Positions 1 through 64,000 of a DNA stretch of 64,000 nt are shown piece after piece. Within the stretch, counting starts at the first letter, position 1. Every line of letters begins with the position of its first letter. Under the pieces are notes generated by a model. The model ran no database searches, had not been told where the DNA came from, and saw only the letters and a program-made list of their open reading frames with translations. This DNA is from Polyangiaceae bacterium (GTDB taxonomy: Bacteria > Myxococcota_A > Polyangia > Polyangiales > Polyangiaceae): the NCBI GenBank assembly GCA_020846005.1, contig JADLEQ010000034.1:1-64000 (forward strand). The letters run 5' to 3'. A program made the translations under genes and the position numbers.

Positions 1-100
1 CGCCCGCCCCGTCCAAAAGCCTCGACATCAACGCCCGGATCTGCTGACGCGCACCCCCGCGATGGACCTCGTGGAGCCGGTCACGCGCACGCTCGATCAC
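1..100 (-). CDS. Possible start of an unidentified gene running off the left edge
   Basis: A GTG at 100 overlaps the TGA stop of the preceding minus-strand gene in a GTGA arrangement, and the frame stays open to the window edge (about 33 codons beginning VIERARDRLHEVHRGG). The 4-base overlap is the coupling signal used repeatedly elsewhere in this window, which is the main reason for calling it. The product cannot be identified. Because the upstream gene is already damaged, this stretch could instead be a further out-of-frame part of that gene. Confidence 0.3.
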   Translation of the reverse strand, partial: MIERARDRLHEVHRGGARQQIRALMSRLLDGAG

Positions 101-2391
101 GAGCAACGAGAAGGCGCGCTAACAAGGATGAGGCGACCGCGCACCCCCGCCTCGAGCACCCCGGGGACCCCGAGGGATACCTCGGCGACGCCCTCGAGCG
201 CCGCCCACGGGGTCACCGAACCGCCCAGGTGGAGATCGAGCTGCGACGCCGCGGCCGTCACGCACGAGGACGTCGCGCTGCCGTTCAGGTTGAGATCCAC
301 CCCCGCCCCGCCGGCCACGTACCCGCTCACGTTGAGGGGCACGCCGCCGAGGAGGAAGGTGGCGGTAGCGCGCGGCGACGCGAAGTTCTCCTGCGGGGCC
401 GACGTGAGCGCGAAGGTGCTCGGGTACGTCTTCGCGGCGTCGCCGCTGTAGATGGTGACGCCGAGGACCCGCGCGGTGACGGCAGTGTCGAACGTCATCG
501 TCGGCGTGCCGGAGGTCGGCGTCACCTGCTTCACGCCGGCCTCCGCGCGGAAGTACGCCACGCCAAACTGGTTCCGCAGCACGGTGCCCTTGGCGTCGAG
601 CTCGGCCCACGACCGCGCCTGGATGGTGCAGAGCTGGTTGGCGGAGAAGCCATGCACCCGCCAGCCCGCCTTCGCGGTGTACGCCCCGCCGAAGTCGGCG
701 TCCCCGATGGATCCGGTGTCGTACACCTCCTTGCCGATCGCGCGTTTGCCCGGGCGATCCGGATCCGGAACCTGCGCCTCCACCTTCGCCAGCTTCTGGT
801 CCCGCGCGGCCTCGGCGAGGAACGCCCGCGCGTCGGTGCGGAACGCGTCGAACGCGACACCGTTCGTCTTGTAGCTCGCCCAGTTCGCCGCCGGGTTGTT
901 GTTGTTCGTCGGGCCCGTGGCGGCCCGGTAAGCCACCAGATCGGCCAGCTCCGGGCGGTAGGTCCACGCCTGACCCGAGTAGTTCGCGGGGACGGTGAAG
1001 TCCCGACACTCCTCGAGCGCCTCGCTCCGCGCGCGCTCCACCTTCGCGAGCGTCTCGTCGGCGAGGAGCAGATCTGCGAACCAACGCGGGGAGTAGTCGC
1101 ACGGCCCGCTCTCCACGCCGAAGCAGCCGAGGTCGCGCGCCTCGCGGAACGCGTGCTGGATCTCACGGTCGACGGCCGCGAGCCCACAGTACTGGTGGAT
1201 CGTCCGCTGGCGGAGCTCCGCGCCCACCGCGCCGGTGTGGCCGATCCGCTGGCTCGGATCGAAGGGCTGACTCGGATCCAGGCTCCCGGCGGACACGACC
1301 GCGGCGCGCCGCCTGAGCAGCACCCGCAGCTCGAGCTGCTTCTGGTAGCGGAGATCCAGATCTTCGTCGTCCCAGCCCTGGGCTTGCATCAGCGCGTTGG
1401 CGGCGTTGACCGAGCTCCAGGCGAGGTTGCGCGTCTTGCCGCGGAGCTACGCGAGGCGCCCGGCAGGGCCGAAGTCGGCCTCGGCGAACACGACGGGCTT
1501 GCACTCCGCATTGAGCGCGCTCACCGCGGTGGGCTCCAGGTAGGGATAGGGGAGCCCCAAGCCCTCCGCGGGCAGCGCGCCGACGAAGTCGTTCTTCGGC
1601 CGGAGGCCCGCCGGCAGCCGGAATGGCACCAGCGCGCCCGCCACGTCGCGCGTCTCGGCGTTGCTCCGCGTCCGCACGTTGGGGTGCAGTGACAGCCGGT
1701 GCTGCGCGCCGTACGCGAGCGTGAACACCTGCCGGGGATCGCCGGCGGCCCGCGCCACGTCGTCGAGGAAGCGGCCGTAGGAGTAGAACTTCTCGCAGAC
1801 GTACTCCTCGCACGAGGCGACCGCGTCGCCGTTGCCCTCCCAGCCGGTGCGCACCGCCTCGCGGAGCGTCTTCGCCGTGACGGCCGCCGCGCGGGCCGGG
1901 GTCGCCGTCGGGCGCGGGGCGTAGGCGTTGCGCCCCGCGATCTGGTCGCCCGCGGGTGTGCCGGCGTACCCGCTGGCGGACATCGAGCTCCGGTCGAACA
2001 TCCGTCGCTTGGTCGCGATCCGCTGCCCCGCCTTGGAGAACGTGGGCGGCGCCACGAGCTGCTTGGTGGCCGGCGCCTGGGCGGCCTGCGCCTGGAAGGA
2101 CGACTTCACGTGGGGCTTGCACTGGCCAGCCACGATCGGGTTCGTCGTGCACGCCTTGGCCCAGCAGGCGTCGGTGCAGCGCGCGGCCGTCGCTGCCTGC
2201 GTGCACAGCTGCGGACCGCACGCCGTGGCGCCGCGGAAGCCGCTCGTGAGCGCCGCGCCGCTGGGCGTCGTGCCCCACGGGTTGCGCAGCGTCTGGGCGG
2301 TCGCGTCGCCGCCCGCGAGGGCCACGAGGGCGCCGCCCACAGCGAGCGCCGCGGCGGCGGTGAAGGTCCGAAGCTTCAGGTGGGGGCTCAT
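97..2391 (-). pseudogene. Secreted protein of unknown function interrupted by an in-frame TAG
   Basis: Starts at ATG 2391 with a clear signal peptide (MSPHLKLRTF, a hydrophobic Ala/Leu/Val run, then DATAQ). It reads 314 codons to a TAG at 1447-1449, then continues in exactly the same frame for about 450 more codons to TGA at 97. The text on both sides of the TAG has normal protein character (before it PVVFAEADFGPAGRLA, after it LRGKTRNLAWSSVNAANAL), so this looks like one gene of about 764 codons with a nonsense codon. The N-terminal part has several Cys (CGPQLCTQ, CEEYVCEKF). The last 80 residues are rich in alternating Gly/Val/Leu, suggesting beta strands. I do not recognise the family. The ATG overlaps the stop of the upstream gene (ATGA). 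A C-to-T change of CAG would explain the TAG; sequencing error is possible. Confidence 0.65.
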
Positions 2392-4320
2392 GGTGGCGGG
2401 GGATCTCCGAGGGGCGATGGGGCCGGAGCGGGCGCCAGGTGGGGGCGCAGCCGCTCGATGAGAACGTGGACGGCGGGACGATCGCCGCTCCGAGCGGCGA
2501 CGGCCCGGACCGCGCGCGCGAGCGCGTCCGTCGCCGGCTGCTGCTCGTCGAAGAGCGCGAGCAGCTCGGCGTCGGCGCCCTCCGCGACGCGGCCCCGGGC
2601 GGCGGCGCCTGCGAGCTCCTCGAGCTCCGCCGCCGCGAGCGGGTGCTCGCGGAGCGCGTGCAGCGCGGCGGCGGCCACGTCCGCCTCCGGCGCGAGGGCG
2701 AGCGCGAGGAGCACGCGGCGCGCCGCCGGGCCCGGCACCGCCGCCAGCGAGTCGGCCACGGCGCGGCGCACCTCCGCGTCCGCATGCGCGCTCGCCAGCA
2801 CGAGCCGCGGCATCACGGACCCCAGCCGCGTGTTGGCGAGCGCCACCGCCCCGTGCCGCACCTCGCTCGGCGACGCGGCGGCGTCGAACCGCCGCTCGAG
2901 CTCCTCCACGAGCGCCGCGGCGCGCGTGACCTCGCCCGCCCGCGCGAGCTTGCCGGCGACGGCGCCGACGGCGTACTGGGCCGCGACGGCAAGGGCGGAT
3001 CCGATCGGCGACCCCCGCAGCAGCGCGAGCGCGAGCGCGTCGACCTCGGGGATGGGCTCGGCCACGAACCCCAAGCGCTGCACGAGCAGCGGGAAGTGGT
3101 GCGCTCGCTCCCGGCCGGGGACGCGCAGCGCCGAGAGCAACGCACGCTGCGCCTCGGGGCTGCCGGCGAACGCCAGCAGATCGGCGACGAGCTGATCGGA
3201 GCCGGCGCTCGCGAGCGGGTCCCCGAGGCGCGCGGCGAGCCGAGGCGCGAGCGAAGGATCGAGGAGGAGGAGCCCCGTCGCCTGGAAGAGGAACTGGCCG
3301 TCCTGCTCGGCGCCGCCCCCCGCGGCCACGATCGTGACCCGGTCGAAGACGCGCGGGAAGCCGAGCCCTCCCACCCTCCGCTCGAGCGCCGCCCGCCGTG
3401 CAGCGGGGCTCTCGGCCAGCCCGCGGAGGTCGAGGTTCGCGTCGGCCCAGCCTGCCGGCGGCAGCGCGCGGGGGGCCTCGCGCTCGGTCCCTGCCCGGCG
3501 CGCCCGAAAACTGAGCCCGGCTTCGGCAACCACGTGGCCGTTCGGGGGCGGACGCCGTCAGGCGCTGCGCGTCCTCGACGCTCTGCGGGAGTCCGTCCTC
3601 TGAGAAGCTCGCGGCGCGGTGGCCCTCCGCGGCCCACGTGTAGGCCGACGCCGCCGGGCCGTCGACCGTGCGGTACCCTAGGAGGCTACGACCGAGCGAC
3701 CCGGCCGGGCCGCGGGTGTACTCGACCTCGGCCTGCCCGAATGGGGTCGGATCGACGGAGCGCCACGTGACCGCGTCGCCCCGCGGAGCGTGATGCAGCA
3801 AGAGTGACACCACGTTGCGGAGGAGCAGCAACGCCGGGGCGTCTCCCGGGCCCGCGGTGCGGACCGCCGAGACGGCGCCCGCCGCGTCGGTGTCGAGCAC
3901 CATGCCGAGGTCGTCGAGCCCGGAGCTCCCTTCGATCGGCACCGCGGCGCCGAGGACCTCCCAGCGCCGGATGGAGACCTCGAGGAGCCGCGCGCGGATC
4001 GGCGTGCGTCCCGCCTCGTCGCGGGAGTGCACCTCGAGCTGGATCTAGCCCTCCACGTCCGCCGCGCCGGACGCCCGCCCCTCGCCGCGCGAGAGCCACG
4101 CCCGGGCGTCGGTGGTCCGCCACGCGAAGTCGACGACGGCGCGCGTCCCGGCCTGCGCCGGACCGCTCGTGAGTCGCGGCGCGGGCGGCGCGGCGACGGC
4201 CGTAGGCGTCGGCGCCGCGCGCGGGTCACAGGCGCCGGCGGCCAGCGCCGCGAGCGGCAGCGCGCGCCACCATCCGCGAACCAGCGGAGCGCGGCGCCGC
4301 TCGATCGGCGAGGTGGTCAT
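2388..4320 (-). pseudogene. Lipoprotein-like, HEAT-repeat-like protein broken by a TAG and a frameshift
   Basis: ATG 4320 begins a signal peptide with a weak lipobox (LPLAALAAGAC, Cys near residue 31). Codon 92 is TAG (4045-4047), after which the same frame continues as a plausible protein (IQLEVHSRDEAGRTPIR) until about 3535, where coding moves by one base into the frame starting at GTG 3533 (VVAEAGLSFRARRAG) and runs to TGA at 2388. The last 250 residues are Ala/Leu-rich helical repeats of HEAT type (for example EVRRAVADSLAAVPG). Total length would be about 643 residues. It overlaps the next gene by four bases. An alternative is that GTG 3533 starts a separate intact 381-residue HEAT-like gene and only the upstream part is broken. 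Function unknown. Confidence 0.55.
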
Positions 4321-4443
4321 CGGACCGCATGCAATCACCGCGCAGCACTTGAGCGCAAGCGCCACCTGCGCGCGCCCGACGACCTCCGACGAACCAGTCG
4401 ACCCGGTGATTCACCGCCGCGGGTCGCGAACGGACCCGGGGGC

Positions 4444-5862
4444 TCAGCCGTCGCCGCCCGGGGCGCGGAACGAGTCCGCCTCGAGCCCGTGGAGCTTGAG
4501 CCACCGGTGGACCTGCATCCTCGCCTTGCCGTACTCGCGCCCCACCGCGGCGACGTTGCCGTGGTGGTGCTGGAGCAGGCGGACGAGCTCCTCCCGGCTC
4601 GGAGTGACCGGGCGCGGCGCGGGGGAGTCCGGAGCGCGCTCGGGCTCCAAGCGCCGCGACGGGGGCGCCGCCAGCTCGCCGTATCCGGCCAGGTGATCGA
4701 TCACCTGCGGCGGCAGCAGCTCGCGCCCGAGCGTGGGCCCCTGCGCGAGCGCCACCGCACGCTTCACGCACGCCTCGAGCTCGCGCACGTTGTACGGCCA
4801 GTCGTACTCGACGAGCCCGAGCATGAACTCGAAGCTGGGGACGAGCCGCTCGCCCCCGTGCCGCTCGAGGAACGCCCGGAGCAGCACGTAGAGATCACGC
4901 TTGCGCTCGCGGAGCGGAGGGAGCCGGATGGTGTGCTCCGCGAGGCGAGCGTAGAGGTCCTGCCGGAACGAGCCCGCGCGCATCATGGCGTCGAGGTCGC
5001 GGTGCGTCGCCGCGACGATGCGAACGTCGACGCGCTCGGGCGACGTGGCGCCGACCGGCCACACCTCTCGCGACTGGATCACGCGCAGGAGCTTCGCCTG
5101 GGCCTCGGCGGGCATGTCCCCGATCTCGTCGAGCAGCAGCGTGCCCTCGTGGGCCGAGCGGATGAGGCCCGGCTTGTCGCGATCCGCCCCAGAGAACGCC
5201 CCGCGCTTGTAACCGAAGAGCTCACTCTCGAGCAGGTTCGCCGGGATCGCGGCGCAGTTCACCGCGGAGAGCATCCCCTTGCGCCGGCTGCGCCGGTGCA
5301 GCTCCCCCGCGACGACCTCCTTGCCCGTCCCGCTCTCGCCGAGCACGAGGACGTTGAGCCCGGCACGCGCGACCCGATCGACGTCCTCCGCGATGCGGTC
5401 CATCGCGAGGCCGCCGACGAGCGCGCCCGGATCTGCGACCAGCCGGCGTTCCCCTGGTGCGGTGGAGCCGTCCAACCGGTAGCGCGCGTGCTCGAGCACG
5501 TCGTGGGTCGTGAACAGGAGGAGCGCATCGCCGATCCGAAGCTCGGCGCCGTCCTCGAGCTCGGCTTCGGCGATGCGTCGCCCCTCCACCAGCGTGCCGT
5601 TCGTGCTGCCGAGATCCCGGACCCACCAGCGCCCCCCGCGAGGCGCGAGCTCGGCGTGGCGGCGGGAGACCGCGTGCACCGGCAGGACGAGATCCGCCGG
5701 CGACTCTCGCCCGACGACGAGCGCCCGCTGAGGTAGCGGCCACGCCGTCGGCAGCTCGGCGTGCCGCTCGGCCCAGAGCAGCAGGAGCCCGCACTCGTGC
5801 GTCGCCAGCCCGCGCGGGGCGCCGCCGCCAGCCGTCATCGCGCCCGTCCGGTGCTCGACCAT
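4444..5862 (-). CDS. FHA-domain sigma-54-dependent transcriptional activator
   Basis: 472 residues. An FHA domain (about 45-115; GRES at 51-54, SRRH at 66-69, LGSTNGT at 84-90) precedes a sigma-54 AAA+ domain: Walker A GESGTGKE 175-182, Walker B LLLDEIGD 242-249, arginine-finger region FRQDLYARL 299-307. A C-terminal Fis-type helix-turn-helix lies near 425-458. The sigma-54 contact loop reads GAFSGA (221-226) instead of GAFTGA. FHA domains bind phosphothreonine, so this activator is probably switched on by a Ser/Thr kinase rather than by a receiver domain, a design common in myxobacteria. Start ATG 5862 was chosen; ATG 5838 in the same frame is an alternative. It is divergent from the amidase gene at 5954; the target promoters are unknown. 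Confidence 0.93.
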   Translation of the reverse strand: MVEHRTGAMTAGGGAPRGLATHECGLLLLWAERHAELPTAWPLPQRALVVGRESPADLVLPVHAVSRRHAELAPRGGRWWVRDLGSTNGTLVEGRRIAEAELEDGAELRIGDALLLFTTHDVLEHARYRLDGSTAPGERRLVADPGALVGGLAMDRIAEDVDRVARAGLNVLVLGESGTGKEVVAGELHRRSRRKGMLSAVNCAAIPANLLESELFGYKRGAFSGADRDKPGLIRSAHEGTLLLDEIGDMPAEAQAKLLRVIQSREVWPVGATSPERVDVRIVAATHRDLDAMMRAGSFRQDLYARLAEHTIRLPPLRERKRDLYVLLRAFLERHGGERLVPSFEFMLGLVEYDWPYNVRELEACVKRAVALAQGPTLGRELLPPQVIDHLAGYGELAAPPSRRLEPERAPDSPAPRPVTPSREELVRLLQHHHGNVAAVGREYGKARMQVHRWLKLHGLEADSFRAPGGDG

Positions 5863-5953
5863 GACCGCGCCGGAGCGTAGCCGCACCGGCCCCCGGTTGC
5901 ACCCGCGCCGACCCACGCTCGCCGCGCGCCTCGCCTCGGGGCAAGCTCCCCCC

Positions 5954-6772
5954 ATGGTCGACTCGAGCCTCACGGTAGCCGCGCTCCAGATGGAGGCGCA
6001 AGACGACGTCCCGACGAACCTCGAGGTCGTCCGCCGGGGGGTCGAGGCGGCGCGGGCGCGCGGCGCGCGCGTCATCCTGCTGCCGGAGAACTTCGCCTTC
6101 ATGGGACCGGAGGAGGGCAAACGCGAGCTCGCGGAGCGGCTCGGCGACGGAGGCCCGATCCAGCGCGCGCTCGCCTCCGCCGCGCGCGAGGTCGGGATCG
6201 CGATCCTCGCCGGCGGCTTCCCCGAGCGGAGCGAGGCGCCCGATCGCCCGTACAACGCCTGCGTGGCGTTCGACGCCCAGGGTGTGCTCCGCGCGGTGTA
6301 CCGGAAGATCCACCTCTTCGACGTGGACCTGGTGGATGGCACGAGCTACCGGGAGTCGCGCGCGACCTCGGCGGGGAGCGAGCCGGTCGTCGTCGAGCTG
6401 GAGGGGTTCAAGTTCGGGTTGTCGGTCTGTTATGATTTGCGGTTCCCCGAGCTCTACCGCCGGCTGGTCGACCGCGGCGCGGAGGTGCTCGTCGTGCCGG
6501 CCGCGTTCACGCTGCAGACGGGGAAGGACCACTGGCACGTCCTGCTCCGCGCGCGCGCCATCGAGGCCCAGTGCTGGGTGCTCGCCGCCGCGCAGTGGGG
6601 CCGACACCCGCGCGGTCGGGCCACGTACGGTCACTCGCTGCTCGCGGACCCGTGGGGACACGTCGTCGCGGAGGCGTCCGATCGGCCGGGGCTCGTCGTC
6701 GGCACGGTCGACCGCGAGTACCTCGCGGCGGTGCGCGCGCGCGTCCCGAGCCTCGCGCACCGCAGACTCTGA
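5954..6772 (+). CDS. Carbon-nitrogen hydrolase (nitrilase superfamily, Nit1/omega-amidase type)
   Basis: 272 residues, the usual length of Nit-type amidases. The Glu-Lys-Cys triad is visible: E45 in LLPENF, K118 in YRKIHLFDV, and C159 in SVCYDLRFPELY. The FDVD and CYDLRFPELYR signatures match the branch that includes deaminated-glutathione amidase and omega-amidase rather than true nitrilases. It is probably a cytosolic metabolite-repair amidase; the exact substrate cannot be read from sequence. ATG 5954 is preferred because it leads directly into the conserved first beta strand (LTVAALQM). It stands alone, divergent from the FHA activator and convergent with the MerR-TPR gene. Confidence 0.9.
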   Translation: MVDSSLTVAALQMEAQDDVPTNLEVVRRGVEAARARGARVILLPENFAFMGPEEGKRELAERLGDGGPIQRALASAAREVGIAILAGGFPERSEAPDRPYNACVAFDAQGVLRAVYRKIHLFDVDLVDGTSYRESRATSAGSEPVVVELEGFKFGLSVCYDLRFPELYRRLVDRGAEVLVVPAAFTLQTGKDHWHVLLRARAIEAQCWVLAAAQWGRHPRGRATYGHSLLADPWGHVVAEASDRPGLVVGTVDREYLAAVRARVPSLAHRRL

Positions 6773-6822
6773 CGCGCGGCGCGCGCGCCACGAGATCGCG
6801 CACGCCCGGCCCCGCGCCGGAG

Positions 6823-7812
6823 TCAGAGGTGGCGGCGGGCGATCTCCGTCCACGTGCCGTGGGGCTCGAGCGAAATGTAGCTCTTCCAGTGCGGGCGCGC
6901 CTTCGCTGGCTCCCCCACCTGCTCGTAGGCCATCGCGACGTTGAAATAGGCGTCGGCGAACTTCGGGTCCGAAGCGATGGCGCCGAGGAAGAGCGGGATG
7001 CTGTCCGAGGCGTCGCCGCGCTCCAGCATCACGTAGCCGAGGTTGTACTGCGCCTCCGGCTGCTTCGGGTCGACCCCGAGCGCCTCCCGGTAGAGCCGCT
7101 CGGCTCCCACGGCGTCGTGCCGCCGGAAGCGGATGTTGCCGAGGTTCGTGTACGCGATGGCCAGCCAAGGATCGAGCTCGATCGCGCTCCGGTAAAGGTC
7201 CTCGGCCTCGTCCATGGTGGACGAATCCTCATCGAGCTGGCTGGCGCGGAGATACAGCTCGTAGGCGCTCCGCGCACGCTCGCGGCCCGCCGACGGGCGC
7301 AGCACGCGGACCACGTCATCCCGCAGCGCGCGGACCTCGAGGTCGAGCAACATCTGCCCCGTCATCGGCTCGAAGGCGGGCCCCTCGCTGGTGCGGACGG
7401 CCACGCGCTCGCCATCAGAGACGATGCGCGCCTCCAGCATGGGGCGACTCCCGCGCGGGAGCGTCCGCTTCAGCGCGCCCACCGCGCGCGTCACGTCGCG
7501 CAGCCGCACTCGCTTCGCCAGCAGGGACTGGGCGGCGCGGAGCTGGATCAGATCCGTGAACGTGTACGCGCGCTTGCCACGCCGGCGCCCCGATGGCGAC
7601 ACCACGCCGGCGCGATCGAACGTGCGCAGGCGACCGAGCCCGACGCCCAGCAAGCGCGCGACCTCGCCAGCGGTGAACCGATCCGTGAGCGGCTCCGCGC
7701 CCGGCTTCGTGTCGGTGCTCTCCTCTCGAGCATCGACACGAGGCAGTCGACCGCCGCCACGACCGAACGCGACTCGGATCACCTTGCTGTCGCGGCGGCT
7801 CTTGCGGTTCAT
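6823..7812 (-). CDS. MerR-type DNA-binding protein with TPR domain
   Basis: 329 residues from ATG 7812. A MerR-like winged helix lies near residues 45-110 (FTAGEVARLLGVGLGRLRTF, then a basic turn and the YTFTDLIQLRAAQSLLAKRV helix). The C-terminal third (about 205-320) carries three to four tetratricopeptide repeats, for example AIAYTNLGNIRFRRHDAVGA and AEAQYNLGYVMLERGDASDS-like units. No small-ligand or metal-binding Cys site is seen. The combination suggests a transcription factor whose activity is set by a protein partner docking on the TPRs. Such MerR-TPR fusions occur in deltaproteobacteria/Myxococcota; targets are unknown. It is divergently placed from the small gene at 8143. Confidence 0.85.
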   Translation of the reverse strand: MNRKSRRDSKVIRVAFGRGGGRLPRVDAREESTDTKPGAEPLTDRFTAGEVARLLGVGLGRLRTFDRAGVVSPSGRRRGKRAYTFTDLIQLRAAQSLLAKRVRLRDVTRAVGALKRTLPRGSRPMLEARIVSDGERVAVRTSEGPAFEPMTGQMLLDLEVRALRDDVVRVLRPSAGRERARSAYELYLRASQLDEDSSTMDEAEDLYRSAIELDPWLAIAYTNLGNIRFRRHDAVGAERLYREALGVDPKQPEAQYNLGYVMLERGDASDSIPLFLGAIASDPKFADAYFNVAMAYEQVGEPAKARPHWKSYISLEPHGTWTEIARRHL

Positions 7813-8142
7813 GGCGCGGGCGGTCGACGCTCCCTCGCGGAGCGAGCCGATCCGTTCCTTCCTCCGGCGCGCGGTGTCAAGCGCGCGGTTCGCGTCGCGT
7901 GGCCGGCGCGAGATCTCTGCCGCGCCGCGCGTGCGCGCGGCGGCGCGCTCGGCGGAGCACCAGCGGCGAGCGCGCGCGCCGCGGACCGACGCGCGCGCAG
8001 CGTCGATCGCCCTTGACACGCGCTGCGCCGGATCGGGGACGCAGGCGGGCTCACGTGGCCGATCGCGGCGCTGACGCTCCGCCGCGGTCGCGGGCTCGCC
8101 GACTTCTTGGCCCCGCGCCGGGCGCCGCGCGACGATCGGAGC
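7813..8142. other. 330-base intergenic region between divergent genes
   Basis: No supported gene. It must hold the promoters of the MerR-TPR gene (leftward) and the small gene at 8143 (rightward). A perfect TTGACA lies at 8013-8018, but no acceptable -10 element follows at 16-18 bases. The several open frames here are low-complexity Arg/Ala products of GC-rich sequence. Confidence 0.5.
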
Positions 8143-8454
8143 ATGAGCGAAGCTCACACCGAGCGCCGCCGGCACCGGCTCTACCTCACGCGCAACACCG
8201 AGTACCACACCCGGGATGGCATTTGCGTCGCCGTGCGCGACCGCCAGTCGGGCCGCTGGCTCCACGCCCATCTCGCGCTCCAGCGCCCGCTCGCGGGCGT
8301 CCGCACGGTGGGGCGCGGCCCGCGGTCGACCGGCGAGCCCGGGGTTGGAGACGCGCTGTTCTTCGCGTCCTCCGGTGAGCGCGACCTGCTGACGAGCGCG
8401 CTCTGCGCGATCGATCGCCCGGCGAAAGACGTCGTCGCCCGCTACCCGGGCTGA
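8143..8454 (+). CDS. Small conserved protein of unknown function
   Basis: 103 residues starting MSEAHTERRRHRLYLTRNTEYH. It looks genuinely coding: mixed residue usage, and a compact fold-like pattern (EYHTRDGICVAVRDRQSGRW, then LHAHLALQRPLAGV) with no signal peptide or membrane segment. The Gly/Asp-rich centre and aromatic residues suggest a small beta-rich soluble domain. ATG 8143 is preferred to an upstream frame extension because that extension is only Arg/Pro-rich. No family assigned and no informative neighbour. Confidence 0.65.
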   Translation: MSEAHTERRRHRLYLTRNTEYHTRDGICVAVRDRQSGRWLHAHLALQRPLAGVRTVGRGPRSTGEPGVGDALFFASSGERDLLTSALCAIDRPAKDVVARYPG

Positions 8455-8684
8455 GGCAGCCGCGCGGCGCCCGCGTCGGGATCCACGCCTCCCCGCGCGC
8501 GGCGTGGCGCCCGGTTGAACCACTTGGCGTGGATCGCTCCCGAACGTTCGCACCGCGACGCCCGGTTCGCGGCGCGCTGCGCAGGCGCGTTCGCGACACC
8601 GCGCGCTTCGGCGTCATTCCTCGCTCCCTGGCGGCGGCACCGATCTTGTATCAGCTCGCCGGCAGGCCTGCGGGCGAGCGCACC

Positions 8685-8879
8685 ATGAGCGAACCGACGA
8701 CCCCATCGACCCCCACCCCGAAGACCGGTCCGGGCGCGGCGAGCATCGTCGCGAGGAGCATCTACCGCGAGCTCCGCGCGACCGGGTTCGCGGAGCGAGA
8801 CGTGATGGAACTCGCGAGCGAGCTGCTGGCGCTGGTGACCGCGGACATGCGCGCCCGCGGCCCGGCCGCGCCGCGCTGA
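8685..8879 (+). CDS. Very small helical protein of unknown function
   Basis: 64 residues from ATG 8685. A Thr/Pro-rich start (MSEPTTPSTPTPKTGPG) is followed by one amphipathic helical segment (ASIVARSIYRELRATGFAERDVMELASELLALVTADM). The residue pattern is far less Arg/Ala-biased than the shadow frames around it, which supports it as a gene. It could be a small regulatory or adaptor protein; no function can be assigned. An upstream in-frame extension to 8529 exists but looks non-coding. Confidence 0.55.
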   Translation: MSEPTTPSTPTPKTGPGAASIVARSIYRELRATGFAERDVMELASELLALVTADMRARGPAAPR

Positions 8880-9114
8880 CGCGCCGGCCGACGCGGCTCC
8901 GGGCGCGGCCCGGCGCGGCGCTCGGCGATGACGCTCCGCGCCGTGAGGGCCGGCCGCGCCCGGGCGCGCCGCCGAATTGACACGGAGCGGCATGGCGGAC
9001 GAAAGTGCGGGGGCAACGCCCCATGGCACGGCTCACGAGATCCAGGGCGGCTGGAGCGCCCACCGCGCGCCGTCGCGCGGGTGAGGCGAGCGCCCAGCCT
9101 CGAGGCGCGGCAGC

Positions 9115-10959
9115 GTGAACCCCACGCCGCCGCCGATCCCGACGGGGCGCCCCGTGTTCGCCGTCGTGGTGAGCGAGAAGGGCGGCGTCGAGCGGCGCGA
9201 GGTCTTCGATCGTCCCGAGATCACGGTCGGTCGGGTGCAGGGCAATGACCTCATGTTGCCGAAGGGCAACGTCTCGAAGAAGCACCTCCGCCTCGCGTAC
9301 CGCGAGTCGCGCTTCGTCGTCACCGATCTCAACAGCACCAACGGCACCTACGTGAACCGGCGCCGCATCACGCAGGCGACGATCGTGCGCGAGGGCGACC
9401 GGGTGTACGTGGGCGACTTCGTCCTCCGCCTCGAGGCGCCCGAGCCGGCAGACTCGAACGCGACCGCCGAGGCCGGGAGCACGGGGCCGGCGCCGCGCGC
9501 GACCCCGGCGGCGGAGGACTCGCAGGCGAGCTTCCGGCTGGAGAGCGAGGACGCACGCCGCTACCCCGATCTGCCGAGCCCGCCCCGGGTCCCGGGACCG
9601 TCGCTCCAGCCGGTCCCCTCCCCGCCCGCCGAGGCGGAACCCCGACCGCTCCACTCGCTCGCGGCGACCCTCTCGTCGGCGACCGTGGGTCAACCGCCCG
9701 CGACGCGGACCCGCGAGATGGCGATCGGTAAGGTGGTGAGCCGCGTGGTGGCCGAGCTCGGCCCCGGGGCGCTCGAGCGAGAGCTGGACGCGACGCTCGA
9801 GATCCGGATCGTGCAGCTCCTCGAGGAGAAGGTGCGCGATCTCGAGGACGCCGGCGAGCTCCCGGCCGGGACCAGCGCCGCGACGCTGGGGACGGACGCA
9901 CGCAACGAGCTGATCGAGCTCGGGCCGCTCACCGCGCTCGTCGACGATCCCAACGTCGGCGACATCGTCGTGTCGCAGGGCGCCGTCACCGCCGTGCGCG
10001 GCGGCGCGCGGGCGGTCGTGCAGCCCGGCTTCTCGTCCGAGGAGGCCGTCCGGTGGGCGCTCACCCGCGCGTGCCGGCGCACCGGCGTGCCGCTCGCCGC
10101 CGGCGAGACCGTCGTCGAGCGACGCCTGCTGGCGGGCGGCGAGCTGTGGGCGGCGATCGGCGCCGCCGCGCCCAACGGCCCGGTGCTGGTCGTGCGCAAG
10201 TCGCGCCGCGTGCAGCGCTCGCTCGACGAGCTCGTCCGTCAGGGCACCGTCTCGCGCGCGATGGCGACGTTCCTCGGGCAGGCGATCGTCGGCCGCGCGA
10301 GCGTGCTCGTCGTCGGGCGGCGGGACTCCGGCGCGAGCGCCGTCGTGAGCGCGCTCGTCCACGCGGCGCCCGCCGAGGACCCGTGGGTGGTCGTCGAGCC
10401 GCTGCAGGAGGTCGTCCCGCCGGGGCGCGGCGAGGTGCGCCTGGCGCTGTCCCGCGATCCAGCCACCGCCGTGGCGACGATGCGCGGCGCGTCGCACGCG
10501 CGGGCCGCGCGACTGCTGGTCGAGCCGACCTGGCCGGCGCTCGTCGCCGGGGTGGTCGACGCGCTCGGCGAGGGGACGTCGGGCATCGTGGCGCGGGTTC
10601 CGGCCCCGGACGCGCGCCACGCCGTCGCGCGCCTGATAGCAGATCTGATGGCGGCGCGGCCGACGATGAGCGTCACCGCCGCTCGCGAGACGATCGCGAC
10701 GTCTTTCGACCTCGTGCTCGAGGTGGTGCTACAGGGCGACGGGCGATCGCGGGTCACGCGCCTGGCCGAGGTCGCGGGCACCCGAGGCGACGAGATCGCG
10801 CTCACCGACGTGTTCGTCTTCACGCCCGACCGCGTCGCTGGCGGAGGCGCGGTCGACGGCAGCTTCCACGCGGTGGCGACGCCTCGCTTCGCGGACGACC
10901 TCGCTGCGCGCGGCGTCGCCGTCGACCGCGCGGCGTTCGCGCGCACGCCCTCGCGCTGA
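9115..10959 (+). CDS. FHA domain fused to a degenerate CpaF/TadA-type secretion ATPase
   Basis: 614 residues from GTG 9115. The N-terminal FHA domain (about 30-110) has GRVQGND, SKKHLRL and DLNSTNGTYVNRRRI, a good phosphopeptide-binding site. After a Pro/Ala/Ser linker (about 110-200) comes a region laid out like CpaF/TadA ATPases of type II/Tad pili (VVSRVVAELGPGALE, then NELIELGPLTALVDDPNVGDIVV). Where Walker A should be, the sequence is GRRDSGAS (401-408), so the nucleotide-binding Lys is Ala. The Asp-box position reads VVVEPLQEVV, the Walker B position ARLLVEPTWP, and the His-box motif is absent. By family knowledge it should not hydrolyse ATP, so it is probably a scaffold or regulator responding to Ser/Thr phosphorylation. 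No other tad genes are in the window. Confidence 0.85.
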   Translation: MNPTPPPIPTGRPVFAVVVSEKGGVERREVFDRPEITVGRVQGNDLMLPKGNVSKKHLRLAYRESRFVVTDLNSTNGTYVNRRRITQATIVREGDRVYVGDFVLRLEAPEPADSNATAEAGSTGPAPRATPAAEDSQASFRLESEDARRYPDLPSPPRVPGPSLQPVPSPPAEAEPRPLHSLAATLSSATVGQPPATRTREMAIGKVVSRVVAELGPGALERELDATLEIRIVQLLEEKVRDLEDAGELPAGTSAATLGTDARNELIELGPLTALVDDPNVGDIVVSQGAVTAVRGGARAVVQPGFSSEEAVRWALTRACRRTGVPLAAGETVVERRLLAGGELWAAIGAAAPNGPVLVVRKSRRVQRSLDELVRQGTVSRAMATFLGQAIVGRASVLVVGRRDSGASAVVSALVHAAPAEDPWVVVEPLQEVVPPGRGEVRLALSRDPATAVATMRGASHARAARLLVEPTWPALVAGVVDALGEGTSGIVARVPAPDARHAVARLIADLMAARPTMSVTAARETIATSFDLVLEVVLQGDGRSRVTRLAEVAGTRGDEIALTDVFVFTPDRVAGGGAVDGSFHAVATPRFADDLAARGVAVDRAAFARTPSR

Positions 10960-11001
10960 GGGAGCGCGCCTCCATGGAACGGCCGCCCGGCGCGCCGCGC
11001 G

Positions 11002-11505
11002 CTACGCGCGGACGGCCTTCGCGACCTTCCGCCCGACGAGCTTGCGCTTGATCGCGCTCAGCTTGTCCACCATGAGCACGCCCTCGAGGTGATCGTGCTC
11101 GTGCTGGATCGCGACCGCGAGCAGGCCCTCGGCCTCGAGCTCGAACGGCTGCCCCTCGAGCCCGATCGCCCTCACGCGGACGCGCTCGGCGCGGCGGATC
11201 TCCTCCGCCACGTCCGGGAAGGAGAGGCAACCCTCCTTCCAGACGATCGATCCATCGAGGTGCAGGATCTCCGGGTTGATGAACACCTGGAGTTGGCTCG
11301 GCTCGTCCTCGTCCGCGATGTCGATGACGAAGATGCGCTTCGACACGCCCACCTGGGGCGCGGCGAGGCCCACGCCCGGCGCCGCGTACATCGTCTCCGC
11401 CATGTCCGAGACGAGCGCGCGGATCTCCGAAGTCACCTCGGGGACGGGCTCGGCTCGCTCCCGCAGGCGGGGATCGGGATAATGGAGGATCGTGAGGACG
11501 GCCAT
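11002..11505 (-). CDS. def: Peptide deformylase
   Basis: 167 residues. It removes the N-formyl group from nascent proteins using a bound metal. All three motifs are present: GVGLAAPQ (44-51), EGCLS (91-95, metal ligand C93) and HEHDH (135-139, ligands H135 and H139, catalytic E136). ATG 11505 gives the standard N terminus MAVLTILHYPDPRL. It is the last gene of the minus-strand fab/nrdR/ribD operon, 46 bases after ribD. Confidence 0.97.
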   Translation of the reverse strand: MAVLTILHYPDPRLRERAEPVPEVTSEIRALVSDMAETMYAAPGVGLAAPQVGVSKRIFVIDIADEDEPSQLQVFINPEILHLDGSIVWKEGCLSFPDVAEEIRRAERVRVRAIGLEGQPFELEAEGLLAVAIQHEHDHLEGVLMVDKLSAIKRKLVGRKVAKAVRA

Positions 11506-11551
11506 CGACCGAGCCCGCGTACCACCCGGCTCCGAGAGCCGCAATCGCGGG

Positions 11552-12685
11552 TCATGTCCCCGGGTGCGTCCGCGGCCCACGCCGGGGGTAGTGCAGGGTG
11601 CCGGTGACGTAGGCGTCCGTGCCGGAGAGCTCCCACCGCGCCGGCTCGAGGCGCGGCGCCTCCGTCGGCGCCTCGGGCCCCGCCCAGTCCACCGCACCGG
11701 GGCGCCCCCGTGGCCCGAGCAACACCGGCGCGACGAAGACGTGCATCTCGTCGACCAGCGCGCTCGCGAGCAGGCTGCCCGCGAGCTCGGCTCCCCCTTC
11801 GCACATCACGCTGACGACCTCCCGCGCGGCCAGCTCGGCCAGCATGCTCGCCGCCTCGCAGCGACCCTCCGCCCCCGCCTCCACCACGACGACGCTCACC
11901 CCGAGCGCCTCGAGCGCCTGCGCAGCGGCGCGGGGCGCCTCCCGGGTGGTGAGCACGCAGGTGGGGACCTCGCGGGCCGTCTGCACGACGGCGCTGGTCG
12001 GCGGGATCCTGAGCTTGCTGTCCGCGACCACGCGGATGGGGCTGCGGCCCGGCGCGTCCCGCACCGTGAGGCGCGGGTCGTCGGCGACGATGGTGTCGAC
12101 GCCGACGAGGACGGCGTCGTGCGCGGCGCGCAGCGCGTGGACCCGCGCGCGCGACTCGGGGCAAGTGATCCAGCGAGACGCGCCCGTCTTCGTCGCGATT
12201 CGACCGTCGAGTGAGACGGCGAGCTTGAGGCTGAGCCACGATCGACCGCTCACGATGAAGCGCGCCCAGGGCCGGATCAGCGCCTGGCACTCGGCCTCGT
12301 GTACGCCGGTCATCACCTCGATCCCCGCCCCGCGCAGGTGGTCCGCGCCGCCGCCCGCGACGTGGGGGTTCGGGTCGAGGCAACCGATCACGACGCGCGC
12401 CACCCCCGACGCGAGCACCGCCTCGACACACGGCGGTGTCCGCCCCTGGTGGGCGCAGGGCTCGAGCGTCACGTAGAGCGTCGCGCCCCGCGCAGCGTCC
12501 CCAGCCTTCGCCAGCGCGACCACCTCGGCGTGGCGATCGCCGGCGGCCTGATGGAACCCCTCCCCGAGGACGGCGTCCTCGCGGACGACGAGCGCGCCGA
12601 CGTGCGGGTTGGGGGACGGATCCCCGCGCCGCCCGAGCTCGACGGCCCGAGCCATCCAACGCGCATCGACCTCGGCGGCGGTCAC
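11552..12685 (-). CDS. ribD: Bifunctional riboflavin biosynthesis deaminase/reductase
   Basis: 377 residues. The N-terminal deaminase domain carries the zinc site HAE (H52, E54) and PCAHQGRTPPC (C77, C86). The C-terminal reductase domain (about 148-365) has the LSLKLAVSLDGRIA start and the CEGGAELAGSLL NADPH-binding segment. It performs the second and third steps from GTP toward lumazine/riboflavin. GTG 12685, 10 bases after the nrdR stop, is preferred over a TTG at 12721, because it gives the usual short leader before MARAVELGRRG. The nrdR-ribD order is widespread in bacteria. No other rib genes are seen here. Confidence 0.95.
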   Translation of the reverse strand: MTAAEVDARWMARAVELGRRGDPSPNPHVGALVVREDAVLGEGFHQAAGDRHAEVVALAKAGDAARGATLYVTLEPCAHQGRTPPCVEAVLASGVARVVIGCLDPNPHVAGGGADHLRGAGIEVMTGVHEAECQALIRPWARFIVSGRSWLSLKLAVSLDGRIATKTGASRWITCPESRARVHALRAAHDAVLVGVDTIVADDPRLTVRDAPGRSPIRVVADSKLRIPPTSAVVQTAREVPTCVLTTREAPRAAAQALEALGVSVVVVEAGAEGRCEAASMLAELAAREVVSVMCEGGAELAGSLLASALVDEMHVFVAPVLLGPRGRPGAVDWAGPEAPTEAPRLEPARWELSGTDAYVTGTLHYPRRGPRTHPGT

Positions 12686-12695
12686 GGTAGGAGCC

Positions 12696-13160
12696 CTAGC
12701 CCGACCCCTTGCCCCGAACAAGGTCGCCCATCTCGCTCAGGAAGGCCTCCACGTCCCGGAACGACTTGTACACGCTCGCGAACCGGACATACGCGACCTG
12801 ATCCAGCTCCTTCAGCCGATCCATGACCCGCTCCCCGATGCGGATCGACGAGATCTCCCGCTCGCCGGACTCGGCGAGCTCCAGCTCCAGGCGGTCCACC
12901 GCGGCGTCGAGCGCCTCGGGGGTCACCGGGCGCTTGCTGCACGCCACGCGGAGGCTACGCGCGAGCTTCTCCCGGTCGAAGGGCTGGCGCTGGCCGTCCC
13001 GCTTGACGACGACCGGGACCACGTGCTCGACGCGCTCGTAGGTGGTGTACCGCCGCGTGCAGGCCGCGCACTCGCGCCGGCGCCAGATCGCGGCGCCACC
13101 TGCGGCGACCCGGGAGTCGACGACGCGGCTCTCGAGCTCACGGCAGAAGGGACACTGCAT
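12696..13160 (-). CDS. nrdR: NrdR transcriptional repressor of ribonucleotide reductase genes
   Basis: 154 residues, the normal size. Zinc ribbon with C3/C6 and C31/C34 (MQCPFCRE, ECAACTRRYTTYE), then the ATP-cone (about 50-140; VVKRDGQRQPFDREKLARSL, YVRFASVYKSFRDVEAF). NrdR senses ATP/dATP and represses nrd operons by binding NrdR boxes. It lies 21 bases downstream of fabF and just upstream of ribD in the same operon. Confidence 0.97.
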   Translation of the reverse strand: MQCPFCRELESRVVDSRVAAGGAAIWRRRECAACTRRYTTYERVEHVVPVVVKRDGQRQPFDREKLARSLRVACSKRPVTPEALDAAVDRLELELAESGEREISSIRIGERVMDRLKELDQVAYVRFASVYKSFRDVEAFLSEMGDLVRGKGSG

Positions 13161-13181
13161 GGCACGAAGGGGGCGCCGCGC

Positions 13182-14429
13182 TCACGCGGGCGCGCTGAGG
13201 ATCAACGAGACGTTCGTCCCGCCGAAGCCGAACGAGTTCGACATCGCGCCGCGCACCGGGCGCTCGCGCGAGCGGTGCGGGACGTAGTCGAGGCGGCACT
13301 CGGGATCGGGGTCGTCGAGGTTGATGGTCGGCGGGACGACCCCGCGCTCGATCGCGAGCGCGCACAGCCCGGCCTCGACCGCGCCGGCGGCGCCGAGCAG
13401 GTGGCCCGTCATCGACTTCGTCGAGCTCACCCAGAGCTGATGCTCCAGGGCCCTCGCGCCGAACACCTGCGCGACGGCCCGAGACTCCTCGATGTCTCCC
13501 GCGGGCGTCGAGGTGCCGTGCGCGTTCACGTAGTCGATGGCGTCCGGCTCGAGGCGAGCGTCCCGCAGGGCGTGGCGCATCGCGCGGATCGCGCCCGCGC
13601 CGTTGGGCGCCGGTTTGGTGATGTGATGGGCGTCGCTGGTCGCGCCGTAGCCCGTCACCTCCGCCAGGATGCGCGCGCCGCGCCGGCGAGCGCGGGAGAG
13701 CGACTCCAGCACGAGCGTCCCGGCGCCCTCGCCGCACACGAAGCCATCTCGCCCGGCGTCGAACGGGCGGCTGGCGCGCTCGGGCGCGTCGTTGCGCCGG
13801 CTGAGCGCGAACATCGCGCCGAAGCCGGCGATGCCGACCGGCGAGATGGTCGCCTCCGCGCCGCCCGCGATCGCGACCTGCGCCCGCCCCTCGCGGATCC
13901 ACCGCGCCGCCTCGCCCACGGCGTGGGCGCTGGAGGAGCACGCGCTGGTGTGGGACAGCGTCGGCCCCATGAACCCGTGCTCGATGGAGATCTGACCCGC
14001 CGCCATGTTGGCGATCAGCGAGGGGATGAAGTACGGGCTCACCTTCCCCGGCCCCTTGTGCTCCACCACGAGCGTGATCCGCTCGAGCGCCTCGAGCCCA
14101 CCGAGGCCGACACCGACGAAGACCGCCGCGTCTTCCCGCTCCTCGTCCGTCAGGTCGAGCGCGGCCTGCGCCAGCGCCAGCTTCGTCGCCGCGAGGGAGA
14201 ACGGGATGAAGCGGCACATCTCCTTCAGCTTCTTCTTGTCGACCCACGCCGCCGGATCGAATCCCTTCACCTCGCACGCGAAGCGCGTGCTGAAGTCCTT
14301 GGCGTCGAACAGCGTGATCGGCGCCGCCCCGCTCCGACCACCGCACACCGCCGCCCACGTCTCCTCCGTGCCGACACCGCACGGCGTGACGAGACCCACA
14401 CCCGTGATCACCACGCGTTCCATCGTCAT
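13182..14429 (-). CDS. fabF: 3-oxoacyl-ACP synthase II (KAS II)
   Basis: 415 residues. It condenses acyl-ACP with malonyl-ACP in fatty-acid elongation. The Cys-His-His catalytic set is visible: C164 in TSACSSSAHAVG, H304 in VNAHGTSTPAGD, H343 in SMTGHLLGAAGAVEA, and the glycine-rich SNSFGFGGTNVSL near the C terminus. Start ATG 14429 (MTMERVV) or ATG 14423 (MERVV). It lies 161 bases after acpP, the longest internal gap of the operon, so an internal promoter is possible. Confidence 0.97.
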   Translation of the reverse strand: MTMERVVITGVGLVTPCGVGTEETWAAVCGGRSGAAPITLFDAKDFSTRFACEVKGFDPAAWVDKKKLKEMCRFIPFSLAATKLALAQAALDLTDEEREDAAVFVGVGLGGLEALERITLVVEHKGPGKVSPYFIPSLIANMAAGQISIEHGFMGPTLSHTSACSSSAHAVGEAARWIREGRAQVAIAGGAEATISPVGIAGFGAMFALSRRNDAPERASRPFDAGRDGFVCGEGAGTLVLESLSRARRRGARILAEVTGYGATSDAHHITKPAPNGAGAIRAMRHALRDARLEPDAIDYVNAHGTSTPAGDIEESRAVAQVFGARALEHQLWVSSTKSMTGHLLGAAGAVEAGLCALAIERGVVPPTINLDDPDPECRLDYVPHRSRERPVRGAMSNSFGFGGTNVSLILSAPA

Positions 14430-14590
14430 GTCTTCGCCATCCGACAGCTCGTGACCGCGCGGGGGAGCCGACCGGGGGATCTCGCCGGAGCGGATCCCCT
14501 GCCGATCGCGCGCCGGGCCGCGCCCGCCGCGACGCGCCCGGCTGGCCGAGGGGAGGCCCCTCGCCAGTCGGGGCGCCAGCGTGGGCCGCC

Positions 14591-14836
14591 TCAGCGCCCC
14601 GCGTGCTTCTCGATGTAGTCGACGGCGTCGGCCACCGTGCGGATCTTCTCGGTGTCCTCGTCGGGGATGTCGATCTCGAACGCCTCTTCGAACGCCAGCA
14701 CGAGCTCCACCAGGCCGAGGCTGTCCGCCCCGAGATCCTCGATGAACGTCGACTCGAGCTTCACGTTCTGTTCGGCGACGTCGAGCTGCTCGGTGATGAT
14801 CTTGCGGACCTTCTCCTCGATGTTCGGGTCGGCCAT
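14591..14836 (-). CDS. acpP: Acyl carrier protein
   Basis: 81 residues, acidic, with the phosphopantetheine attachment site [11 protein letters not shown] (Ser39). ATG 14836 gives [18 protein letters not shown], the usual first helix. It carries growing acyl chains for FabG, FabH and FabF encoded beside it. A 25-base gap separates it from fabG. Confidence 0.97.
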
Positions 14837-14861
14837 CTGCCTCTCCTCTTTCGCTCTGGGT

Positions 14862-15608
14862 TCACATGTACATGCCACCGTTCACGCGCAGGACGTGTCC
14901 GGTGACGTATCCCGCCTCGTCCGAGGCGAGAAACACGATGGCAGCGGCGATCTCCGCGGGCGCGCCGAAGCGCCCGAGCGGGATGCCCTGCAAGGAGGCC
15001 TCACGGATCTCCCCGGGGAGCGAGGCCGTCATGTCCGTCTCGATGAAGCCCGGCGTGACGGCGTTCACGGTGATGCCGCGGGAGGCGTACTCGCGCGCGA
15101 CGCTCTTGGCTGCCCCGAGCAGGCCCGCCTTCGACGCAGCGTAGGCCGTCTGCCCGGCGTTCCCTGCCTCGCCGACCACGCTCGAGACGAAGATGATCCG
15201 CCCGCCACGCGCCCGCATCATGGGCTTCAGCACGGCGCGGGCGCACGCAATCGCGCCACGCAGGTTCACCGCGAGGACACGATCGAGGTCCTCGTCCTTC
15301 AGGCGGAGGAGGAGGGCGTCGATGGAGATGCCGGCGTTCGCGACGAGGATGTCGACCCTCCCGTGGCGACGGGCGACCTCGGTGAGCGCTGCGGTCGTCG
15401 CCGCCGGGTCGGAGAGCTCGAGGCGGACCGCCTCCGCGCGGCCGCCGGAGCCCTCGATCTCGGTCACCACCTCCCGAGCTGCGGCCTCGCTCGTCGCGAA
15501 GCCGACCACCACGTGGGCGCCACGCTCGGCGAGGGCGAGGGCCGTCGCGCGCCCGATGCCGCGCGAGCCGCCGGTGACGATCGCGACTTTGCCGTTGAGG
15601 TCGAACAT
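14862..15608 (-). CDS. fabG: 3-oxoacyl-ACP reductase
   Basis: 248 residues, short-chain dehydrogenase family. Cofactor motif TGGSRGIG (12-19), NAG at 91-93, and the catalytic Ser142/Ser143, Tyr156 and Lys160 ([20 protein letters not shown]). The C-terminal half has the FabG-typical PGFIETDM and [16 protein letters not shown]. It reduces 3-oxoacyl-ACP with NADPH. ATG 15608 ([14 protein letters not shown]) is preferred over a 12-residue upstream extension. Confidence 0.96.
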
Positions 15609-15753
15609 GAGCCCCGGCCGAATCGGCCGCGCGCTTCCTACCACGACCCGGCCGGAGTCAAGACGGGAAACGCGCTACGCACCCGGTGACGACGCGGTGG
15701 CTGCGGGCTCCCGGCCCCGCAGGTGGTCTGACCGGTGCTCGCGCGGCGGCGAC

Positions 15754-16752
15754 CTACATCCTCACCACGGCGCTCGCCCACGAGATCCCGGCGCCGAGCG
15801 CGCACATCAGCACCGAGTGCCCCGGCTGGATGCGACCATCCCGCACGGCCTCGTCGAGGGCGATGGGGATCGACGCGCTGCTGGTGTTGCCGTAGCGATC
15901 GATGTCGATCACGAACCGGTCGAGGGGCAGCTCGAGGCGCGAGGCGACCTGGGAGATGATGCGGAGGTTCGCTTGGTGGGGGACCACCCAATCCACCTCG
16001 CCCGGCGTCAGCCCGGCGAGCTCGAGCGCGTCGCGCGAGGCCTGGGTGAGGTTGCGCACCGCGACCTTGAAGATGTCGCTGCCGATCATGTGCACCTTGT
16101 CGCGCGCCGCGGCGATCCCCTCGGGGGTGAGCGGCTCGAGGCTGCCGCCCCCGGGGATGTACAGCGAGCGCGCGAAGTTGCCGTCCGTATAGAGGCGCGT
16201 CGCGAGGACGCGGCCCCCGGACTCCTCTGCCGGCACGAGGACCGCGGCCCCGGCGCCGTCCCCGAACAACACGCAGGTCGTCCGGTCTGCCCAGTTCAGC
16301 ACGCGGCTGAGGAGCTCGACGCCAACGACCAGCACCCGCCTCGCCGATCCCTGCCGGACGAAGCTGTCTCCGATCGAGAGCCCGTAGACGAAGCCGGCGC
16401 AGGCGGCCGCCACGTCGAACGCGGGGCACGGGCCCGCGCCGAGCTTCTGCTGCAGGATCGCGGCGCACGCGGGGAGCGGCATGTCCGCGCTGATCGTGCC
16501 GACGACGATCATGTCGAGCTCGCTCGCCTGGACGCCGGCGGCGGCGAGCGCGCTACGCGCCGCCGCGAGCGCCATGTCGCTCGCGGCTTCGCCGTCGCGG
16601 GCGATGCGCCGCTCGCGGATGCCCGTCCGCTCGCGGATCCACTCGTCGCTCGTGTCGACCCGGCGCGAGAGATCGTCGTTCGTCAGCACCGTCTCGGGCA
16701 CGTACGCCCCGGTGCCGGCGATGCGGCTCGCGGTGGGCTGGAGGCTCGGCAT
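15754..16752 (-). CDS. fabH: 3-oxoacyl-ACP synthase III (KAS III)
   Basis: 332 residues. It starts fatty-acid synthesis by condensing an acyl-CoA primer with malonyl-ACP. The triad is visible: C118 in VAAACAGFVYGL, His in PHQANLRIISQ, and Asn in RYGNTSSASIP. ATG 16752 gives MPSLQPTASRIAGTGAYVPE. It follows rpmF by 41 bases. In many bacteria plsX lies between rpmF and fabH; here there is no room for it. Myxobacteria make branched fatty acids, so a branched acyl-CoA primer is likely (inference). Confidence 0.96.
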   Translation of the reverse strand: MPSLQPTASRIAGTGAYVPETVLTNDDLSRRVDTSDEWIRERTGIRERRIARDGEAASDMALAAARSALAAAGVQASELDMIVVGTISADMPLPACAAILQQKLGAGPCPAFDVAAACAGFVYGLSIGDSFVRQGSARRVLVVGVELLSRVLNWADRTTCVLFGDGAGAAVLVPAEESGGRVLATRLYTDGNFARSLYIPGGGSLEPLTPEGIAAARDKVHMIGSDIFKVAVRNLTQASRDALELAGLTPGEVDWVVPHQANLRIISQVASRLELPLDRFVIDIDRYGNTSSASIPIALDEAVRDGRIQPGHSVLMCALGAGISWASAVVRM

Positions 16753-16793
16753 GTGGGCGCTTCTACCACCGTGCCAGCCGGCGCCGTCGCGAT

Positions 16794-17009
16794 TCAGTCG
16801 GACGCGCCGCCGTCCCCGCCGCCGCTCGGCTCGCCGCCCGAACCGTACGACCGGCCCTTGTACGTCCCGCAAGCCGGGCAGACGCGGTGCGGCACCATCG
16901 GCGCCGAGCACTTCGGGCACGGGATCACGTTCGGCGCGACGACTTTGTCGTGCTGGGCACGGCGCATGTTGCGCTTGCTGCTGCTCAATCGGCGCTTGGG
17001 AACGGCCAC
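16794..17009 (-). CDS. rpmF: Ribosomal protein bL32
   Basis: 71 residues from GTG 17009 (VAVPKRRLSSSKRNMRRAQHD), the normal L32 start. It has a zinc-ribbon pair CPKC and CPAC, the Cys-containing (C+) form. The C terminus is extended by a Gly/Ser/Asp tail (SYGSGGEPSGGGDGGASD) not found in most L32 proteins. It lies 4 bases after the DUF177 gene, the classic yceD-rpmF pairing. Confidence 0.96.
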   Translation of the reverse strand: MAVPKRRLSSSKRNMRRAQHDKVVAPNVIPCPKCSAPMVPHRVCPACGTYKGRSYGSGGEPSGGGDGGASD

Positions 17010-17013
17010 GGCT

Positions 17014-17697
17014 TCACTCCTTGTCGTCTCTTCCGCCCGCCTCGGGCGCTGCTCCACGCAGGCGCCTGGCGAGCTCCGCCAGCGGCTGGAGGCGGGGGTC
17101 GATGCCCTCGGGCCGGGGGGCCACGGGGGCGCGAGTGCTAGCGGGCTCCTCGCCCCCGCGCAAGCCCGCGGCGCCCGGGACCGGGTCGGCGTCGCCCAGG
17201 GTCGGCGCCATGGGGAGCTCGAGGAGGAGGAATTCCCTGAGGAAATCGTCCAGGACGAGCTCCTCGCCGCTGTAGGTGTCGCGCGCGGCGTCGAGGTCGC
17301 CGAGATCGCGATCCGCTGCGGGCTTGCCCCTCGACCGCCGGCCGGCTGGCTCGCGGGCCGCCGCGGCCGGGGCGCGGCGGCGATCCGCGTCCCCTGCGGT
17401 CGAACGCCGGAGGGCCGACGGCGCCGGGGACAGGAGGAGGAACACCTCGGCGTCGACGCCGACGCTCACGGGCTCGAGCGTCCGGACACACGGCATCACG
17501 AGCGGCGCGGTGAGGCGACCGCGCACCATGACCTCGCCGCCCGTCTTCTCGATCTCGAGCGCGGCGTCGCCGGCACCGGCGGCGCGCGCCTCGGTCTCGT
17601 CGAGCGCGGCGTCGAGCCACCGGGGCGAGAGCTCCCAGCGATATCGACGCGCGCCGCTCTCGAGATCGGCCAGCTTCACGACGAGATCGCGAGTCAC
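17014..17697 (-). CDS. yceD: YceD family (DUF177) protein, 23S rRNA accumulation
   Basis: 227 residues from GTG 17697 (VTRDLVVKLADLESGARRY). The core shows family features: VMVRGRLTAPLVMPCVRTLEPV (the conserved Cys and strand) and later EELVLDDFLREFLLLELPM. It has an Ala/Arg-rich insert (about 105-145) and a long Arg/Pro-rich C-terminal tail, so it is longer than the E. coli protein (about 173 residues). The tail lacks the usual Cys-containing DPR-LA motif in full but retains IDPRLQPLAELARRL. First gene of the rpmF-fab operon; the promoter should lie in the 81-base gap to 17779. Confidence 0.88.
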   Translation of the reverse strand: MTRDLVVKLADLESGARRYRWELSPRWLDAALDETEARAAGAGDAALEIEKTGGEVMVRGRLTAPLVMPCVRTLEPVSVGVDAEVFLLLSPAPSALRRSTAGDADRRRAPAAAAREPAGRRSRGKPAADRDLGDLDAARDTYSGEELVLDDFLREFLLLELPMAPTLGDADPVPGAAGLRGGEEPASTRAPVAPRPEGIDPRLQPLAELARRLRGAAPEAGGRDDKE

Positions 17698-17778
17698 CCG
17701 GGGACGGTACTCCGCCTCGGTGAGGTCGGCAAACCGGCGCGACGCCGCCGCGAGCCCGCGTGGTAGCGTGTCGCCGCG

Positions 17779-19095
17779 ATGCTCGCGCGTTTCCGGCAGG
17801 ACGGCCCCGCCCGGCGCGTGGCGCTCGCGCTCGGCGTCTACGCCGTCGCGACCGCCGTGTATTTCGCGTGCGCGGCCCGCCCCACGCTCACGCAGCACAC
17901 GCAGTGGAACCACTTCTCGCTGCTCGCGAGCTCGTGGCTCTCGGGGCGCCTGGATCTCGGGGGCCCGCCCCCGGCCTACGCCGGCAACAACGACTTCGCC
18001 CTGTACGACGGCAAGCACTTCGTGGTGTTCCCGCCGTTCCCGGCCGTCCTGCTGCTACCGGTCGTGAAGCTGGCGGGCTCACCGACGGCGGTGCAGGACG
18101 GCCAGTTCTTCCTGTGGCTCGCCGGTGTGGGGCCGGCGGCGCTGTTCCTCGCCCTGGAGAAGCTCAGGATCCGAGGCCACTCCACGCGGTCGACCCCCAC
18201 GAACTTGGCGCTGGCCGGCGCCTTCGCCTTCGGCACCGTGTACTTCTTCACCGCGGAGCAGGGCACCGTCTGGTACGCCGCCCACGTCGTCGGCGTCGCG
18301 CTAGCCGCGCTGCACGTCCTCTTCGCGCTCGACGCGGAGCGCCCGTGGCTTGCCGGGCTCACGCTCGGGCTCGGCGCGCTGACGCGCGCGCCGCTCGTCT
18401 TCCTGGCGCCGCTCTTTCTCTTCGAGGTGGTGCGGACGAGCGTCTGGCCGGGAGCGGGGCCGTGGCCGGCGCGGGTGGCGTGGCGCCGCCTGCTCGCGCG
18501 GAGCGCGGCGTTCGCCGCGCCGATCGTGCTGCTGTTGGCCGCGGCCGCGTGGCACAACCAGGCGCGGTTCGGCTCGCCGCTCGAGGACGGCTACCGCTAC
18601 CTCACCGTGGCCTGGCAGGGGCGGATGCAGCGGTGGGGGCTCTTCCATTATCGGTACCTGGGCCGCAACCTGGCGGTCGTCCTCACGGGGCTCCCGTTCT
18701 GGAACGGGCGCGACGCGTCGCCCCCCCTCCAGGTCAACGCGCACGGGCTCGCCCTCTGGGTCACGACGCCCGCCTACCTCTGGCTGCTCTGGCCGCGCGT
18801 GAAGCGCGGACCGTACCCGGGGCTCGTCGCGGCCGCGCTCGCCGTCGCCCTGCCGACGCTGCTCTACCAGAACACCGGCTGGACACAGTTCGGCTACCGG
18901 TTCAGCAACGACTACGCGCCGCTGCTCTTCGCCCTGCTCGCGGTCGGCGGGCGCCCCTTCCGGGCGGGGTTCTGGGCCCTCGCGGGGCTCGCCGTCCTCG
19001 TGAACGCATGGGGCGCGAACACCTTCAATCGGGCCCCGTACGCGCGCTGGTACTTCCAGGACAACACGCAGCGCGTCCTCCACCAGCCCGATTGA
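17779..19095 (+). CDS. Polytopic membrane protein, GT-C glycosyltransferase-like
   Basis: 438 residues, about 9-10 predicted membrane segments (for example VALALGVYAVATAVYFACAA, AAPIVLLLAAAAW, GLVAAALAVALPTLLY). A soluble loop after the first segment contains NNDFALYDGKHFVVFPPFPA, and the C-terminal end has FGYRFSNDYAPLLFALLAVGG. The layout (luminal/periplasmic loop after helix 1, multiple helices, 'pass for growth of sugar on lipid carrier') resembles lipid-linked sugar transferases of the GT39/ArnT type, but the typical DE/DD motif in the first loop is not clear. It is divergent from the yceD operon. Function inferred only. Confidence 0.7.
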   Translation: MLARFRQDGPARRVALALGVYAVATAVYFACAARPTLTQHTQWNHFSLLASSWLSGRLDLGGPPPAYAGNNDFALYDGKHFVVFPPFPAVLLLPVVKLAGSPTAVQDGQFFLWLAGVGPAALFLALEKLRIRGHSTRSTPTNLALAGAFAFGTVYFFTAEQGTVWYAAHVVGVALAALHVLFALDAERPWLAGLTLGLGALTRAPLVFLAPLFLFEVVRTSVWPGAGPWPARVAWRRLLARSAAFAAPIVLLLAAAAWHNQARFGSPLEDGYRYLTVAWQGRMQRWGLFHYRYLGRNLAVVLTGLPFWNGRDASPPLQVNAHGLALWVTTPAYLWLLWPRVKRGPYPGLVAAALAVALPTLLYQNTGWTQFGYRFSNDYAPLLFALLAVGGRPFRAGFWALAGLAVLVNAWGANTFNRAPYARWYFQDNTQRVLHQPD

Positions 19096-19172
19096 GACGC
19101 GCCCGGCGGGGAGCGGCCGGTCCGCCCTCCGGCGACGTTGAACGTGCGCACCTTCGCGCGTAGGTTTCGCCC

Positions 19173-21152
19173 ATGCCCGCCGACGCCCGCGTCTCGTTCC
19201 CCGGCCGCATCCTCTACCTCACCGAGGACCCGGAGGCGCTGCGCGCGCAGCTGCGAGACGGCGCGCGGCTCGCCCGCGCGAACGCCGGGAAGCTGATCGA
19301 CAACATCTCGACCGACGAGCTCACCCCGGGCTGGGTCTGTTACTACTACGACGAGACGCTCGCGCGATACTGCCTCGTCGGCCTGCGCGGCGGCGTCGTC
19401 GAGAAGGACTCGATCCGCTCCGGTGGGTTCTCGGTGATCGTGAGCGGGAAGAGCAAGGGGTGCGGATCGTCCCGGGAGACGGCTCCCTACTCCGAGCTCG
19501 CCGCCGGCATCCGCCTGGTCGTCGCCGAGTCGATCGAGAAGATCTACGGGCAGAACGCGCAGAACATCGGGCTGCTCACGACCACCGACGCCTCCGTGCT
19601 CGAGCGGATCGAGCGGGGCGAGTCGATCCCGATGAGCGAGTTCGTCCAAGGCCTCGACCCGATCAGCCGGCAGGTCGTCGAGCACGGGGGCCTGTTCGCG
19701 TACAACCGGCGCCGCATGGCGGGCGAGGTCGCGCCGCCCCCGCTCGCGACGCCGAGCCGACCGATGACGATCGCCGAGAAGATCCTGGCGGCGCACGCGG
19801 TCACGGACGCCCGCACGGGGGCGCTCGGCGTCGCCGCGGTCGCGCCGGGGGACGCGCTGTTCGTGCGCACTGACGTGCGCTTCAGCCACGAGTACGTGAC
19901 CCCGATGGCCGACGCGCTCTTCCGCGCGGGCTTCGGCGCAGACGCGCGGGTGAGCGAGCCCGAAGGCGTGTTCGCGTTCCGCGACCACCTCACCTTCCTC
20001 GATCGCGTGATGCCCGAGCAGCACAAGGCGATGGGGCTCGCCGAGCAGGCCGCCTCGCTCGCGACGGTGCAGGAGAGCTTCAGCAAGCGCCACGGCATCC
20101 GCCTCTGGGGCGAGGTGGTGCGCGACGGCGGCACCGTGGGCAGCGAGGCGATCTGCCACAACAAGGTGATCGAGGAGATCGCCCTGCCCGGGCAGGTGGT
20201 CGCCGGCACCGACTCGCACACCTGCATGGCGGGCGCGCTCGGGTGCTTCGCGTTCGGCGTCGGCTCGACCGACATGGCGAACGCCTGGTTCACGCGCGAC
20301 GTGCGCGTGCGGGTGCCCGAGAGCGTCCTCTTCCGGCTGCACGGGCGCCCGCGGAGCGGCGTGTGCGCCAAGGACGTGATGCTGCACATCCTGTCGCTCG
20401 AGCACTTCAAGTCGGGTCGCGGAATCGGTCAGGTGCTGGAGATCGCGGGCGAGGGCGTGCGCTCGATGCCGCTCGACGAGCGCGCCACGCTGACGAACAT
20501 GGCCGTGGAGGCGGGGAGCTTCACCGGCGTGATCGAGGCCGACGACGTGGTGCTCGACTACCTGGCGCAGATGCGCGGGCTCGATCGCGCGGCGTTGCGG
20601 CAGCGCATCGTCCGCGCCGATCCAGGGGCGACCTACGCGGCGACGTTCGACATCGATCTCGCCGCGATCCCGGTGATGGTCGCGACGCCGGGGGATCCCC
20701 GCAACGGCGTGCCGCTCGAGCGCCTGCTGGCGGAGCGCGGCGAGATCCGGGTGGACATCGCGTACGGCGGCTCGTGCACCGGGGGCAAGAAGGCCGACAT
20801 GGACATGTACGCCGAGGTCCTGGCCCGCGCCGTGGCGGAGGGGCGGCGCGTCGCCGAGGGGACACGCCTCTACCTCCAGTTCGGGTCGCAGCACATCCGA
20901 CAGTACGCGGAGGAGCGCGGCTACGTCGACGTGTTCCACCGCGCGGGCGCCGAGCTCGTCGACCCGTCGTGCGGCGCCTGCATCCGCGCGGGGCCCGGGG
21001 TCTCCTTCCGCGCCGACGAGGTGACCGTGAGCGCCATCAACCGCAACTTCCCCGGTCGCAGCGGGCCCGGGCAGGTGTACCTCGCGAGCCCGCTCGTCGT
21101 GGCCGCCAGCGCGCTCGAGGGCAAGCTCGCGGCCCCCGCCCGGTCGGGATGA
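19173..21152 (+). CDS. Aconitase-family hydratase with swapped domain order (LeuD-like then LeuC-like)
   Basis: 659 residues. The swivel (LeuD-like) domain comes first: GKSKGCGSSRETAPYSELAA near residues 91-110. After a linker (about 185-205, PLATPSRPMTIAEKIL) follows the three-domain [4Fe-4S] part: GTDSHTCMAGALGCFAFGVG, GGSCTGGKKADMDMY, and DPSCGACIRAGPG, which together supply the three cluster Cys. The enzyme should dehydrate/hydrate a di- or tricarboxylic acid (aconitase, isopropylmalate or homoaconitase-like); the substrate is not readable. Ordinary aconitase A has the swivel domain last, and LeuC/LeuD are separate. The downstream FKBP gene overlaps by 4 bases. No leu or lys genes are adjacent. 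Confidence 0.88.
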   Translation: MPADARVSFPGRILYLTEDPEALRAQLRDGARLARANAGKLIDNISTDELTPGWVCYYYDETLARYCLVGLRGGVVEKDSIRSGGFSVIVSGKSKGCGSSRETAPYSELAAGIRLVVAESIEKIYGQNAQNIGLLTTTDASVLERIERGESIPMSEFVQGLDPISRQVVEHGGLFAYNRRRMAGEVAPPPLATPSRPMTIAEKILAAHAVTDARTGALGVAAVAPGDALFVRTDVRFSHEYVTPMADALFRAGFGADARVSEPEGVFAFRDHLTFLDRVMPEQHKAMGLAEQAASLATVQESFSKRHGIRLWGEVVRDGGTVGSEAICHNKVIEEIALPGQVVAGTDSHTCMAGALGCFAFGVGSTDMANAWFTRDVRVRVPESVLFRLHGRPRSGVCAKDVMLHILSLEHFKSGRGIGQVLEIAGEGVRSMPLDERATLTNMAVEAGSFTGVIEADDVVLDYLAQMRGLDRAALRQRIVRADPGATYAATFDIDLAAIPVMVATPGDPRNGVPLERLLAERGEIRVDIAYGGSCTGGKKADMDMYAEVLARAVAEGRRVAEGTRLYLQFGSQHIRQYAEERGYVDVFHRAGAELVDPSCGACIRAGPGVSFRADEVTVSAINRNFPGRSGPGQVYLASPLVVAASALEGKLAAPARSG

Positions 21153-21820
21153 GCGCGAACGCTGCGCCGCCCGGGGCCTCCGCGGGCGCGCCGGGGCCGC
21201 CGGCCGCCCTGACCGCGCTGCCGGTCGGGCCCGGCGTCGTCGTGCGCGTGCGCTACCGCGCCACGGACGCCGAGGGGGAGCCGATCCTCGGCGACGCGGA
21301 AGAGCTCGACGCGGTCGTCGGCTACGGGCAGCTGCTCCCCGCCATCGAGCGCGCGCTGGACGCGAAGGCTGCGGGTGATCGCGTCGAGCTGACGCTCACG
21401 CCGGCGGACGCCTTCGGCGAGCGGGACGAGGGCGCCGTGCTCGAGCTCGAGCGCGACGAACTCCCGGCCGACGCGTGCCCCGGCGACCGGTACGAGGTCG
21501 AGGCCGGGGACGGCACGCGCCACGTGCTGCAGGTGCTCGAGGTGGCGGACGACCACGCGATCGTCGATCTGAACCACCCCCTCGCGGGCCAGGAGGTGAC
21601 CTTCCGCCTGGAGCTGCTCGCCGTCCGGGCGGCGACCGCCGCCGAGCTGGCCGCGGCGGAGGCGCGCCTCGAGGCCGGCCCGGCGGGCGCTGGGAGCGAC
21701 GATTCTGGCCTGATCCCCGCCGAGCGCTTGCTCCGCCCCGGGGGCCGGCGCTACGAGAGCGCTCCCCCTGCCGGGCGGCGTGGCGCGAGCGCCGGTCGCC
21801 CACGTCGGAGACGACCATGA
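21149..21820 (+). CDS. FKBP-type peptidyl-prolyl isomerase, SlyD-like
   Basis: 223 residues. The SlyD pattern is clear: VRVRYRATDAEGEPIL, then VVGYGQLLPAIERALDAKAAGDRVELTLTPADAFGERDE, an inserted-flap (IF) chaperone region (about 85-135), and VDLNHPLAGQEVTFRLELLAV. It has an Ala/Pro-rich N-terminal leader and a basic C-terminal tail without the His-rich metal-binding tail of E. coli SlyD. It probably acts in the cytosol as isomerase/chaperone. Both ends overlap neighbours by 4 bases (ATGA), so it is translationally coupled to the aconitase-like gene and to the 75-residue gene after it. Confidence 0.9.
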   Translation: MSANAAPPGASAGAPGPPAALTALPVGPGVVVRVRYRATDAEGEPILGDAEELDAVVGYGQLLPAIERALDAKAAGDRVELTLTPADAFGERDEGAVLELERDELPADACPGDRYEVEAGDGTRHVLQVLEVADDHAIVDLNHPLAGQEVTFRLELLAVRAATAAELAAAEARLEAGPAGAGSDDSGLIPAERLLRPGGRRYESAPPAGRRGASAGRPRRRRP

Positions 21821-22044
21821 GCGACCTGTTCAAGTACGATGTCCGCGTCCGCGGGCGCATGATCGAGAAGGGCCTCGTCACGGAGGCCGAGATCGCGGAG
21901 CGCGTCGGGAAGCTCGCGGACGTCGCGGCGCACGCGGTGCCGATCGAGCTCCCGCAGCCGGCGATCGGCGGGGGCGCGCCCACGACGCTCGCACCGGCTT
22001 CCGACACGCGTCCGGCGAACGACGACGAGGACGAAGTGTCGTGA
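21817..22044 (+). CDS. Small acidic-tailed protein of unknown function
   Basis: 75 residues (MSDLFKYDVRVRGRMIEKG), ending in a cluster DDEDEVS. The first 40 residues look like a compact helical domain (GLVTEAEIAERVGKLADVAAHAV). The position, locked between SlyD-like and DUF1844 genes by ATGA and GTGA overlaps, supports it as real. No function assigned. Confidence 0.7.
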   Translation: MSDLFKYDVRVRGRMIEKGLVTEAEIAERVGKLADVAAHAVPIELPQPAIGGGAPTTLAPASDTRPANDDEDEVS

Positions 22045-22391
22045 CGACGCCGCGCGAGCCGCCGACACCCTCAGCGGTCCGTGCCAGCGAGGCCGCGTTC
22101 GACGAGGCGGCCGGGTCCACTCCCGAGGAGATGCCGCCGGCGACGTTCGAGCAGTTCGTGTTGTCCCTCGCGCACTCGGCGTGGGTGCACCTCGGCGACG
22201 CGCCGGATCCCGCCAGCGGGAACCGCGAGGTGCACGTGCCGCTGGCGCGCCACACGATCGATCTCCTGTCGCTGCTGCAGGACCGCACGCGCGGCAACCT
22301 CTCCGGGCAGGAGGAGCGGCTCCTCGACCAGGCGCTCTACGATCTCCGGCTCCGCTTCGTCGAGGTCGCGCGTGGGCAGACGAGCGGCTGA
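22041..22391 (+). CDS. DUF1844 domain protein
   Basis: 116 residues from GTG 22041, overlapping the previous stop (GTGA). The last 75 residues match the DUF1844 pattern: FEQFVLSLAHSAWVHLGD, then HTIDLLSLLQDRTRGNLSGQ and EERLLDQALYDLRLRFVEV. The family is small, helical and of unknown function, widespread in deltaproteobacteria and acidobacteria. Confidence 0.85.
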   Translation: MTTPREPPTPSAVRASEAAFDEAAGSTPEEMPPATFEQFVLSLAHSAWVHLGDAPDPASGNREVHVPLARHTIDLLSLLQDRTRGNLSGQEERLLDQALYDLRLRFVEVARGQTSG

Positions 22392-23586
22392 CGCTGCGCG
22401 CGCAGGGTCACGTCGGCGTCACCGCGCGTGGGTGACCGCCGCGCTGGCGCCAGCGCTCCTCGTCGGGTGCGATCAGCGGGCTCCCGGGCTCGGCCCGGCG
22501 CCGTCGGGCTCGGTGGGGCCGGCGCCGCTGGCGTCCGTCGCTGAGCCCTCGCCGACGGCGCCACCCGCGGCGTCGCCCACGCCCGTCGTCAGCGCGGAGC
22601 CGCCGGTGCCGGGCGCTCCGCCCACGTTCGCGGATCTCGCGGCGCGGGTCGACAGCGCGGTCGTCTACGTGGAGACGATGCAGGAGCAGACCGGCGTGAC
22701 CGGCCGCCGCCGGGTCGTGGGAGGCGGGGTGGGCAGCGGCTTCGTCTACGACCCGGCCGGCTACGTGCTCACCAACCACCACGTGATCGCCGACGCGACC
22801 TCGATCACCTTGAAGTTCCGGGACGGCCGGGAGATCCCGGCCCAGGTCGTCGGGCGCGATCCACCTACGGACGTCGCCGTCCTCCGCGTCGAGGCGACCG
22901 GGCTCGCGCACGTCCCGCTCGGGGACTCGGACGCCGCGAGGGTCGGCGACTGGGTCGTCGCCATCGGCAACCCGTTCGGTCTCGCCCACACCGTGTCGGC
23001 GGGGATCATCTCCGCGAAGGGGCGCACCGGCTCCGATGTGGTCGGGCTCGGCGATCCTTCCGGCTATTACAGCTTCCTTCAGACCGACGCGGGCATCAAC
23101 CCGGGCAACTCCGGCGGCCCGCTCATCGACCTGCAGGGGCGGGTGGTGGGCATCAACACCGCGATCCGCGCCCGCGCCAACAGCATCGGCTTCGCCATCC
23201 CGGTGAACATGATCAAGGAGCTGCTCCCGCACCTGCTGCGGGACGGCAAGGTCCGGCGGAGCGCCATCGGGATCAGCGTGTCGAGCATCCTGCCCGCGGA
23301 CGCGTCGCGCCTCGGCCTGGCAGGCACGAACGGCGCGCTGGTGCAGCGGGTGCTGCCGGGGGGCGCGGGGGATCGGGCCGGCCTCCAGATCGACGACGTC
23401 ATCGTCGCGATCGACGGCGCAGAGATCGCGCGTCACGAGAAGCTCCGCTGGGTGACCAGCCTGGCCGGGGTGGGGCGGCGGGTGACGCTTCGCGTCATTC
23501 GAGGCGGTCGCACCCTCGACCTGGCTGTCACTCTGGGCGAGCTCCCGGAGCAGCCGGCGATCCCCCAGGGGGAAGAGGAACCCTGA
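22372..23586 (+). CDS. HtrA/Deg-type serine protease, predicted lipoprotein
   Basis: 404 residues from GTG 22372, giving a basic leader and lipobox LLVGC (Cys33). The alternative GTG 22432 would leave too short a signal peptide. After a Pro/Ser/Ala spacer (34-85) the trypsin-like domain shows His137 (LTNHHVIAD), Asp167 (PPTDVAVLRV) and Ser247 (NPGNSGGPL). One PDZ domain follows (about 300-390; GALVQRVLPGGAGDRAGLQIDDVIVAIDG). It is expected to be anchored in the envelope, facing the periplasm, and to degrade misfolded proteins. It overlaps the DUF1844 gene by 20 bases, and the next gene encodes an ECF sigma factor, a plausible envelope-stress link. Confidence 0.93.
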   Translation: MGRRAADAARAGSRRRHRAWVTAALAPALLVGCDQRAPGLGPAPSGSVGPAPLASVAEPSPTAPPAASPTPVVSAEPPVPGAPPTFADLAARVDSAVVYVETMQEQTGVTGRRRVVGGGVGSGFVYDPAGYVLTNHHVIADATSITLKFRDGREIPAQVVGRDPPTDVAVLRVEATGLAHVPLGDSDAARVGDWVVAIGNPFGLAHTVSAGIISAKGRTGSDVVGLGDPSGYYSFLQTDAGINPGNSGGPLIDLQGRVVGINTAIRARANSIGFAIPVNMIKELLPHLLRDGKVRRSAIGISVSSILPADASRLGLAGTNGALVQRVLPGGAGDRAGLQIDDVIVAIDGAEIARHEKLRWVTSLAGVGRRVTLRVIRGGRTLDLAVTLGELPEQPAIPQGEEEP

Positions 23587-23700
23587 CGAGCGGCCCCGCG
23601 GCGGGGAGCCCAGCGGGTCGGGCGCCGTACCAGGGGAGTGCCCGCTCGAGTCCGACGCCCGCTCCCCTCTCCCCGCCCCCCTGATCTCGAAGTCACGGGG

Positions 23701-24399
23701 GTGAATAGCGCCGTTCGCGGCGCGTCCAACCGGGAGAGCGCCCGTGCGGATGCCGATCGAGATCGATGCCTCGTCGAGCGCGCCCAGCGCGGAGACGACC
23801 TCGCCTTCCGCGAGCTGGTGGAGCGGCACCAGCGACGCGCCTTCGTGGTCGCCGTCACGCTCGTCCGTGACGAGCACGACGCGCGGGAGATCGTGCAGGA
23901 GGCCTTCCTGCGAGCCCACCGGAACCTCGCCGCGTTCGGTGGGACCTCGGCGTTCTTCACGTGGCTCTACCGCATCGTCCACAACCTCTCGATCGACTTC
24001 GTCCGGCGCCCGAGCCGCCGGGAGTCCACCCAAGAGCCCCGCCCCGACGCCTCCGAGGACGACATCCCGCTCCTCGGGCGGGTCGACGGCGCCGACCCGG
24101 CCGCGTCGGTCCGCCGCGCGGAGATCGCGCGTTGCGTCGGCGCCGCGCTCGACGCGCTCCCCCCGTACCACCGCGGGGTCATCGTGATGCGCGAGCTCGA
24201 GGGGCTCAGCTACGAGGAGATGGCGCGCGCCATGGGCGTGTCGAAGGGCACGATCATGAGCCGGCTGTTCCACGCTCGACAGAAGCTCCAGCGCGCGCTC
24301 CGAGACTGCTACGAGGAGCAGGTCGGCCCGGCGCCCGGCCGCCCGGTCGCGACGGCCGAGGCGAGCGCCGGGCCCAGCGAGCGCGGGAGGCCGACGTGA
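23701..24399 (+). CDS. ECF-type RNA polymerase sigma factor
   Basis: 232 residues. Region 2 (about 25-95) contains AQRGDDLAFRELVERHQRRAF, DAREIVQEAFLRAHRNL and FFTWLYRIVHNLSIDFVRR. Region 4 (about 150-205) contains LPPYHRGVIVMRELEGLSYEEMARAMGVSKGTIMSRLFHAR. There is no region 3, as in RpoE-type sigma factors. GTG 23701 is preferred over GTG 23638, whose extension is Pro-rich. It overlaps the anti-sigma gene by 4 bases (GTGA). It presumably drives envelope-related genes in response to the anti-sigma factor. Confidence 0.93.
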   Translation: MNSAVRGASNRESARADADRDRCLVERAQRGDDLAFRELVERHQRRAFVVAVTLVRDEHDAREIVQEAFLRAHRNLAAFGGTSAFFTWLYRIVHNLSIDFVRRPSRRESTQEPRPDASEDDIPLLGRVDGADPAASVRRAEIARCVGAALDALPPYHRGVIVMRELEGLSYEEMARAMGVSKGTIMSRLFHARQKLQRALRDCYEEQVGPAPGRPVATAEASAGPSERGRPT

Positions 24400-25016
24400 C
24401 GCCGCTCGATCAGGAGCGCCTGATGGCCTACGTCGACGGCGAGCTGTCGGTCGGCGAGGTCCACGCGGTGGAGGCGTGGGTCGCACGCGATCCCGCCGCT
24501 CGGGAGTACGTCGCCACGCTCCGCGAGGTGGACGCGGCGATCGAGGTCCTGGTGCAGCGCCACCTCGACGCCGCACCGGACTTGGGCGCGTCGATCCTGG
24601 CGCACATCACGCGAGAGCGACTGGCGCTCGCGCCGCTGCCCGTCGACGGCGCGCCAGCGAACGACGTGGAGCCGCCCGTCCCGGCCCGGCTCCCCGCCCC
24701 GCGCGCGTGGTCGGCGATCGTCGCCGCCGCCGTCGCCGCCGCGGCGGCCTTCATGGTCGGGCGCGGCCACGCGCCGCCGCCGGTGGAGCGCCCGGCGGTC
24801 GCGGCGGTGGCGCCGGGAGCGGCGGCCGCGATCCCCGGCGAGCCGCCCGCCGCTGCCGCTGGCGAGCTCGAGGAGCCGGAGGCCGCGGCGTCCATCGAAG
24901 CGGTGGATTTCGGCGATCGCGCGGGCGCGATCTTCGTGCTGGAGGGGGCCGAGTCGACCCCGGTCGTCTGGCTCGACGACGAACCGCCGCCGCGCGCTAG
25001 AATCCGCGAGCTATGA
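24396..25016 (+). CDS. Membrane-bound anti-sigma factor
   Basis: 206 residues from GTG 24396. The N-terminal 60 residues (VTPLDQERLMAYVDGELS, AVEAWVARDPAAREYV) are of the cytosolic anti-sigma type but without the zinc-binding HxxxCxxC. A single membrane helix (about 107-123, AIVAAAVAAAAAFMVG) follows, then a Pro/Ala/Glu-rich periplasmic part ending in DDEPPPRARIREL. Coupled by overlap to both the sigma gene and the secreted protein after it. Confidence 0.85.
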   Translation: MTPLDQERLMAYVDGELSVGEVHAVEAWVARDPAAREYVATLREVDAAIEVLVQRHLDAAPDLGASILAHITRERLALAPLPVDGAPANDVEPPVPARLPAPRAWSAIVAAAVAAAAAFMVGRGHAPPPVERPAVAAVAPGAAAAIPGEPPAAAAGELEEPEAAASIEAVDFGDRAGAIFVLEGAESTPVVWLDDEPPPRARIREL

Positions 25017-25501
25017 CTCGACGCTCCGTCGTGCTCGGGCTGGCGCTGGCGCTCGCGGCTGCGTCCGTGCCCGCCCACGCCGCCGGCCGGGGCCGGCGGG
25101 CCGACACCGACGCGGGGCGGGAGTACTTCGTCGAGGTGCTCGTGCTGCACGCGACGAACTCGGGCAAGGGCATCGACGAGCGGATCGGCGATCTGCCCGA
25201 ACTGAGGAAGCCGCCGTTCTCCTCGTACGACTCCTACGAGCTCCTGCAGGCCGAGCGACTCCCGCTCGTCGTCGGGGAGCCTCGGGAGCTCCGCCTCCCG
25301 AACGATCGCGTCCTGCGCACGTCCCTCGTCGCCGTCCTCCCCCGAGAGACGCTGCGCATCGCCGCGAGCATCAACCAACCGAAGGGCAAGACCTTCCTCC
25401 CGTTGCTCGAGGTGAAGGCGAAGGTCGGGCAGCGCTTCATCGTGGCCGGCCAGAAGTACCGCGCCGGCATCCTCGTCCTCGTGTTCCGCGTCACCCGCTG
25501 A
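25013..25501 (+). CDS. Small secreted protein of the sigma/anti-sigma operon
   Basis: 162 residues. Signal peptide MTRRSVVLGLALALAAASVPAHAAG, cleaved near residue 24. The mature part is a beta-rich domain (YFVEVLVLHATNSGKG, ERLPLVVGEPRELRLPN, RFIVAGQKYRAGILVLVFRV) with no Cys. The ATGA overlap with the anti-sigma gene suggests stoichiometric expression, so it may be a periplasmic regulator or sensor of that anti-sigma factor. No family recognised. Confidence 0.75.
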   Translation: MTRRSVVLGLALALAAASVPAHAAGRGRRADTDAGREYFVEVLVLHATNSGKGIDERIGDLPELRKPPFSSYDSYELLQAERLPLVVGEPRELRLPNDRVLRTSLVAVLPRETLRIAASINQPKGKTFLPLLEVKAKVGQRFIVAGQKYRAGILVLVFRVTR

Positions 25502-25509
25502 CCCGCGGC

Positions 25510-26355
25510 TCACTGCGCGACGGCGAGGACGAGGGTCACCGTCGTGCCCGCGCCCGCCCGGCTGTCGAGGACGACCGTCCCCCCCGCCTCCGCCACGATG
25601 TCGCGGACCACGACCAGACCCAGCCCGGTACCGCAGCCCGCCGCCTTCGTCGTGAAGAACGGCTCGAACACGCGGGCGAGATCCTCCGGCTCGATACCAC
25701 ACCCGGTGTCCTCCACGGTGATCACTACGTCCTCCGCCTCGGGGCGATGCCGCGCGCGCACGAGCAGCGTCCCCGGACGCCCGACCATGGCGTGCGCCGC
25801 GTTCGTGAAGACGTTGACGAAGACCTGGACGAGGCGCGCCTCCACGCCGCGCACCCTCGGGAGATCCTCTGGCACGTCTCGCACCAACTCCTCGACCACG
25901 CCGGCCGTCTCCGGCGCGCTCAGCCAGAGCGCGCGCGCCACCGCCGCGCCGACGTCGACGCTGCCGACGACGTCGGCCGCTGGGCGCCCGTAGGCGACCA
26001 GCTCGCGCGCGAGCTCGAGGACGCGCCGCGCGGCGTCTTCGATGCGAGCCAGCCGCTCCACGTCCTCCGCCGCGCCTCCGGTCAGCACCGCGCGCCTGCG
26101 CGCCACATCGGCCGACGCCGCGACGGCGGCGAGCGGGCTCGCCATCTCGTGAACGACCCCGAGCGCGAGCTGCCCGAGCGTGGCGAGCTTCTCCGCCTGT
26201 GCGAGCTGCCGCCGGAGCCAACGGACCTCGTCGGCGACCCGCTCCACGTCGACGGACATCGCCAGCCGCTGCTCCGACTCCGGTCCGCGCAGCTCTCGCA
26301 GATCGGAGCCGCGCGTCTGCGGCTCGCCCGACTCGGCGTCGTCGACCGGGCTCAC
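25510..26355 (-). CDS. Histidine kinase (phospho-acceptor plus ATPase domain), no sensor domain
   Basis: 281 residues from GTG 26355. A coiled-coil lead-in (WLRRQLAQAEKLATLGQLA) precedes the H-box (GVVHEMASPLAA, His69) and a complete HATPase domain: N box VNVFTNAAHAMV, G1 VEDTGCGI, F box VFEPFFTTKA, G2 GCGTGLGLVVV. No membrane or PAS/GAF sensor domain. It overlaps by 4 bases the upstream gene, whose product has sensor domains and an H-box but no ATPase; the two probably work together. Confidence 0.93.
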   Translation of the reverse strand: MSPVDDAESGEPQTRGSDLRELRGPESEQRLAMSVDVERVADEVRWLRRQLAQAEKLATLGQLALGVVHEMASPLAAVAASADVARRRAVLTGGAAEDVERLARIEDAARRVLELARELVAYGRPAADVVGSVDVGAAVARALWLSAPETAGVVEELVRDVPEDLPRVRGVEARLVQVFVNVFTNAAHAMVGRPGTLLVRARHRPEAEDVVITVEDTGCGIEPEDLARVFEPFFTTKAAGCGTGLGLVVVRDIVAEAGGTVVLDSRAGAGTTVTLVLAVAQ

Positions 26356-28358
26356 CGCCGCGACTCCTCGCTGCTGGCCTTCTCGAGGTCGAGGATGCGC
26401 GCCTCGCCGACGTAGCTCTTCGTCTCGTACCGGGTGATCTTGCCGACCTTACGCACGATCTCGGCCATCCGCTCCGCCTCGCCGATGATGACGCCAGCGG
26501 CCGCGTGCGCGGGCGTCGCCGGGTCGAGCTGGCGCCGGACCAGCTCCGCGTAGCCCAGGACGGCGGTGAGCGGCTGGTTCAGCTCGTGGGCGGCCGCGCC
26601 CGCCAGCTCCGCGACGATCGCCTGCCGCTCACGGATCCGGAGCTCCTCCTGCGTCCGGGCGAGCTGGGCCTCCATCTGCAGGCGCTGCCGCACGTCCGTG
26701 AACACGCCGACCGATCCGACGGGCACGCCGTGGTCGAAGACGAGCGCGGCCGAGAGCACCACCGCGATCGTCTGCCCTTCGCGGCCGAGCATGTCTACGC
26801 GGTGGTCCTCCAGCCGCCCAGCGCCGCTGGTGCTCGGCGCTCGGATCAGGCGCATCACCTCCTCCGCGACCCCCGGCGGATACAGCCGCCGTACGTTCAT
26901 CCGGCCGACGACCTCCTCCGGCGTCCACCCGAACATCCGCGCCGCGGCGCGGTTGTAGAGGAGCACGAGGCCCTCCAGATCAGCGTACACGATGCCGTCC
27001 ACCGAGCTCTCGATCACGCGCTCCAAGAACTCCTTCGTCTTCGAGAGCTCGAGCGCCGTGCGTCGCTCGAGGGTCACGTCCCTCAACGTGACGAGCACCA
27101 ACCGCTCCTCGTGCAGGACGGACCCGAAGCTCGCACTGGCGGTGAGCGTCCCCCCCGCGCGGTGCCGGACGCTCAGATCGACCCCGCGCGGGTAGACCCC
27201 GGCCTGGAAGCCCGCCAGCAGCTCGTCGGCGCGCTGCGCCTCGGCGTCGATCACGAGGTCCCGCAGCGACAGCCCGCGGATCACCTCCTCCTCCTGGCCC
27301 GTCAGCTCGCGGGCGCGCGGGTTCGCGAACATCACCGTGCCCTCGAGATCGAGGACGAGCATGCCGTCAGCCGCGCTCTCGAAGAAGTCCGCGTAGCGCC
27401 GGAAGCGCTGCACGCGCCGCTCGGCCTCGACACGGGCGAACCCGATCGCCTCGACGTCGTCGCGGAGCGCCTGCAGGATCCGAGCGTTCCGCAGCGCCAC
27501 CGCCGTCGCGTGCGCGACCAGGTCGACCAGCTCGAGATCGGAATCGGAGAAGGCGCTGCGCTCGCGGGTGCGTAGGAAGAGCACGCCCGCGGGTCGGCCC
27601 TCGTGCTGGATCGGGACCAGCGCCAGCGAGGCGAAGCCGACGTGGGAAGGATCGCGACGGACACCCTCGAGCAGGGGATGGACGCCGGCATCTCTCACGA
27701 CGACGGCGTGCCCGGTGCCGAGCACCTCGCGGATCTCGGGGTACTTCTCCAGATCGATCGGCAGGTCCGAGATCCGAGGATCGTCGCTGCTGGCGACGAC
27801 GTGCCCGACCAGACTCGCCTGGGCGACCAGCACGATCGAGCACCGATCCACGCCGGTCAGCTCCGCCAAGCGGTGCACGACGGTGAACAGGATCTCGTGC
27901 ATGTCCAGGCTGGACGCGAGCGTCCGCGTGAGCTCGAGCAGGGTCTGCGCGTCCCGCTCGCGGCGACCGAGGCGCTCCACGTACTCGCTCATCCGGAGCT
28001 GGCCGCGAACTCGGGCGATCAGCTCGGCGGTGCGGAACGGCTTGTGGACGTAGTCGTCCGCCCCCGAGGCGAACACGCGACGGATGTCCTCGTCCGACTC
28101 CACCGCCGTGGCGACGATGACCGGGACGTCGGTGAGGCGAGAGTCGGCGCGCAGGCGGCGCAGCACCTCGAAGCCGTCGGGCGCGGGCATCACCAGGTCG
28201 AGCAGGACGGCCGAGGGGACGTTTCGCTCGAGCCAAGCCACGGCCTCGTCCCCGCCACCGACGGGCACGACAGGCCTCCCCGTACCCTCGAGCGCCTCAC
28301 GCAGCCGCTCTCGGCTCACGGGGTCGTCGTCCACCACGAGGAGAGGCAGCGCGGCCAT
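26352..28358 (-). CDS. Receiver-GAF-PAS-PAS protein ending in a phospho-acceptor helix without ATPase domain
   Basis: 668 residues from ATG 28358. Receiver domain (1-120) with DDD at 10-12, phospho-Asp54 (LLDLVMP) and Lys in VHKPF. GAF (about 145-300; VDRCSIVLVAQ, GVLFLRTRERSAFSDSDLEL). Two PAS domains (about 325-440 and 455-565; ADGMLVLDLEGTVMFANPRA, DGIVYADLEGLVLLYNRAA). Then an H-box helix pair (IVAELAGAAAHELNQPLTAV). The protein stops about 60 residues after this His, so the HATPase domain is missing. Cytosolic; no membrane segments. Histidine phosphorylation must come from elsewhere, most simply from the overlapping downstream kinase. Confidence 0.92.
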   Translation of the reverse strand: MAALPLLVVDDDPVSRERLREALEGTGRPVVPVGGGDEAVAWLERNVPSAVLLDLVMPAPDGFEVLRRLRADSRLTDVPVIVATAVESDEDIRRVFASGADDYVHKPFRTAELIARVRGQLRMSEYVERLGRRERDAQTLLELTRTLASSLDMHEILFTVVHRLAELTGVDRCSIVLVAQASLVGHVVASSDDPRISDLPIDLEKYPEIREVLGTGHAVVVRDAGVHPLLEGVRRDPSHVGFASLALVPIQHEGRPAGVLFLRTRERSAFSDSDLELVDLVAHATAVALRNARILQALRDDVEAIGFARVEAERRVQRFRRYADFFESAADGMLVLDLEGTVMFANPRARELTGQEEEVIRGLSLRDLVIDAEAQRADELLAGFQAGVYPRGVDLSVRHRAGGTLTASASFGSVLHEERLVLVTLRDVTLERRTALELSKTKEFLERVIESSVDGIVYADLEGLVLLYNRAAARMFGWTPEEVVGRMNVRRLYPPGVAEEVMRLIRAPSTSGAGRLEDHRVDMLGREGQTIAVVLSAALVFDHGVPVGSVGVFTDVRQRLQMEAQLARTQEELRIRERQAIVAELAGAAAHELNQPLTAVLGYAELVRRQLDPATPAHAAAGVIIGEAERMAEIVRKVGKITRYETKSYVGEARILDLEKASSEESRR

Positions 28359-28413
28359 CGACGCTCCGACGCTAGCACCGTCCGGGCGCTGACGCGCGTC
28401 GAGGCGCGCGGCC

Positions 28414-31014
28414 TCAGCCGCAGGTGCCCGACGCGAGGCACCGCTCGCCGGCAGCGCAGGTCGCCGCCCCGCAGACGCAGAGGCCGCTCGCATTGCACGT
28501 CCCGCTGCCGCCGCCGTCACAGTCGCTCGCCTGATCGCAGCGACATGCGGCCGCCTGACACACGAAGCCCGGGGGGCATTCCCGTCCGCACGCCCCGCAG
28601 CTGAAGGCGTCCGTGGCGAGGTCGCGGCAGCCCGGCGGGTCCTGGCAGCAGACGACGGTGTCCGCCCCGGTGCACTTGGCGCCCCCGTTGCACGAGCAGT
28701 CAGAGCCGGAATTGCACGACTCGCCGAACCGGCAGACCTCGTTGATCGGGCACTCGCATTTCCCGGTGCCGCTGTTGCACGTGCCGCTGCCGCCACCATT
28801 GCGGCAGCTGTTGTTGTCGTCGCAGCGACAGACCTCGAGCCCGCCCAGACTGGCGCAGATCTTCCCGTTCTGGGCGTCGCACGAGTTGCTGCACACGCCG
28901 CAGTGGGTCGCGCTGCGGGAGGCCTCGCAGCCGTCGTCGGCGGTGGGGGCCGCCGGGGTCGTGCAGCTCACGCGGCCGAGATCGCACACCGGATCGCATA
29001 CGCCGAGCGAGCAGCTCACGGCAGTGACGTTGGCGCCCGAGCAGGCGTGCCCGCACGCCCCGCAGTCGGTGGCGTCGGTCGCGAGATCCGCCTCGCAGCC
29101 GTCGTCCGCCGCGGGCGCCGCCGGGCGGGAGCAGTTGCCGAGCGTGCCGCTGCAGGCCGAGGTGCAGAGCCCGGCCGCGCAGGTCGCGCCGCCGGTCACG
29201 CCCACGTTCGAGCAGGCTCGCCCGCACCCGCCGCAGTGCGCGGTCGTCGACTGGAGGTTCACCTCGCAGCCGTCGTCGACGGAGGGCGCCGAGGGCTGGC
29301 CGCAGTTGCCCCACCCCGCCGTGCAGGTCGAGTCGCACGCGCCGGCCGTACAGCGCCGCGTCGCGGTGTTGGTGGACGAGCAGGCGCGACCGCACGCGCC
29401 GCAATTGGCCACGTCCGCTCCGCCGTTCAGCTCGCAGCCGTCGTCCGCTGCAGGAGGCGCCGGCTGGCTGCAGTCGAGCCAGGGCGCGGAGCAGAGCGGC
29501 GCGCACAGCCCGCCGGAGCACGCGCGCGTCCCGACGTTGGCCGTGGAGCAGCTTCGCCCACAGGCGCCGCAGTTGTCCGGATCGAACTGGACGTTCTTCT
29601 CGCAGCCGTCGTCCGCCGCGGGCGCGGCCGGGGTGGAGCAGTCGGCCCACCCGGTCGAGCACGTCGGCGCGCACTGCCCGGCCGAGCACCACCGCGCGGC
29701 GGTGTTGGTGGAGGAGCAGACGCGGCCGCACGCGCCGCAGTTCGACGGGTCCGCGTCCACGGCGATCTCGCAGCCGTCGTCCGCCGCGGGCGGCGCGGGC
29801 TGCGAGCAGTTGCCGTACCCAGGCGTGCAGGTCGACGTGCACCGCCCCGCCGCGCACGCCGCCGTCGAGACGTTCACGGTGGAGCAGGCGCGGCCGCATC
29901 CGCCGCAGTTCGCCGCGTCGGTGGCGAGCGCGGTCTCGCAGCCGTCGTCGGGGGACGGCGCGGCGGGCTGCTCGCAGTTGCCGTAGCCGGGCTGGCACAA
30001 GCTGGTGCACACGCCGCCGGAGCAGCTCGCGCTGACGGCGCCCGCGCTCGAGCACGCCCGCTGGCACGCGCCGCAGTGCGCGCTCGACGTGCCGAGGTTC
30101 GTCTCACACCCGTTGGACGCGACGCCGTCGCAGTCCCCCCACCCCGAGTCGCAGACGAGCTGGCACTGGCCCCCCGCGCACGTCCCGGTGGCGTGAGCGC
30201 CGCCGCACGCGTTGGAGCAGTAGCCACAGTGCTGGGCGCTGGTGTCCGTGTTCGTCTCGCAGCCGGGCACGCCGTCGCAGTCCGCGAGCGGAGCGGCGCA
30301 CGGGTTCGCTACGCACTGGCGGTTGACACAGGTGTAGTTCCCGAGGCTGGAGCAATCGGTGCCACACGCGCCGCAGTCGGTGGGCGAGCGGAGATCCGTC
30401 TCGCACCCGGTAGCGTCGTCGCCGTCGCAGTCGTCCCAGCCGACGACGCACGAGTCGACCACGCAGCCCCCCGGCGAGCAGCGCGCGACCGCGTTGGCGA
30501 GCGCGCACCCCAGCCCGCAGCCCAGGCAGTTCGCCTCGTCCTCGTGGACGTTGGTCTCGCAGACCGTGCCGGGGTCACCGTCGCACTCCTCGCGATCGGG
30601 GAGGCACTCATCCGGCGTGCACTGCCCCTGAAGATCACAGCGCGCGGTCGCGGCCGCGAACGAGCAGGGCACGCACGACGGCGATGCGCAGCCGTACGCC
30701 GGATCGTCCGTCCGCGCGCACCCGCCGACGCACGGCTTCTCGCCGGGGCCGCAGCCGCCGTCGGGGGGGGAGTCGGAGGGGGCGTCCGAGGCGTCGATCG
30801 GCGCCCCGCTCGAGCCGCCCGCGCCGCCCGTGCCCGCGATCCCGCCGCTCCCACCGCCGCCGACGGCCCCCGCGCCGCCCGCGCCGCCGCTCGACGCGTC
30901 CGTGCCCGCGTCGGCGCCCGCGCCGCCCGCCGTGCCGACCTCGAACGAGTCGAAATCGTGGGTGCAGTGCGCCAAGAGGCCAGCGAGCGCGAGGCCCGCG
31001 AGCGCGCGCCGCAT
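28414..31014 (-). CDS. Large Cys-rich repeat lipoprotein
   Basis: 866 residues from ATG 31014. Signal peptide MRRALAGLALAGLLAHC with a borderline lipobox (His at -1). A Gly/Ala/Ser/Asp spacer (about 25-85) leads into Cys-rich modules of about 45 residues, each roughly CGxCGxxCSxxN...C..G.C...C..G.G.C..P..P..DDGCE; about ten copies, followed by EGF-like C-terminal modules. No catalytic domain seen. Presumably exported and disulfide-bonded at the outer surface, where it may be structural or adhesive. It overlaps the TPR/PEGA-like gene stop by one base (TGATG). A second such gene pair sits at 60375-62427. Confidence 0.85.
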   Translation of the reverse strand: MRRALAGLALAGLLAHCTHDFDSFEVGTAGGAGADAGTDASSGGAGGAGAVGGGGSGGIAGTGGAGGSSGAPIDASDAPSDSPPDGGCGPGEKPCVGGCARTDDPAYGCASPSCVPCSFAAATARCDLQGQCTPDECLPDREECDGDPGTVCETNVHEDEANCLGCGLGCALANAVARCSPGGCVVDSCVVGWDDCDGDDATGCETDLRSPTDCGACGTDCSSLGNYTCVNRQCVANPCAAPLADCDGVPGCETNTDTSAQHCGYCSNACGGAHATGTCAGGQCQLVCDSGWGDCDGVASNGCETNLGTSSAHCGACQRACSSAGAVSASCSGGVCTSLCQPGYGNCEQPAAPSPDDGCETALATDAANCGGCGRACSTVNVSTAACAAGRCTSTCTPGYGNCSQPAPPAADDGCEIAVDADPSNCGACGRVCSSTNTAARWCSAGQCAPTCSTGWADCSTPAAPAADDGCEKNVQFDPDNCGACGRSCSTANVGTRACSGGLCAPLCSAPWLDCSQPAPPAADDGCELNGGADVANCGACGRACSSTNTATRRCTAGACDSTCTAGWGNCGQPSAPSVDDGCEVNLQSTTAHCGGCGRACSNVGVTGGATCAAGLCTSACSGTLGNCSRPAAPAADDGCEADLATDATDCGACGHACSGANVTAVSCSLGVCDPVCDLGRVSCTTPAAPTADDGCEASRSATHCGVCSNSCDAQNGKICASLGGLEVCRCDDNNSCRNGGGSGTCNSGTGKCECPINEVCRFGESCNSGSDCSCNGGAKCTGADTVVCCQDPPGCRDLATDAFSCGACGRECPPGFVCQAAACRCDQASDCDGGGSGTCNASGLCVCGAATCAAGERCLASGTCG
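28910..30560 (-). repeat. Tandem Cys-rich protein modules (about 45 residues each)
   Basis: Within the lipoprotein gene, the DNA repeats at roughly 140-base spacing. Each unit encodes an acidic DDGCE start and a CGACGRACS-type core. The copies are diverged at DNA level, so this is an old protein-level expansion, not a recent tandem duplication. Confidence 0.75.
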
Positions 31015-32081
31015 CAGAATCGCCCCAGGACGCCGACGGATCGAGGCGTCGCGTAGACCCGCACGCCCTCGCGCGGGCGCGCCGCAGCGCCCGACTCCCG
31101 CCCCGGCTGGTCGAGCAGCCAGAGCGCCACCCCGGCGCCGAGCCCGACCACGCCGACTCCGAGCGACAGGTTCGCGAGGAGCTGCTGCGACGCGCCCGAG
31201 TCGATGTCCGACTGGCGATCGGCGGGACATACCCCTCCGGGGCAATCCGCCTCCAACTCCGCGTAGGTCGAGTTCGCCATCGACCCGAAGACGGCGAAGC
31301 CCACCAGGCCGAGCACCCCGACGCCGCCGGCCACGTACGCGTACGGCCGGAGGCTCGGCCGATCGCCTTTCGCGCCGGGATCCCGCGGCGGTTCGTCCGT
31401 GGACGGCGGAGCGTCGCCCGGCTCGCTCTGCGCCGGCTCCTCGGGCGCGGCGCCCGTCCCGGGGGGCTTCGCGGGGGCGTCGAAATCGAGGCGGACCTTG
31501 AGCCGCTCGCCCTTACGAACCATCACGTCCTGGCGCACCTCGCGGCCGTCCGCTGCGCGCGCGATCACGAGGTGCGGCCCGGGCGCCACCCCGACCGTCG
31601 GCAGGACGTCGGCGGGCACCTCGCGGGTGCCGACCGTCACCACGACGCCCGCGCCGCCGCCCGCCACCTCGATCGCGAGGGCGGCCACGCGCGGCAACAG
31701 CTCGAGCAGCTCCTTCTCCGCCGACTCGGCCGCCGCCGCGTACTTGGGCAGGGACGCGGCGAGCTGGGCGGCCTCGCGCTGGGTCGCGGCGAACTCCTCA
31801 AGCGCGCGCGTGAGCTCGCCCGCGTCCCGGTACGCACGCGCCATCATCATGTGCGCGTTCGGGCTGGCCACCGCCTCGTACGCGAGCTCGAAGGCGGCCG
31901 CCGCTTCCTTGAAACGGCCCGCCTTGAAGTGGTCGACCCCCCGCTGATAGTGCTCGGTCGCGGTCGCCTGCTGCTCCGGCGTCGCGGAATCGGGCGGGGC
32001 GCCGCGCGCGAGGGCGGAGGGGCCGATCGCGAGGGCGGCCAGCAACCCGCCGAGCGAGGCGAGGACGCGGATCGCACGCAT
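31014..32081 (-). CDS. Exported TPR protein with PEGA-like domain and C-terminal membrane helices
   Basis: 355 residues. Signal peptide (MRAIRVLASLGGLLAALAIGPSALA). Two or more TPRs (about 40-110; HYQRGVDHFKAGRFKEAAAAFELAYE, NAHMMMARAYRDAGEL). A PEGA-like beta domain (about 135-195; GVVVTVGTREVPADVLPTVGV, GPHLVIARAADGREVRQ). An acidic/Pro linker, then two hydrophobic segments (AYVAGGVGVLGLVGFAVFG and ANLSLGVGVVGLGAGVALWLL). The same architecture recurs at 61402-62427. Probably a periplasm-facing scaffold; partner role with the Cys-rich lipoprotein is inferred from the overlap. Confidence 0.85.
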   Translation of the reverse strand: MRAIRVLASLGGLLAALAIGPSALARGAPPDSATPEQQATATEHYQRGVDHFKAGRFKEAAAAFELAYEAVASPNAHMMMARAYRDAGELTRALEEFAATQREAAQLAASLPKYAAAAESAEKELLELLPRVAALAIEVAGGGAGVVVTVGTREVPADVLPTVGVAPGPHLVIARAADGREVRQDVMVRKGERLKVRLDFDAPAKPPGTGAAPEEPAQSEPGDAPPSTDEPPRDPGAKGDRPSLRPYAYVAGGVGVLGLVGFAVFGSMANSTYAELEADCPGGVCPADRQSDIDSGASQQLLANLSLGVGVVGLGAGVALWLLDQPGRESGAAARPREGVRVYATPRSVGVLGRF

Positions 32082-32160
32082 GCTGACAGCTTTTACCACA
32101 CCGGCCCGGCCGGCGGAAACCTGCCGACGCGCCGGGTGGCCATCCGGACGACCGAGGAGT

Positions 32161-32868
32161 ATGCTGGCGCGAGTGAAGGCGGTCCCCGACGCCGGAAAGC
32201 CCTCGCCCGGCGGCCCTCCTGCCGACGCCGACGAGGCGCTGGAGCTCACGGAGGACGCCATCGTCGCCGCGCAGACGGCCGCGCACGCGCTGAAGCCGCG
32301 GGCGCGAGTCGCCATCGAGGCCCGATCCATCGTGGTCGCGGACGCTGCGTCCGTCTCCGACGCCCCGCCCGTGGCCGCGTCGCCGGACGGCGGGCGAGGC
32401 AAGCCGCGTGAGCTCGGCGCCTACACGCGCACCGTAGAGAAGACGGTCGTGGCCCAGCGCAAGGCCGGGAGCACGGCGCCGGTGCTGGTGGCCCCGCGGC
32501 GCAAGGGCACCGGCTCGCGCGCCCTGGTCATCTGGGGCGCGGCCGGCGCGGTCGCGTTCGCGCTCGGTGGGGTGTTGTCGCTCGCCTCAGGGGGCAAGCC
32601 AGCGCCCGAGCCCGCCGAGCCCGCCCCGCCGAGCCCCGCCCCGCAGGCGGCCGCCGTCGAGCCCGCCGCCGCCGAGCCGGCGCCGCCACCGTCGGCTGAG
32701 GCAGCCGTGGCGGGGACCGCTGCGGCGCCTTTGCCGAAGGTCAACGCGGCGCAGCTCCCCGTGGAGAAGCCGATCGCCGCGCCGCGCGGCGCTCCGAGAC
32801 CCCGAACCGCCGAGAAGCCGAAGCCGGGCCCGGCGCGACCGCCGAGCGACATCCCCGAAGGTATCTGA
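32161..32868 (+). CDS. Single-pass membrane protein with proline/alanine-rich periplasmic tail
   Basis: 235 residues from ATG 32161. A soluble cytosolic part (1-120), one membrane helix (ALVIWGAAGAVAFALGGVLSLA, about 121-142), and a long Pro/Ala/Glu tail reminiscent of TonB or peptidoglycan-spanning proteins. GTG 32173 is an alternative start (a GAGGAG at 32154-32159 lies nearer the spacing expected for it). No domain recognised. Its stop overlaps the apparent CTG start of selA. Confidence 0.65.
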   Translation: MLARVKAVPDAGKPSPGGPPADADEALELTEDAIVAAQTAAHALKPRARVAIEARSIVVADAASVSDAPPVAASPDGGRGKPRELGAYTRTVEKTVVAQRKAGSTAPVLVAPRRKGTGSRALVIWGAAGAVAFALGGVLSLASGGKPAPEPAEPAPPSPAPQAAAVEPAAAEPAPPPSAEAAVAGTAAAPLPKVNAAQLPVEKPIAAPRGAPRPRTAEKPKPGPARPPSDIPEGI

Positions 32869-34274
32869 CCCTGGAGCGAGGGCGCCTGCCGAAGGTCGAT
32901 CGGGTCGCGCTCGCGCCCGAGCTCGACGAGGCGAGAGCGACGCTCGGGCGGCGCGTCGTCGTGGCGCTAGCACGCGACGCGATCGCGGCGGCTCGCCACG
33001 CGACCGCCGACGGGCACCCCCCCGCGACCCTCGACGAAATCGTGGCCGACGTGAGCGCGCGCGCGCGGGCGCGTGGGCGCGCCCGCGTCGTCCCCGCGCT
33101 GAACGCGACGGGGGTCGTGCTGCACACGAACCTCGGGCGCGCACCGCTCCCCGCACCGGCCCTGGCCCGCATCGCGGCGTGCGCGGCGGGTTACGCGAGC
33201 CTGGAGATGGATCTGCCCACCGGCGCGCGCGTCCGCCGCGGCGCGTCGGCGGAGGCGCGCCTCGCTGCCCTCGTCGGCGCGCGCGAGGCGCTCGTCGTGA
33301 ACAACAACGCCGCGGGCGTCCTCCTCGCGCTCTCGGGGATCGCCGCCGGCCGCGAGGTCGTCGTGTCGCGCGGCGAGCTCGTCGAGATCGGGGGCGGGTT
33401 CCGCATCCCCGAGGTGCTGGCTCGCTCGGGGTGCCGGCTGGTCGAGGTCGGCACGACGAACAAGACGCGCGTCGAAGACTTCGAGCGCGCCCTGGGCGAA
33501 CGCACCGCGTGTCTGCTCCGCGTCCACCCGAGCAACTTCCGCATCGAGGGGTACGCCGAGCGCCCCGCGCTCGGCGCCCTCGCCCGCCTCGCGCACGCGC
33601 ACGGGATCCCGATCGTCAAGGACCTCGGCGGCGGGCGCCTCGGCCACGTCGAGTCCCCGTCGCTGCGCGAGGAGCCCACGGTGGAGGCGTGCCTGGCGGC
33701 CGGCGCGGACCTCGTGTGCTTCAGCCTCGACAAGCTCTTCGGCGGCCCGCAGGGCGGCGCCGTGGTCGGGGACGCCGCCCGCGTCCGCGCGCTGCGCGAC
33801 GATCCGCTCGCGCGCGCGCTGCGGCTCGACAAGCTCCGGCTCGCGGCGCTCGAGGCGGTGCTCGACGCCCACGAGCGCAGCGCGACAGAGGAGCTCCCCG
33901 CCCTCGCGATGTTGCTCGCGCCCGCAGAGGCGCTCCTCGCGCGCGTCGAGGCGTGGCGCCAGCGGCTCGGCCCGAGCGACGAGCGCCTGCGCGTGATCGA
34001 GACGACGGCGGCCGTCGGCGGCGGCTCGCTCGCGGAGCTCCCGCTCCCATCGGCCGCGCTCGCGATCGCGGGCGACGACGCCGAGGCGCTCGCGCGAGCG
34101 CTCCGGTGCGGGGAGCCACCGGTCGTCCCCCGGATCGAGCGCGACCGGGTCCTGCTGGACGCGCGCACGATCTCGCCGACCGACGACGAGCGCTTCGTCC
34201 GCGCGGTGGCCGCGGCGCTCGGGGTGACGCTGGCGCCGGCCGCCGCGACCGCTCCGGCGGACCGCCCGGCGTGA
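32865..34274 (+). CDS. selA: L-seryl-tRNA(Sec) selenium transferase (selenocysteine synthase)
   Basis: About 469 residues. It converts Ser-tRNA(Sec) to Sec-tRNA(Sec) using selenophosphate. The SelA signatures are clear: LPKVDRV at the N terminus, LNATGVVLHTNLGRAPL, VVNNNAAGVLLAL, VSRGELVEIGGGFRIPEV, RVHPSNFRIEGY, and the PLP Lys in SLDKLFGGPQGG (about Lys290). The first ATG/GTG in frame is GTG 32961, which would remove the conserved LPKVDRV start. CTG 32865 forms a CTGA overlap with the upstream stop and gives normal length (E. coli 463), so it is the likely start; CTG 32871 is also possible. selB, selC and selD are not in the window. Confidence 0.92.
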   Translation: MTLERGRLPKVDRVALAPELDEARATLGRRVVVALARDAIAAARHATADGHPPATLDEIVADVSARARARGRARVVPALNATGVVLHTNLGRAPLPAPALARIAACAAGYASLEMDLPTGARVRRGASAEARLAALVGAREALVVNNNAAGVLLALSGIAAGREVVVSRGELVEIGGGFRIPEVLARSGCRLVEVGTTNKTRVEDFERALGERTACLLRVHPSNFRIEGYAERPALGALARLAHAHGIPIVKDLGGGRLGHVESPSLREEPTVEACLAAGADLVCFSLDKLFGGPQGGAVVGDAARVRALRDDPLARALRLDKLRLAALEAVLDAHERSATEELPALAMLLAPAEALLARVEAWRQRLGPSDERLRVIETTAAVGGGSLAELPLPSAALAIAGDDAEALARALRCGEPPVVPRIERDRVLLDARTISPTDDERFVRAVAAALGVTLAPAAATAPADRPA

Positions 34275-34305
34275 CACCGCAGCGGCGCAGGCCGCGCCTC
34301 GCGAC

Positions 34306-36528
34306 TCACCCTACGAGGCCGGCCGCGGCCTCGACGATCTCGGCCTCGTCGGGGAGCACGAGCCGCGCGGCGTCCCCGAGCGGGACGAGGCAATCGGCCG
34401 CCGTGACCCGCGCGAACCGCACCCCGGGCGCCTGCTCGAGGAGCGCAGCCGCCAGGGCCTCGCTGGGGCTGCCGCTCTGGCGGCACTCGTCGACCACCAG
34501 GACACGCCCCACGTCCCGGGCGTGCGCGACGACGTCGTCGATCGGGAGCGGCGAGAGCCACCGGAGGTCGAGGACGCGGACGCGCAGCCCGCGCTCACGC
34601 TCCAGCCTGCGCGCGGCGCGGAGCGAGAGGTACAGCCCGTTGCCATAGGTGAGCACGACCAGATCGCGAGCGTCCGCGTGGTACACGCGCGCCCGCCAGG
34701 GCTCCGCCGCGGCCTCGGGCTCCCCGGAGAGCCAGGCTCCGTCGCCCTCCTGGTAGAGGTCCCGGGTGTGGTACAGCGCGATGGGCTCCACCGCGACCAC
34801 CACCCGCCTCGCGACCACCGCGAGCGCGAGCGCCGTGCGGTAGAGCGCGAGCGCGTCCTCGGCGCGGGCCGGCACGCACACGACGCAGCCCGGGACGTCG
34901 CGGAGCACCGCCACGGAGTCATCGTTGTGGAAGTGCCCGCCGAACCCCTTCTGATAACCGAGGCCCGCGATCCGGACGAGCATCGGGTTGTCGAGCGCGC
35001 CGTTGGAGAAGAAGGGCAGCGTGCACGCCTCGCCCCGGAGCTGATCCTCCGCGTTGTGGAGGTAGGCGAGGTACTGGATCTCCGGGATCGGCAGCAGCGC
35101 TCGACGCGGCTCGTCGCCGCGGAGGCTGCCGGACACCGCCGCGCCGAGCGCGACCCCGAGGATGGTCTGCTCGTCGAGCAGGGTGTTGAACACGCGCGCC
35201 GGCCCGCCGCGCGCCACGAGCCCGCGCGTCACCCCGTACACTCCGCCCTTCTTCGCCACGTCCTCCCCGAACACGAGCGCGCCCGGGTACCGATCCAGCG
35301 CCTCGCCGAGGGCGGCGCCGATCCCTTGCGCGAGCGTCGCCCCGGCGAGCGTCGCGCGCGCCCCGCGCGCCTCGGTCATCACCTCGGGGCCCGGCGACGC
35401 CGCGAGCGCGGCGAGGACGGCGGCACGCGTCGTCAGCCGCGGTGAGCGCCGGGCGCGCTCGGCCTCCGACTGCACCCGGGCCTCGGCGGCCGCGTCGAGC
35501 GCAAGGAGCTCGTCGGCGGACGCAGCACCCGCGCCGATCAGCTCGAGCGCAGCGAGCAGCACCGGATCACGCGACAGCGCCGCCTCGATCTCCGCCGGGG
35601 TCCGGTACGTCGTGTCGACGTCGCTGCCCGCGTGCCCCAGCAGGCGCACGCAGGCGAGGTGGACCGCGGCGGCGCGGCGGGTGCGACGGACGTGCTGGAC
35701 GGCGGCCCGGACGGCGCCGACGGTGCGAAAGAGGCTCCCGCCGTCGGCGTCGAACACGGTGACGCCCGGCAACGAGCGGAGCCGCGCGGCGACCCAGCCG
35801 TCGGGGGAACGCACGCTGATCCCGATCCCGTTGTCCTCGCACACGACCAGCAGCGGCACCGCCACGCGCTGGTGCAGCGTGTAGCTCACGGCGTTCAGCG
35901 CCCCGATGGCGGTGCTGTGGTTCAGGCTCGCGTCCCCGAAGCTGGCGACGACGATCCCGTCGTCACGCTCGTCGGCGCGCGCGAGCCCGAGCTTGCGCCG
36001 CCGTTCGATCGCCAGCGCGAGGCCGAACGCTCGCGGCAGGTGCGAGGCGATCGTGCTGGTGGACGGGACGATCCCGAGCGCCTTCCCGCCGAACGCCTTG
36101 TGGCGCCCGCCGGACGCCGGCTCGTCGCTCGACGCGACGAGCGACAGCGCGATGTCCCGCACGCCATCCGTGGCGGGGACCTGACGCGCCCGCTCGAGCT
36201 GCAGCGCGGCGCTCCGGTAGTGCACGATCGCCGGGTCGTCCGGCGTCGTGAGCCGGCCGATGACGGCGTTCGCCTCGTGACCGCTGCTGCAGATCGTGTA
36301 GTGGCCGTGACCCGAGGCGCGGAGCTCGTGAGCCGCCAGATCGAGGTGTCGCGCGAGGAGCATCGACTCGACGAGCTCGCGAGCGTCCGGCGCCGCGAGG
36401 CCCTCGGGGAGCGCGGGACCCGGCGGGATCGGCGCGCGCAGCGCGGCGCGGAATCGGACGACCAGCTCGCGAGCGCGTTCGTGGGACAAGCGGCGCTCTG
36501 CGTGCCACGGGGCCCCCGGCGAGGGCAA
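34306..36528 (-). CDS. 2-oxoacid dehydrogenase E1, alpha and beta subunits fused
   Basis: 740 residues. The alpha half (about 45-370) has the phosphorylation-loop-like region GGRHKAFGGKALG, the thiamine-diphosphate motif GDASLNHSTAIGALN and NGIGIS. The beta half (about 385-740) has VFGEDVAKKGGVYGVTRGL, LDEQTILGVALGAAV, and RVLVVDECRQSGSPSEAL. Such fused E1 proteins serve branched-chain or related 2-oxoacid dehydrogenase complexes. No E2/E3 genes are adjacent. A TTG at 36528 is the only standard-like start upstream of conserved sequence; a GTG inside LVVRF would be shorter. Last gene of a four-gene minus-strand operon. Confidence 0.9.
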   Translation of the reverse strand: MPSPGAPWHAERRLSHERARELVVRFRAALRAPIPPGPALPEGLAAPDARELVESMLLARHLDLAAHELRASGHGHYTICSSGHEANAVIGRLTTPDDPAIVHYRSAALQLERARQVPATDGVRDIALSLVASSDEPASGGRHKAFGGKALGIVPSTSTIASHLPRAFGLALAIERRRKLGLARADERDDGIVVASFGDASLNHSTAIGALNAVSYTLHQRVAVPLLVVCEDNGIGISVRSPDGWVAARLRSLPGVTVFDADGGSLFRTVGAVRAAVQHVRRTRRAAAVHLACVRLLGHAGSDVDTTYRTPAEIEAALSRDPVLLAALELIGAGAASADELLALDAAAEARVQSEAERARRSPRLTTRAAVLAALAASPGPEVMTEARGARATLAGATLAQGIGAALGEALDRYPGALVFGEDVAKKGGVYGVTRGLVARGGPARVFNTLLDEQTILGVALGAAVSGSLRGDEPRRALLPIPEIQYLAYLHNAEDQLRGEACTLPFFSNGALDNPMLVRIAGLGYQKGFGGHFHNDDSVAVLRDVPGCVVCVPARAEDALALYRTALALAVVARRVVVAVEPIALYHTRDLYQEGDGAWLSGEPEAAAEPWRARVYHADARDLVVLTYGNGLYLSLRAARRLERERGLRVRVLDLRWLSPLPIDDVVAHARDVGRVLVVDECRQSGSPSEALAAALLEQAPGVRFARVTAADCLVPLGDAARLVLPDEAEIVEAAAGLVG

Positions 36529-36549
36529 GCGCCGCTCGACGCGCGGCGG

Positions 36550-38499
36550 TCAGCGCGGCGGGGGCGGCGGCGGCAGCGGCGGGCTCGCCGTCGCGGGCGG
36601 GCCCGTCGTCCCGGGCGGGCCCGCGGCGGGAGGCGGCGGAGCCGCGCGGCGGGCGGCGACTCGATCGAGGCTCGCGCGCGCCTTGCCCTCCAGCCCGAGG
36701 CGCGGGATGCGCTGCCCGAGCCCCTGGCGGACGTCCTCGGCCAGGTCGTGCTCGTGGCGCTCGGGTTCCAGGCCGAGGAGCAGCGTGAGCAGGGCCGCCG
36801 CCTCGTCGAGCTCGCCGCTCTGCTCGAGCAGCTCCGCCACCCGCAGCAGGGGCAGCGCCACGCCGAGCACGGCGCTCTTGCCGTCCATGTCGCGGGGCCC
36901 CGGCGGACGCCCGAGCGCCGCCACGGCACGCCGCAGCACCCGAGCCGCGTCCCGCCCGCGCGCCCTCGGATCGATCACCGCGCCCTTCGCCAAGACCTCG
37001 CTCAGGAGCCCCGCGGGCACCAGCGCGTACGGCCCGCCGCCGAGGAGCGCGGCGGAGTCGACGGAGGACGTGAGAAACACCCGCCGCAGCGGGAGCAGCG
37101 CCTCCACCACCCTCCGCCCGAGAGCGGGATCCCCGACCTGGTAGGGGGGGAGGGGGAGCTCGGGGTGCCGTCGATGGAGCTGCTCCAGGTACCAGAAGTC
37201 GAAATGGCCCGGGCTCACCACGACGACGTCCGGTCGCGCGCCATCCACGGCCTGCGCGTACCAGAGCTGGTGGAGGGTCGTGTCCCCCTCGACGAAGACC
37301 GCCGCGCCGTCCGGCGCGGACGCCAGCGTCTCCAGCGCGACGGCTCGGGCGGCGCGGACGTCGGCGAGCGAGCTCTCGCGCCAGCCGCTCGCTCCGCAGG
37401 CCAGCGCGAGCCCGAGCAGCGTGGACCGCACGGCCGCCGCCCGGCGCTCGTCGCCCGCCAGCGCCGCCGCTCGCTCCGCGCCGCGGGCCGCCGCCAGCGC
37501 CAGCGCGGCGAGCCCTGGGAGCGCAAAGACGGCGACGTCGAGCACGGCGTACGCGCCCACCACGACGACCGTCCCGCCAGCCAGCGCGACGATCACCGTC
37601 GCCTCCCGGCGCTCGACGCTCGCGGGCGGGCGCCCGAGCCCAGCGCTTACGCCCCCGATCGCGAGCACCGCGCCGACGCCGAGCTCCTCCGGGAGCGAGC
37701 TGAGGAGGCGGACGAGCCGGCCCACCGCGAGCTCCCCGCCGCCGGCGAGGAGGTGGCGACGGTACGGCGCGCCGCTCACCACGACCCACAGGCGCTCCAG
37801 CGTCGACGGATCCCCGATGTCGATGGCGGGCTCCGCGGCAGCAGCGAGCGGAAGGTACAGGATCGGCGCGAGGCCGAGCGCGAGCCCGCCGGCCAGCGCG
37901 GCGACGCCGCGGGCGCCGGACACCGCGCGCGGCCCGCCCGCCAGCGCGCATACGGCCGGGAGGTACACCACGTTCACGAAGCGGTGACCGATCCAGAGCC
38001 CCACTACGCAGCCGAAGGTCGCGAGCGCGCGCCGGGCCCCTGGCGCGTCCGGACCTGCGAGTCGACCCACGGTCGTCGCCGCATGCAGCGCGCCGGAGAG
38101 CAGCAGCAGATCGAACCCGTACACCTCGAGCGCGACCGCCTGCGACACGAGCGTGACCCCGCCGGCCAGCGACAGCGCGCCGACCGTCGCAGCCCACCGC
38201 GCCACGCCCCACCGTGCCAGCAGGCACAGGAAGGAAGCGACGGCCCCTGCAGCGTACGCCGCGGCGACGAGGTTGGCGGCCCAGCCGGGATCCCCGGGGA
38301 CGACGCGGAGCGCGACGCCGGTAACCAGCGTGAAGGTCGGGTAGCCGGGCGGGTGAGGCACCCCGAACCCCCAAGCGGCAGCGATCAGCTCGGCGCTGTC
38401 CCCGGAGTGCGGGACAGGACACGCCGCCGCCGCGTAGGCGACGAACGCCGCCGCGAAGGCGATGGCGATGGCACGCCACGACGGGGCCGCGGGAGGCAC
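36550..38499 (-). CDS. DUF2723 family polytopic membrane protein
   Basis: 649 residues from GTG 38499. About 10-12 membrane segments in the first 400 residues. The family signature is in the first loop: VPHSGDSAELIAAAWGFGVPHPPGYPTFTL. The C-terminal 220 residues are soluble (FVEGDTTLHQLWYAQAVDG, a Pro-rich end). DUF2723 proteins are GT-C fold (TMEM260-like), proposed protein or lipid glycosyltransferases in the cytoplasmic membrane. It lies 5 bases after rsgA and 21 bases before the E1 gene. Confidence 0.88.
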   Translation of the reverse strand: MPPAAPSWRAIAIAFAAAFVAYAAAACPVPHSGDSAELIAAAWGFGVPHPPGYPTFTLVTGVALRVVPGDPGWAANLVAAAYAAGAVASFLCLLARWGVARWAATVGALSLAGGVTLVSQAVALEVYGFDLLLLSGALHAATTVGRLAGPDAPGARRALATFGCVVGLWIGHRFVNVVYLPAVCALAGGPRAVSGARGVAALAGGLALGLAPILYLPLAAAAEPAIDIGDPSTLERLWVVVSGAPYRRHLLAGGGELAVGRLVRLLSSLPEELGVGAVLAIGGVSAGLGRPPASVERREATVIVALAGGTVVVVGAYAVLDVAVFALPGLAALALAAARGAERAAALAGDERRAAAVRSTLLGLALACGASGWRESSLADVRAARAVALETLASAPDGAAVFVEGDTTLHQLWYAQAVDGARPDVVVVSPGHFDFWYLEQLHRRHPELPLPPYQVGDPALGRRVVEALLPLRRVFLTSSVDSAALLGGGPYALVPAGLLSEVLAKGAVIDPRARGRDAARVLRRAVAALGRPPGPRDMDGKSAVLGVALPLLRVAELLEQSGELDEAAALLTLLLGLEPERHEHDLAEDVRQGLGQRIPRLGLEGKARASLDRVAARRAAPPPPAAGPPGTTGPPATASPPLPPPPPPR

Positions 38500-38504
38500 G
38501 CGGC

Positions 38505-39566
38505 TCAACCTCGCTTCCGCGCCAGCACCGCGCGCAGCGCGCGCGCTCCCGCCCGACCGCGGCGCCGGGCCTCGCCTCCCACGCGCGCGGCGTCCCGCTC
38601 CAGCTCCTGCTGCAGGAAGCGCTCCACGCGATCGGCGGCGAGCGCCCCCTCCGCGACCGCCGCGCGCAGGGCGCACCCGGGCTCCGTGCGATGCGAGCAG
38701 TCGGAGAAGCGACAGCGCTCGGCCAGGGCGGTGACGGCGTCCGCGGCGCGCTCTGCTCCCGCGTCGCTCCACAGTCCGACCTCGCGCAGGCCCGGCGTGT
38801 CGATGATCACGCCACCGCCGTCGACGCGGAACAGCTCGCGGCGCGTCGTCTCGTGACGGCCCTTGCCGTCCGAGCCGCGCACCGCCCGGGTGCGCTGGCG
38901 AGCCTCGGACACCAGCGCGTTGACCAGCGTCGACTTGCCGACCCCCGACGGCCCGACGAGCGCCACGGTACGCCCGAGCGGCACGCGCGCGCGCAGCGCG
39001 TCGACGCCGCTGCCGTCGAGCGCGCTGACGATCACCGTCTCGACGTCGGGGCACGCCGCCGCGATCGCGGCGCCGCCGCTCAGCCCACGGTCCGCCTTCG
39101 TGGCGACGATCAGCGGGACGGCGCCGCCCGCGCGCGCGAGCCGCACGAAGCGCTCGAGTCGGCCGGGGCGGACGTCGGCGCCGAGCGCCGTCGCGATCCA
39201 GAGCGCGTCGACGTTCGCCACGACCACCTGCGGCAGGGCGTCACTGCCCGCCGCTCGGCGGACGATCGTGGTCGACCGCGGCAGCACGCGCTCGACGACC
39301 CACACCGCGCCCTCCGCCGGCGAGAGCGCGACCCAGTCGCCCGCCGCGGGCAGCTCGCGGGCGGTGTCGGCCTCCCGCTCCAGGCGGCGCCGGACGCGCG
39401 CCGCCCGCTCGCCGCCCGCGGTGATCACGCGGTGCTCGCCGCGCCCCTGCGCGCGGACGCGCCCCGGCACGAGGTGGGGCTCACGCGCGCGCAGCTCGGC
39501 GAGCGCCGCGTCGAGCGCCGCCGTCCAGCCCCACGCGACCAGCGAGGCGCGCTCGGCGTCCGTCAC
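38505..39566 (-). CDS. rsgA: Ribosome biogenesis GTPase RsgA
   Basis: 353 residues from GTG 39566. Circularly permuted GTPase: the G4 motif ATKADR (about 155) precedes G1 GPSGVGKST and G3 DTPGLRE. An OB-fold leader (about 45-95) and the C-terminal zinc site CRFSDCSHRTEPGC are present, all hallmarks of RsgA/YjeQ. It assists 30S subunit maturation. The start overlaps the upstream lipoprotein stop (GTGA). Confidence 0.95.
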   Translation of the reverse strand: MTDAERASLVAWGWTAALDAALAELRAREPHLVPGRVRAQGRGEHRVITAGGERAARVRRRLEREADTARELPAAGDWVALSPAEGAVWVVERVLPRSTTIVRRAAGSDALPQVVVANVDALWIATALGADVRPGRLERFVRLARAGGAVPLIVATKADRGLSGGAAIAAACPDVETVIVSALDGSGVDALRARVPLGRTVALVGPSGVGKSTLVNALVSEARQRTRAVRGSDGKGRHETTRRELFRVDGGGVIIDTPGLREVGLWSDAGAERAADAVTALAERCRFSDCSHRTEPGCALRAAVAEGALAADRVERFLQQELERDAARVGGEARRRGRAGARALRAVLARKRG

Positions 39567-41005
39567 GGCGTTCCTGCGTCGGCGGGAGTCGCGCCGGGGC
39601 GGCACGCGACGGCAAACAGCTCCATCGCGAGGCCGCGTGGGCGCCCAACCAAGAAGCGCCCGCCGCGGATCGCCAGCGGCTCACCGCCGAGGAGCGCGGC
39701 CTCGCCCGCGAGCGTGTCCGCCGGCTGGAGCGGCTCGGAGAAGGCGAGGAGCTGCGCCTCGTCGCCGAGGCCGGCCAGCGACAGCCACGCGACGGTTGCG
39801 CCCTCCGGCGCGCTGGCGTCGACCAGGAGCGTCGGCACACCTGCGCCCACGCGGTCGTCCTCGACGATCGCGCGCGCGACGCTGCCTCCGGTGGAGTAGC
39901 GCGCGAGGTGCACGGTGCGCGCCTCGATGCCGGGCCCCGCCGCGTCGTCGCGCCAGGCGACGATCGCGCTGCCGTCGGCGGCGGCGACCAGATCGAAGGC
40001 GAGGACGTGCGCGCCCGCGGCTGACACCACCTGCGGCGCCGCGGACAGCGCGCCCGCGGCGTCGAGCGGCGCGAGGACGAGCGCCCGGCGCTCGAGCGCG
40101 ATCGCCGGGGGGTCGGGCATCCGCTCGCGCTCCGATCCGGTCGGCGCAGCGGTCGGGCCGTCCCGGAGCGCGCCGCGTCGAGTGGCCGCGCGCCGCACCC
40201 ACGCCACCCAGAAGCCGCCTCCCCGAGCCGCGATCTCGGGGCCCTCGGCGTCTTCGTCGGCCGCGGTGAGGGCGCGCGCGCGCGTGAGGCTGCCGGGATC
40301 ACCGACCGCGAAGGTCGCGGCGCGCACGGCCGATCGCCCCGGCGTCCCGGTGAGCTCGTCCCACAGGACGACGCCGCGCTCCTCACCGAGCGCGACCGCG
40401 AAGGCGTGCGAGTCGTCGTGACCGTGCGTCACCTCGCCGCCCCACACGACCCCGCCGTCGCGGATCTCGGCCAGGCGGAGCCGCCCCCCGTGGACGTCGC
40501 CGTCCGGCACGACCACGGCAAGCCGCCCCGCCCGCGCCGCGATCGCCGGGGGACCGACGTCGCCGTGCGTACGCCCGAGATCGACGACGCGCCCGCCGGA
40601 CACCTCGCCGCCGACCAGCGCGACCAGCGCGTGCGTCCCCGCCTGCTGCGCGCGGAGCGCCGAGACCGCGAAGCCGTCGGTCGTGGCGACCGCCGCGCCG
40701 ACCTCGACGGCGAACGGGAGCGGGACGGCCGGCGCCGGCTCTCCGCCGTCCTCGTCGGGGGGGCGGACCGCGCCGGACTCGCCGACGGTGAACGTCCCGG
40801 AGCCGAGCGCAGCGCAGCGCGGCGCGGCGGGAGCCTGCGCGGCGCTGGACGGCGCAGCGCCAGCCTCGACGTCGCGCTCCGAGGGCGGGCTCGAAGGACG
40901 ACACGCGAGGAGCGCGACGACGGTGAGCGCGAGCGGCGCGCGCACGCCTTCGGGGAGCGGCGGCCCGCTCGGGGCCCTGCCGCGGGAGCGGCGCGCGTCT
41001 CGCAT
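39563..41005 (-). CDS. Predicted lipoprotein of unknown function
   Basis: 480 residues from ATG 41005. A basic leader then ALTVVALLACRPSS (lipobox LLAC). The rest is rich in beta-strand repeats of the type found in propeller-like surface proteins: FAVEVGAAVATTDGFAVSAL, GRLAVVVPDGDVHGGRLRLAEI, FWVAWVRRAATRRG. No catalytic motif. First gene of the operon lipoprotein-rsgA-DUF2723-E1, divergent from plsB across 142 bases. Confidence 0.75.
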   Translation of the reverse strand: MRDARRSRGRAPSGPPLPEGVRAPLALTVVALLACRPSSPPSERDVEAGAAPSSAAQAPAAPRCAALGSGTFTVGESGAVRPPDEDGGEPAPAVPLPFAVEVGAAVATTDGFAVSALRAQQAGTHALVALVGGEVSGGRVVDLGRTHGDVGPPAIAARAGRLAVVVPDGDVHGGRLRLAEIRDGGVVWGGEVTHGHDDSHAFAVALGEERGVVLWDELTGTPGRSAVRAATFAVGDPGSLTRARALTAADEDAEGPEIAARGGGFWVAWVRRAATRRGALRDGPTAAPTGSERERMPDPPAIALERRALVLAPLDAAGALSAAPQVVSAAGAHVLAFDLVAAADGSAIVAWRDDAAGPGIEARTVHLARYSTGGSVARAIVEDDRVGAGVPTLLVDASAPEGATVAWLSLAGLGDEAQLLAFSEPLQPADTLAGEAALLGGEPLAIRGGRFLVGRPRGLAMELFAVACRPGATPADAGTP

Positions 41006-41147
41006 CGAGCGGGCGGAGCATACACGGACCTCACGGCGCTGCGCCTGCCCGGCGGCCGGGCGCGGGCCGCCGCCCACCAGCAGGCGCGGGCCCCCCGGTC
41101 CCGCCGGAATCATCCTATGCTCCGCTCCCGCCTCGACCCGAGCCCCC

Positions 41148-43772
41148 GTGCGCCGCCGCTCCCCCACCGGTCCCTACCAGCCGAGCCTCGCGCTACGCGC
41201 GCTCTCCGAGCGCTTCTTCGGCCGGATCGCGATCGACCAGGAGTGGCTGTCGAGTGTCCGCCGCCTCGCCGATCAGGGGACGGTCGTCTACGTGCTGCGG
41301 AACCTCAACGTCGTCGATTTCCTCGCGCTCGACTTCCTCACCAAGCGCCACGGGCTCCCCGAGATCCGCTTCGTCAACGACCTCGGCATGGGCGCCCTCG
41401 AGCCGATGGGGCGCGGGCTGCTCGGCGCCCTCCTCCCCCGCTCCGGCGACGCGCAGGCGAGCGAGCTGCGCGAGGCGGTCGAGCGCGGCCACTCGGCGGC
41501 GCTGTTCCTCAAGCGCCCCCCCGGGGTCCTCGACCTGGCCGCGGGCGCCAGCGGCGGGCGCGGGCTCACGGAGGGCGACGCCCTGATGCGGACGCTCATC
41601 GACGTCCAGCGCGAGCGCGCGCGCCCCATCCTGCTCGTCCCCCAGGTCTTCGTCTGGTCCCGCCTGCCGGACACGCGCGGGACGCGCACCCTCGATCTCC
41701 TGCTCGGCCCGCGGGAGTGGCCGAGCGCGCTGCGCACCGCCGGCCAGGTCCTCGCGAACGCCAGCCACGCGGAGCTCCGCGCCGGCGAGCCGCTCTCCCT
41801 CGCCGCCTACCTCGCGGAGTCGGACGCCCCGAGCGACGCGGTGCGCATCCGCCGCATCACCTACGCGCTCCTCCGGCGGGTCGAGCGCGAGCGCGTCGCG
41901 ATCACCGGCCCGGCGCAGAAGCCCCCAGACCGGGTCCGCGACGAGATCCTGCGGAGCCCTCGGCTCGCCCGCGTGGTCGAGGAGCTGGCGGGCGAGCGCG
42001 CCGAGGACCGCGGCGCCGTACTGGCGGAGGCCGAGCGGATGCTGCGGGGCCTGCAGGCGACGCTGGACGTCGACACGGTGCGGGCGCTGGAGCTCCTCTT
42101 CGACAAGGTCTTCCACACCATCTACGCCGGCATCGAGTTCGATCGCGAGGGGCTCGAGCGGATCCGCGCGGCGGCGAAGGACGGCACGGTGGTGTTGCTG
42201 CCGAGCCACAAGAGCCACATCGACTACCTGCTGCTGAGCTACGTCTTCTACGAGGAGAAGCTCCAGCTCCCGCTGATCGCCGCGGGCGACAACCTGTCGT
42301 TCTTCCCGCTGGGCCCGCTCTTCCGCCGCGGCGGCGCGTTCTTCATCCGCCGCTCGTTCAAGGGGGACCGCCTCTACTCCGCCGTGGTCGACGCCTACGT
42401 CCGTCGACTCATCCGCGAGGGGCACCCGCTCGAGCTCTTCCTCGAGGGCGGGCGCAGCCGCACGGGGAAGCTCCTCCCTCCCAAGCTCGGCCTGCTGTCG
42501 ATGATCGTCACCGCCGCGCTCGCGGTCACGCATCGCCGCACCTACTTCGTACCCATCAGCATCGGGTACGAGCGCCTCGTCGAGGGCAGCGCGTACGAGC
42601 GCGAGCTCCGGGGAGGCGAGAAGGAGAAGGAGGACGCCGCCGGGCTGCTGCGCACCACGGCGGTGCTCCGCGACCGCTACGGGCGCATCAACCTGCAGGT
42701 CGGCGAGATCCTGACGCTCGACCAGCTGCGGGAGGAGCTCGACCTCCCCCTCGGCGCCGAGCTCGAGGAGGACGCCCAGCGCGCGCTCGTGACCCGCCTC
42801 GGCAACCGCGTGATGGACGAGATGAACCGCGTGACGGCGATGACGCCGGGCGCGCTGGTCGCGCTCGTGCTGCTCACGCACACCCGCCGCGGGCTGCCCC
42901 ACGACGAGGTGGTCGATCGGGCGCGCAAGCTGCTCGGCCTGGCGCGTCGGCTCGGCGCCCGCGCGACCCCGAGCCTGGCGACGGGAGAGGGCGCGCTGCG
43001 CGAGGAGGCGCTGGGAGAGGCGCTCGAGATGCTGATGGCGGCCGAGCTGGTCGAGGCGCACCGGCCCGCGGACGGCGAGGTCGCAGTGAGCCGACGCCCG
43101 ACCGCGGGGCCCGACGCCATCTACGTCGTCCCAGACGCCAAGCGGCTGGCCCTCGACACGACGAAGAACATCGTCGTGCACTTCTTCGTCGAGCGCGCCC
43201 TGGTCGCGATCGCGCTGCTGCGCGACGGAGGGCCCCCGATCGCACGAGCGGTCTTGCGGGAGCGCGTGCAGGTGCTGTCGCGCCTCTTCAAGTACGAATT
43301 CCGCTTCCGCGCCGACGCCAGCTTCGACGAGATCTTCGATCGCACGCTGGAGGAGATGGCAGCCGATGGAAAGCTCGCGCTCCTCGCCGAGCAGCGCGTC
43401 GGCGCCGGCGTCGGCGCCGACGGATGGAGCGGCGCCGAGTGGCTCGAGATCTACGCCGCGACGTGCCGGAACTTCCTCGAGGGGTACCGCGTCGCCGCGC
43501 GCGGCTTGGGCGCGCTGGTGAAGGGACCGCTGACGGAGAAGGACCTCGCCCGCCGCACGCTCGCTCTCGGCGGCCGCATGTTCCTCGCCGGCGAGCTGGA
43601 GCTCCGCGAGTGCGTGTCGAAGCCCATCCTGCAGAACGCCTTCCTCTCGTTCGTCGACCAGGGGTACCTGGCGAAGCGCGACGGCAAGCTCGAGCTGCAG
43701 GCGTCGTTCGCCTCGGCTCGGGCGGTCGCCGCGATCGAGGGGCGCGTCGCCGGCTACTTGGGGCGGAGATGA
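41148..43772 (+). CDS. plsB: Glycerol-3-phosphate 1-O-acyltransferase
   Basis: 874 residues (E. coli 807) from GTG 41148. It makes lysophosphatidic acid from glycerol-3-phosphate and acyl-ACP or acyl-CoA at the inner membrane. Acyltransferase blocks are all present and E. coli-like: PSHKSHIDYLLLSYVFY (His/Asp catalytic, about 353-362), IAAGDNLSFFPLGPLFRRGG, FFIRRSFKGDRLYS, and FLEGGRSRTGKLLPPKLG, then VPISIGYERL. PlsB rather than PlsX/PlsY is notable beside a fab cluster lacking plsX. The stop overlaps the next gene by 4 bases. Confidence 0.96.
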   Translation: MRRRSPTGPYQPSLALRALSERFFGRIAIDQEWLSSVRRLADQGTVVYVLRNLNVVDFLALDFLTKRHGLPEIRFVNDLGMGALEPMGRGLLGALLPRSGDAQASELREAVERGHSAALFLKRPPGVLDLAAGASGGRGLTEGDALMRTLIDVQRERARPILLVPQVFVWSRLPDTRGTRTLDLLLGPREWPSALRTAGQVLANASHAELRAGEPLSLAAYLAESDAPSDAVRIRRITYALLRRVERERVAITGPAQKPPDRVRDEILRSPRLARVVEELAGERAEDRGAVLAEAERMLRGLQATLDVDTVRALELLFDKVFHTIYAGIEFDREGLERIRAAAKDGTVVLLPSHKSHIDYLLLSYVFYEEKLQLPLIAAGDNLSFFPLGPLFRRGGAFFIRRSFKGDRLYSAVVDAYVRRLIREGHPLELFLEGGRSRTGKLLPPKLGLLSMIVTAALAVTHRRTYFVPISIGYERLVEGSAYERELRGGEKEKEDAAGLLRTTAVLRDRYGRINLQVGEILTLDQLREELDLPLGAELEEDAQRALVTRLGNRVMDEMNRVTAMTPGALVALVLLTHTRRGLPHDEVVDRARKLLGLARRLGARATPSLATGEGALREEALGEALEMLMAAELVEAHRPADGEVAVSRRPTAGPDAIYVVPDAKRLALDTTKNIVVHFFVERALVAIALLRDGGPPIARAVLRERVQVLSRLFKYEFRFRADASFDEIFDRTLEEMAADGKLALLAEQRVGAGVGADGWSGAEWLEIYAATCRNFLEGYRVAARGLGALVKGPLTEKDLARRTLALGGRMFLAGELELRECVSKPILQNAFLSFVDQGYLAKRDGKLELQASFASARAVAAIEGRVAGYLGRR

Positions 43773-44656
43773 GCCGGCGGCGTCGTCCTGGTCGCGGGCC
43801 GGGTCGCGCGCTGGTCGCGGCGTCACCCCTGCTCGCCGCGGCGTGCTTCTCGTCGCCTACCCCGCTCGCGCCGGGCGTCGGGGGCTCGGTCGGCGCGCCG
43901 CAGCACGGCGTGCTGACGGACGGCGTCGAGCTGCCCGCCGGCGGCCCGGGGTTCGTTCGCTACCGCCCGCACGGCCAGCACCACTGGGGTACCCCGGTCC
44001 TGGTCGCGGCGGTCGAGCGAGCCGCCGCGCGGGTCTCCACGGAGCGCGGCGGCGAGCCGCTCGTCGTGGGCGATCTCTCGGCGCGTCGCGGCGGGAAGAT
44101 CCCGGGACACCGCTCCCACCGCTCCGGCCGCGACGTGGACCTCCTCTTCTACACCACGACCCCGGAGGGCGCGCCGGTACGGAGCCCAGGGTTCCTTCAT
44201 TTCGGGGCCGATGGCCTCGCGCGCGTCCAGGGCACGGACGACTACGTCCGCTTCGACGTCGCGCGCAACTGGGCGCTGATCGAGTCGCTGGTCGGCAGCG
44301 AGGGCGCGCCGGTGCTCTTCATCTTCGTGAGCCGAGAGCTCGAGGCGCTGCTCCTCGAGTGGGCGTTCGCGCTGGGCAGCCCCGACTCGCTCCTCCTCCG
44401 CGCGGCGACGGTGATGCTCCAACCCGGAGACAGCACGCCGCACGATGATCATTTCCACGTCCGCCTCGCGTGCAGCGCGGAGGAGGCGCTGCGGGGGTGC
44501 GACGGCGGCGGCCCTCGGTGGCGGTGGCTCCCGCCGCTCGAGGAGGCCGCGCCCCTCGACGACGCCCTGCTCGCCGCCATCGCGGAGGACGAGGGCCCGC
44601 CGGCCGCGCCCGAAGACTCGGCGGGAGACGACGCCCCCCAAGATGACTCGAGCTGA
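43769..44656 (+). CDS. mepA: Penicillin-insensitive murein endopeptidase (MepA/M74-like), lipoprotein
   Basis: 295 residues. Basic leader and lipobox (SPLLAAAC). The M74 zinc sites are present: GHRSHRSGRDVDLLF and PHDDHFHVRLAC, plus GDLSARRGGKIPG. It should cut the D-Ala-meso-DAP cross-link of peptidoglycan in the periplasm. It has an acidic C-terminal tail. ATGA overlap with plsB; the following methyltransferase starts 14 bases before its stop. Confidence 0.9.
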   Translation: MSRRRRPGRGPGRALVAASPLLAAACFSSPTPLAPGVGGSVGAPQHGVLTDGVELPAGGPGFVRYRPHGQHHWGTPVLVAAVERAAARVSTERGGEPLVVGDLSARRGGKIPGHRSHRSGRDVDLLFYTTTPEGAPVRSPGFLHFGADGLARVQGTDDYVRFDVARNWALIESLVGSEGAPVLFIFVSRELEALLLEWAFALGSPDSLLLRAATVMLQPGDSTPHDDHFHVRLACSAEEALRGCDGGGPRWRWLPPLEEAAPLDDALLAAIAEDEGPPAAPEDSAGDDAPQDDSS

Positions 44657-45581
44657 GCTCCCGCCGCTGGCGCGCCCGGCGGTCGAGCTCTACGAGGGCG
44701 ACTGCCTGGAGCTCCTCGCTCGGCCCGAGCACCGCGCTCGGCAGTTCGAGCTCGTGTACGTCGATCCGCCGTTCAACACCGAGCGGGCCCACGGCGCCCG
44801 GCGAGGACCGGGCTGGCGCCACGAGGGCCCGGCGGCTTTCCATGACGCGCACGGCGGCCTCGACGCCTTCCTCGCGTACCTCGAGCCGCGCCTGGTCGCG
44901 GCGGCCGCGCGCCTGGCGCCCGGCGGCAGCCTGTGGGTGCACCTGGACCACCGCGCGGTGCACGAGGTCAAGGTGCTGCTCGATCGCGCGCTCGGGCGCG
45001 ACGCGTACCGCGCGGAGATCATCTGGGTGCCGGGCAACGGGGCCCGGCGCAGCGCCGGCCCCGCCGTCACGCATCAGACGCTCCTCGTCTACGCTCCCGG
45101 CGCGATGCTGTGGAACACGGACGACCCCATCCTCCGCGAGCCCTACGCGGACCGCAGTCTCGCGATCCACTTCCGGAAGGTAGACGGCGACGGCCGGAGA
45201 TACCGCGAGCGGGTCGCTGGCGGACGAACGTATCGCTACTACGCCGACACCGGGCGGGCCCTCGGCAGCGTGTGGACGGACTGCCCGGCGATGGGCGCGA
45301 ACACGCCCTTCGCGCGAGAGGCCACTGGATACCCGACCCAGAAGCCGGAGCGCCTCCTCGAGCGCATCGTCCGAGGCGCGACGCGGGCCGGAGACGCCGT
45401 GCTCGATCCGATGTGCGGCTCGGGGACGACGCTGGCGGTCGCGGCGCGACTCGGGCGCCCGAGCCTCGGCATCGACGCGAGCCCGCTCGCCTGTTCGGTC
45501 GCGCGCGCGCGGCTCGGGCTGGGCGCGGCCCCCGCGCCCACCGCGCCGCGCCGCGTCACCAGACGCGCCCGCGCTTCATGA
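44643..45581 (+). CDS. Site-specific DNA methyltransferase (beta-class, N6-adenine or N4-cytosine)
   Basis: 312 residues from ATG 44643. The catalytic motif DPPF (YVDPPFNTERAHG, about residue 41) comes first and the AdoMet-binding motif DPMCGSGTTLAV late (about 257), with YPTQKPERLLERI before it: order typical of beta-class amino-methyltransferases. The target-recognition region lies between (about 55-235). No restriction endonuclease is adjacent, so it is an orphan, perhaps regulatory, methylase. It overlaps mepA by 14 bases and the convergent small gene by 26 bases. Confidence 0.92.
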   Translation: MTRAELPPLARPAVELYEGDCLELLARPEHRARQFELVYVDPPFNTERAHGARRGPGWRHEGPAAFHDAHGGLDAFLAYLEPRLVAAAARLAPGGSLWVHLDHRAVHEVKVLLDRALGRDAYRAEIIWVPGNGARRSAGPAVTHQTLLVYAPGAMLWNTDDPILREPYADRSLAIHFRKVDGDGRRYRERVAGGRTYRYYADTGRALGSVWTDCPAMGANTPFAREATGYPTQKPERLLERIVRGATRAGDAVLDPMCGSGTTLAVAARLGRPSLGIDASPLACSVARARLGLGAAPAPTAPRRVTRRARAS

Positions 45582-45861
45582 AGCGACGCGTGCTCGGCGC
45601 GTGACGCGCGGTGCCGACCTCGAACTGGTGCTCGACCCGCGGGATCTCGACCACGACCTGGGGCTGGGCTCGCCGCCCGACGATCACGACCGGCGCTACC
45701 TGCTGCTCCGGGCTCCGGCCGGCGCGCGCCGCCGCGGCGCGCTCGGCGAGCTCCGTGCGTGCGGTCGCGCGCCGCACCGGCCGCGCCGCCGCGAGCGCGG
45801 GGACGGCGAGCACCGAGGCGCTGATCACGATCGAGAGCACTACACGGGAACGGCTGCGCAT
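45556..45861 (-). CDS. Small exported basic protein of unknown function
   Basis: 101 residues from ATG 45861. Signal peptide MRSRSRVVLSIVISASVLAVPALAAARP. The mature part is Arg/Ala/Val-rich (RATARTELAERAAAARA, VVIVGRRAQPQVVVEIPRVEH), ending RRFMKRGRVW. The gene overlaps the end of the DNA methyltransferase gene on the other strand. ATG 45876 upstream is an alternative. No family. Confidence 0.55.
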   Translation of the reverse strand: MRSRSRVVLSIVISASVLAVPALAAARPVRRATARTELAERAAAARAGRSPEQQVAPVVIVGRRAQPQVVVEIPRVEHQFEVGTARHAPSTRRFMKRGRVW

Positions 45862-45944
45862 GGTGGCACCTCTCATGGTTCTCGTCCGACCAGCGCCGCG
45901 GCGCTGGGCTTGGGTGGTGCGCGCGTGAGACCCGTGCGGGCGGG

Positions 45945-47351
45945 CTAGCTCTTCCACGCGGTGTGGAAATCTCCGTCGCGGTCCGTCCGCTTGTACGTGT
46001 GCGCGCCGAAGTAGTCTCGCTGCGCCTGGATGAGGTTCGCCGGCAAGCGCTCGCTCCGGCAGGTGTCGTAGTAGGCGAGCGACGCGCTGGTGGCCGGGAC
46101 GGGCACGCCGGCCTGGGCGGCGAGGGCGACGACGCGGCGCCAGCTCGCCTGCCGCGCGGCCAGCTCCTCGGCGAACGACGCGTCGAGGAGCAGGTTGGGG
46201 AGCTTCGCGTCACGCTGGAACGCGGCCTGGATCCGGCCGAGGAACGCCGCGCGGATGATGCAGCCGGCCTTCCAGATCCGGGCCATCTCGGCCAGATCGA
46301 TGCCCCACGAGCGCTCCTCGCTCGCGGTGCGGATGAGGCGCATGCCTTGCGCGTAGCTGACGCACTTCGACGCGTAGAGCGCGGCGCGAACGTCGGCCAC
46401 GAGACCCACCTTGTCCACCGCGGGCTGGCCCGAGGCGCCCGCCAGCACGCGGGCACCGAGCACGCGCTCCTCGCGCGCGCTCGAGAGCACCCGCGCGTCC
46501 ACGGCAGCGGCGATGGTCGGCACCGCGACGCCGAGCTCGGCGGCGTCCTGCACCGTCCATTTGCCCGTCCCTTTCATGCTCGCCACGTCGACGATGAGGT
46601 CGACCAGCGCCTGGCCCGTGTCGCCGTCGTGCTTGCGGAAGATGTCCGCCGTGATCTCGATCAGGAAGGACTGCAGCTCGCCCCGGTTCCACTCGGCGAA
46701 GGTGTCCGCGAGCTCCGCGTTGGAGAGCCCTCCGAGCCCACGCAGGATGGCGTACGCCTCGGCGATGAGCTGCATGTCGCCGTACTCGATGCCGTTGTGG
46801 ACCATCTTCACGTAGTGGCCCGCTCCACCGGGGCCGACGTACGCGACGCACGGGCCATCGGGGACCTGCGCGGCGATCTTGCCGAGCACCGGCGCCAGCG
46901 CCTCGTACGCGGCGCGATCGCCGCCAGGCATCATCGACGGGCCGTGCCGCGCCCCCTCCTCCCCTCCGGAGACGCCCATGCCGAAGAAGCGTACGCCCGT
47001 CGGCGCGAGTTCGCGGGCGCGGCGCTCGGTGTTGGCGAAGTACTCGTTACCTGCGTCGACGAGCAGGTCCCCCGGCTCGAGCAGCGAGCGGAGGCGATCG
47101 ATGGTGTCATCCACCACCTGCCCCGCCTTCACCAGCATCACGATCCGGCGCGGGCGGGAGAGGGCGCCGACCAGCTCCCGCAGCTCGGCGAACGCCCGCA
47201 CCTGCTTGCCCTGCCCGTCGCGCTCGAAGCGCGACACGGCGTCCGGCCAGGCGTCCCAGCCGCCCACGGAGAAGCCCTTCTCCTCCATGTTGAACGCCAG
47301 GTTCCGCCCCATCACACCGAGGCCCACCATGCCCATCGCCAGGTCCGTCAT
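45945..47351 (-). CDS. gnd: 6-phosphogluconate dehydrogenase, decarboxylating
   Basis: 468 residues, the usual size of the NADP-dependent long form. Rossmann motif GLGVMGRNLAFNME (about 10-23), GVSGGEEGARHGPSMMPGG, catalytic Lys in AGHYVKMVHNGIEYGDMQ, and the C-terminal AQRDYFGAHTYKRTDRDGDF. It converts 6-phosphogluconate to ribulose-5-phosphate, CO2 and NADPH. It ends with TAG, which shows TAG is used as a normal stop in this genome. Divergent from the hydrolase gene (80-base gap); the zwf-opcA-pgl operon lies 3.5 kb away. Confidence 0.97.
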   Translation of the reverse strand: MTDLAMGMVGLGVMGRNLAFNMEEKGFSVGGWDAWPDAVSRFERDGQGKQVRAFAELRELVGALSRPRRIVMLVKAGQVVDDTIDRLRSLLEPGDLLVDAGNEYFANTERRARELAPTGVRFFGMGVSGGEEGARHGPSMMPGGDRAAYEALAPVLGKIAAQVPDGPCVAYVGPGGAGHYVKMVHNGIEYGDMQLIAEAYAILRGLGGLSNAELADTFAEWNRGELQSFLIEITADIFRKHDGDTGQALVDLIVDVASMKGTGKWTVQDAAELGVAVPTIAAAVDARVLSSAREERVLGARVLAGASGQPAVDKVGLVADVRAALYASKCVSYAQGMRLIRTASEERSWGIDLAEMARIWKAGCIIRAAFLGRIQAAFQRDAKLPNLLLDASFAEELAARQASWRRVVALAAQAGVPVPATSASLAYYDTCRSERLPANLIQAQRDYFGAHTYKRTDRDGDFHTAWKS

Positions 47352-47431
47352 GGGTGGGGAGCGTAGGCGACTCCCGAACGCGCGTCGACTCCCGCGCCGC
47401 GACCCCAGCGTGCTATCGGCGCGAGCGGACC

Positions 47432-48349
47432 ATGTCCGCACCCCGCTCGCCCCGCCCGAACGAGCCTCGAGCCGAGCCGCTCGCGCTCCGGGGGCACGAC
47501 GGCCTGGGGATCGCCGCGGACCGCTGGGCGCCGCCGCCCGGGGTGCCGGAGCGGCGGGCGACGGTCGTGCTCGCCCACGGCGGCGGGCAGACTCGCCACG
47601 CCTGGGCCGCCACCGCGCGGCAGCTCGCGCGCCTCGGGTTCGCCACCGTCGCGGTCGACCAGCGCGGGCACGGGGACAGCGAGTGGTCCCCGGCCGGCGC
47701 CTACGCGCTCGAGGACTTCGGCGCCGACCTGGCGCGCGTCGCCGGCGTCACCGGGCCGCGGACGGTGGTGGTCGGGGCCTCCCTGGGCGGGCTCGCGGCG
47801 CTCCTGTCCGGCCTGGGCGCGCCGCTGCCCGGCGCGGCGCCCGCCGCGATCGCCGGCCTCGCGCTGGTGGACATCGCGCCCCGCATGGAGCCGTCCGGGG
47901 TCGAGCGCATCCTGGGCTTCATGCGCGCCCACCCAGGCGGCTTCGCCTCGCTCGACGAGGCGGCGGACGCGGTGGCCGCGTACCTCCCGCACCGCGCCCG
48001 GCCACGGGACACGCGAGGGCTCGAGCGCAACCTGCGCCGACACGCCGACGGGCGCCTGCGCTGGCACTGGGATCCGCGCTTCCTCGCGGCCGAGCGCTAC
48101 GAGAACCCGCTCGCCGCGGTCGAGAGACTGGAGCGCGCCGCGGCGGCGCTGACGGTGCCGACGCTCTTGATCCGGGGCGCGTCCAGCGACGTGCTGAGCG
48201 AGGAGGCGGCGCGGGCGTTCCTCGCCATCGTCCCGCACGCGAGGCTGGTCGACGTCCGCGAGGCGACCCACATGGTGGTCGGCGACGACAACGATCGCTT
48301 CGGCGCGGCGCTCGTGAGCTGGCTCGCCGAGCTGGAGGCGCGCGCGTGA
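47432..48349 (+). CDS. Alpha/beta hydrolase
   Basis: 305 residues from ATG 47432. Oxyanion/HG region VVLAHGGGQTRHAWAAT, nucleophile elbow GASLGG (Ser near 112), acid region LLIRGASSDVLSEE, and catalytic His in EATHMVVGDDND. The arrangement with a lid (about 150-220, helical) resembles peroxidase/epoxide-hydrolase-type folds; substrate unknown. The next gene encodes a PaaK-like adenylating enzyme 62 bases downstream, so the two may share a pathway (inference). Confidence 0.88.
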   Translation: MSAPRSPRPNEPRAEPLALRGHDGLGIAADRWAPPPGVPERRATVVLAHGGGQTRHAWAATARQLARLGFATVAVDQRGHGDSEWSPAGAYALEDFGADLARVAGVTGPRTVVVGASLGGLAALLSGLGAPLPGAAPAAIAGLALVDIAPRMEPSGVERILGFMRAHPGGFASLDEAADAVAAYLPHRARPRDTRGLERNLRRHADGRLRWHWDPRFLAAERYENPLAAVERLERAAAALTVPTLLIRGASSDVLSEEAARAFLAIVPHARLVDVREATHMVVGDDNDRFGAALVSWLAELEARA

Positions 48350-48410
48350 CGGCCCGGCCGCCGCGCCCCGGGCCCGGGCTGCGGCGGCGCGGGAGCGCGG
48401 GAGCGCGCGC

Positions 48411-49766
48411 GTGACCGAGCGCCCGACCTCGATCGTCTCGACGCTCGGTCACGCCGCCGCGAGCCTGCCGCGCGGCCAGCTCCTCCGCGCGGCGGACGAC
48501 CTCCTCGACCGCGCCGCGCGCCTCGACCCCGCGACGCTGCGCCGGCACCAGGGGCGGCAGCTCGCGCTGGTGCTCGCCCACGCTCGCGCGACGGTGCCAT
48601 TCGACCGCGAGCGCCTCCGGGCGATCCGGTTCGATCCAGAGCGACACGACTGGGCCGAGGTGCTGCGCGACGTGCCGCCGCTCGATCGCGCCCGAGCCCA
48701 GGAGGTCGCCCCGCAGCTCGTGAGCCTCGACCCGCCACCCGGTCACGCGCCGAACGGCTACACTCTGACGAGCGGCTCCACGGGCCGGCCGCTCCGGGTC
48801 CTCGGCACGCCGGCCGTCGCCTTGGTGAACCTCGCGCTCGACCGCCGCTTCCACCGATGGTGGCGCCGCGACCCGGGGCGCCGCGCGGCCATCGTCACCA
48901 ACGTGCTGGACCCGGCGCGGGGCAGGCCCCCGGACGGCGACCTCGCGAACGGCTGGTTCCCGGGCGAGCGCTGCGGCGAGACGCGGGTCCTGAGCGTCGC
49001 GGTCCCGATCGACCAGCAGCTCGCGTGGCTGGGGCGCCTGCGCCCGAGCTACCTCGTCACGTTCCCGAGCAGCGCGGCGGAGCTCCTACGTCACGCGCTC
49101 CGTACGGGCGCGCCCCACCCGGGGGTGGAGCACCTCTGCACGTCGAGCGAGCCGGTCCCCGAGCACCTCCGTGCGCTCGCGACCCTGGCGTGGGACGTCC
49201 GGGTCGCCGCGACGTACAGCGCGAGCGAGGTCGGGCCGATCGCGTTCGAGCACCCCGAGGGTCCCGGCTACTTCGTCCAGGCCGAGAACGTGCTGGTGGA
49301 GGTGGTGGACGACGCGGGCCGACCGTGCGCGCCCGGTGAGCTCGGGCGGGTGCTCATCACGACGCTGCACAACTTCGCGATGCCGCTCGTCCGCTACGAG
49401 CTCGGCGATCGCGCGGCGTGGGGCGCGCCGTGGGCGGGGCTCCCCGCGCACCCCGTGCTGGAGCGCGTGGTGGGACGGGTGCGCCACCTGGCGCGCCTGG
49501 CCGACGGCAGCCGAGCCTGGCCGTACTTCCGCCACGATCGGCTGGTGCGCATCGCGCCGTTCCGGCAGTGGCAGCTCGTCCAGAGCCGACCCGGCGAGGT
49601 GGTGGCGCGCGTAGTGGCCACGCGCCCGCTCACCGACGCCGAGCGCGCCGAGGTGGCGAGCGTCGCCTGCGAATTCGTGCCGTTCGATCGCGTCAGCGTG
49701 GAGGAGGTGGCGGCGCTCCCACGCGGCCCGGGCGGCAAGTACGAGGACTTCGTCTCGAGCTGCTGA
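48411..49766 (+). CDS. PaaK/CapK-like AMP-forming adenylating enzyme
   Basis: 451 residues from GTG 48411. Adenylate-forming signatures: TLTSGSTGRPLRV (about 118-130), YSASEVGPIAFE, LITTLHNFAMPLVRYELGDRA, VGRVRHLARLADG, and a C-terminal GGKYEDF. The layout matches phenylacetate-CoA ligase and CapK relatives, which act on aryl or acyl acids; the substrate cannot be told. It probably activates a carboxylic acid with ATP to an acyl-adenylate or CoA thioester. Confidence 0.85.
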   Translation: MTERPTSIVSTLGHAAASLPRGQLLRAADDLLDRAARLDPATLRRHQGRQLALVLAHARATVPFDRERLRAIRFDPERHDWAEVLRDVPPLDRARAQEVAPQLVSLDPPPGHAPNGYTLTSGSTGRPLRVLGTPAVALVNLALDRRFHRWWRRDPGRRAAIVTNVLDPARGRPPDGDLANGWFPGERCGETRVLSVAVPIDQQLAWLGRLRPSYLVTFPSSAAELLRHALRTGAPHPGVEHLCTSSEPVPEHLRALATLAWDVRVAATYSASEVGPIAFEHPEGPGYFVQAENVLVEVVDDAGRPCAPGELGRVLITTLHNFAMPLVRYELGDRAAWGAPWAGLPAHPVLERVVGRVRHLARLADGSRAWPYFRHDRLVRIAPFRQWQLVQSRPGEVVARVVATRPLTDAERAEVASVACEFVPFDRVSVEEVAALPRGPGGKYEDFVSSC

Positions 49767-49789
49767 CGCGAGGCCGACGGCCCCTGCTC

Positions 49790-50710
49790 CTAGCTGCAGG
49801 CAGAGCCGACGTGGCCCTCGCTGCACCACGCGTTGAAGGAGATGCCGCCGTCCTGGTCGGGGTAGAGATCGAGCTGCAGCTTCTCCGAGTACATCGCCGG
49901 ATCGACCCGCCTGACGTTCCCACAAGCGTCCGTGATCACGAGCTCGTCGAGGAGGAGGTAGGCGGCGCCCGCCGCGCCGGGGATGTCGAAGCCGGCGGTC
50001 GGCCCGACGAGCTCGACGGCGCCGGAGTGGCAGGCGTACGTGTACCCGCCGTCCGAGTCGAGGGTCGCTACCTGGACCCGGTACGTGCCCGACCGCTGCT
50101 CGCCATACTGAGACAGATCGAAGGTGATCCGCCCCGTCGCCGGGTCGAACGCCAACACCCCTCCGAAGGAGTCCGCCAACGTCCAGCACGCGAAGTCGTT
50201 GGTGCCGGCCTCGTAGTAGTTGCACGGAGCGCACGTCGAGAGCGAGTAGTCGAAGCTCTCCCCCGGAGGGCAGAGGCCGGCCTCGATCGGCGCGTCGACG
50301 CCGGCGTCCCCACCACCCGCCCCCGCGGATGCGTCGGGGCCCGCGTCGGCGCCACCCGCGCCGCTGGAGCCGCTGCTGCCGCTGGAGCCGCTGCTACCGC
50401 TGGTGCCCCCGGAGCCGCTGCTCCCGCTGGAGCCGGAGCTGCCGCCCGAGCCGGAGCTGCCGCCCGAGCCGGAGCTGCCGCCCGAGCCGGAGCTGCCGCC
50501 CGAGCCGGAGCTGCCGCCCGAGCCGGAGCTGCCGCCCGAGCCGGAGCTGCCGGCCGAGCCGGAGCTGCCGCCCGAGGCGCCCCCCTCGGTCGAGCCGTCC
50601 GCCGTCCCGGCGTCGAATTGCTTCGACTTCGACGCGGAATCGTCATCGCAAGCGCCAGCGACCAAACCGAACGCGACCGAGCCGACCACGGGCACCCACA
50701 GCTTCCGCAT
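49790..50710 (-). CDS. Lipoprotein with Gly/Ser repeat spacer
   Basis: 306 residues. Signal and lipobox (VGSVAFGLVAGACDDD, Cys near 21). A Gly/Ser/Ala spacer (about 40-125) made of tandem GGSSGS units is followed by a Cys-containing globular domain (130-306; ESFDYSLSTCAPCNYYE, CWTLADSFGGVLAFDPATG, beta-rich). Probably anchored at the outer surface with the spacer holding the domain away from the membrane. Ends with TAG. Divergent from zwf. Confidence 0.8.
   Translation of the reverse strand: MRKLWVPVVGSVAFGLVAGACDDDSASKSKQFDAGTADGSTEGGASGGSSGSAGSSGSGGSSGSGGSSGSGGSSGSGGSSGSGGSSGSGGSSGSSGSSGSGGTSGSSGSSGSSGSSGAGGADAGPDASAGAGGGDAGVDAPIEAGLCPPGESFDYSLSTCAPCNYYEAGTNDFACWTLADSFGGVLAFDPATGRITFDLSQYGEQRSGTYRVQVATLDSDGGYTYACHSGAVELVGPTAGFDIPGAAGAAYLLLDELVITDACGNVRRVDPAMYSEKLQLDLYPDQDGGISFNAWCSEGHVGSACS
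50430..50573 (-). repeat. 18-base tandem repeat encoding GGSSGS spacer units
   Basis: Eight consecutive copies of an 18-base unit (one with a single change) in frame with the lipoprotein gene. Near-perfect identity at DNA level implies recent expansion or continued slippage, so copy number is likely to vary between strains without breaking the frame. Confidence 0.95.
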
Positions 50711-50857
50711 GACGGGCCCCTACCATGAGGCACCAGTGCGTGCCAGGCGCGGTCCTCCCGCGCGCGGGTCCGACGCGCCGCGCGAGGGATCCAACCGGGA
50801 GGCCGTCCGATCCGGGGCGCGCTTGCGCGCGCGCGACGGCAGGGCGACCATCGCGCC

Positions 50858-52417
50858 GTGCCCGAAACCCTCCCCCCTCCCGAGAATCCGCTCCGCGCGG
50901 GGATGGCGAGCGACCTCGCCGTCGACCCGTGCGTCCTCGTCATCTTCGGCGCCTCTGGCGACCTCACGGGTCGCAAGCTCGTGCCGGGGATCTACAACCT
51001 GGCGCGCAACCGCCTCCTCCCGTCGGCGTTCGGGCTCGTGGGCTTCGCCCGCCGCGCCCTCGGGGGGGACGGCTTCGCCGCCAAGATGCGCGACGCGGTC
51101 GCCACCCACTCTCGCCACAAGCCCATCGACGCGCGCGTGTGGGACGACCTCGCCAGCGGGATCGACTACGTACAGGGCTCGTTCGACGATCCGGAGGCGT
51201 ATCAGCGCCTCGCCGAGCGCCTGGCCCGGTTCGACGCCGAGCGCGGGACGGCGGGTGGGCGAACCTTCTACCTGGCGGTCCCGCCGGGCGACATGCGCAC
51301 CATCGTCCGGCAGCTGAAGGCCGCGGGCCTCTGCGACCCTCCCTCGTCGGACCCGAGCCGCCCGTACGCGCGCGTCGTCGTGGAGAAGCCGTTCGGCACC
51401 GATCTCGAGTCCGCGCGTGAGCTGAACCGCGCGCTGCTCGGCGAGCTCGACGAGCGGCAGATCTTCCGCATCGATCACTACCTCGGCAAGGAGACGGTGC
51501 AGAACCTCCTCGTGCTGCGCTTCGGCAACACGATCTTCGAGCCGCTCTGGAACCGCGATCACGTCTCGCACGTCGAGATCACCGTGGCGGAGCACATCGG
51601 CATCGAAGGGCGCGGCAAGTTCTACGAGGCCACCGGGCTCATGCGCGACATCGTGCAGAACCACGCGCTCCAGCTCTTCTGCCTGGTCGCGATGGAGCCG
51701 CCGGTGGCGTGGGACGCCGACGGAGTGCGCGACGAGAAGGTGAAGGCGCTGCGCGCGCTCCGCCCGATCCGCGGGCGCGACACGGTGGCGGCGCAGGCCG
51801 TGCGCGGCCAGTACGCCGCCGGCACCGTGCGCGGCGACGCCGTCCCCGCCTATCGCGACGAGCCCGACGTGGCGCGCGACTCCAGCGTGGAGACGTTCAC
51901 GGCGCTCTCGATGCACGTCGACAACTGGCGCTGGGCGGGCGTGCCGTTCTACCTCCGCGCGGGCAAGCGCCTCGGCAAGCGCGTCACCGAGATCGCGCTG
52001 CACTTCCGCCCCCTGCCCCACCCGCTCTTCCGCGGCGCCGCCGGCGCGACCGCCCAGCCGAACACGCTCTACTGCCGCATCCAGCCGGACGAGGGCATCG
52101 CGCTCCGCTTCGCGACCAAGATCCCCGGCCAGGCGATCGCGCTGCGCGAGGTCGCGATGGACTTCAGCTACGGCGAGGCCTTCGGCCACGAGACCCCGGA
52201 GGCGTACGAGCGGCTCCTGCTCGACGCCATGCGCGGGGAGGCCACGCTCTTCACGCGCCACGACGAGGTGGAGGCCCAGTGGGCGTACGTGGATCCGATC
52301 ATGCGGGAGTGGTCGAACGGGACGGTCCCGCTCGCGCTCTACGAGTCCGGGAGCTGGGGACCCGCGGAGGCGCACGCGCTCGTCGGGCGAGACGGGGTCG
52401 CCTGGAGCCGGCCGTGA
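50858..52417 (+). CDS. zwf: Glucose-6-phosphate 1-dehydrogenase
   Basis: 519 residues from GTG 50858 (an ATG at 50903 would remove 15 residues). NADP motif GASGDLTGRKL, EKPFG and catalytic RIDHYLGKETVQNLLVLRF. Catalyses the first step of the oxidative pentose-phosphate pathway. It overlaps opcA by 4 bases (GTGA), forming zwf-opcA-pgl. Confidence 0.97.
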   Translation: MPETLPPPENPLRAGMASDLAVDPCVLVIFGASGDLTGRKLVPGIYNLARNRLLPSAFGLVGFARRALGGDGFAAKMRDAVATHSRHKPIDARVWDDLASGIDYVQGSFDDPEAYQRLAERLARFDAERGTAGGRTFYLAVPPGDMRTIVRQLKAAGLCDPPSSDPSRPYARVVVEKPFGTDLESARELNRALLGELDERQIFRIDHYLGKETVQNLLVLRFGNTIFEPLWNRDHVSHVEITVAEHIGIEGRGKFYEATGLMRDIVQNHALQLFCLVAMEPPVAWDADGVRDEKVKALRALRPIRGRDTVAAQAVRGQYAAGTVRGDAVPAYRDEPDVARDSSVETFTALSMHVDNWRWAGVPFYLRAGKRLGKRVTEIALHFRPLPHPLFRGAAGATAQPNTLYCRIQPDEGIALRFATKIPGQAIALREVAMDFSYGEAFGHETPEAYERLLLDAMRGEATLFTRHDEVEAQWAYVDPIMREWSNGTVPLALYESGSWGPAEAHALVGRDGVAWSRP

Positions 52418-53469
52418 CCGCGCCGGCCAGCGGCCGCGTGAGCGACGTCCTCGCCAGCATCGAGGGCGCGATCCGCGCGCTCTGGAAGCCGGACGCCGCC
52501 GGCAGGGCACGCGCCCGCGCCGCCACGCTGAACCTCGTGTGCGTCACGGGCGTCGAGCAACAGGCGGAGTTCGTCCAGGTCGCGGACGAGGTGTCCACGC
52601 GCCTCCTTGCCCGCACGTTCCTGATCGTCGTCGATCCGCGCGCCGAGCCGTGGGGGCTCGAAGGCACGGTGAGCGCCGTATCGAGCGGCGGGTCGGCAGG
52701 CGGCGCGGTCACCGCCGAGCGGATCGAGCTCCGGCTCGGCGCCGCGGCCAGCAAGCGCGCGCAGTCGGTCGTCGAGGCGCTGCTCGCGCCGCGGCTCCCG
52801 GTGGCGCTCCTGGTGGGGCCTGGAGCGCACGCGAGCGTGGTGGACCAGCTCGCTCCGCACGCCGGTCGAGTCGTGCTGGACAGCGCCCAGTGCGGCGTCG
52901 CGCGCGCGGCCGCCGTGGCCGAGCTCACGCCCGGCCGCATCGAGGACCTCGCGTTCGTCCGCGGGCGGCGCTGGCGCGAGATGCTCGCGCGGTTCTTCGA
53001 CGACCCGTCGCTCGTCCCCGCGCTCGGCGCCGTGCGTCGGCTGGCCATCGAGCACGCCGCGACGCCGGAGCGACCGGCCAGCGCCGAGGCCGACCTCGTG
53101 CTCGGCTGGCTCGGCGCGCGCCTCGGCTGGCGCGTCGAGGGTGGAGCGCTCGTGGCGAGCGACGGCGCGCGACCGACGATCCAGCGGCGCCCGGTCGCGC
53201 GGGACGACCTGGTCCCAGGATGGCTCGCGTCGATCGAGATCGAGGCCGAGCTGCCCGCGGGGCAGGTGGTGGGCCGCGCCGCTCGGGACGAGTCGAGCGA
53301 GGTGATCACCTGGTCCCTGGCCGCGCCGTGGGGCGCGCTCGGGCCGCGGCGCTTCCTGGTGCCACGGCGCGAGCCGGCGGAGCTCGCCGCGCGCGCCGTG
53401 AGCGACCCGTTCGGCGACACGCTGGCGCGCGAGGCGCTCACGCTCGCGGCGGCCTGGAGCCGGAGCTGA
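52414..53469 (+). CDS. opcA: OpcA-like glucose-6-phosphate dehydrogenase assembly protein
   Basis: 351 residues from GTG 52414. The position directly after zwf with a GTGA overlap, the length, and the ARAATLNLVCVTG / DPRAEPWGLEGTVSAV / WREMLARFFDDPSLVPALGAV blocks fit OpcA, which activates Zwf in cyanobacteria and actinobacteria. Sequence similarity is judged from pattern and context, not a search. Confidence 0.8.
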   Translation: MTAPASGRVSDVLASIEGAIRALWKPDAAGRARARAATLNLVCVTGVEQQAEFVQVADEVSTRLLARTFLIVVDPRAEPWGLEGTVSAVSSGGSAGGAVTAERIELRLGAAASKRAQSVVEALLAPRLPVALLVGPGAHASVVDQLAPHAGRVVLDSAQCGVARAAAVAELTPGRIEDLAFVRGRRWREMLARFFDDPSLVPALGAVRRLAIEHAATPERPASAEADLVLGWLGARLGWRVEGGALVASDGARPTIQRRPVARDDLVPGWLASIEIEAELPAGQVVGRAARDESSEVITWSLAAPWGALGPRRFLVPRREPAELAARAVSDPFGDTLAREALTLAAAWSRS

Positions 53470-53470
53470 G

Positions 53471-54205
53471 GTGTCCGGGCAGGGCGCGCCGCCGGGCCAC
53501 GAGCTGGTCGTGGCGGGAGACGACGCGGAGCTCGCGGAGCTGGCGGCCGCGCGCATGGCGGAGGAGCTCGCCGCCGCGGTCGCCGCCCGCGGGATCGCGC
53601 ACGTCGCGCTCTCCGGCGGGTCGACGCCCGGCGGCGCGTACCGCCTCCTGGCACGCCGCGGATCGGCCCTGGCGCGCGTCGTCTGGTGGTGGGTCGACGA
53701 GCGCTGCGTTCCGCCAGGTGATCCACGCAGCAACTACGGCGCGGCGCGCGCGCAGCTCCTCGAGCCAGCCGCGATCGAGGACGACCACGTCCACCGCATG
53801 GCGGGCGACCTCGGCGCCGAGGCGGGCGCGCGCGACTACGCGGCGCGGCTCGCCACGGCCTTCGGCGGAGCCGAACCACCCGTGCTCGATCTCGTCATCG
53901 CCGGCGTCGGGAACGACGGGCACACGGCCTCGCTCTTCCCCGGCACCGGCGCCGTCCGTCGCGACGACGCGACCGTCATCGCCGTGCACCCGGGCGGAGG
54001 GCTCGAGCCTCGCGTGACGCTCGCGGCCCCCGTGCTGCTCGCGGCGCGCCGCACGCTCGTGCTCGCATCTGGGGAGTCCAAGCGCGCGCCGCTCCTCGCC
54101 GCGTGGGCGCCGGGCGATCCCGACGAGATCCCGGCGCGGCTCTACCAACGCTCGCCGCGCGTGACGTGGATGGTGGACCAGCGCGCCGTGCCGCTCGACC
54201 GCTGA
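53471..54205 (+). CDS. pgl: 6-phosphogluconolactonase
   Basis: 244 residues from GTG 53471, one base after the opcA stop. Family blocks: ALSGGSTPGGAYRLL, WWWVDERCVPPGDPRSNYG, GVGNDGHTASLFPGTGAV, LASGESKRAPL. It hydrolyses 6-phosphogluconolactone, completing the link from Zwf to Gnd encoded nearby. Confidence 0.96.
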   Translation: MSGQGAPPGHELVVAGDDAELAELAAARMAEELAAAVAARGIAHVALSGGSTPGGAYRLLARRGSALARVVWWWVDERCVPPGDPRSNYGAARAQLLEPAAIEDDHVHRMAGDLGAEAGARDYAARLATAFGGAEPPVLDLVIAGVGNDGHTASLFPGTGAVRRDDATVIAVHPGGGLEPRVTLAAPVLLAARRTLVLASGESKRAPLLAAWAPGDPDEIPARLYQRSPRVTWMVDQRAVPLDR

Positions 54206-54240
54206 CCGCACCGCAGACGGGGTGCCCGCGCCCGAGGCGC

Positions 54241-54897
54241 CTACCCCAGACGGATCTCCGGCACCGCGGCGGGCGCGCTGATCGCCGGCTCCGTTTTCGC
54301 CCGCACCTCGTCGACCGTCACGCCCGGCGCCACCTCGACGAGCGTCAGCCCGCCGGCCGTCACGTCCAGGACGGCGAGGTCGGTGATCACTCGATGGACG
54401 ACGCCCTGGCCCGTCAGCGGCAGCGAGCACCGGCGCAGGATCTTCGGCGCACCGCCCTTCGACGTGTGCTCCATGATCACGACGACGCGCTTAGCGCCGT
54501 GGACGAGATCCATGGCCCCGCCCATCCCCTTGATCATCTTGCCCGGGATCATCCAGTTCGCGAGGTCGCCGTTCTCGGCGACCTCCATGGCCCCGAGGAT
54601 GGCGAGGTCCACGTGGCCGCCGCGGATCATGGCGAAGCTCGTCGCGCTGTCGAAGATGCTCGAGCCGGGCACCATCGTCACCGTCTCCTTGCCCGCGTTG
54701 ATGAGATCCGGATCGACCTCCGACTCGAGCGGGTACGGGCCGATGCCGAGGAGCCCGTTCTCGCTCTGGAGCATGACCTCCACGCCGGCCGGGATGTAGT
54801 TGGCGACGAGGGTCGGCATGCCGATGCCGAGGTTCACGGTGAAGCCGTCTCGGAGCTCGAGGGCGGCGCGCTGGGCGATCTGCTCGCGGGTCAGCAT
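54241..54897 (-). CDS. scoB: 3-oxoacid CoA-transferase subunit B
   Basis: 218 residues. The active-site SENG motif ([13 protein letters not shown], Glu near 46), [14 protein letters not shown] at the start and [13 protein letters not shown] identify the beta subunit of the succinyl-CoA:3-ketoacid (SCOT/AtoA) family. With subunit A it swaps CoA between succinate or acetate and a 3-oxoacid such as acetoacetate. One base separates it from the subunit A stop. Convergent with pgl. Confidence 0.93.
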
Positions 54898-54898
54898 C

Positions 54899-55597
54899 TC
54901 AGGCTCCTTCCTTTCTCACAGTGCGCCGCTCGATGCGCTTCTCGTGGCGGCCCACGACGACGCGCTGCACGAACACGGCGGGCGTGTGGACGTGGTCCGG
55001 ATCGATCGTGCCGACCTCGACGAGCTCCTCGACCTCGGCGATCGTGATGCGCCCCGCCATCGCGGCGAGCGGGTTGAAGTTGCGAGCCGTCTCCCGGTAG
55101 ACGAGGTTCCCGTATCGGTCGCCCTTCCACGCCTTCACGAGGGCGAAGTCGCCCACGATGCCGCGCTCGAGCAGGTACGTCCGCCCGTCGAACTCGCGCG
55201 TCTCCTTGCCCTCCGCGACGGGCGTCCCCACCCCGGCCGGCGTGTAGAAGGCGGGGATCCCCGCGCCGCCCGCGCGCAGTCGCTCTGCGAGCGTCCCCTG
55301 CGGGACGAGCTCGACCTCGAGCTCCTTGCCGAGGAACTGCCGCTCGAACTCCTTGTTCTCGCCGACGTAGCTCGAGACCATCCGGCGGATCTGGCGGCTG
55401 GCCAGCAGGATCCCGAGCCCGAAATCGTCGACGCCGCAGTTGTTCGAGACGAACGTGAGCTCACGGACGCCTCGCTCCCGGAGCGCTGCGATGCAGAGCT
55501 CCGGGATCCCGCACAGCCCGAAGCCGCCGGCGACGACCACCGCGCCGTCGGGGATGTCTCGCACCGCTTCGGCGGCGCTGGCGAACACCTTGTCCAT
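54899..55597 (-). CDS. scoA: 3-oxoacid CoA-transferase subunit A
   Basis: 232 residues from ATG 55597. The family blocks [60 protein letters not shown] and [25 protein letters not shown] are all present. Forms a heteromer with subunit B encoded next. No thiolase or hydroxybutyrate genes nearby. Confidence 0.94.
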
Positions 55598-55681
55598 GGC
55601 GCCTCGCGTATCACTCCCCGCGCTGCGCCGGCAATGGCGGGAGCGCACGCCGGGTGGCGCGCGCTCCCGCTCGCTCCGACC

Positions 55682-58588
55682 TCAGCCGCGACGACGGCGC
55701 GGCCGGAACGCGAGGCCGAAAGCTGCGAGCAGCGCCAGCACGCCGCTCGTCCCGCTCGAGCTCGACGCGCCGGGGACGGCGCAGCCGCACCCGCCGTCGT
55801 CGCTGGAGCCCGAGCCGCCAGAGACCGGGCCGCCGTCGCCACCGCCGTCCACGGCGCCCGTGCCGCTGCCGCCGGTGCCGCTGCCGCCCGTGCCGCTGCC
55901 GCCCGTGCCGCTGCCGGCGCTGCCGGACGCGCCCGCCGTCGCTCCAGCACCCGCGCTGCCGGACGCACCCGCCGTCGCTCCAGCACCCGCGCTGCCGGAC
56001 GCACCCGCCGTCGCGCCCGCGCCCGCGCTGCCCGACGCACCCGCCGTCGCGCCCGCGCCCGCGCTACCGGACGCGCCCGCCGTCGCGCCCGCGCCCGCCG
56101 CGCCGCCCGCGCCCGCCGTCGCGCCCGCGCCCGCCGTGCCGCCCGCGCCCGCCGTCGCGCCCGCGCCCGCCGTGCCGCCAGCGCCTGCGGTTGCACCCGC
56201 GCCCGCCGTGCCGCCCGCGCCCGCCGTCGCGCCCGCGCCCGCCGTGCCACCAGCGCCTGCGGTTGCACCCGCGCCCGCCGTGCCACCAGCGCCTGCGGTT
56301 GCACCCGCGCCCGCCGTGCCGCCCGCGCCCGCCGTCGCGCCCGCGCCCGCCGTGCCGCCCGCGCCCGCCGTCGCGCCCGCGCCCGCCGTACCGCCGGCGC
56401 CCGAGGTACCCCCCGTGCCGGAGGTCCCGCCCGTGCCACCGCAGCCCGGGTCGGCCACGCCGGGCGTGCAAGCGCCCGAGCCGTCGCACGTGTCACCGAG
56501 CGTGCAAGGATCCGTGTCGTCGCACGGCGTGCCGCCCGCCGAGGGCGCGTACGAGCACGTCCCGCCGCTGCACGAGCCGAGCGCCGCGTAGCACTGGCCG
56601 GGCGGCTGGTCGCAGTTCACGCCGACGCACGGATCGCCGCTGCAAAGGCCGGTGCCCGAATCGCAGCCGAACGCGCACGTCGTGTCGGTGAAGGTGTAGT
56701 CGCAGGTCCCCGACGAGGCGTCGCAGCTGCCGACCGCATCGTAGCTCCGCGAGGTCGTGCCGTTCGCGCAGGCCGCCGGGGGCGGCGTGTTGCACGCGAG
56801 CGGCGTCCCGGTGCACGCGCCGGCGCCGTCGCAGCCGTCCGCGTTCGTGCAGGTGTCACCGTCGTCGCAGGCGGCGCCCGGCGCCTTTGGCGCGTAGGAG
56901 CACGTCCCACCCGAGCAGGTGCCCACGTCCTCGTAGCAGGCGCCCGGAGGCGTGTCGCACGTGACGCCGCTGCACGGATCCCCGTTGCACAGCCCCGTCG
57001 CGCCGTTGCAGCCGAACGTGCACGGCGTGTCCGTCTGGGTAAAGGAGCAGGCGCCCGTCGTGGCGCTGCACGCGCCGTTCGAGTACTCGCGGGACGCGCC
57101 GGCCACGCAGATCGGATCCGGCGGCGTGCACACGACCGTCGAGCCGACGCAGAGGCCGTTGCCGTTGCAGGCGTCGGGCGTCGTGCAGAGATCGCCGTCG
57201 TCACACGACGTGGAGCCGGGCAGCGGCTGGTAGCTGCATGCACCCGTCGACGGCGCGCAGGTGCCGAGCGCCTCGTAGCACCCGCCGTTTGGCGGCGTGT
57301 TGCAGGTGACGGCGGTGCCGGTGACGCAGACACCGCTCTGGCAGGTGTCGAAGCCGTCGCACAGGTTGCCGCTGTCACACGAAGAGCCGTCGATCAGATC
57401 CGTGTGCGTGATCGTCCCGGTGCCGGAGTCGCAGGAGTCCGCGGTGCATGGGTTACCGTCGTCGATCCCCCCCAACGTCGCGCCGCTGCACACTCCTGCG
57501 CCGTTGCAGGTGTCGCCGCTGGTGCAGGCGGAGCCGTCGTCACACCCCGTGCCGGACGGCTGCGCCGGGAACACGCAGGTGCCCGCCACGCAGGCGCCAG
57601 GGCCCGTGTAGCAGTCGTTCGGCGGCGTCGTGCAGCTCACGCCCGTGCACGGGTCGGCGTTGCACGCGAGCGCCGTCGGGTTGCAGCCGAAGGGGCACGT
57701 CGTCTGCGTGGGCGAGTAGTCGCACCCCGAGAGCGCCTGGCAGGTGCCCGGATCGGAGTGCGTGACGAGCGTCGTCGAGTCGAGGCAGTAGTCGACCGGC
57801 GGGGTGTCGCAGGCGAGCGTCCCGCTGCCGACGCACTCCCCCGTGGCGTCGCACACGTCCTGGCCGGAGGTGCAGACGCTCGAGTCGTCGCAGGCGTAGC
57901 CCTGCGCGCGCTGCGGATACACGCACGTCCCGCTCTGGCAGACGCCGTTGCGCTCCCAGCAGTCGGCGTTGGGCGGGCTGTTGCACACCACGCCCTGGCA
58001 CGGGTTCGAACAGACGATGCCCGCGTTGTCGGGGTTCGAGGACGCGGCCTTGAAGAAGAAGTCCGCGGAGTTGTCGTCGGTGTCCGCGTCCGCGGAGCAG
58101 CCTCCGGACTTGCGCTCGTAGGCCTGGTTCTTGTTGAGGGTCATCGGCGCGAGCGGCGTCCCCTCGAGGTACGCGCTGCCCGTGCTCATGCCGACGGCGT
58201 CGATCACGGCGCCGCCGTTCGTCAGGAGGGCGATGCCGCCGTCGTCGGCGATCGACGTGCTGTTGAAGTAGCCGTCCGGCGCGCGGGTCCCCGAGTAGCC
58301 CTGGGGCCCGTTGTTCGCGAACAGCCGGTGCCCTCCGGCGGGGATGGTCACGGAGATCGTCCGGATGAGCGTCGTGTTCCCCGCGCCGTCGCTGACGCGC
58401 AGGCGCGCGTTCGTGAGCGTCACCGGCGAGTTGGAGACGTTGAAGAGCTCGATGAACTCGTCGTTCGCGCCGTTCGGGCCGCGGGTGCGGAACTCGCTGA
58501 TGACGATGGTCGTCGACACGGCGTTCGCCTTGTCCGTCGCCGCGAGCGCGGCCAAGCTGGCGAACAGAACGGGGAATCGAAGCTTCAT
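55682..58588 (-). CDS. Cell-surface LTD and Cys-rich protein with MYXO-CTERM sorting tail
   Basis: 968 residues from ATG 58588. Signal peptide (MKLRFPVLFASLAALAATDKANA). Lamin-tail (LTD) domain (about 28-165; IVISEFRTRGPNGANDEFIE, GGHRLFANN). Cys-rich modules (about 185-710) with motifs like CNTPPNGGCYEALGTC and CDDGDLCTTPDACNGNG. A Gly/Ala/Thr 12-residue repeat spacer (about 725-890). The end DDGGCGCAVPGASS, SGVLALLAAFGLAF, RPRRRRG is the MYXO-CTERM pattern: Cys motif, hydrophobic stretch, Arg cluster. By established family knowledge such proteins are cut and lipid-anchored at the surface by a myxosortase. Ligand unknown; may be adhesive. Confidence 0.9.
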   Translation of the reverse strand: MKLRFPVLFASLAALAATDKANAVSTTIVISEFRTRGPNGANDEFIELFNVSNSPVTLTNARLRVSDGAGNTTLIRTISVTIPAGGHRLFANNGPQGYSGTRAPDGYFNSTSIADDGGIALLTNGGAVIDAVGMSTGSAYLEGTPLAPMTLNKNQAYERKSGGCSADADTDDNSADFFFKAASSNPDNAGIVCSNPCQGVVCNSPPNADCWERNGVCQSGTCVYPQRAQGYACDDSSVCTSGQDVCDATGECVGSGTLACDTPPVDYCLDSTTLVTHSDPGTCQALSGCDYSPTQTTCPFGCNPTALACNADPCTGVSCTTPPNDCYTGPGACVAGTCVFPAQPSGTGCDDGSACTSGDTCNGAGVCSGATLGGIDDGNPCTADSCDSGTGTITHTDLIDGSSCDSGNLCDGFDTCQSGVCVTGTAVTCNTPPNGGCYEALGTCAPSTGACSYQPLPGSTSCDDGDLCTTPDACNGNGLCVGSTVVCTPPDPICVAGASREYSNGACSATTGACSFTQTDTPCTFGCNGATGLCNGDPCSGVTCDTPPGACYEDVGTCSGGTCSYAPKAPGAACDDGDTCTNADGCDGAGACTGTPLACNTPPPAACANGTTSRSYDAVGSCDASSGTCDYTFTDTTCAFGCDSGTGLCSGDPCVGVNCDQPPGQCYAALGSCSGGTCSYAPSAGGTPCDDTDPCTLGDTCDGSGACTPGVADPGCGGTGGTSGTGGTSGAGGTAGAGATAGAGGTAGAGATAGAGGTAGAGATAGAGGTAGAGATAGAGGTAGAGATAGAGGTAGAGATAGAGGTAGAGATAGAGGTAGAGATAGAGGAAGAGATAGASGSAGAGATAGASGSAGAGATAGASGSAGAGATAGASGSAGAGATAGASGSAGSGTGGSGTGGSGTGGSGTGAVDGGGDGGPVSGGSGSSDDGGCGCAVPGASSSSGTSGVLALLAAFGLAFRPRRRRG
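55935..56402 (-). repeat. 36-base tandem repeat encoding Gly/Ala/Thr spacer
   Basis: Thirteen 36-base units in frame, encoding GAGGTAGAGATA (first eight), one GAGGAAGAGATA, then GASGSAGAGATA (last four). It is a flexible spacer between the Cys-rich modules and the sorting tail. Nearly identical units suggest length variation between strains. Confidence 0.92.
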
Positions 58589-58707
58589 GGGTCCACCTCT
58601 CCGGGGAGAATGGCCAAGCGTCGCACAGGGACGGCGCATGCACAAGAACATTCCACCCAGGAAAGAACAGCCGCGCCGCGCGGGCTCGCGGCGGCCGCCG
58701 GGAACGC

Positions 58708-60321
58708 TCAGCCGCGGCCCGGCTGGCGGCGGAGCTGGCCGAGCGCCTCACTCGCCGCGCGCAGCCCGTGGTCGAACGCCTCCTCGAACAGCGCGACGCC
58801 CGATAGATCGGTGCTGGCGAAGCTCACGCGCGGCAGCGGCTCGGCCGCCTTCCGGCGCGCCGCGCCCCACACGAAGCCCGGGATCGGCGACACCATCGCG
58901 TGCCCCCACCGCCAGAGGTCGACGCGCTCGATCGCGCGCTCGAGCCCGAGGTGCGCCGGCGCGAGTTCGGCCACGATCGCGGCGACCGCCTCCCCGTGCT
59001 CGAGCGCGAGCAGCCGGCGCCGCGCGGCGTCCGCGTCGGCGTCGACCACGGGCAGGTAGTACGTCCAGAGCGTCGGGCCGCGGTCCGCCAGCCGCTGGTG
59101 CGTCGCGACGACGTAGCCGAGCGAGGGCGTGTCGTAGAGCACGTTGTCCCACGCGAACGGGAACCCCCGGCTCGCCGGGCGCTCGCGGAGGTGCAGGTTC
59201 GCGACCAGCCAGGAGCCGTAGCGGAACGCGGCGAGGTGCGCGGGCGGCGAGTCTCGCCATGGCCGCAGGATGCGCGGCACGACGTACTTCGGCGTGGCCA
59301 GGATGACGTACTCCGCCCGCCAGCGCTCCGCCGTGCCGGCCGCCACGTCGGCCACGGCGAGGGATACGGAGTCCGCCTCGGGTGCGACCTCCGTGACGAG
59401 CGCACCGAGCCGCAGCCGGTCGCCCGCGACGCGCGCGAGGTGCGCCGAGAGCCGCCCGTTCCCCTCCGGCCACGTCAAGAACGGCGCGGAGTGCTCTCCC
59501 GGCGTGTCCCGCCTCGACGCGAAATAGAAGAGCATCGCCCACGCGCTCGTCGCCCCGAGATCGAGCCCGTAGTCGTCGAGGCACGCGTACTCGATCCACC
59601 AGCGGAGCGCCGCGGAGCGTAGCCCCCGCTCGTCCAGCCACTGCGCCGCGCTCTGCCGATCGAGCGCCGTCACCTCGGCGGCGTCCGAACAGGCGCGGAC
59701 CGGGAGCGTGAACGCGCGCCTCCCCCGCGCGTCGCGGTAGCGCACCCACGTCGCGACCTCGGCCTCGAACCGCGCGAGCTCTGCGAGATCGGCCGGGCTG
59801 GCGATCGCCGACGGGAAGAGCCCCTCGTGCCACTCGCCGTCGACGAACACTCGCTCCTCGGGCTCGCGGACGAGCGCGCCCTCCCGCCCGCGCGGAGCGT
59901 CGTCCGCGCCCGCGCGCGGGACGAGCGCGCCGAGCTCGTCGAGCAGCGCGACCAGCTCGCGCTGCTCGGCGCGCGGCAGGGGGAGGTAGTGGGCGCCCCA
60001 CGGGTGCGGCACCACTCCGTCCGTCCCGAACGCGCTCGTACCCCCGGCCTGCGGCTCGAGCTCGAACACGCGAAAGTCTCGCTCCCCTGCCCGCTCGAGC
60101 GCCCACGCCGCTGAGAGGCCGCTGGCGCCGCCGCCGACGATGGCGACCCGGACGCGCCGCTCCGGCCCGGCCGCGCGCTCCGGCGTCGCGCCTCGCAGCC
60201 GGTGCCCGATCTCGTGGGACGCACCACGGAAGCTCCCCGGGTACGAGCGCCGCGCGCACCCCGCTACGGCCGCCCCGGCCGCGCCGAACACGCTCATCAG
60301 CAGCTCGCGGCGCGTGAACAT
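58708..60321 (-). CDS. FAD-dependent amine-oxidase-like protein with Tat/lipoprotein signal
   Basis: 537 residues. N terminus MFTRRELLMSVFGAAGAAVAGC combines a twin-arginine motif and lipobox AVAGC (Cys22), so it is probably exported folded with FAD and lipid-anchored. The FAD motif VAIVGGGASGLSAAWALE (about 57-74) is followed by the acidic ELEPQAGG. The C-terminal part has VSFASTDLSGVALFEEAFDHG, the flavin-binding end of amine oxidases/phytoene desaturases. Substrate unknown. ATG 60321. Confidence 0.88.
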   Translation of the reverse strand: MFTRRELLMSVFGAAGAAVAGCARRSYPGSFRGASHEIGHRLRGATPERAAGPERRVRVAIVGGGASGLSAAWALERAGERDFRVFELEPQAGGTSAFGTDGVVPHPWGAHYLPLPRAEQRELVALLDELGALVPRAGADDAPRGREGALVREPEERVFVDGEWHEGLFPSAIASPADLAELARFEAEVATWVRYRDARGRRAFTLPVRACSDAAEVTALDRQSAAQWLDERGLRSAALRWWIEYACLDDYGLDLGATSAWAMLFYFASRRDTPGEHSAPFLTWPEGNGRLSAHLARVAGDRLRLGALVTEVAPEADSVSLAVADVAAGTAERWRAEYVILATPKYVVPRILRPWRDSPPAHLAAFRYGSWLVANLHLRERPASRGFPFAWDNVLYDTPSLGYVVATHQRLADRGPTLWTYYLPVVDADADAARRRLLALEHGEAVAAIVAELAPAHLGLERAIERVDLWRWGHAMVSPIPGFVWGAARRKAAEPLPRVSFASTDLSGVALFEEAFDHGLRAASEALGQLRRQPGRG

Positions 60322-60374
60322 CAGGCGAGCCTAGCGCCGGCGCGCCCGCGCGCGCCACGCGCGCCCGCACCCGC

Positions 60375-61412
60375 TCACAGGCAGCAGAGGGTCGTGGGGC
60401 CCGTCCCCGTCGCGGCGCCCGTCAGCTCGCCGCCGGAGGGCGCGCAGGTTGCTCCCGCGGTGTAACGGATGGACTTCTGCGTCGAGTGGGCAACGTTGGT
60501 GCAGGTGCCGGCCCCGAACGCCGACACCGTTCCCTCGGCGTTGCCAAGGCACCCGGCGTTCGACCAAACGCCCAACGAGCCACCGCACGTTCCCGCGCAG
60601 CTGCATTGGGCGCAGGCCCGCTGGTCGTCGAAGCCCCCGTACACCACGTGGCGGTCGACGAACGTGGACCCCGCGCAGGGCACGTCGCCGGCCTGGAGGA
60701 CGCAGAGGTTCGTGAAGCCCGCGGGCAGCGCCGGCACGCACACGTCGCTGCCGCACCCCGCGCTGGACGGGCTCCCGGGCAGCGCGCAGGCGCGCGCGCG
60801 CGTCGCGAAGGAGGGCGTCGCCTTGGTGATCTCGCCACTCCCCGCAGCAACAGGACAGTCCGCCGTCCCGCCAGGCAGTGCAGCCGAGACGCCAGCCACC
60901 GTGAACCCCGGTTGGCTGGCTAGGTCGACGAAGAGGCACGCGCCCGGACCGGCCGAGCCCGGCGGAGTCAGCTGGAGGGAATCGCCAGACCCGCACCCCA
61001 CCTCCTTCCAGAGGTTCACGACAGGATACACACACGACGACGACGCCGCCGGACCGCACGAGCACGGGCTGCACGACGCGGCGCCAGGATCCAGATCCGT
61101 CGAGCCGTTCAGCCGGTTCGTGGCGTAGTCGCCGCCGCAGTCGGGCGCGGTGCCGGCCGCGGCGCCGAGGAACACCGCCACGGGGCCCTCCCAGCCCCCG
61201 GGGACCGGCGCGCACTGGCCGGCGCAGGAGCCGCCGCCGCCGCCCGTACCGGAGGTGCCGCCGCCCGTACCGGAGGTGCCGCCGCCACCATCCTGAGCGC
61301 CGGTGCCGTAGAAGCGGTCGTCGTCGAACGTGTGCTCGGGGAACGTGCAGGACGCCGCAACCGCCGCGAGCGCGGCGAGCGTGACACGCCGGACGCACGC
61401 CTCAGAACGCAC
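60375..61412 (-). CDS. Cys-rich lipoprotein paired with the TPR/PEGA-like gene
   Basis: 345 residues from GTG 61412, overlapping the previous gene by 11 bases. Signal LAALAAVAASCTFPE (lipobox AASC, Cys near 18). A Gly/Thr/Ser spacer, then a Cys-rich mature domain with CSPCSCGPAASSSCVYP, VNLWKEVGCGSGD and CAQCSCAGTCGG, ending TTLCCL. Probably surface-exposed and disulfide-rich. The parallel frame on the same strand (60331-61398) is an Arg-rich shadow. Confidence 0.75.
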   Translation of the reverse strand: MRSEACVRRVTLAALAAVAASCTFPEHTFDDDRFYGTGAQDGGGGTSGTGGGTSGTGGGGGSCAGQCAPVPGGWEGPVAVFLGAAAGTAPDCGGDYATNRLNGSTDLDPGAASCSPCSCGPAASSSCVYPVVNLWKEVGCGSGDSLQLTPPGSAGPGACLFVDLASQPGFTVAGVSAALPGGTADCPVAAGSGEITKATPSFATRARACALPGSPSSAGCGSDVCVPALPAGFTNLCVLQAGDVPCAGSTFVDRHVVYGGFDDQRACAQCSCAGTCGGSLGVWSNAGCLGNAEGTVSAFGAGTCTNVAHSTQKSIRYTAGATCAPSGGELTGAATGTGPTTLCCL

Positions 61413-62427
61413 CGCGTACTCCGATCCGGCCGGGCTCGACCGAGACACGGACACCCCGACGCGCGGCGGCCGGGGGCTTCTCCTCGGGGCCGGAGCCGGC
61501 GATCAGCAGGACCACGGCGGTCACCGCGCCGGCGACGCCGACACCCGCTGCGATGTTCGTGTAGAGGGCGTAGCGCTCTCCGTCCTGCTGGATCGGCTCG
61601 AGGCGCTCGGGGCAGAGCTCGGCTCGGCAGGTCGCGCCGAGCTTCGCGTCGGCGTCGTTGCGCTGCGACCAGAACCACCCCGCCGCCGCGAACCCGCCGA
61701 CCCCGACCCCCAGCGCCAGCCAGGGGAGCACGGCCATCGTCGAGTCGTCGGCCGGCGGCGGCTGGACGGGGCCGGGGGCGCGCTCCGCGTCGTCGCCCTC
61801 GGCGGGCTCGTCCTCCGGAGGCTCGTCGTCGTCGTCCGCCAGCTTCGGCGGGGCGACGATCTCGACCTCCTTCTTCTCCCCCTCGGCGATCTCGATCGAC
61901 TGCTCGACCTTGCGCCCGTCACGGAGCCTCGCCACGACGGCGTGCGTGCCCGGATCCACCGGGATCTCGCGGCCGAGCTTCGCCGCGCCGACGTCGACGC
62001 CGTCGAGCTGGACGCGCGCGCGCGCCGCCCGCGCGCCGAGCCGGATCACGAGCTTGGGCAGCTTCTGCTCGAGCGCCTCGCGCGCGCGGGTCATCTGCTC
62101 GGCGTCCTTGCTCCCCTGCTCCGTCGCCTCGTGCTCGGCGATGCGGTAGTCGCCGAGCGCCTCCGTGAAGCGCCCGAGGTTCTCCTTGCAGACGCCGATG
62201 TGGAAGCGCACCTGCGGGGTGAGCTTCACCTTGGCGACCTGCTCGAACTTGGCGAGCGCGGCCGCCCAGTCCCCGGCGGCCTCCAGGCTGAGCGCCTGCG
62301 AGAACAAGGTGCGCGCGCGTGCCAGGTCCTCTGGCGTCTGCGCGTGAACGGCGAGCGGCGCGCCCGCCATCGCGCAGGCGAGCGCGGCGAGCAGCACGAA
62401 GCGGGAGGGGCGTCGGAGCGCGGCCAT
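61402..62427 (-). CDS. Exported TPR protein with PEGA-like domain and C-terminal membrane helices (paralogue)
   Basis: 341 residues. Signal peptide (MAALRRPSRFVLLAALACAMAGAPLAVHAQ), TPR region (about 33-100; TLFSQALSLEAAGDWAAALAKF, RFHIGVCKENLGRFTEALGDY), PEGA-like segment (about 130-190; RVQLDGVDVGAAKLGREIPV, GTHAVVARLRDGRKVEQS), acidic linker, and two hydrophobic segments (VLPWLALGVGVGGFAAAGWF, NIAAGVGVAGAVTAVVLLIAG). Same layout as the protein at 31014-32081, also followed by a Cys-rich lipoprotein gene. Confidence 0.85.
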   Translation of the reverse strand: MAALRRPSRFVLLAALACAMAGAPLAVHAQTPEDLARARTLFSQALSLEAAGDWAAALAKFEQVAKVKLTPQVRFHIGVCKENLGRFTEALGDYRIAEHEATEQGSKDAEQMTRAREALEQKLPKLVIRLGARAARARVQLDGVDVGAAKLGREIPVDPGTHAVVARLRDGRKVEQSIEIAEGEKKEVEIVAPPKLADDDDEPPEDEPAEGDDAERAPGPVQPPPADDSTMAVLPWLALGVGVGGFAAAGWFWSQRNDADAKLGATCRAELCPERLEPIQQDGERYALYTNIAAGVGVAGAVTAVVLLIAGSGPEEKPPAAARRGVRVSVEPGRIGVRGAF

Positions 62428-62490
62428 CGATCGAGCCCACCTATAGCACGCGGCCTCGCCTCGCTGGCACCGGGGCGCGGCGGCCAGGCG

Positions 62491-63312
62491 TCAGCGGCGG
62501 GTCAGGCGCTCCGCCTCCGCCACCATCCGCGAGTAGGCGTCGAACCGCTCGCTCAGCGAGGAAGGCCCGGGGGGCCGCATGGAGGACGGCGTGGCGCCGG
62601 GGGCCGGGGTGTGCGACCGCGGGGCGTTGGCGCGGGCCGTGAACGCCAGCACGCTCGAGGTGCGGCCGCCGCGATCCACGCGGGCGCCCGTCGCGCCAGC
62701 GAGGAGCTCGGCCAGCTCGTCGAGCTGCGCGGCCGGCGTCGCCGCGAGGATGCCGAGCGGCGCGAAGTCGAACGTGCGCGCGTCGATGCGCCCGACCCAA
62801 CCCACGGTCGCGAAGTGGAGGTCCAGCGCCGCGTAGGCGTCGAGCCCCCCCGCCTGCTGCTCGCGGAAGACGCTGAGATCCGCCGCGCTCGGCACGATGG
62901 CGCGGAAGGTCGAGCTCCCCGTGCTGGGCGACCGGAGGCTCTGCGGCATCACGCCGAGCTGCACCTCGCCCCGGACGAGCACGAGCACCGACCGCCACGA
63001 GACGGACATCTCCCGCCCGCGGAGCACGAGCACGAGCGCGTCCTCTCGCAGCTCGAGCGCGACCAGCGGGACGATCTTTCGCTCCGGATCGTGGCCGACC
63101 GCCGGATCCAGCGCGACGGCGCGGAAGCCGGCGTCGCGGAGCCGCGCGGCGAGCAACTCCGCCTGTCCGGCGTCGCCGACGGCCCGCACGACCCCCCAGG
63201 TGTCCGGCTTGAGCTTGGTCCTGAGGTCGTACGCCACCATGCCGGTGATGCCCGCGAGCCGGGCGTAGTCAGAGTCCGCTCCCTCGAACGGCGGGCCGAG
63301 CAGGACGAGCAT
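62491..63312 (-). CDS. Protein of unknown function
   Basis: 273 residues from ATG 63312 (MLVLLGPPFEGADSDYARLAG). Real coding character: mixed residues, a repeated beta-alpha pattern (TGMVAYDLRTKLKPDTWGVV, AGQAELLAARLRDAGFRAVAL) like a ferredoxin-type fold, then VLVLRGREMSVSWRSVLVLVRGE and a C-terminal Pro/Ser segment. No signal peptide. The open frame extends upstream to 63627 through a Pro/Ala repeat, but the extension looks like repeat DNA, so ATG 63312 is preferred. Confidence 0.7.
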   Translation of the reverse strand: MLVLLGPPFEGADSDYARLAGITGMVAYDLRTKLKPDTWGVVRAVGDAGQAELLAARLRDAGFRAVALDPAVGHDPERKIVPLVALELREDALVLVLRGREMSVSWRSVLVLVRGEVQLGVMPQSLRSPSTGSSTFRAIVPSAADLSVFREQQAGGLDAYAALDLHFATVGWVGRIDARTFDFAPLGILAATPAAQLDELAELLAGATGARVDRGGRTSSVLAFTARANAPRSHTPAPGATPSSMRPPGPSSLSERFDAYSRMVAEAERLTRR

Positions 63313-63644
63313 GGGCTCCGGAGACCTCCGCGCGGGAGCGTACCGCCGAGCGCCGCGGCGAGACGAATTCCCGGCGCCGGAGCTCGCGCCCCGCTCGCGC
63401 TCCCGGCGCCGACCAACGCGAGATCGCAGGAAAATCCGCGCGCCGGAGGTGCCCCGCAGAGCGCCGGGCGCCGCCGCCACCGCGCCGGGCTCGGCCACCA
63501 CCGCGCCGGGCTCGGCCACCACCGCGGCGGGCGCCGCCGCCACCGCGGCGGGCGCCGCTCGGGCCGGTACGTCCAGAAAACGGGCTCGCGCCGGGCGGTG
63601 AGATCGTGGTAGCGTGGGCGCCACCACCCCTTCGAGGCGGCGAG
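63313..63644. other. 332-base divergent intergenic region containing a tandem repeat
   Basis: It separates two divergent genes and should hold both promoters. No supported gene. It contains a five-copy 21-base repeat listed separately. Other open frames here are compositionally Arg/Gly or Ala-rich. Confidence 0.5.
63461..63565. repeat. 21-base tandem repeat, five units, between divergent genes
   Basis: Five 21-base units (63461-63481, 63482-63502, 63503-63523, 63524-63544, 63545-63565). Units 2 and 3 are identical; the others differ at a few positions. On the minus strand it could encode Ala/Pro/Val heptads as an N-terminal extension of the 62491 gene, but the position upstream of two starts makes a non-coding, slippage-prone spacer more likely. 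Confidence 0.8.
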
Positions 63645-63872
63645 ATGGACAGCATCAACTGGGCTCCGTTCGTAAAGGCGCTGATCGCGACGATCGTCTA
63701 CTCCGTCATGGGGATCGTGATGTTCGCGGCGAGCTTCCTGGTGATCCGCCTGGTCACCCCGTTCTCGCTGCGGAAGGAGATCGAGGAGGACCAGAACAGC
63801 GCCCTGGCCATCCTCATCGGCTCCGTCATCTTGGGGCTGAGCATCATCATCGCCGCGGCGGTCGGCGGCTGA
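63645..63872 (+). CDS. DUF350 small membrane protein
   Basis: 75 residues from ATG 63645 with two membrane helices (KALIATIVYSVMGIVMFAAS and SALAILIGSVILGLSIIIAA) joined by LVIRLVTPFSLRKEIEEDQN. This matches the DUF350 pattern (paired hairpin, conserved charged loop with E-E-D-N). Such proteins often sit next to membrane-linked spermidine-synthase-like genes; a partial frame follows here. Function unknown. Confidence 0.85.
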   Translation: MDSINWAPFVKALIATIVYSVMGIVMFAASFLVIRLVTPFSLRKEIEEDQNSALAILIGSVILGLSIIIAAAVGG

Positions 63873-63945
63873 CGCTCGAGCGATCGGGCCGCTCCGTGCT
63901 GGAGCGGCGCTGGTCCACCGCCTCCGAGCCCGCCCCGGCGACGGC

Positions 63946-64000
63946 GTGAACGCGAACGAGCGACCCGCTTCCACGGCGCCGATCCCGCCCCCCGGCTGGC
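63946..64000 (+). CDS. Possible start of a gene running off the right edge
   Basis: GTG 63946 opens a frame (VNANERPASTAPIPPPGW) that runs to the window end. It follows the DUF350 stop by about 70 bases on the same strand. Only 18 codons are visible, so the product cannot be identified. Confidence 0.3.
   Translation, partial: MNANERPASTAPIPPPGW

Follow-up and report, generated by a model that had tools for sequence, protein, structure and literature searches.

Can the work of one histidine kinase be divided between two overlapping genes, and what does each of the two chains contribute? This question is raised by a gene pair on the minus strand of a 64,000-nucleotide stretch of contig JADLEQ010000034.1 from a Polyangiaceae bacterium (the window), which the initial annotation described as a sensor gene with an H-box but no ATPase domain, plus an ATPase partner gene. 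Open reading frames and Pfam searches confirmed this description. Gene A (26352..28358; all features of both genes are on the minus strand) encodes a sensor of 668 residues with the order REC-GAF-PAS-PAS-HisKA-tail, in which no HATPase domain was found by Pfam. The receiver domain (Response_reg, residues 7-118, 28005..28340) contains the likely phospho-acceptor aspartate D54 (28197-28199), present in 71 of 84 aligned rows, and is followed by a GAF domain (residues 152-289, 27492..27905), a first PAS domain matching PAS_8 (residues 320-373, 27240..27401) and a second PAS domain (residues 443-556, 26691..27032), all assigned by Pfam. A HisKA/DHp hairpin (residues 584-638, 26445..26609), supported by Pfam, by conservation and by an AF2 model, carries the H-box HELNQPL with His591 (26586-26588); it leads into a conserved C-terminal tail (residues 639-661, 26376..26444) recognized in an alignment of 127 rows, and the chain ends 77 residues past His591. 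Gene B (25510..26355) begins with a GTG start codon and encodes a HisKA-HATPase histidine kinase of 281 residues. The two genes share the four bases GTGA (26352..26355), which contain the stop of A and the start of B, as had been annotated. Scans for promoters and terminators found no candidates.

The surroundings of the pair in the window are mixed. Just upstream of A is an ORF of 943 residues (28414-31245, minus strand) with abundant Cys and Gly repeats and no Pfam match. On the plus strand, a gene for an HtrA-like protein with a trypsin-like peptidase and a PDZ domain (22081-23586) adjoins one for an ECF-type sigma factor (23638-24399; both by Pfam), and SelA, L-seryl-tRNA selenium transferase, is encoded at 32961-34274 (376.5 bits). 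No tRNA genes were found in the window.

The domain content of B is that of an orthodox histidine kinase, with HisKA and a HATPase domain in which the N, G1, F and G2 boxes are intact. The HATPase_c match (residues 171-279, 25519..25845; Pfam and alignment) scored 87.5 bits in Pfam, and the HisKA domain (residues 60-124, 25984..26178; Pfam and alignment) scored 23.0 bits, under the cut-off of 26.9 that the HisKA domains of its relatives pass. Because B keeps its own intact H-box with His69 (26149-26151), it is not a kinase without a phospho-acceptor. The window B stands apart within its clade: its H-box reads HEMASPL, where most aligned relatives have HELNNPL, its N-terminus is about 130 residues shorter than that of even its shorter relatives, its composition is unusual, and its branch in the B tree measures 1.8 against a median of 0.35. 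The annotation of the downstream kinase as having no sensor holds for the window B and for some relatives; three of ten relatives scanned had no named domain N-terminal to HisKA, while the others carried PAS and sometimes GAF (the PAS of L213 falling below its cut-off). Since other B proteins have these domains and the window B is shortened, the description is limited to this B and part of its family.

The C-terminal end of A is conserved. A has a single clear full-length copy in its own genome, where 17 of the 18 matches to a HisKA-tail profile have a HATPase domain in the same ORF and A is the sole exception. Orthologues of A were found in 105 of 144 genomes of the order (E 1e-100 or better) and in 55 of 282 genomes of the phylum (E 1e-60 or better), and the combined searches gave 130 A loci, one per genome. 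HATPase was missing from every A of these 130 genomes but the fused one. With L193, which is without its C-terminus, dropped from the count, the distance from the H-box His to the end of the chain, with the His included, was 73-149 residues in 128 of 129 A proteins, with a median of 84; the lone exception, at 315 residues, is a fusion. In the 127 rows used to count conservation, which omit L193, L211 and L212, the H-box HELNQPL was invariant except for one L to I change. The tail residues G639, T646, Y649, G651 and I655 were invariant in all 127 rows and D657 was present in 126, giving the motif T-x-x-Y-x-G-x-x-x-I-x-D at the C-terminal end. The stretch that follows the hairpin is about 30 residues long, of which some 22 form the conserved tail, and it occupies the place where a kinase would run on into its ATPase domain. 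The conserved end distance and the invariant tail residues indicate that A ends in a conserved element and not in a random truncation. The annotated end just after the His helix pair was accordingly right in placing the end near the hairpin, but a conserved tail intervenes.

The AF2 model of the A C-terminus contained a confident helical hairpin, with most of the tail at pLDDT under 50. Foldseek gave the kinase hairpins of ZraS, ERS1 and GacS as the nearest solved folds, without any match that reached E 0.001. Solved structures matched the hairpin, and none covered the whole tail. At the other end of the protein, the BLAST match to A began past residue 20 in 47 of the 130 A loci, where REC is either missing, diverged or cut short. 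The receiver domain is thus optional, and the annotated gating by a receiver could not be upheld as a general feature.

The pair was sought in other genomes. A HATPase domain was encoded within 6 kb downstream of A on the same strand at 98 of the 130 loci, one of which is a fusion, leaving 97 separate pairs with B directly 3′ of A. Of the other 32 loci, eight run into the end of their contig within 1.5 kb, and in 24 the sequence reaches far enough and shows no B. Unfused A loci with sufficient sequence on the downstream side thus number 121, and 97 of them are followed directly by B. The start codon of B was at -4 in 61 of the 97 pairs and within -11 to +10 in 93. Overlapping two-component genes are common (22.6% of same-strand neighbour intervals were negative in one survey, as given in PMC3018481), and overlap by itself is therefore weak evidence, unlike the conservation that it has in these genomes. 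A tree built from 109 HisKA-HATPase regions placed three fusions and 93 of the 96 complete adjacent B's in one clade (99/92), with L213, L214 and L215 falling outside it, as did the ten other kinases of this genome that were included. As judged by these comparisons of sequence, the A/B arrangement is an old and widely kept design and not a broken gene.

Two types of natural fusion join the parts of A and B in one chain. The first (L204, genome G069) is a 661-residue frame with the order PAS, PAS, A-type HisKA-tail, B-type HisKA and HATPase, and retains both H-boxes. The second (L290 and L291, genomes G017 and G011) came to light in genomes with a B-grade match but no A and joins an A-type GAF-PAS-PAS to a B-type HisKA-HATPase; it has lost the HisKA-tail and H-box of A and has the B H-box only. 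Its sensor parts scored 253 and 241 bits on an A-sensor profile on which held-out A proteins scored 319 upward (median 613, n=74) and the next non-A match scored 160, and its kinase parts scored 399 and 396 bits on the B profile. The two types lie at different places inside the B clade and most likely arose independently, as far as this tree can tell. On the strength of two independent fusions, A is read as a detached sensory subunit of B, joined to it via the HisKA-tail. Homologues fused with a single H-box thus exist in two genomes, against the strict version of the annotated design. Because the second fusion keeps one H-box only, the His of A appears to be dispensable once the parts are covalent, which makes the case for an essential A histidine weaker and the case for sensors and engine as one unit stronger.

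Domain content, the conserved His boxes and tail, the conserved adjacency and overlap, the orthology of B and the two fusions together form the basis for regarding A and B as two subunits of one signalling unit, a sensory half and an engine half, a reading that we favour by a modest degree. One overlapping operon would yield the separate chains, A as the sensory half and B as the engine half. A would sense through its GAF and PAS domains, and through REC where present; its HisKA hairpin and tail would meet B, most likely by packing on the HisKA helices of B and/or being presented to its ATPase domain, and the signal of A would set the activity of B. Physical contact between A and B, the direction of control and the transfer of phosphate are what we infer here. 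His591 would likely either be phosphorylated in trans or exchange phosphate with B or its target, and phosphorylation in trans is in our estimate quite possible but short of probable. The annotated claim that two genes share one kinase stands in so far as one unit is indicated by adjacency (97/121), -4 starts and two fusions; against its strict version stands the H-box that B has of its own.

A is also found by itself. In the 24 A genomes with no adjacent B, a genome-wide profile search gave no B-grade match; the best scored 241.8 bits, and 88 held-out adjacent B's had a minimum of 248 and a median of 468 bits, a gap that is clear when judged by the median but slim for the lowest-scoring B's. 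Relocation of B elsewhere in these genomes was considered and rejected, as the matches were at background level only (241.8 versus 248). The B-less loci in the 127-row count keep the His and tail of A. In G111, a genome outside the 130, A was present with no B-grade match at E 1e-60. In the reverse search, B was missing in 11 of 13 tested A-less genomes, and the other two were the genomes of the second fusion. In the sampled genomes, then, B goes with A, and A can stand without B. In several B-less genomes (loci L219, L220, L187, L189 and L160), a groEL-like chaperonin gene, recognized by eye from translations, follows A on its strand at a distance of about 1.6 kb.

The HisKA-tail profile also matched other genomes, the named ones among them being Desulfobacterales and Nitrospirae. 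Matches at 1e-15 or better occurred in 71 of 148 genomes, a count that includes matches stopping before the tail, probably ordinary kinases, and matches at 1e-18 or better in 14 of 100 genomes. Among Pseudomonadota, the phylum of Steroidobacter, a search at E 1e-18 with the profile that had given the 14 of 100 matched none of 249 genomes, an empty result to be taken with caution. A HATPase domain in the same ORF was found in none of the best 34 nor the best 15 outside loci, which, as best matches of a tail-containing profile, were selected for the tail and not for the absence of HATPase; within the short flanks covered, one of the 34 had HATPase in another ORF. (L296 lies at the same place as L257, and an in-frame stop interrupts L262.) Across the 34 diverse rows, the H-box residues H, E, Q and P were invariant, and the chains mostly ended 1-15 residues past the tail. 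Their input parts varied among REC, PAS and a Tll0287-like sensor, and several proteins, from Desulfobacterota and Nitrospirota, were simply REC-HisKA-tail. Two loci (L283:578-2302 and L286) encode a chain of REC, HisKA-tail, REC and GGDEF with no HATPase, which makes a diguanylate-cyclase protein that includes a phospho-acceptor module. At L257:1492-2571 and related loci, from a Nitrospirae genome, a Tll0287-like sensor is joined to HisKA-tail, again with no HATPase. Given these outside proteins and the persistence of A without B in 24 genomes, other partners must exist.

Such proteins bring up a rival explanation, that the HisKA-tail is a stand-alone phosphotransfer or phosphatase module comparable to Spo0B or to the second transmitter in the Red pathway of M. 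xanthus. Under this model, B would autophosphorylate and pass phosphate to the receiver of A or to another regulator, and the His of A would relay or remove it. HisKA-tail proteins with no kinase seen alongside in Desulfobacterota and Nitrospirota fit this explanation, particularly those that are REC-HisKA-tail and the two in REC-HisKA-tail-REC-GGDEF chains, as does the invariance of the four H-box residues over such diverse rows; the Red transmitter is itself reported to take phosphate from a receiver (PMC3018481). However, the match at the REC end of A is missing in 47 of 130 loci, the second fusion discards the HisKA-tail yet keeps sensors and kinase, and a stand-alone module has no need of dedicated pairing with one kinase. 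We regard this explanation as unlikely.

Still less likely is that A modulates B with no chemistry of its own, its hairpin forming mixed bundles with B in the style of RetS-GacS and so blocking or shaping B autophosphorylation. A pure modulator needs no invariant His, Glu and Gln in its H-box, and all 127 rows keep them. RetS is reported to inhibit GacS autophosphorylation, to take its phosphate and to dephosphorylate its receiver (PMC5992135), the complex of the GacS DHp with RetS (7n0e) was among the closest folds to the model, weakly (E 0.18 to 0.63), and the dispensability of the His of A in the second fusion would suit such a role. That the gene is broken or misassembled, with a frameshift or stop dividing a single kinase, has a negligible chance despite the overlapping frames and the half-kinase upstream, since B has its own H-box, so that joining the frames gives two, and the same division is seen in 97 genomes, where the ends of A are conserved.

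Returning to A and B as sensory and engine halves of one unit, a possible but rather doubtful extension is that the HisKA-tail is a distinct module that plugs varied sensors into kinases encoded elsewhere. A dedicated, translationally coupled kinase would then have been acquired in Myxococcota, the tail would be a docking element that takes the place of a covalent sensor-engine link, and the fusions would be a way back to one chain.

Split kinases and HisKA proteins without HATPase are known kinds. In CheA3/CheA4 of Rhodobacter sphaeroides, the phospho-acceptor His and the ATPase are described as lying across two chains (PMC3591291), and a split CheA is described in Synechocystis (PMC7656254). 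A is like the former in having a phospho-acceptor and no ATPase domain, whereas CheA4 is described as without a phospho-acceptor (PMC3591291) and B has its own HisKA. The pair is therefore a split kinase in the sense that one partner has a phospho-acceptor and no ATPase domain, and not in the strict sense of an ATPase partner without a phospho-acceptor, as B has His69. In addition, A uses HisKA and not the P1 domain of CheA, and A and B have no chemotaxis domains. With sensor domains, a HisKA with its His and no HATPase in the chain, A belongs among the HisKA proteins without HATPase, of which 1556 were counted in 42417 SMART HisKA proteins (PMC3591291). Archaeal REC-(PAS)n-HisKA proteins such as AF_1472, compared by description, similarly have sensor domains and a C-terminal HisKA with a conserved His and are HATPase-less; in the relevant text of PMC5847659 none of the REC class is reported as studied, and no conserved tail, partner kinase gene or fusions are reported for the type, unlike A/B. 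In RetS-GacS, as in the proposed unit, one sensor kinase alters another by contact and phosphate exchange (as described in PMC5992135). RetS keeps a histidine kinase region, whereas A has no ATPase domain. To our knowledge, the RetS and GacS genes do not overlap.

Among individual kinases, the H-box HELNQPL and hairpin of A resemble FixL (48.6 bits), and B resembles AtoS and ZraS. FixL continues into a HATPase domain, whereas A ends with the tail. Phosphotransferases of the Spo0B/ChpT type have a HisKA-like hairpin and then a degenerate ATPase-like domain; A, with a tail only after the hairpin and no HATPase match, is not of this type. A description of the tail or of the A-B family was not found in the open-access literature searched, and a search by terms in the available text of a myxobacterial two-component survey (PMC4603909) showed neither the tail nor the pair.

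Among HisKA proteins, those without HATPase amount to a few percent and are usually passed over as incomplete kinases. In the A family, such a protein comes with a diagnostic tail, a kinase gene dedicated to it and natural fusions, which makes its role testable with a known partner. A/B also provides a HisKA-type equivalent of the CheA-type split kinase of PMC3591291, which has been studied biochemically.

Follow-up and report, generated by a model that had tools for sequence, protein, structure and literature searches.

Paired TPR/PEGA-like and lipoprotein genes of a Polyangiaceae bacterium as a possible part of split, cross-envelope receptor modules

Related envelope systems

The GlnH-GlnX-PknG system of Corynebacterium and Mycobacterium combines a lipoprotein sensor, a transmembrane (TM) protein and a Ser/Thr kinase, one part of the system being a TPR domain (PMC9769921, PMC8546545). 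At some of their loci, the Polyangiaceae genes described here resemble it in a three-gene layout of lipoprotein, TM protein and Ser/Thr kinase; the likeness is one of layout, and no sequence relation is claimed. In GlnH-GlnX-PknG the TPR lies within the cytoplasmic kinase, and four TM segments are present in GlnX, whereas the Polyangiaceae TPR protein is separate and probably periplasmic, and the kinase carries its own TM helix and a terminal peptide. Planctomycetota and myxobacteria have receptor-type Ser/Thr kinases in which TPR, WD40 or FGE-sulfatase domains form the periplasmic part (PMC11032199). Their periplasmic domains are fused to the kinase, while in Polyangiaceae the parts are separate polypeptides, presumably joined via the terminal peptide.

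Two further systems recall the gene pairs themselves. Slam translocons combine an N-terminal TPR with an outer-membrane part and have a lipoprotein encoded alongside. The proteins studied here differ in lacking the DUF560 barrel, in their association with kinases and in a partner motif shared at the lipid end; given the missing barrel and the kinase link, we set aside naming the family Slam-like exporters. In the TraA/TraB outer-membrane exchange system of Myxococcus, the gene for a Cys-rich surface protein overlaps that for an envelope partner (PMC3325183, PMC11980579), but TraA carries MYXO-CTERM and TraB an OmpA-type barrel, instead of an N-terminal lipobox and a TPR/PEGA-like partner. In the open-access full text searched, we found no published description of a kinase-TPR-lipoprotein module. 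To our knowledge, the signals sensed by most myxobacterial eukaryotic-like kinases are not known. Large myxobacterial genomes encode such kinases by the hundred, with 317 in Sorangium So ce56 and 353 in Minicystis (PMC8436480).

The two gene pairs and their protein family

The window, by which we mean the whole 64,000-nucleotide stretch analyzed, contains two TPR-lipoprotein pairs (copy 1, 28414-32081; copy 2, 60375-62427), as an earlier note on this DNA had reported. Their features and neighbors are as follows.

28414..31014, minus strand: copy 1 Cys-rich lipoprotein gene (866 aa, 123 Cys)
30937..30966, minus strand: lipid-proximal motif CTHDFDSFEV of the copy 1 lipoprotein, recurring after copy-1 TPR orthologs
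31014..32081, minus strand: copy 1 TPR/PEGA-like gene (355 aa)
32161..32868, plus strand: divergent gene for a 235-aa protein with one TM, a Pro-rich tail and the C terminus PSDIPEGI, without a kinase domain
32845..32865, plus strand: C-terminal peptide SDIPEGI of the 235-aa protein
58708..60321, minus strand: amine-oxidase-like flavoprotein with an N-terminal signal, directly after the copy 2 lipoprotein, conserved
60375..61412, minus strand: copy 2 Cys-rich lipoprotein gene (345 aa, 26 Cys, GTG start)
61305..61349, minus strand: lipid-proximal motif CTFPEHTFDDDRFYG of the copy 2 lipoprotein, shared with the copy-2 clade
61402..62427, minus strand: copy 2 TPR/PEGA-like gene (341 aa)
62491..63312, minus strand: 273-aa protein without a Pfam match, directly upstream of the copy 2 TPR gene, conserved in relatives

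The paired genes overlap by 1 bp in copy 1 (TGATG) and by 11 bp in copy 2, which supports the translational coupling proposed for them. With 30% identity over 327 aa (E=4e-18), the two TPR proteins are true paralogs. Both have a signal peptide, TPRs and a beta domain, as well as a hydrophobic hairpin of two helices and the C-terminal motif VRVxPxxxGVxGxF (...VGVLGRF in copy 1). The hairpin has an acidic tip with a Cys pair, present in copy 1 as well, and a basic C-terminal flank; this pattern is neither that of a normal inner-membrane hairpin, whose tip is cytoplasmic, nor that of any well-known outer-membrane anchor.

The window proteins are assigned as TPR proteins from sub-threshold Pfam TPR matches (best E 1.5e-5), helices in the AlphaFold model and structural matches. 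In the copy 2 model, TPR helices span residues 32-122 (pLDDT about 97), followed by a beta domain (125-190), a long helical hairpin (231-310) whose tip carries C267/C272 and a C-terminal beta hairpin of low confidence. Structure comparison gave matches to TPR domains with Z up to 15.8, the matches covering mainly the TPR part and being generic for the fold; it returned no fold for the hairpin or the beta domain. The model resembles peptide-binding TPRs such as those of CHIP, PP5 and FKBP51. In dicarboxylate-clamp TPRs, found in Hsp70/90 co-chaperones, the clamp residues are Lys/Asn, Asn and Lys/Arg in three A-helices. When these positions were inspected by eye, the second-repeat Asn was seen in one subgroup (..LNLADC..) and the others were not evident; otherwise the likeness is a fold match only. 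The model closes with a helical hairpin and not with a DUF560-type barrel, and Pfam barrel families, including DUF560, gave no match in the window TPR proteins.

The earlier observation of a repeated pair is confirmed. The copy-1 lipid-proximal motif also turns up behind the copy-1 TPR gene of 10 other genomes, and the synteny of copy 2 is kept in several Polyangiaceae; this conserved synteny rules out a reading of the pairs as orphan repeats. A PEGA domain proper was not detected by Pfam: PF08308 gave no hit in the two window TPR proteins at E values up to 1. Five paralogs (L073, L077, L078, L079 and L080) exceed the gathering cut-off of this family and the AlphaFold model puts the beta domain where PEGA is expected, so the domain in the window is PEGA-like by homology and model only.

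The lipoproteins vary far more than their partners. The copy 2 lipobox (VAAS-C) is canonical, and that of copy 1 (LLAH-C) has an atypical His at -1. The copy 1 lipoprotein is built of tandem units of about 56 aa (..DDGCE..D..NCGxCGRxCS..), a repeat type that recalls the MXAN_6577-like Cys-rich proteins (NF041328, C_rich_MXAN6577); it scored 55.2 bits in six stretches and does not reach the curated cut-off of 100 bits, which a related partner lipoprotein (L113) exceeds (184.6 bits). For the copy 2 lipoprotein, AlphaFold confidence (pLDDT 33) is too low for any fold reading. The lipid-proximal motif reads C-x-x-D-[YF]-x-x-[FY]-[DES] in the copy-1 clade and C-x-[FVAM]-P-[DE]-x-x-[FY] in the copy-2 clade (CSFPEHTF, CGFPEYTF, CSVPDFQF in Sorangium, CTFPAIDY in Polyangium, CTFPDVDY in Minicystis). 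The lipoproteins of the latter clade alone span 114-1054 aa, which bears out the earlier view of a constant TPR partner with a lipoprotein highly variable in size and body.

The TPR family counts tens of paralogs per genome and is hugely expanded through duplication. Of 95 genomes sampled from across the phylum, 9 carry strong members (E<=1e-60), and all 9 are of the same class. Three paralogs have, in place of the helical hairpin, a barrel or barrel-like region of the outer-membrane type, and in one paralog, encoded next to a tailed kinase, TPR-PEGA and a TonB-dependent receptor are fused.

Gene neighbors, kinase tails and lipoprotein motifs

A Cys-rich gene lies downstream of 37 of 125 TPR-family genes versus 11 of 659 other genes (17-fold, Fisher p=1e-22); together with the orthologous pairs of both copies in other genomes, this means that the pairing is not due to chance. 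The search for further Cys-rich neighbors nevertheless went against the earlier note, which had suggested an assembly or export helper, since 88 of the 125 genes (37 of 42 in genome G021) lack one; helping Cys-rich cargo is thus not the general role of the family. The commonest neighbor of a TPR gene (48-59%) is a Ser/Thr kinase gene, found upstream on the same strand for 59 of 123 TPR genes versus 14 of 681 other genes, and for 24 of 41 versus 1 of 152 in G021, an independent single-chromosome genome. Among 121 TPR loci, 28 have both a kinase upstream and a lipoprotein or Cys-rich gene downstream, neither window copy being among them, and 45 have neither partner adjacent.

The TPR-linked kinases are marked by a single TM helix and by a Pro/Ala-rich tail (about 80-120 residues), and their C-terminal peptide is short and conserved. 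TM and tail are present in almost all of them and in about 5 of the 21 other kinases of the own genome; the unlinked kinases L253, L255, L261 and L267 also have such tails. Co-variation with the TPR protein is seen for the last six kinase residues (r=0.44; partial given kinase-domain similarity 0.38, p=5e-4), whereas the partial value for the kinase domain versus its own tail, given the TPR, is 0.085. By domain of the TPR protein, co-variation with the tail lies in the TPR (0.39, partial) and not in the PEGA-like (0.04) or TM (-0.08) parts, and tail windows further in from the C terminus gave 0.13, 0.085, 0.02 and 0.005. Inside the Gly-2 class and inside the rest, the values are 0.42 and 0.40. 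Such co-variation points to signaling rather than export. It could also stem from co-inheritance of whole operons, a concern that the kinase-domain control lessens but does not remove.

Tail and lipoprotein classes go together as well: DPGF tails accompany lipoproteins of the C-x-FP[DE] class (Sorangium, Polyangium and other Polyangiaceae), and [YF]xPxG[IL] tails accompany those of the C-x-x-D-[YF] class. Among TPR-linked lipoproteins with a lipobox, a common motif tends to follow the lipidated Cys directly, in front of otherwise unrelated bodies (Cys-rich, Kelch, FGE-sulfatase, FG-GAP) that include ligand-binding-type folds, and this motif co-varies with TPR and TM-hairpin similarity. A motif profile reached an AUC of 0.89 in leave-one-genome-out analysis (p=4e-15) and, trained on the earlier set only, 0.76 on the untouched genome G021 (p=0.005). 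We used the profile score because a regular expression frozen before G021 fell short of significance there (4/13 versus 2/22, p=0.12); a C-x-x-hydrophobic-hydrophobic rule was significant in G021 but was written after viewing that genome.

A possible split receptor and its alternatives

The pattern of kinase tails and TPR domains suggests a cross-envelope sensing device. On balance we favor, with some reserve, the reading that Polyangiaceae have a large family of paralogous modules acting as split, cross-envelope receptors and that the pair is part of it, with binding deduced from sequence patterns. About half of the loci encode an inner-membrane Ser/Thr kinase, whose tail would span the periplasm and dock its last residues in the groove of a presumably periplasmic TPR domain. 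The TPR protein, which would face the outer membrane, may be anchored by its helical hairpin, or by the barrel or barrel-like part in three paralogs, and would hold a cognate lipoprotein at the membrane through the lipid-proximal motif. Ligand binding to the receptor-like body of the lipoprotein or Cys-rich protein, encoded in about 40% of loci, could then alter tail occupancy and change kinase activity.

It is unlikely, in our view, that the TPR protein is instead a Slam-like helper that takes the neighboring lipoprotein to or across the outer membrane, with the kinases as co-regulated extras. Lipoprotein or Cys-rich genes do adjoin 34-40% of TPR genes, often overlapping them, otherwise unrelated lipoproteins share the lipid-proximal motif, three paralogs end in a barrel or barrel-like region, and about 52% of Slam clusters likewise have a lipoprotein gene adjacent to the gene that combines TPR and barrel (PMC5449769). 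However, a kinase is the commoner neighbor, 30 TPR genes have a kinase without a lipoprotein, the strongest co-variation is that of kinase tail with TPR domain, and most members, like the window proteins in the Pfam search, lack a barrel.

Lower still do we rate a structural tether, in which tail, TPR protein and lipoprotein would pin the outer membrane, or else a surface layer, to the inner one at particular sites without outside-in signaling. TonB-like, Pro-rich tails of periplasm length, the very variable length of the Cys-rich repeat lipoproteins and the occurrence, within the copy-1 clade, of versions that have a pseudokinase or no kinase at all would suit such a role; against it, most tailed kinases (all found by kinase search) retain a recognizable catalytic domain, and lipoprotein bodies include ligand-binding-type folds. 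That the genes are only co-inherited, co-expressed neighbors, the product of tandem cassette expansion without a physical complex, seems very improbable. Duplicated cassettes do carry correlated sequences in so expanded a family, but the co-variation extends no further than the TPR domain and the last six residues of the kinase, survives the kinase-domain control and holds across different genomes, and where gene order is rearranged, as happens in Sorangium, the tail and lipoprotein classes still match.

Within the split-receptor reading, we advance more tentatively, and with doubt somewhat outweighing belief, a periplasmic C-terminal-peptide code: dozens of inner-membrane kinases per genome would each be wired to a cognate outer-membrane-anchored TPR/PEGA protein via the last five or six tail residues, and each TPR protein to a cognate lipoprotein sensor via the post-Cys motif. 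A receptor-kinase system of this kind, if real, would be modular, cross-envelope and coded for specificity, its receptor split over three proteins and its kinase-sensor matching predictable from sequence alone. Many such kinases would gain a specific partner, a periplasmic protein of peptide-binding type and often a surface-type lipoprotein, and the peptide-partner pairs are directly testable.

Copy-1 orthologs are preceded by kinases or pseudokinases with [YF]xPxG[IL] ends (RYRPSGI, FRPKGI, YVPLGI, YNPSGI, etc.). The divergent 235-aa protein is probably their kinase-less counterpart, judging from its layout, its terminal peptide and a same-genus homolog that adjoins the L331 pair and ends in SDIPDGI (SDIP[ED]GI being kept within the genus); its sequence similarity to the TPR-linked kinases was tested and is not significant. 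The kinase neighboring copy 1 appears reduced to TM and tail. No kinase gene adjoins copy 2, so a kinase encoded elsewhere, e.g., the own-genome kinase ending in RTDPGF, would have to act in trans, and the two window pairs would represent the outer half of the module.

Kinases and lipoproteins beside TPR genes

Both pairs of a TPR/PEGA-like gene and a Cys-rich lipoprotein gene reported in the earlier note were recovered in the arrangement described there:

31014-32081, minus strand: copy 1 TPR/PEGA-like protein, 355 aa
28414-31014, minus strand: copy 1 Cys-rich lipoprotein, 866 aa, 123 cysteines
61402-62427, minus strand: copy 2 TPR/PEGA-like protein, 341 aa
60375-61412, minus strand: copy 2 Cys-rich lipoprotein, 345 aa, 26 cysteines

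In each pair the lipoprotein gene comes second, overlapping by 1 bp (TGATG) in copy 1 and by 11 bp in copy 2. The two TPR proteins share 30% identity (E=4e-18), and Pfam matches to their TPRs are weak. The copy 1 lipoprotein has an atypical His preceding the lipid Cys.

The genome that includes the window (contig C34) measures 5.7 Mb and holds about 96 kinases and more than 20 TPR-protein paralogs, with tens in other genomes of the family. The closest named relatives of the copy 2 TPR protein are Polyangiaceae, among them Sorangium, Polyangium and Minicystis. TPR genes lie in kinase-TPR-lipoprotein operons, in TPR-lipoprotein, lipoprotein-TPR or kinase-TPR pairs, or alone. We counted neighbors at 121 loci from 21 genomes (127 TPR-family genes), using a codon-usage gene caller, trained per genome where loci sufficed, and the flanks of the same loci as background. 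A same-strand Ser/Thr kinase gene lies upstream of 59/123 TPR genes versus 14/681 others. Directly downstream are lipoprotein genes (42/125 versus 60/659), Cys-rich genes (37/125 versus 11/659), and overlapping lipoprotein or Cys-rich genes (23/125 versus 19/659). In the single-contig genome G021, of which only three loci had previously been used and which supplied 40 further regions, the kinase neighbor recurs (24/41 versus 1/152), as do the lipoprotein (13/42 versus 7/153) and Cys-rich (5/42 versus 0/153) neighbors. The proposed TPR/Cys-rich pairing is thus strongly enriched but concerns a minority of TPR genes; a kinase accompanies them more consistently.

Kinase tails and the TPR domain

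Nearly all TPR-linked kinases have a single transmembrane segment about 320 to 480 residues in, followed by a Pro-, Ala- and Lys-rich tail that ends in a short peptide (for example DPGF, DFGI, DFGGRR, EDLGF, DFGY, NPFDRRH or YRPSGI). Such a tail occurs in only about 5 of 21 own-genome kinases picked as lying outside the TPR set, and one of these tailed kinases proved to adjoin a TPR gene.

Across 106 kinase-TPR pairs, how similar kinases are in their last six residues correlates with the similarity of their partner TPR proteins (r=0.44; 0.38 with kinase-domain similarity removed, p=5e-4) and, after controlling for the TPR protein, hardly at all with kinase-domain similarity (0.085). The signal resides in the TPR domain (partial 0.39), versus 0.04 for the PEGA-like domain and -0.08 for the membrane hairpin, and fades in windows deeper in the tail (0.13, 0.085, 0.02, 0.005). 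It persists in different-genome pairs alone (0.45), without the most similar TPR pairs (0.38), and both within (0.42) and outside (0.40) the Gly-2 class. We read this co-variation as selection on a putative contact between the kinase terminal peptide and the TPR domain. C-terminal peptides are known ligands of TPR domains.

In the AlphaFold model of the copy 2 TPR protein (36 input sequences), a signal segment leads into five TPR helices (32-122) and a beta domain (125-190). A disordered linker then connects to a long helical hairpin (231-310), whose tip holds two conserved cysteines, and the C-terminus is modeled with low confidence as a beta hairpin. Among the structures closest to this model are CHIP, PP5, FKBP51 and the peptide-binding domain of prolyl hydroxylase, matches that are consistent with a terminal-peptide contact yet generic. 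The TPR domain is presumably periplasmic, because of the signal peptide and of paralogs carrying a TonB-dependent receptor or barrel after TPR-PEGA. The hairpin tip bears at least two cysteines in 134/152 family members and is acidic, being positive in just 10/152, while the C-terminal flank is basic; this would fit a tip that faces outward, perhaps in the outer membrane.

Phe or Trp is the last residue in 153/168 family members, closing the predicted beta hairpin in a way reminiscent of the final strand in outer-membrane barrels, although most members lack a barrel. One own-genome fusion gene, on contig C96, starts 3 bp downstream of the gene for a tailed Ser/Thr kinase, possibly providing a direct kinase-receptor link:

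L078, 4437-7397, minus strand: TPR-PEGA joined to the Plug and barrel of a TonB-dependent receptor

Lipoproteins and the module as a whole

The bodies of TPR-linked lipoproteins are diverse: many carry Cys-rich repeats, several carry FGE-sulfatase domains, and others have Kelch, FG-GAP or lyase-type propellers or no known domain. Their common part begins at the lipidated Cys and usually reads C-x-x-[VIL]-[LAVI]-G-[ILD]-[DE]. Scores against a profile of this stretch separate linked from other lipoproteins (leave-one-genome-out AUC 0.89; in G021 0.76, p=0.005); the motif regex, fixed before G021 was seen, matched 4/13 linked and 2/22 other lipoproteins there, which is not significant. The motif tracks the TPR domain (partial 0.23) and the membrane hairpin (0.26), not the PEGA-like domain.

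The modules are best read as split receptor-kinases, in which the TPR protein would join the kinase tail to a lipoprotein sensor; we infer signaling, binding and surface exposure. The assembly or export helper proposed in the earlier note is a possible role as regards the lipoprotein half. For the split receptor-kinase, GlnH-GlnX-PknG is the closest working analogue, and in Planctomycetota kinases carry the same sensor-type domains as fused parts. We found no description of the kinase-TPR-lipoprotein module in the open-access texts searched.

TPR paralogs directly precede two genes whose products are about 1800 aa long; one combines slime-mold-type Cys repeats with MYXO-CTERM, and the other has 14 FG-GAP_2 and 11 disintegrin-like stretches:

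L061, 1774-7215, minus strand
L063, 11581-17001, plus strand

Relatives of the two window pairs

Copy 1 orthologs in 10 other genomes keep the lipoprotein start C-x-x-D-[YF]-x-x-[FY]-[DES]; most share the 1-bp overlap and have an upstream kinase or pseudokinase ending in [YF]xPxG[IL]. Three probable pseudokinases, with a transmembrane segment and a [YF]xPxGI-type tail, are encoded immediately upstream of copy 1 TPR orthologs:

L160, 5622-7229 (Pkinase match confined to the C-lobe)
L195, 5369-7537
L153, 2248-4407

At L160 and L153 an ordinary kinase with a like terminal peptide is also close by. In the window, copy 1 neighbors a divergent gene for a 235-aa protein that ends in SDIPEGI and has one transmembrane segment and a Pro-rich tail (within the genus, its homolog beside the equivalent pair ends in SDIPDGI). 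Overall, this protein is not significantly similar to the kinases; it is probably a kinase-less version that retained the tail.

Gene order is conserved among copy 2 orthologs: the 273-aa gene precedes the TPR gene, after which come the Cys-rich lipoprotein gene and the flavoprotein gene. In the wider clade DPGF is the C-terminus of the nearest kinase, and the lipoprotein starts with the motif C-x-[FVAM]-P-[DE]-x-x-[FY], exactly or nearly; in Sorangium the genes are rearranged.

Three further window genes were noted:

63645-63872, plus strand: DUF350 small membrane protein, divergently oriented near the copy 2 operon, an arrangement conserved in relatives
55682-58588, minus strand: Cys-rich protein of 968 aa that contains a lamin-tail domain and a long low-complexity stretch of the AGATAGAGGTAGAG type; its MYXO-CTERM-like end has no NCBIfam score
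32961-34274, plus strand: SelA (selenocysteine synthase), adjoining the copy 1 locus

Since the SelA gene is present, the organism may make selenoproteins.
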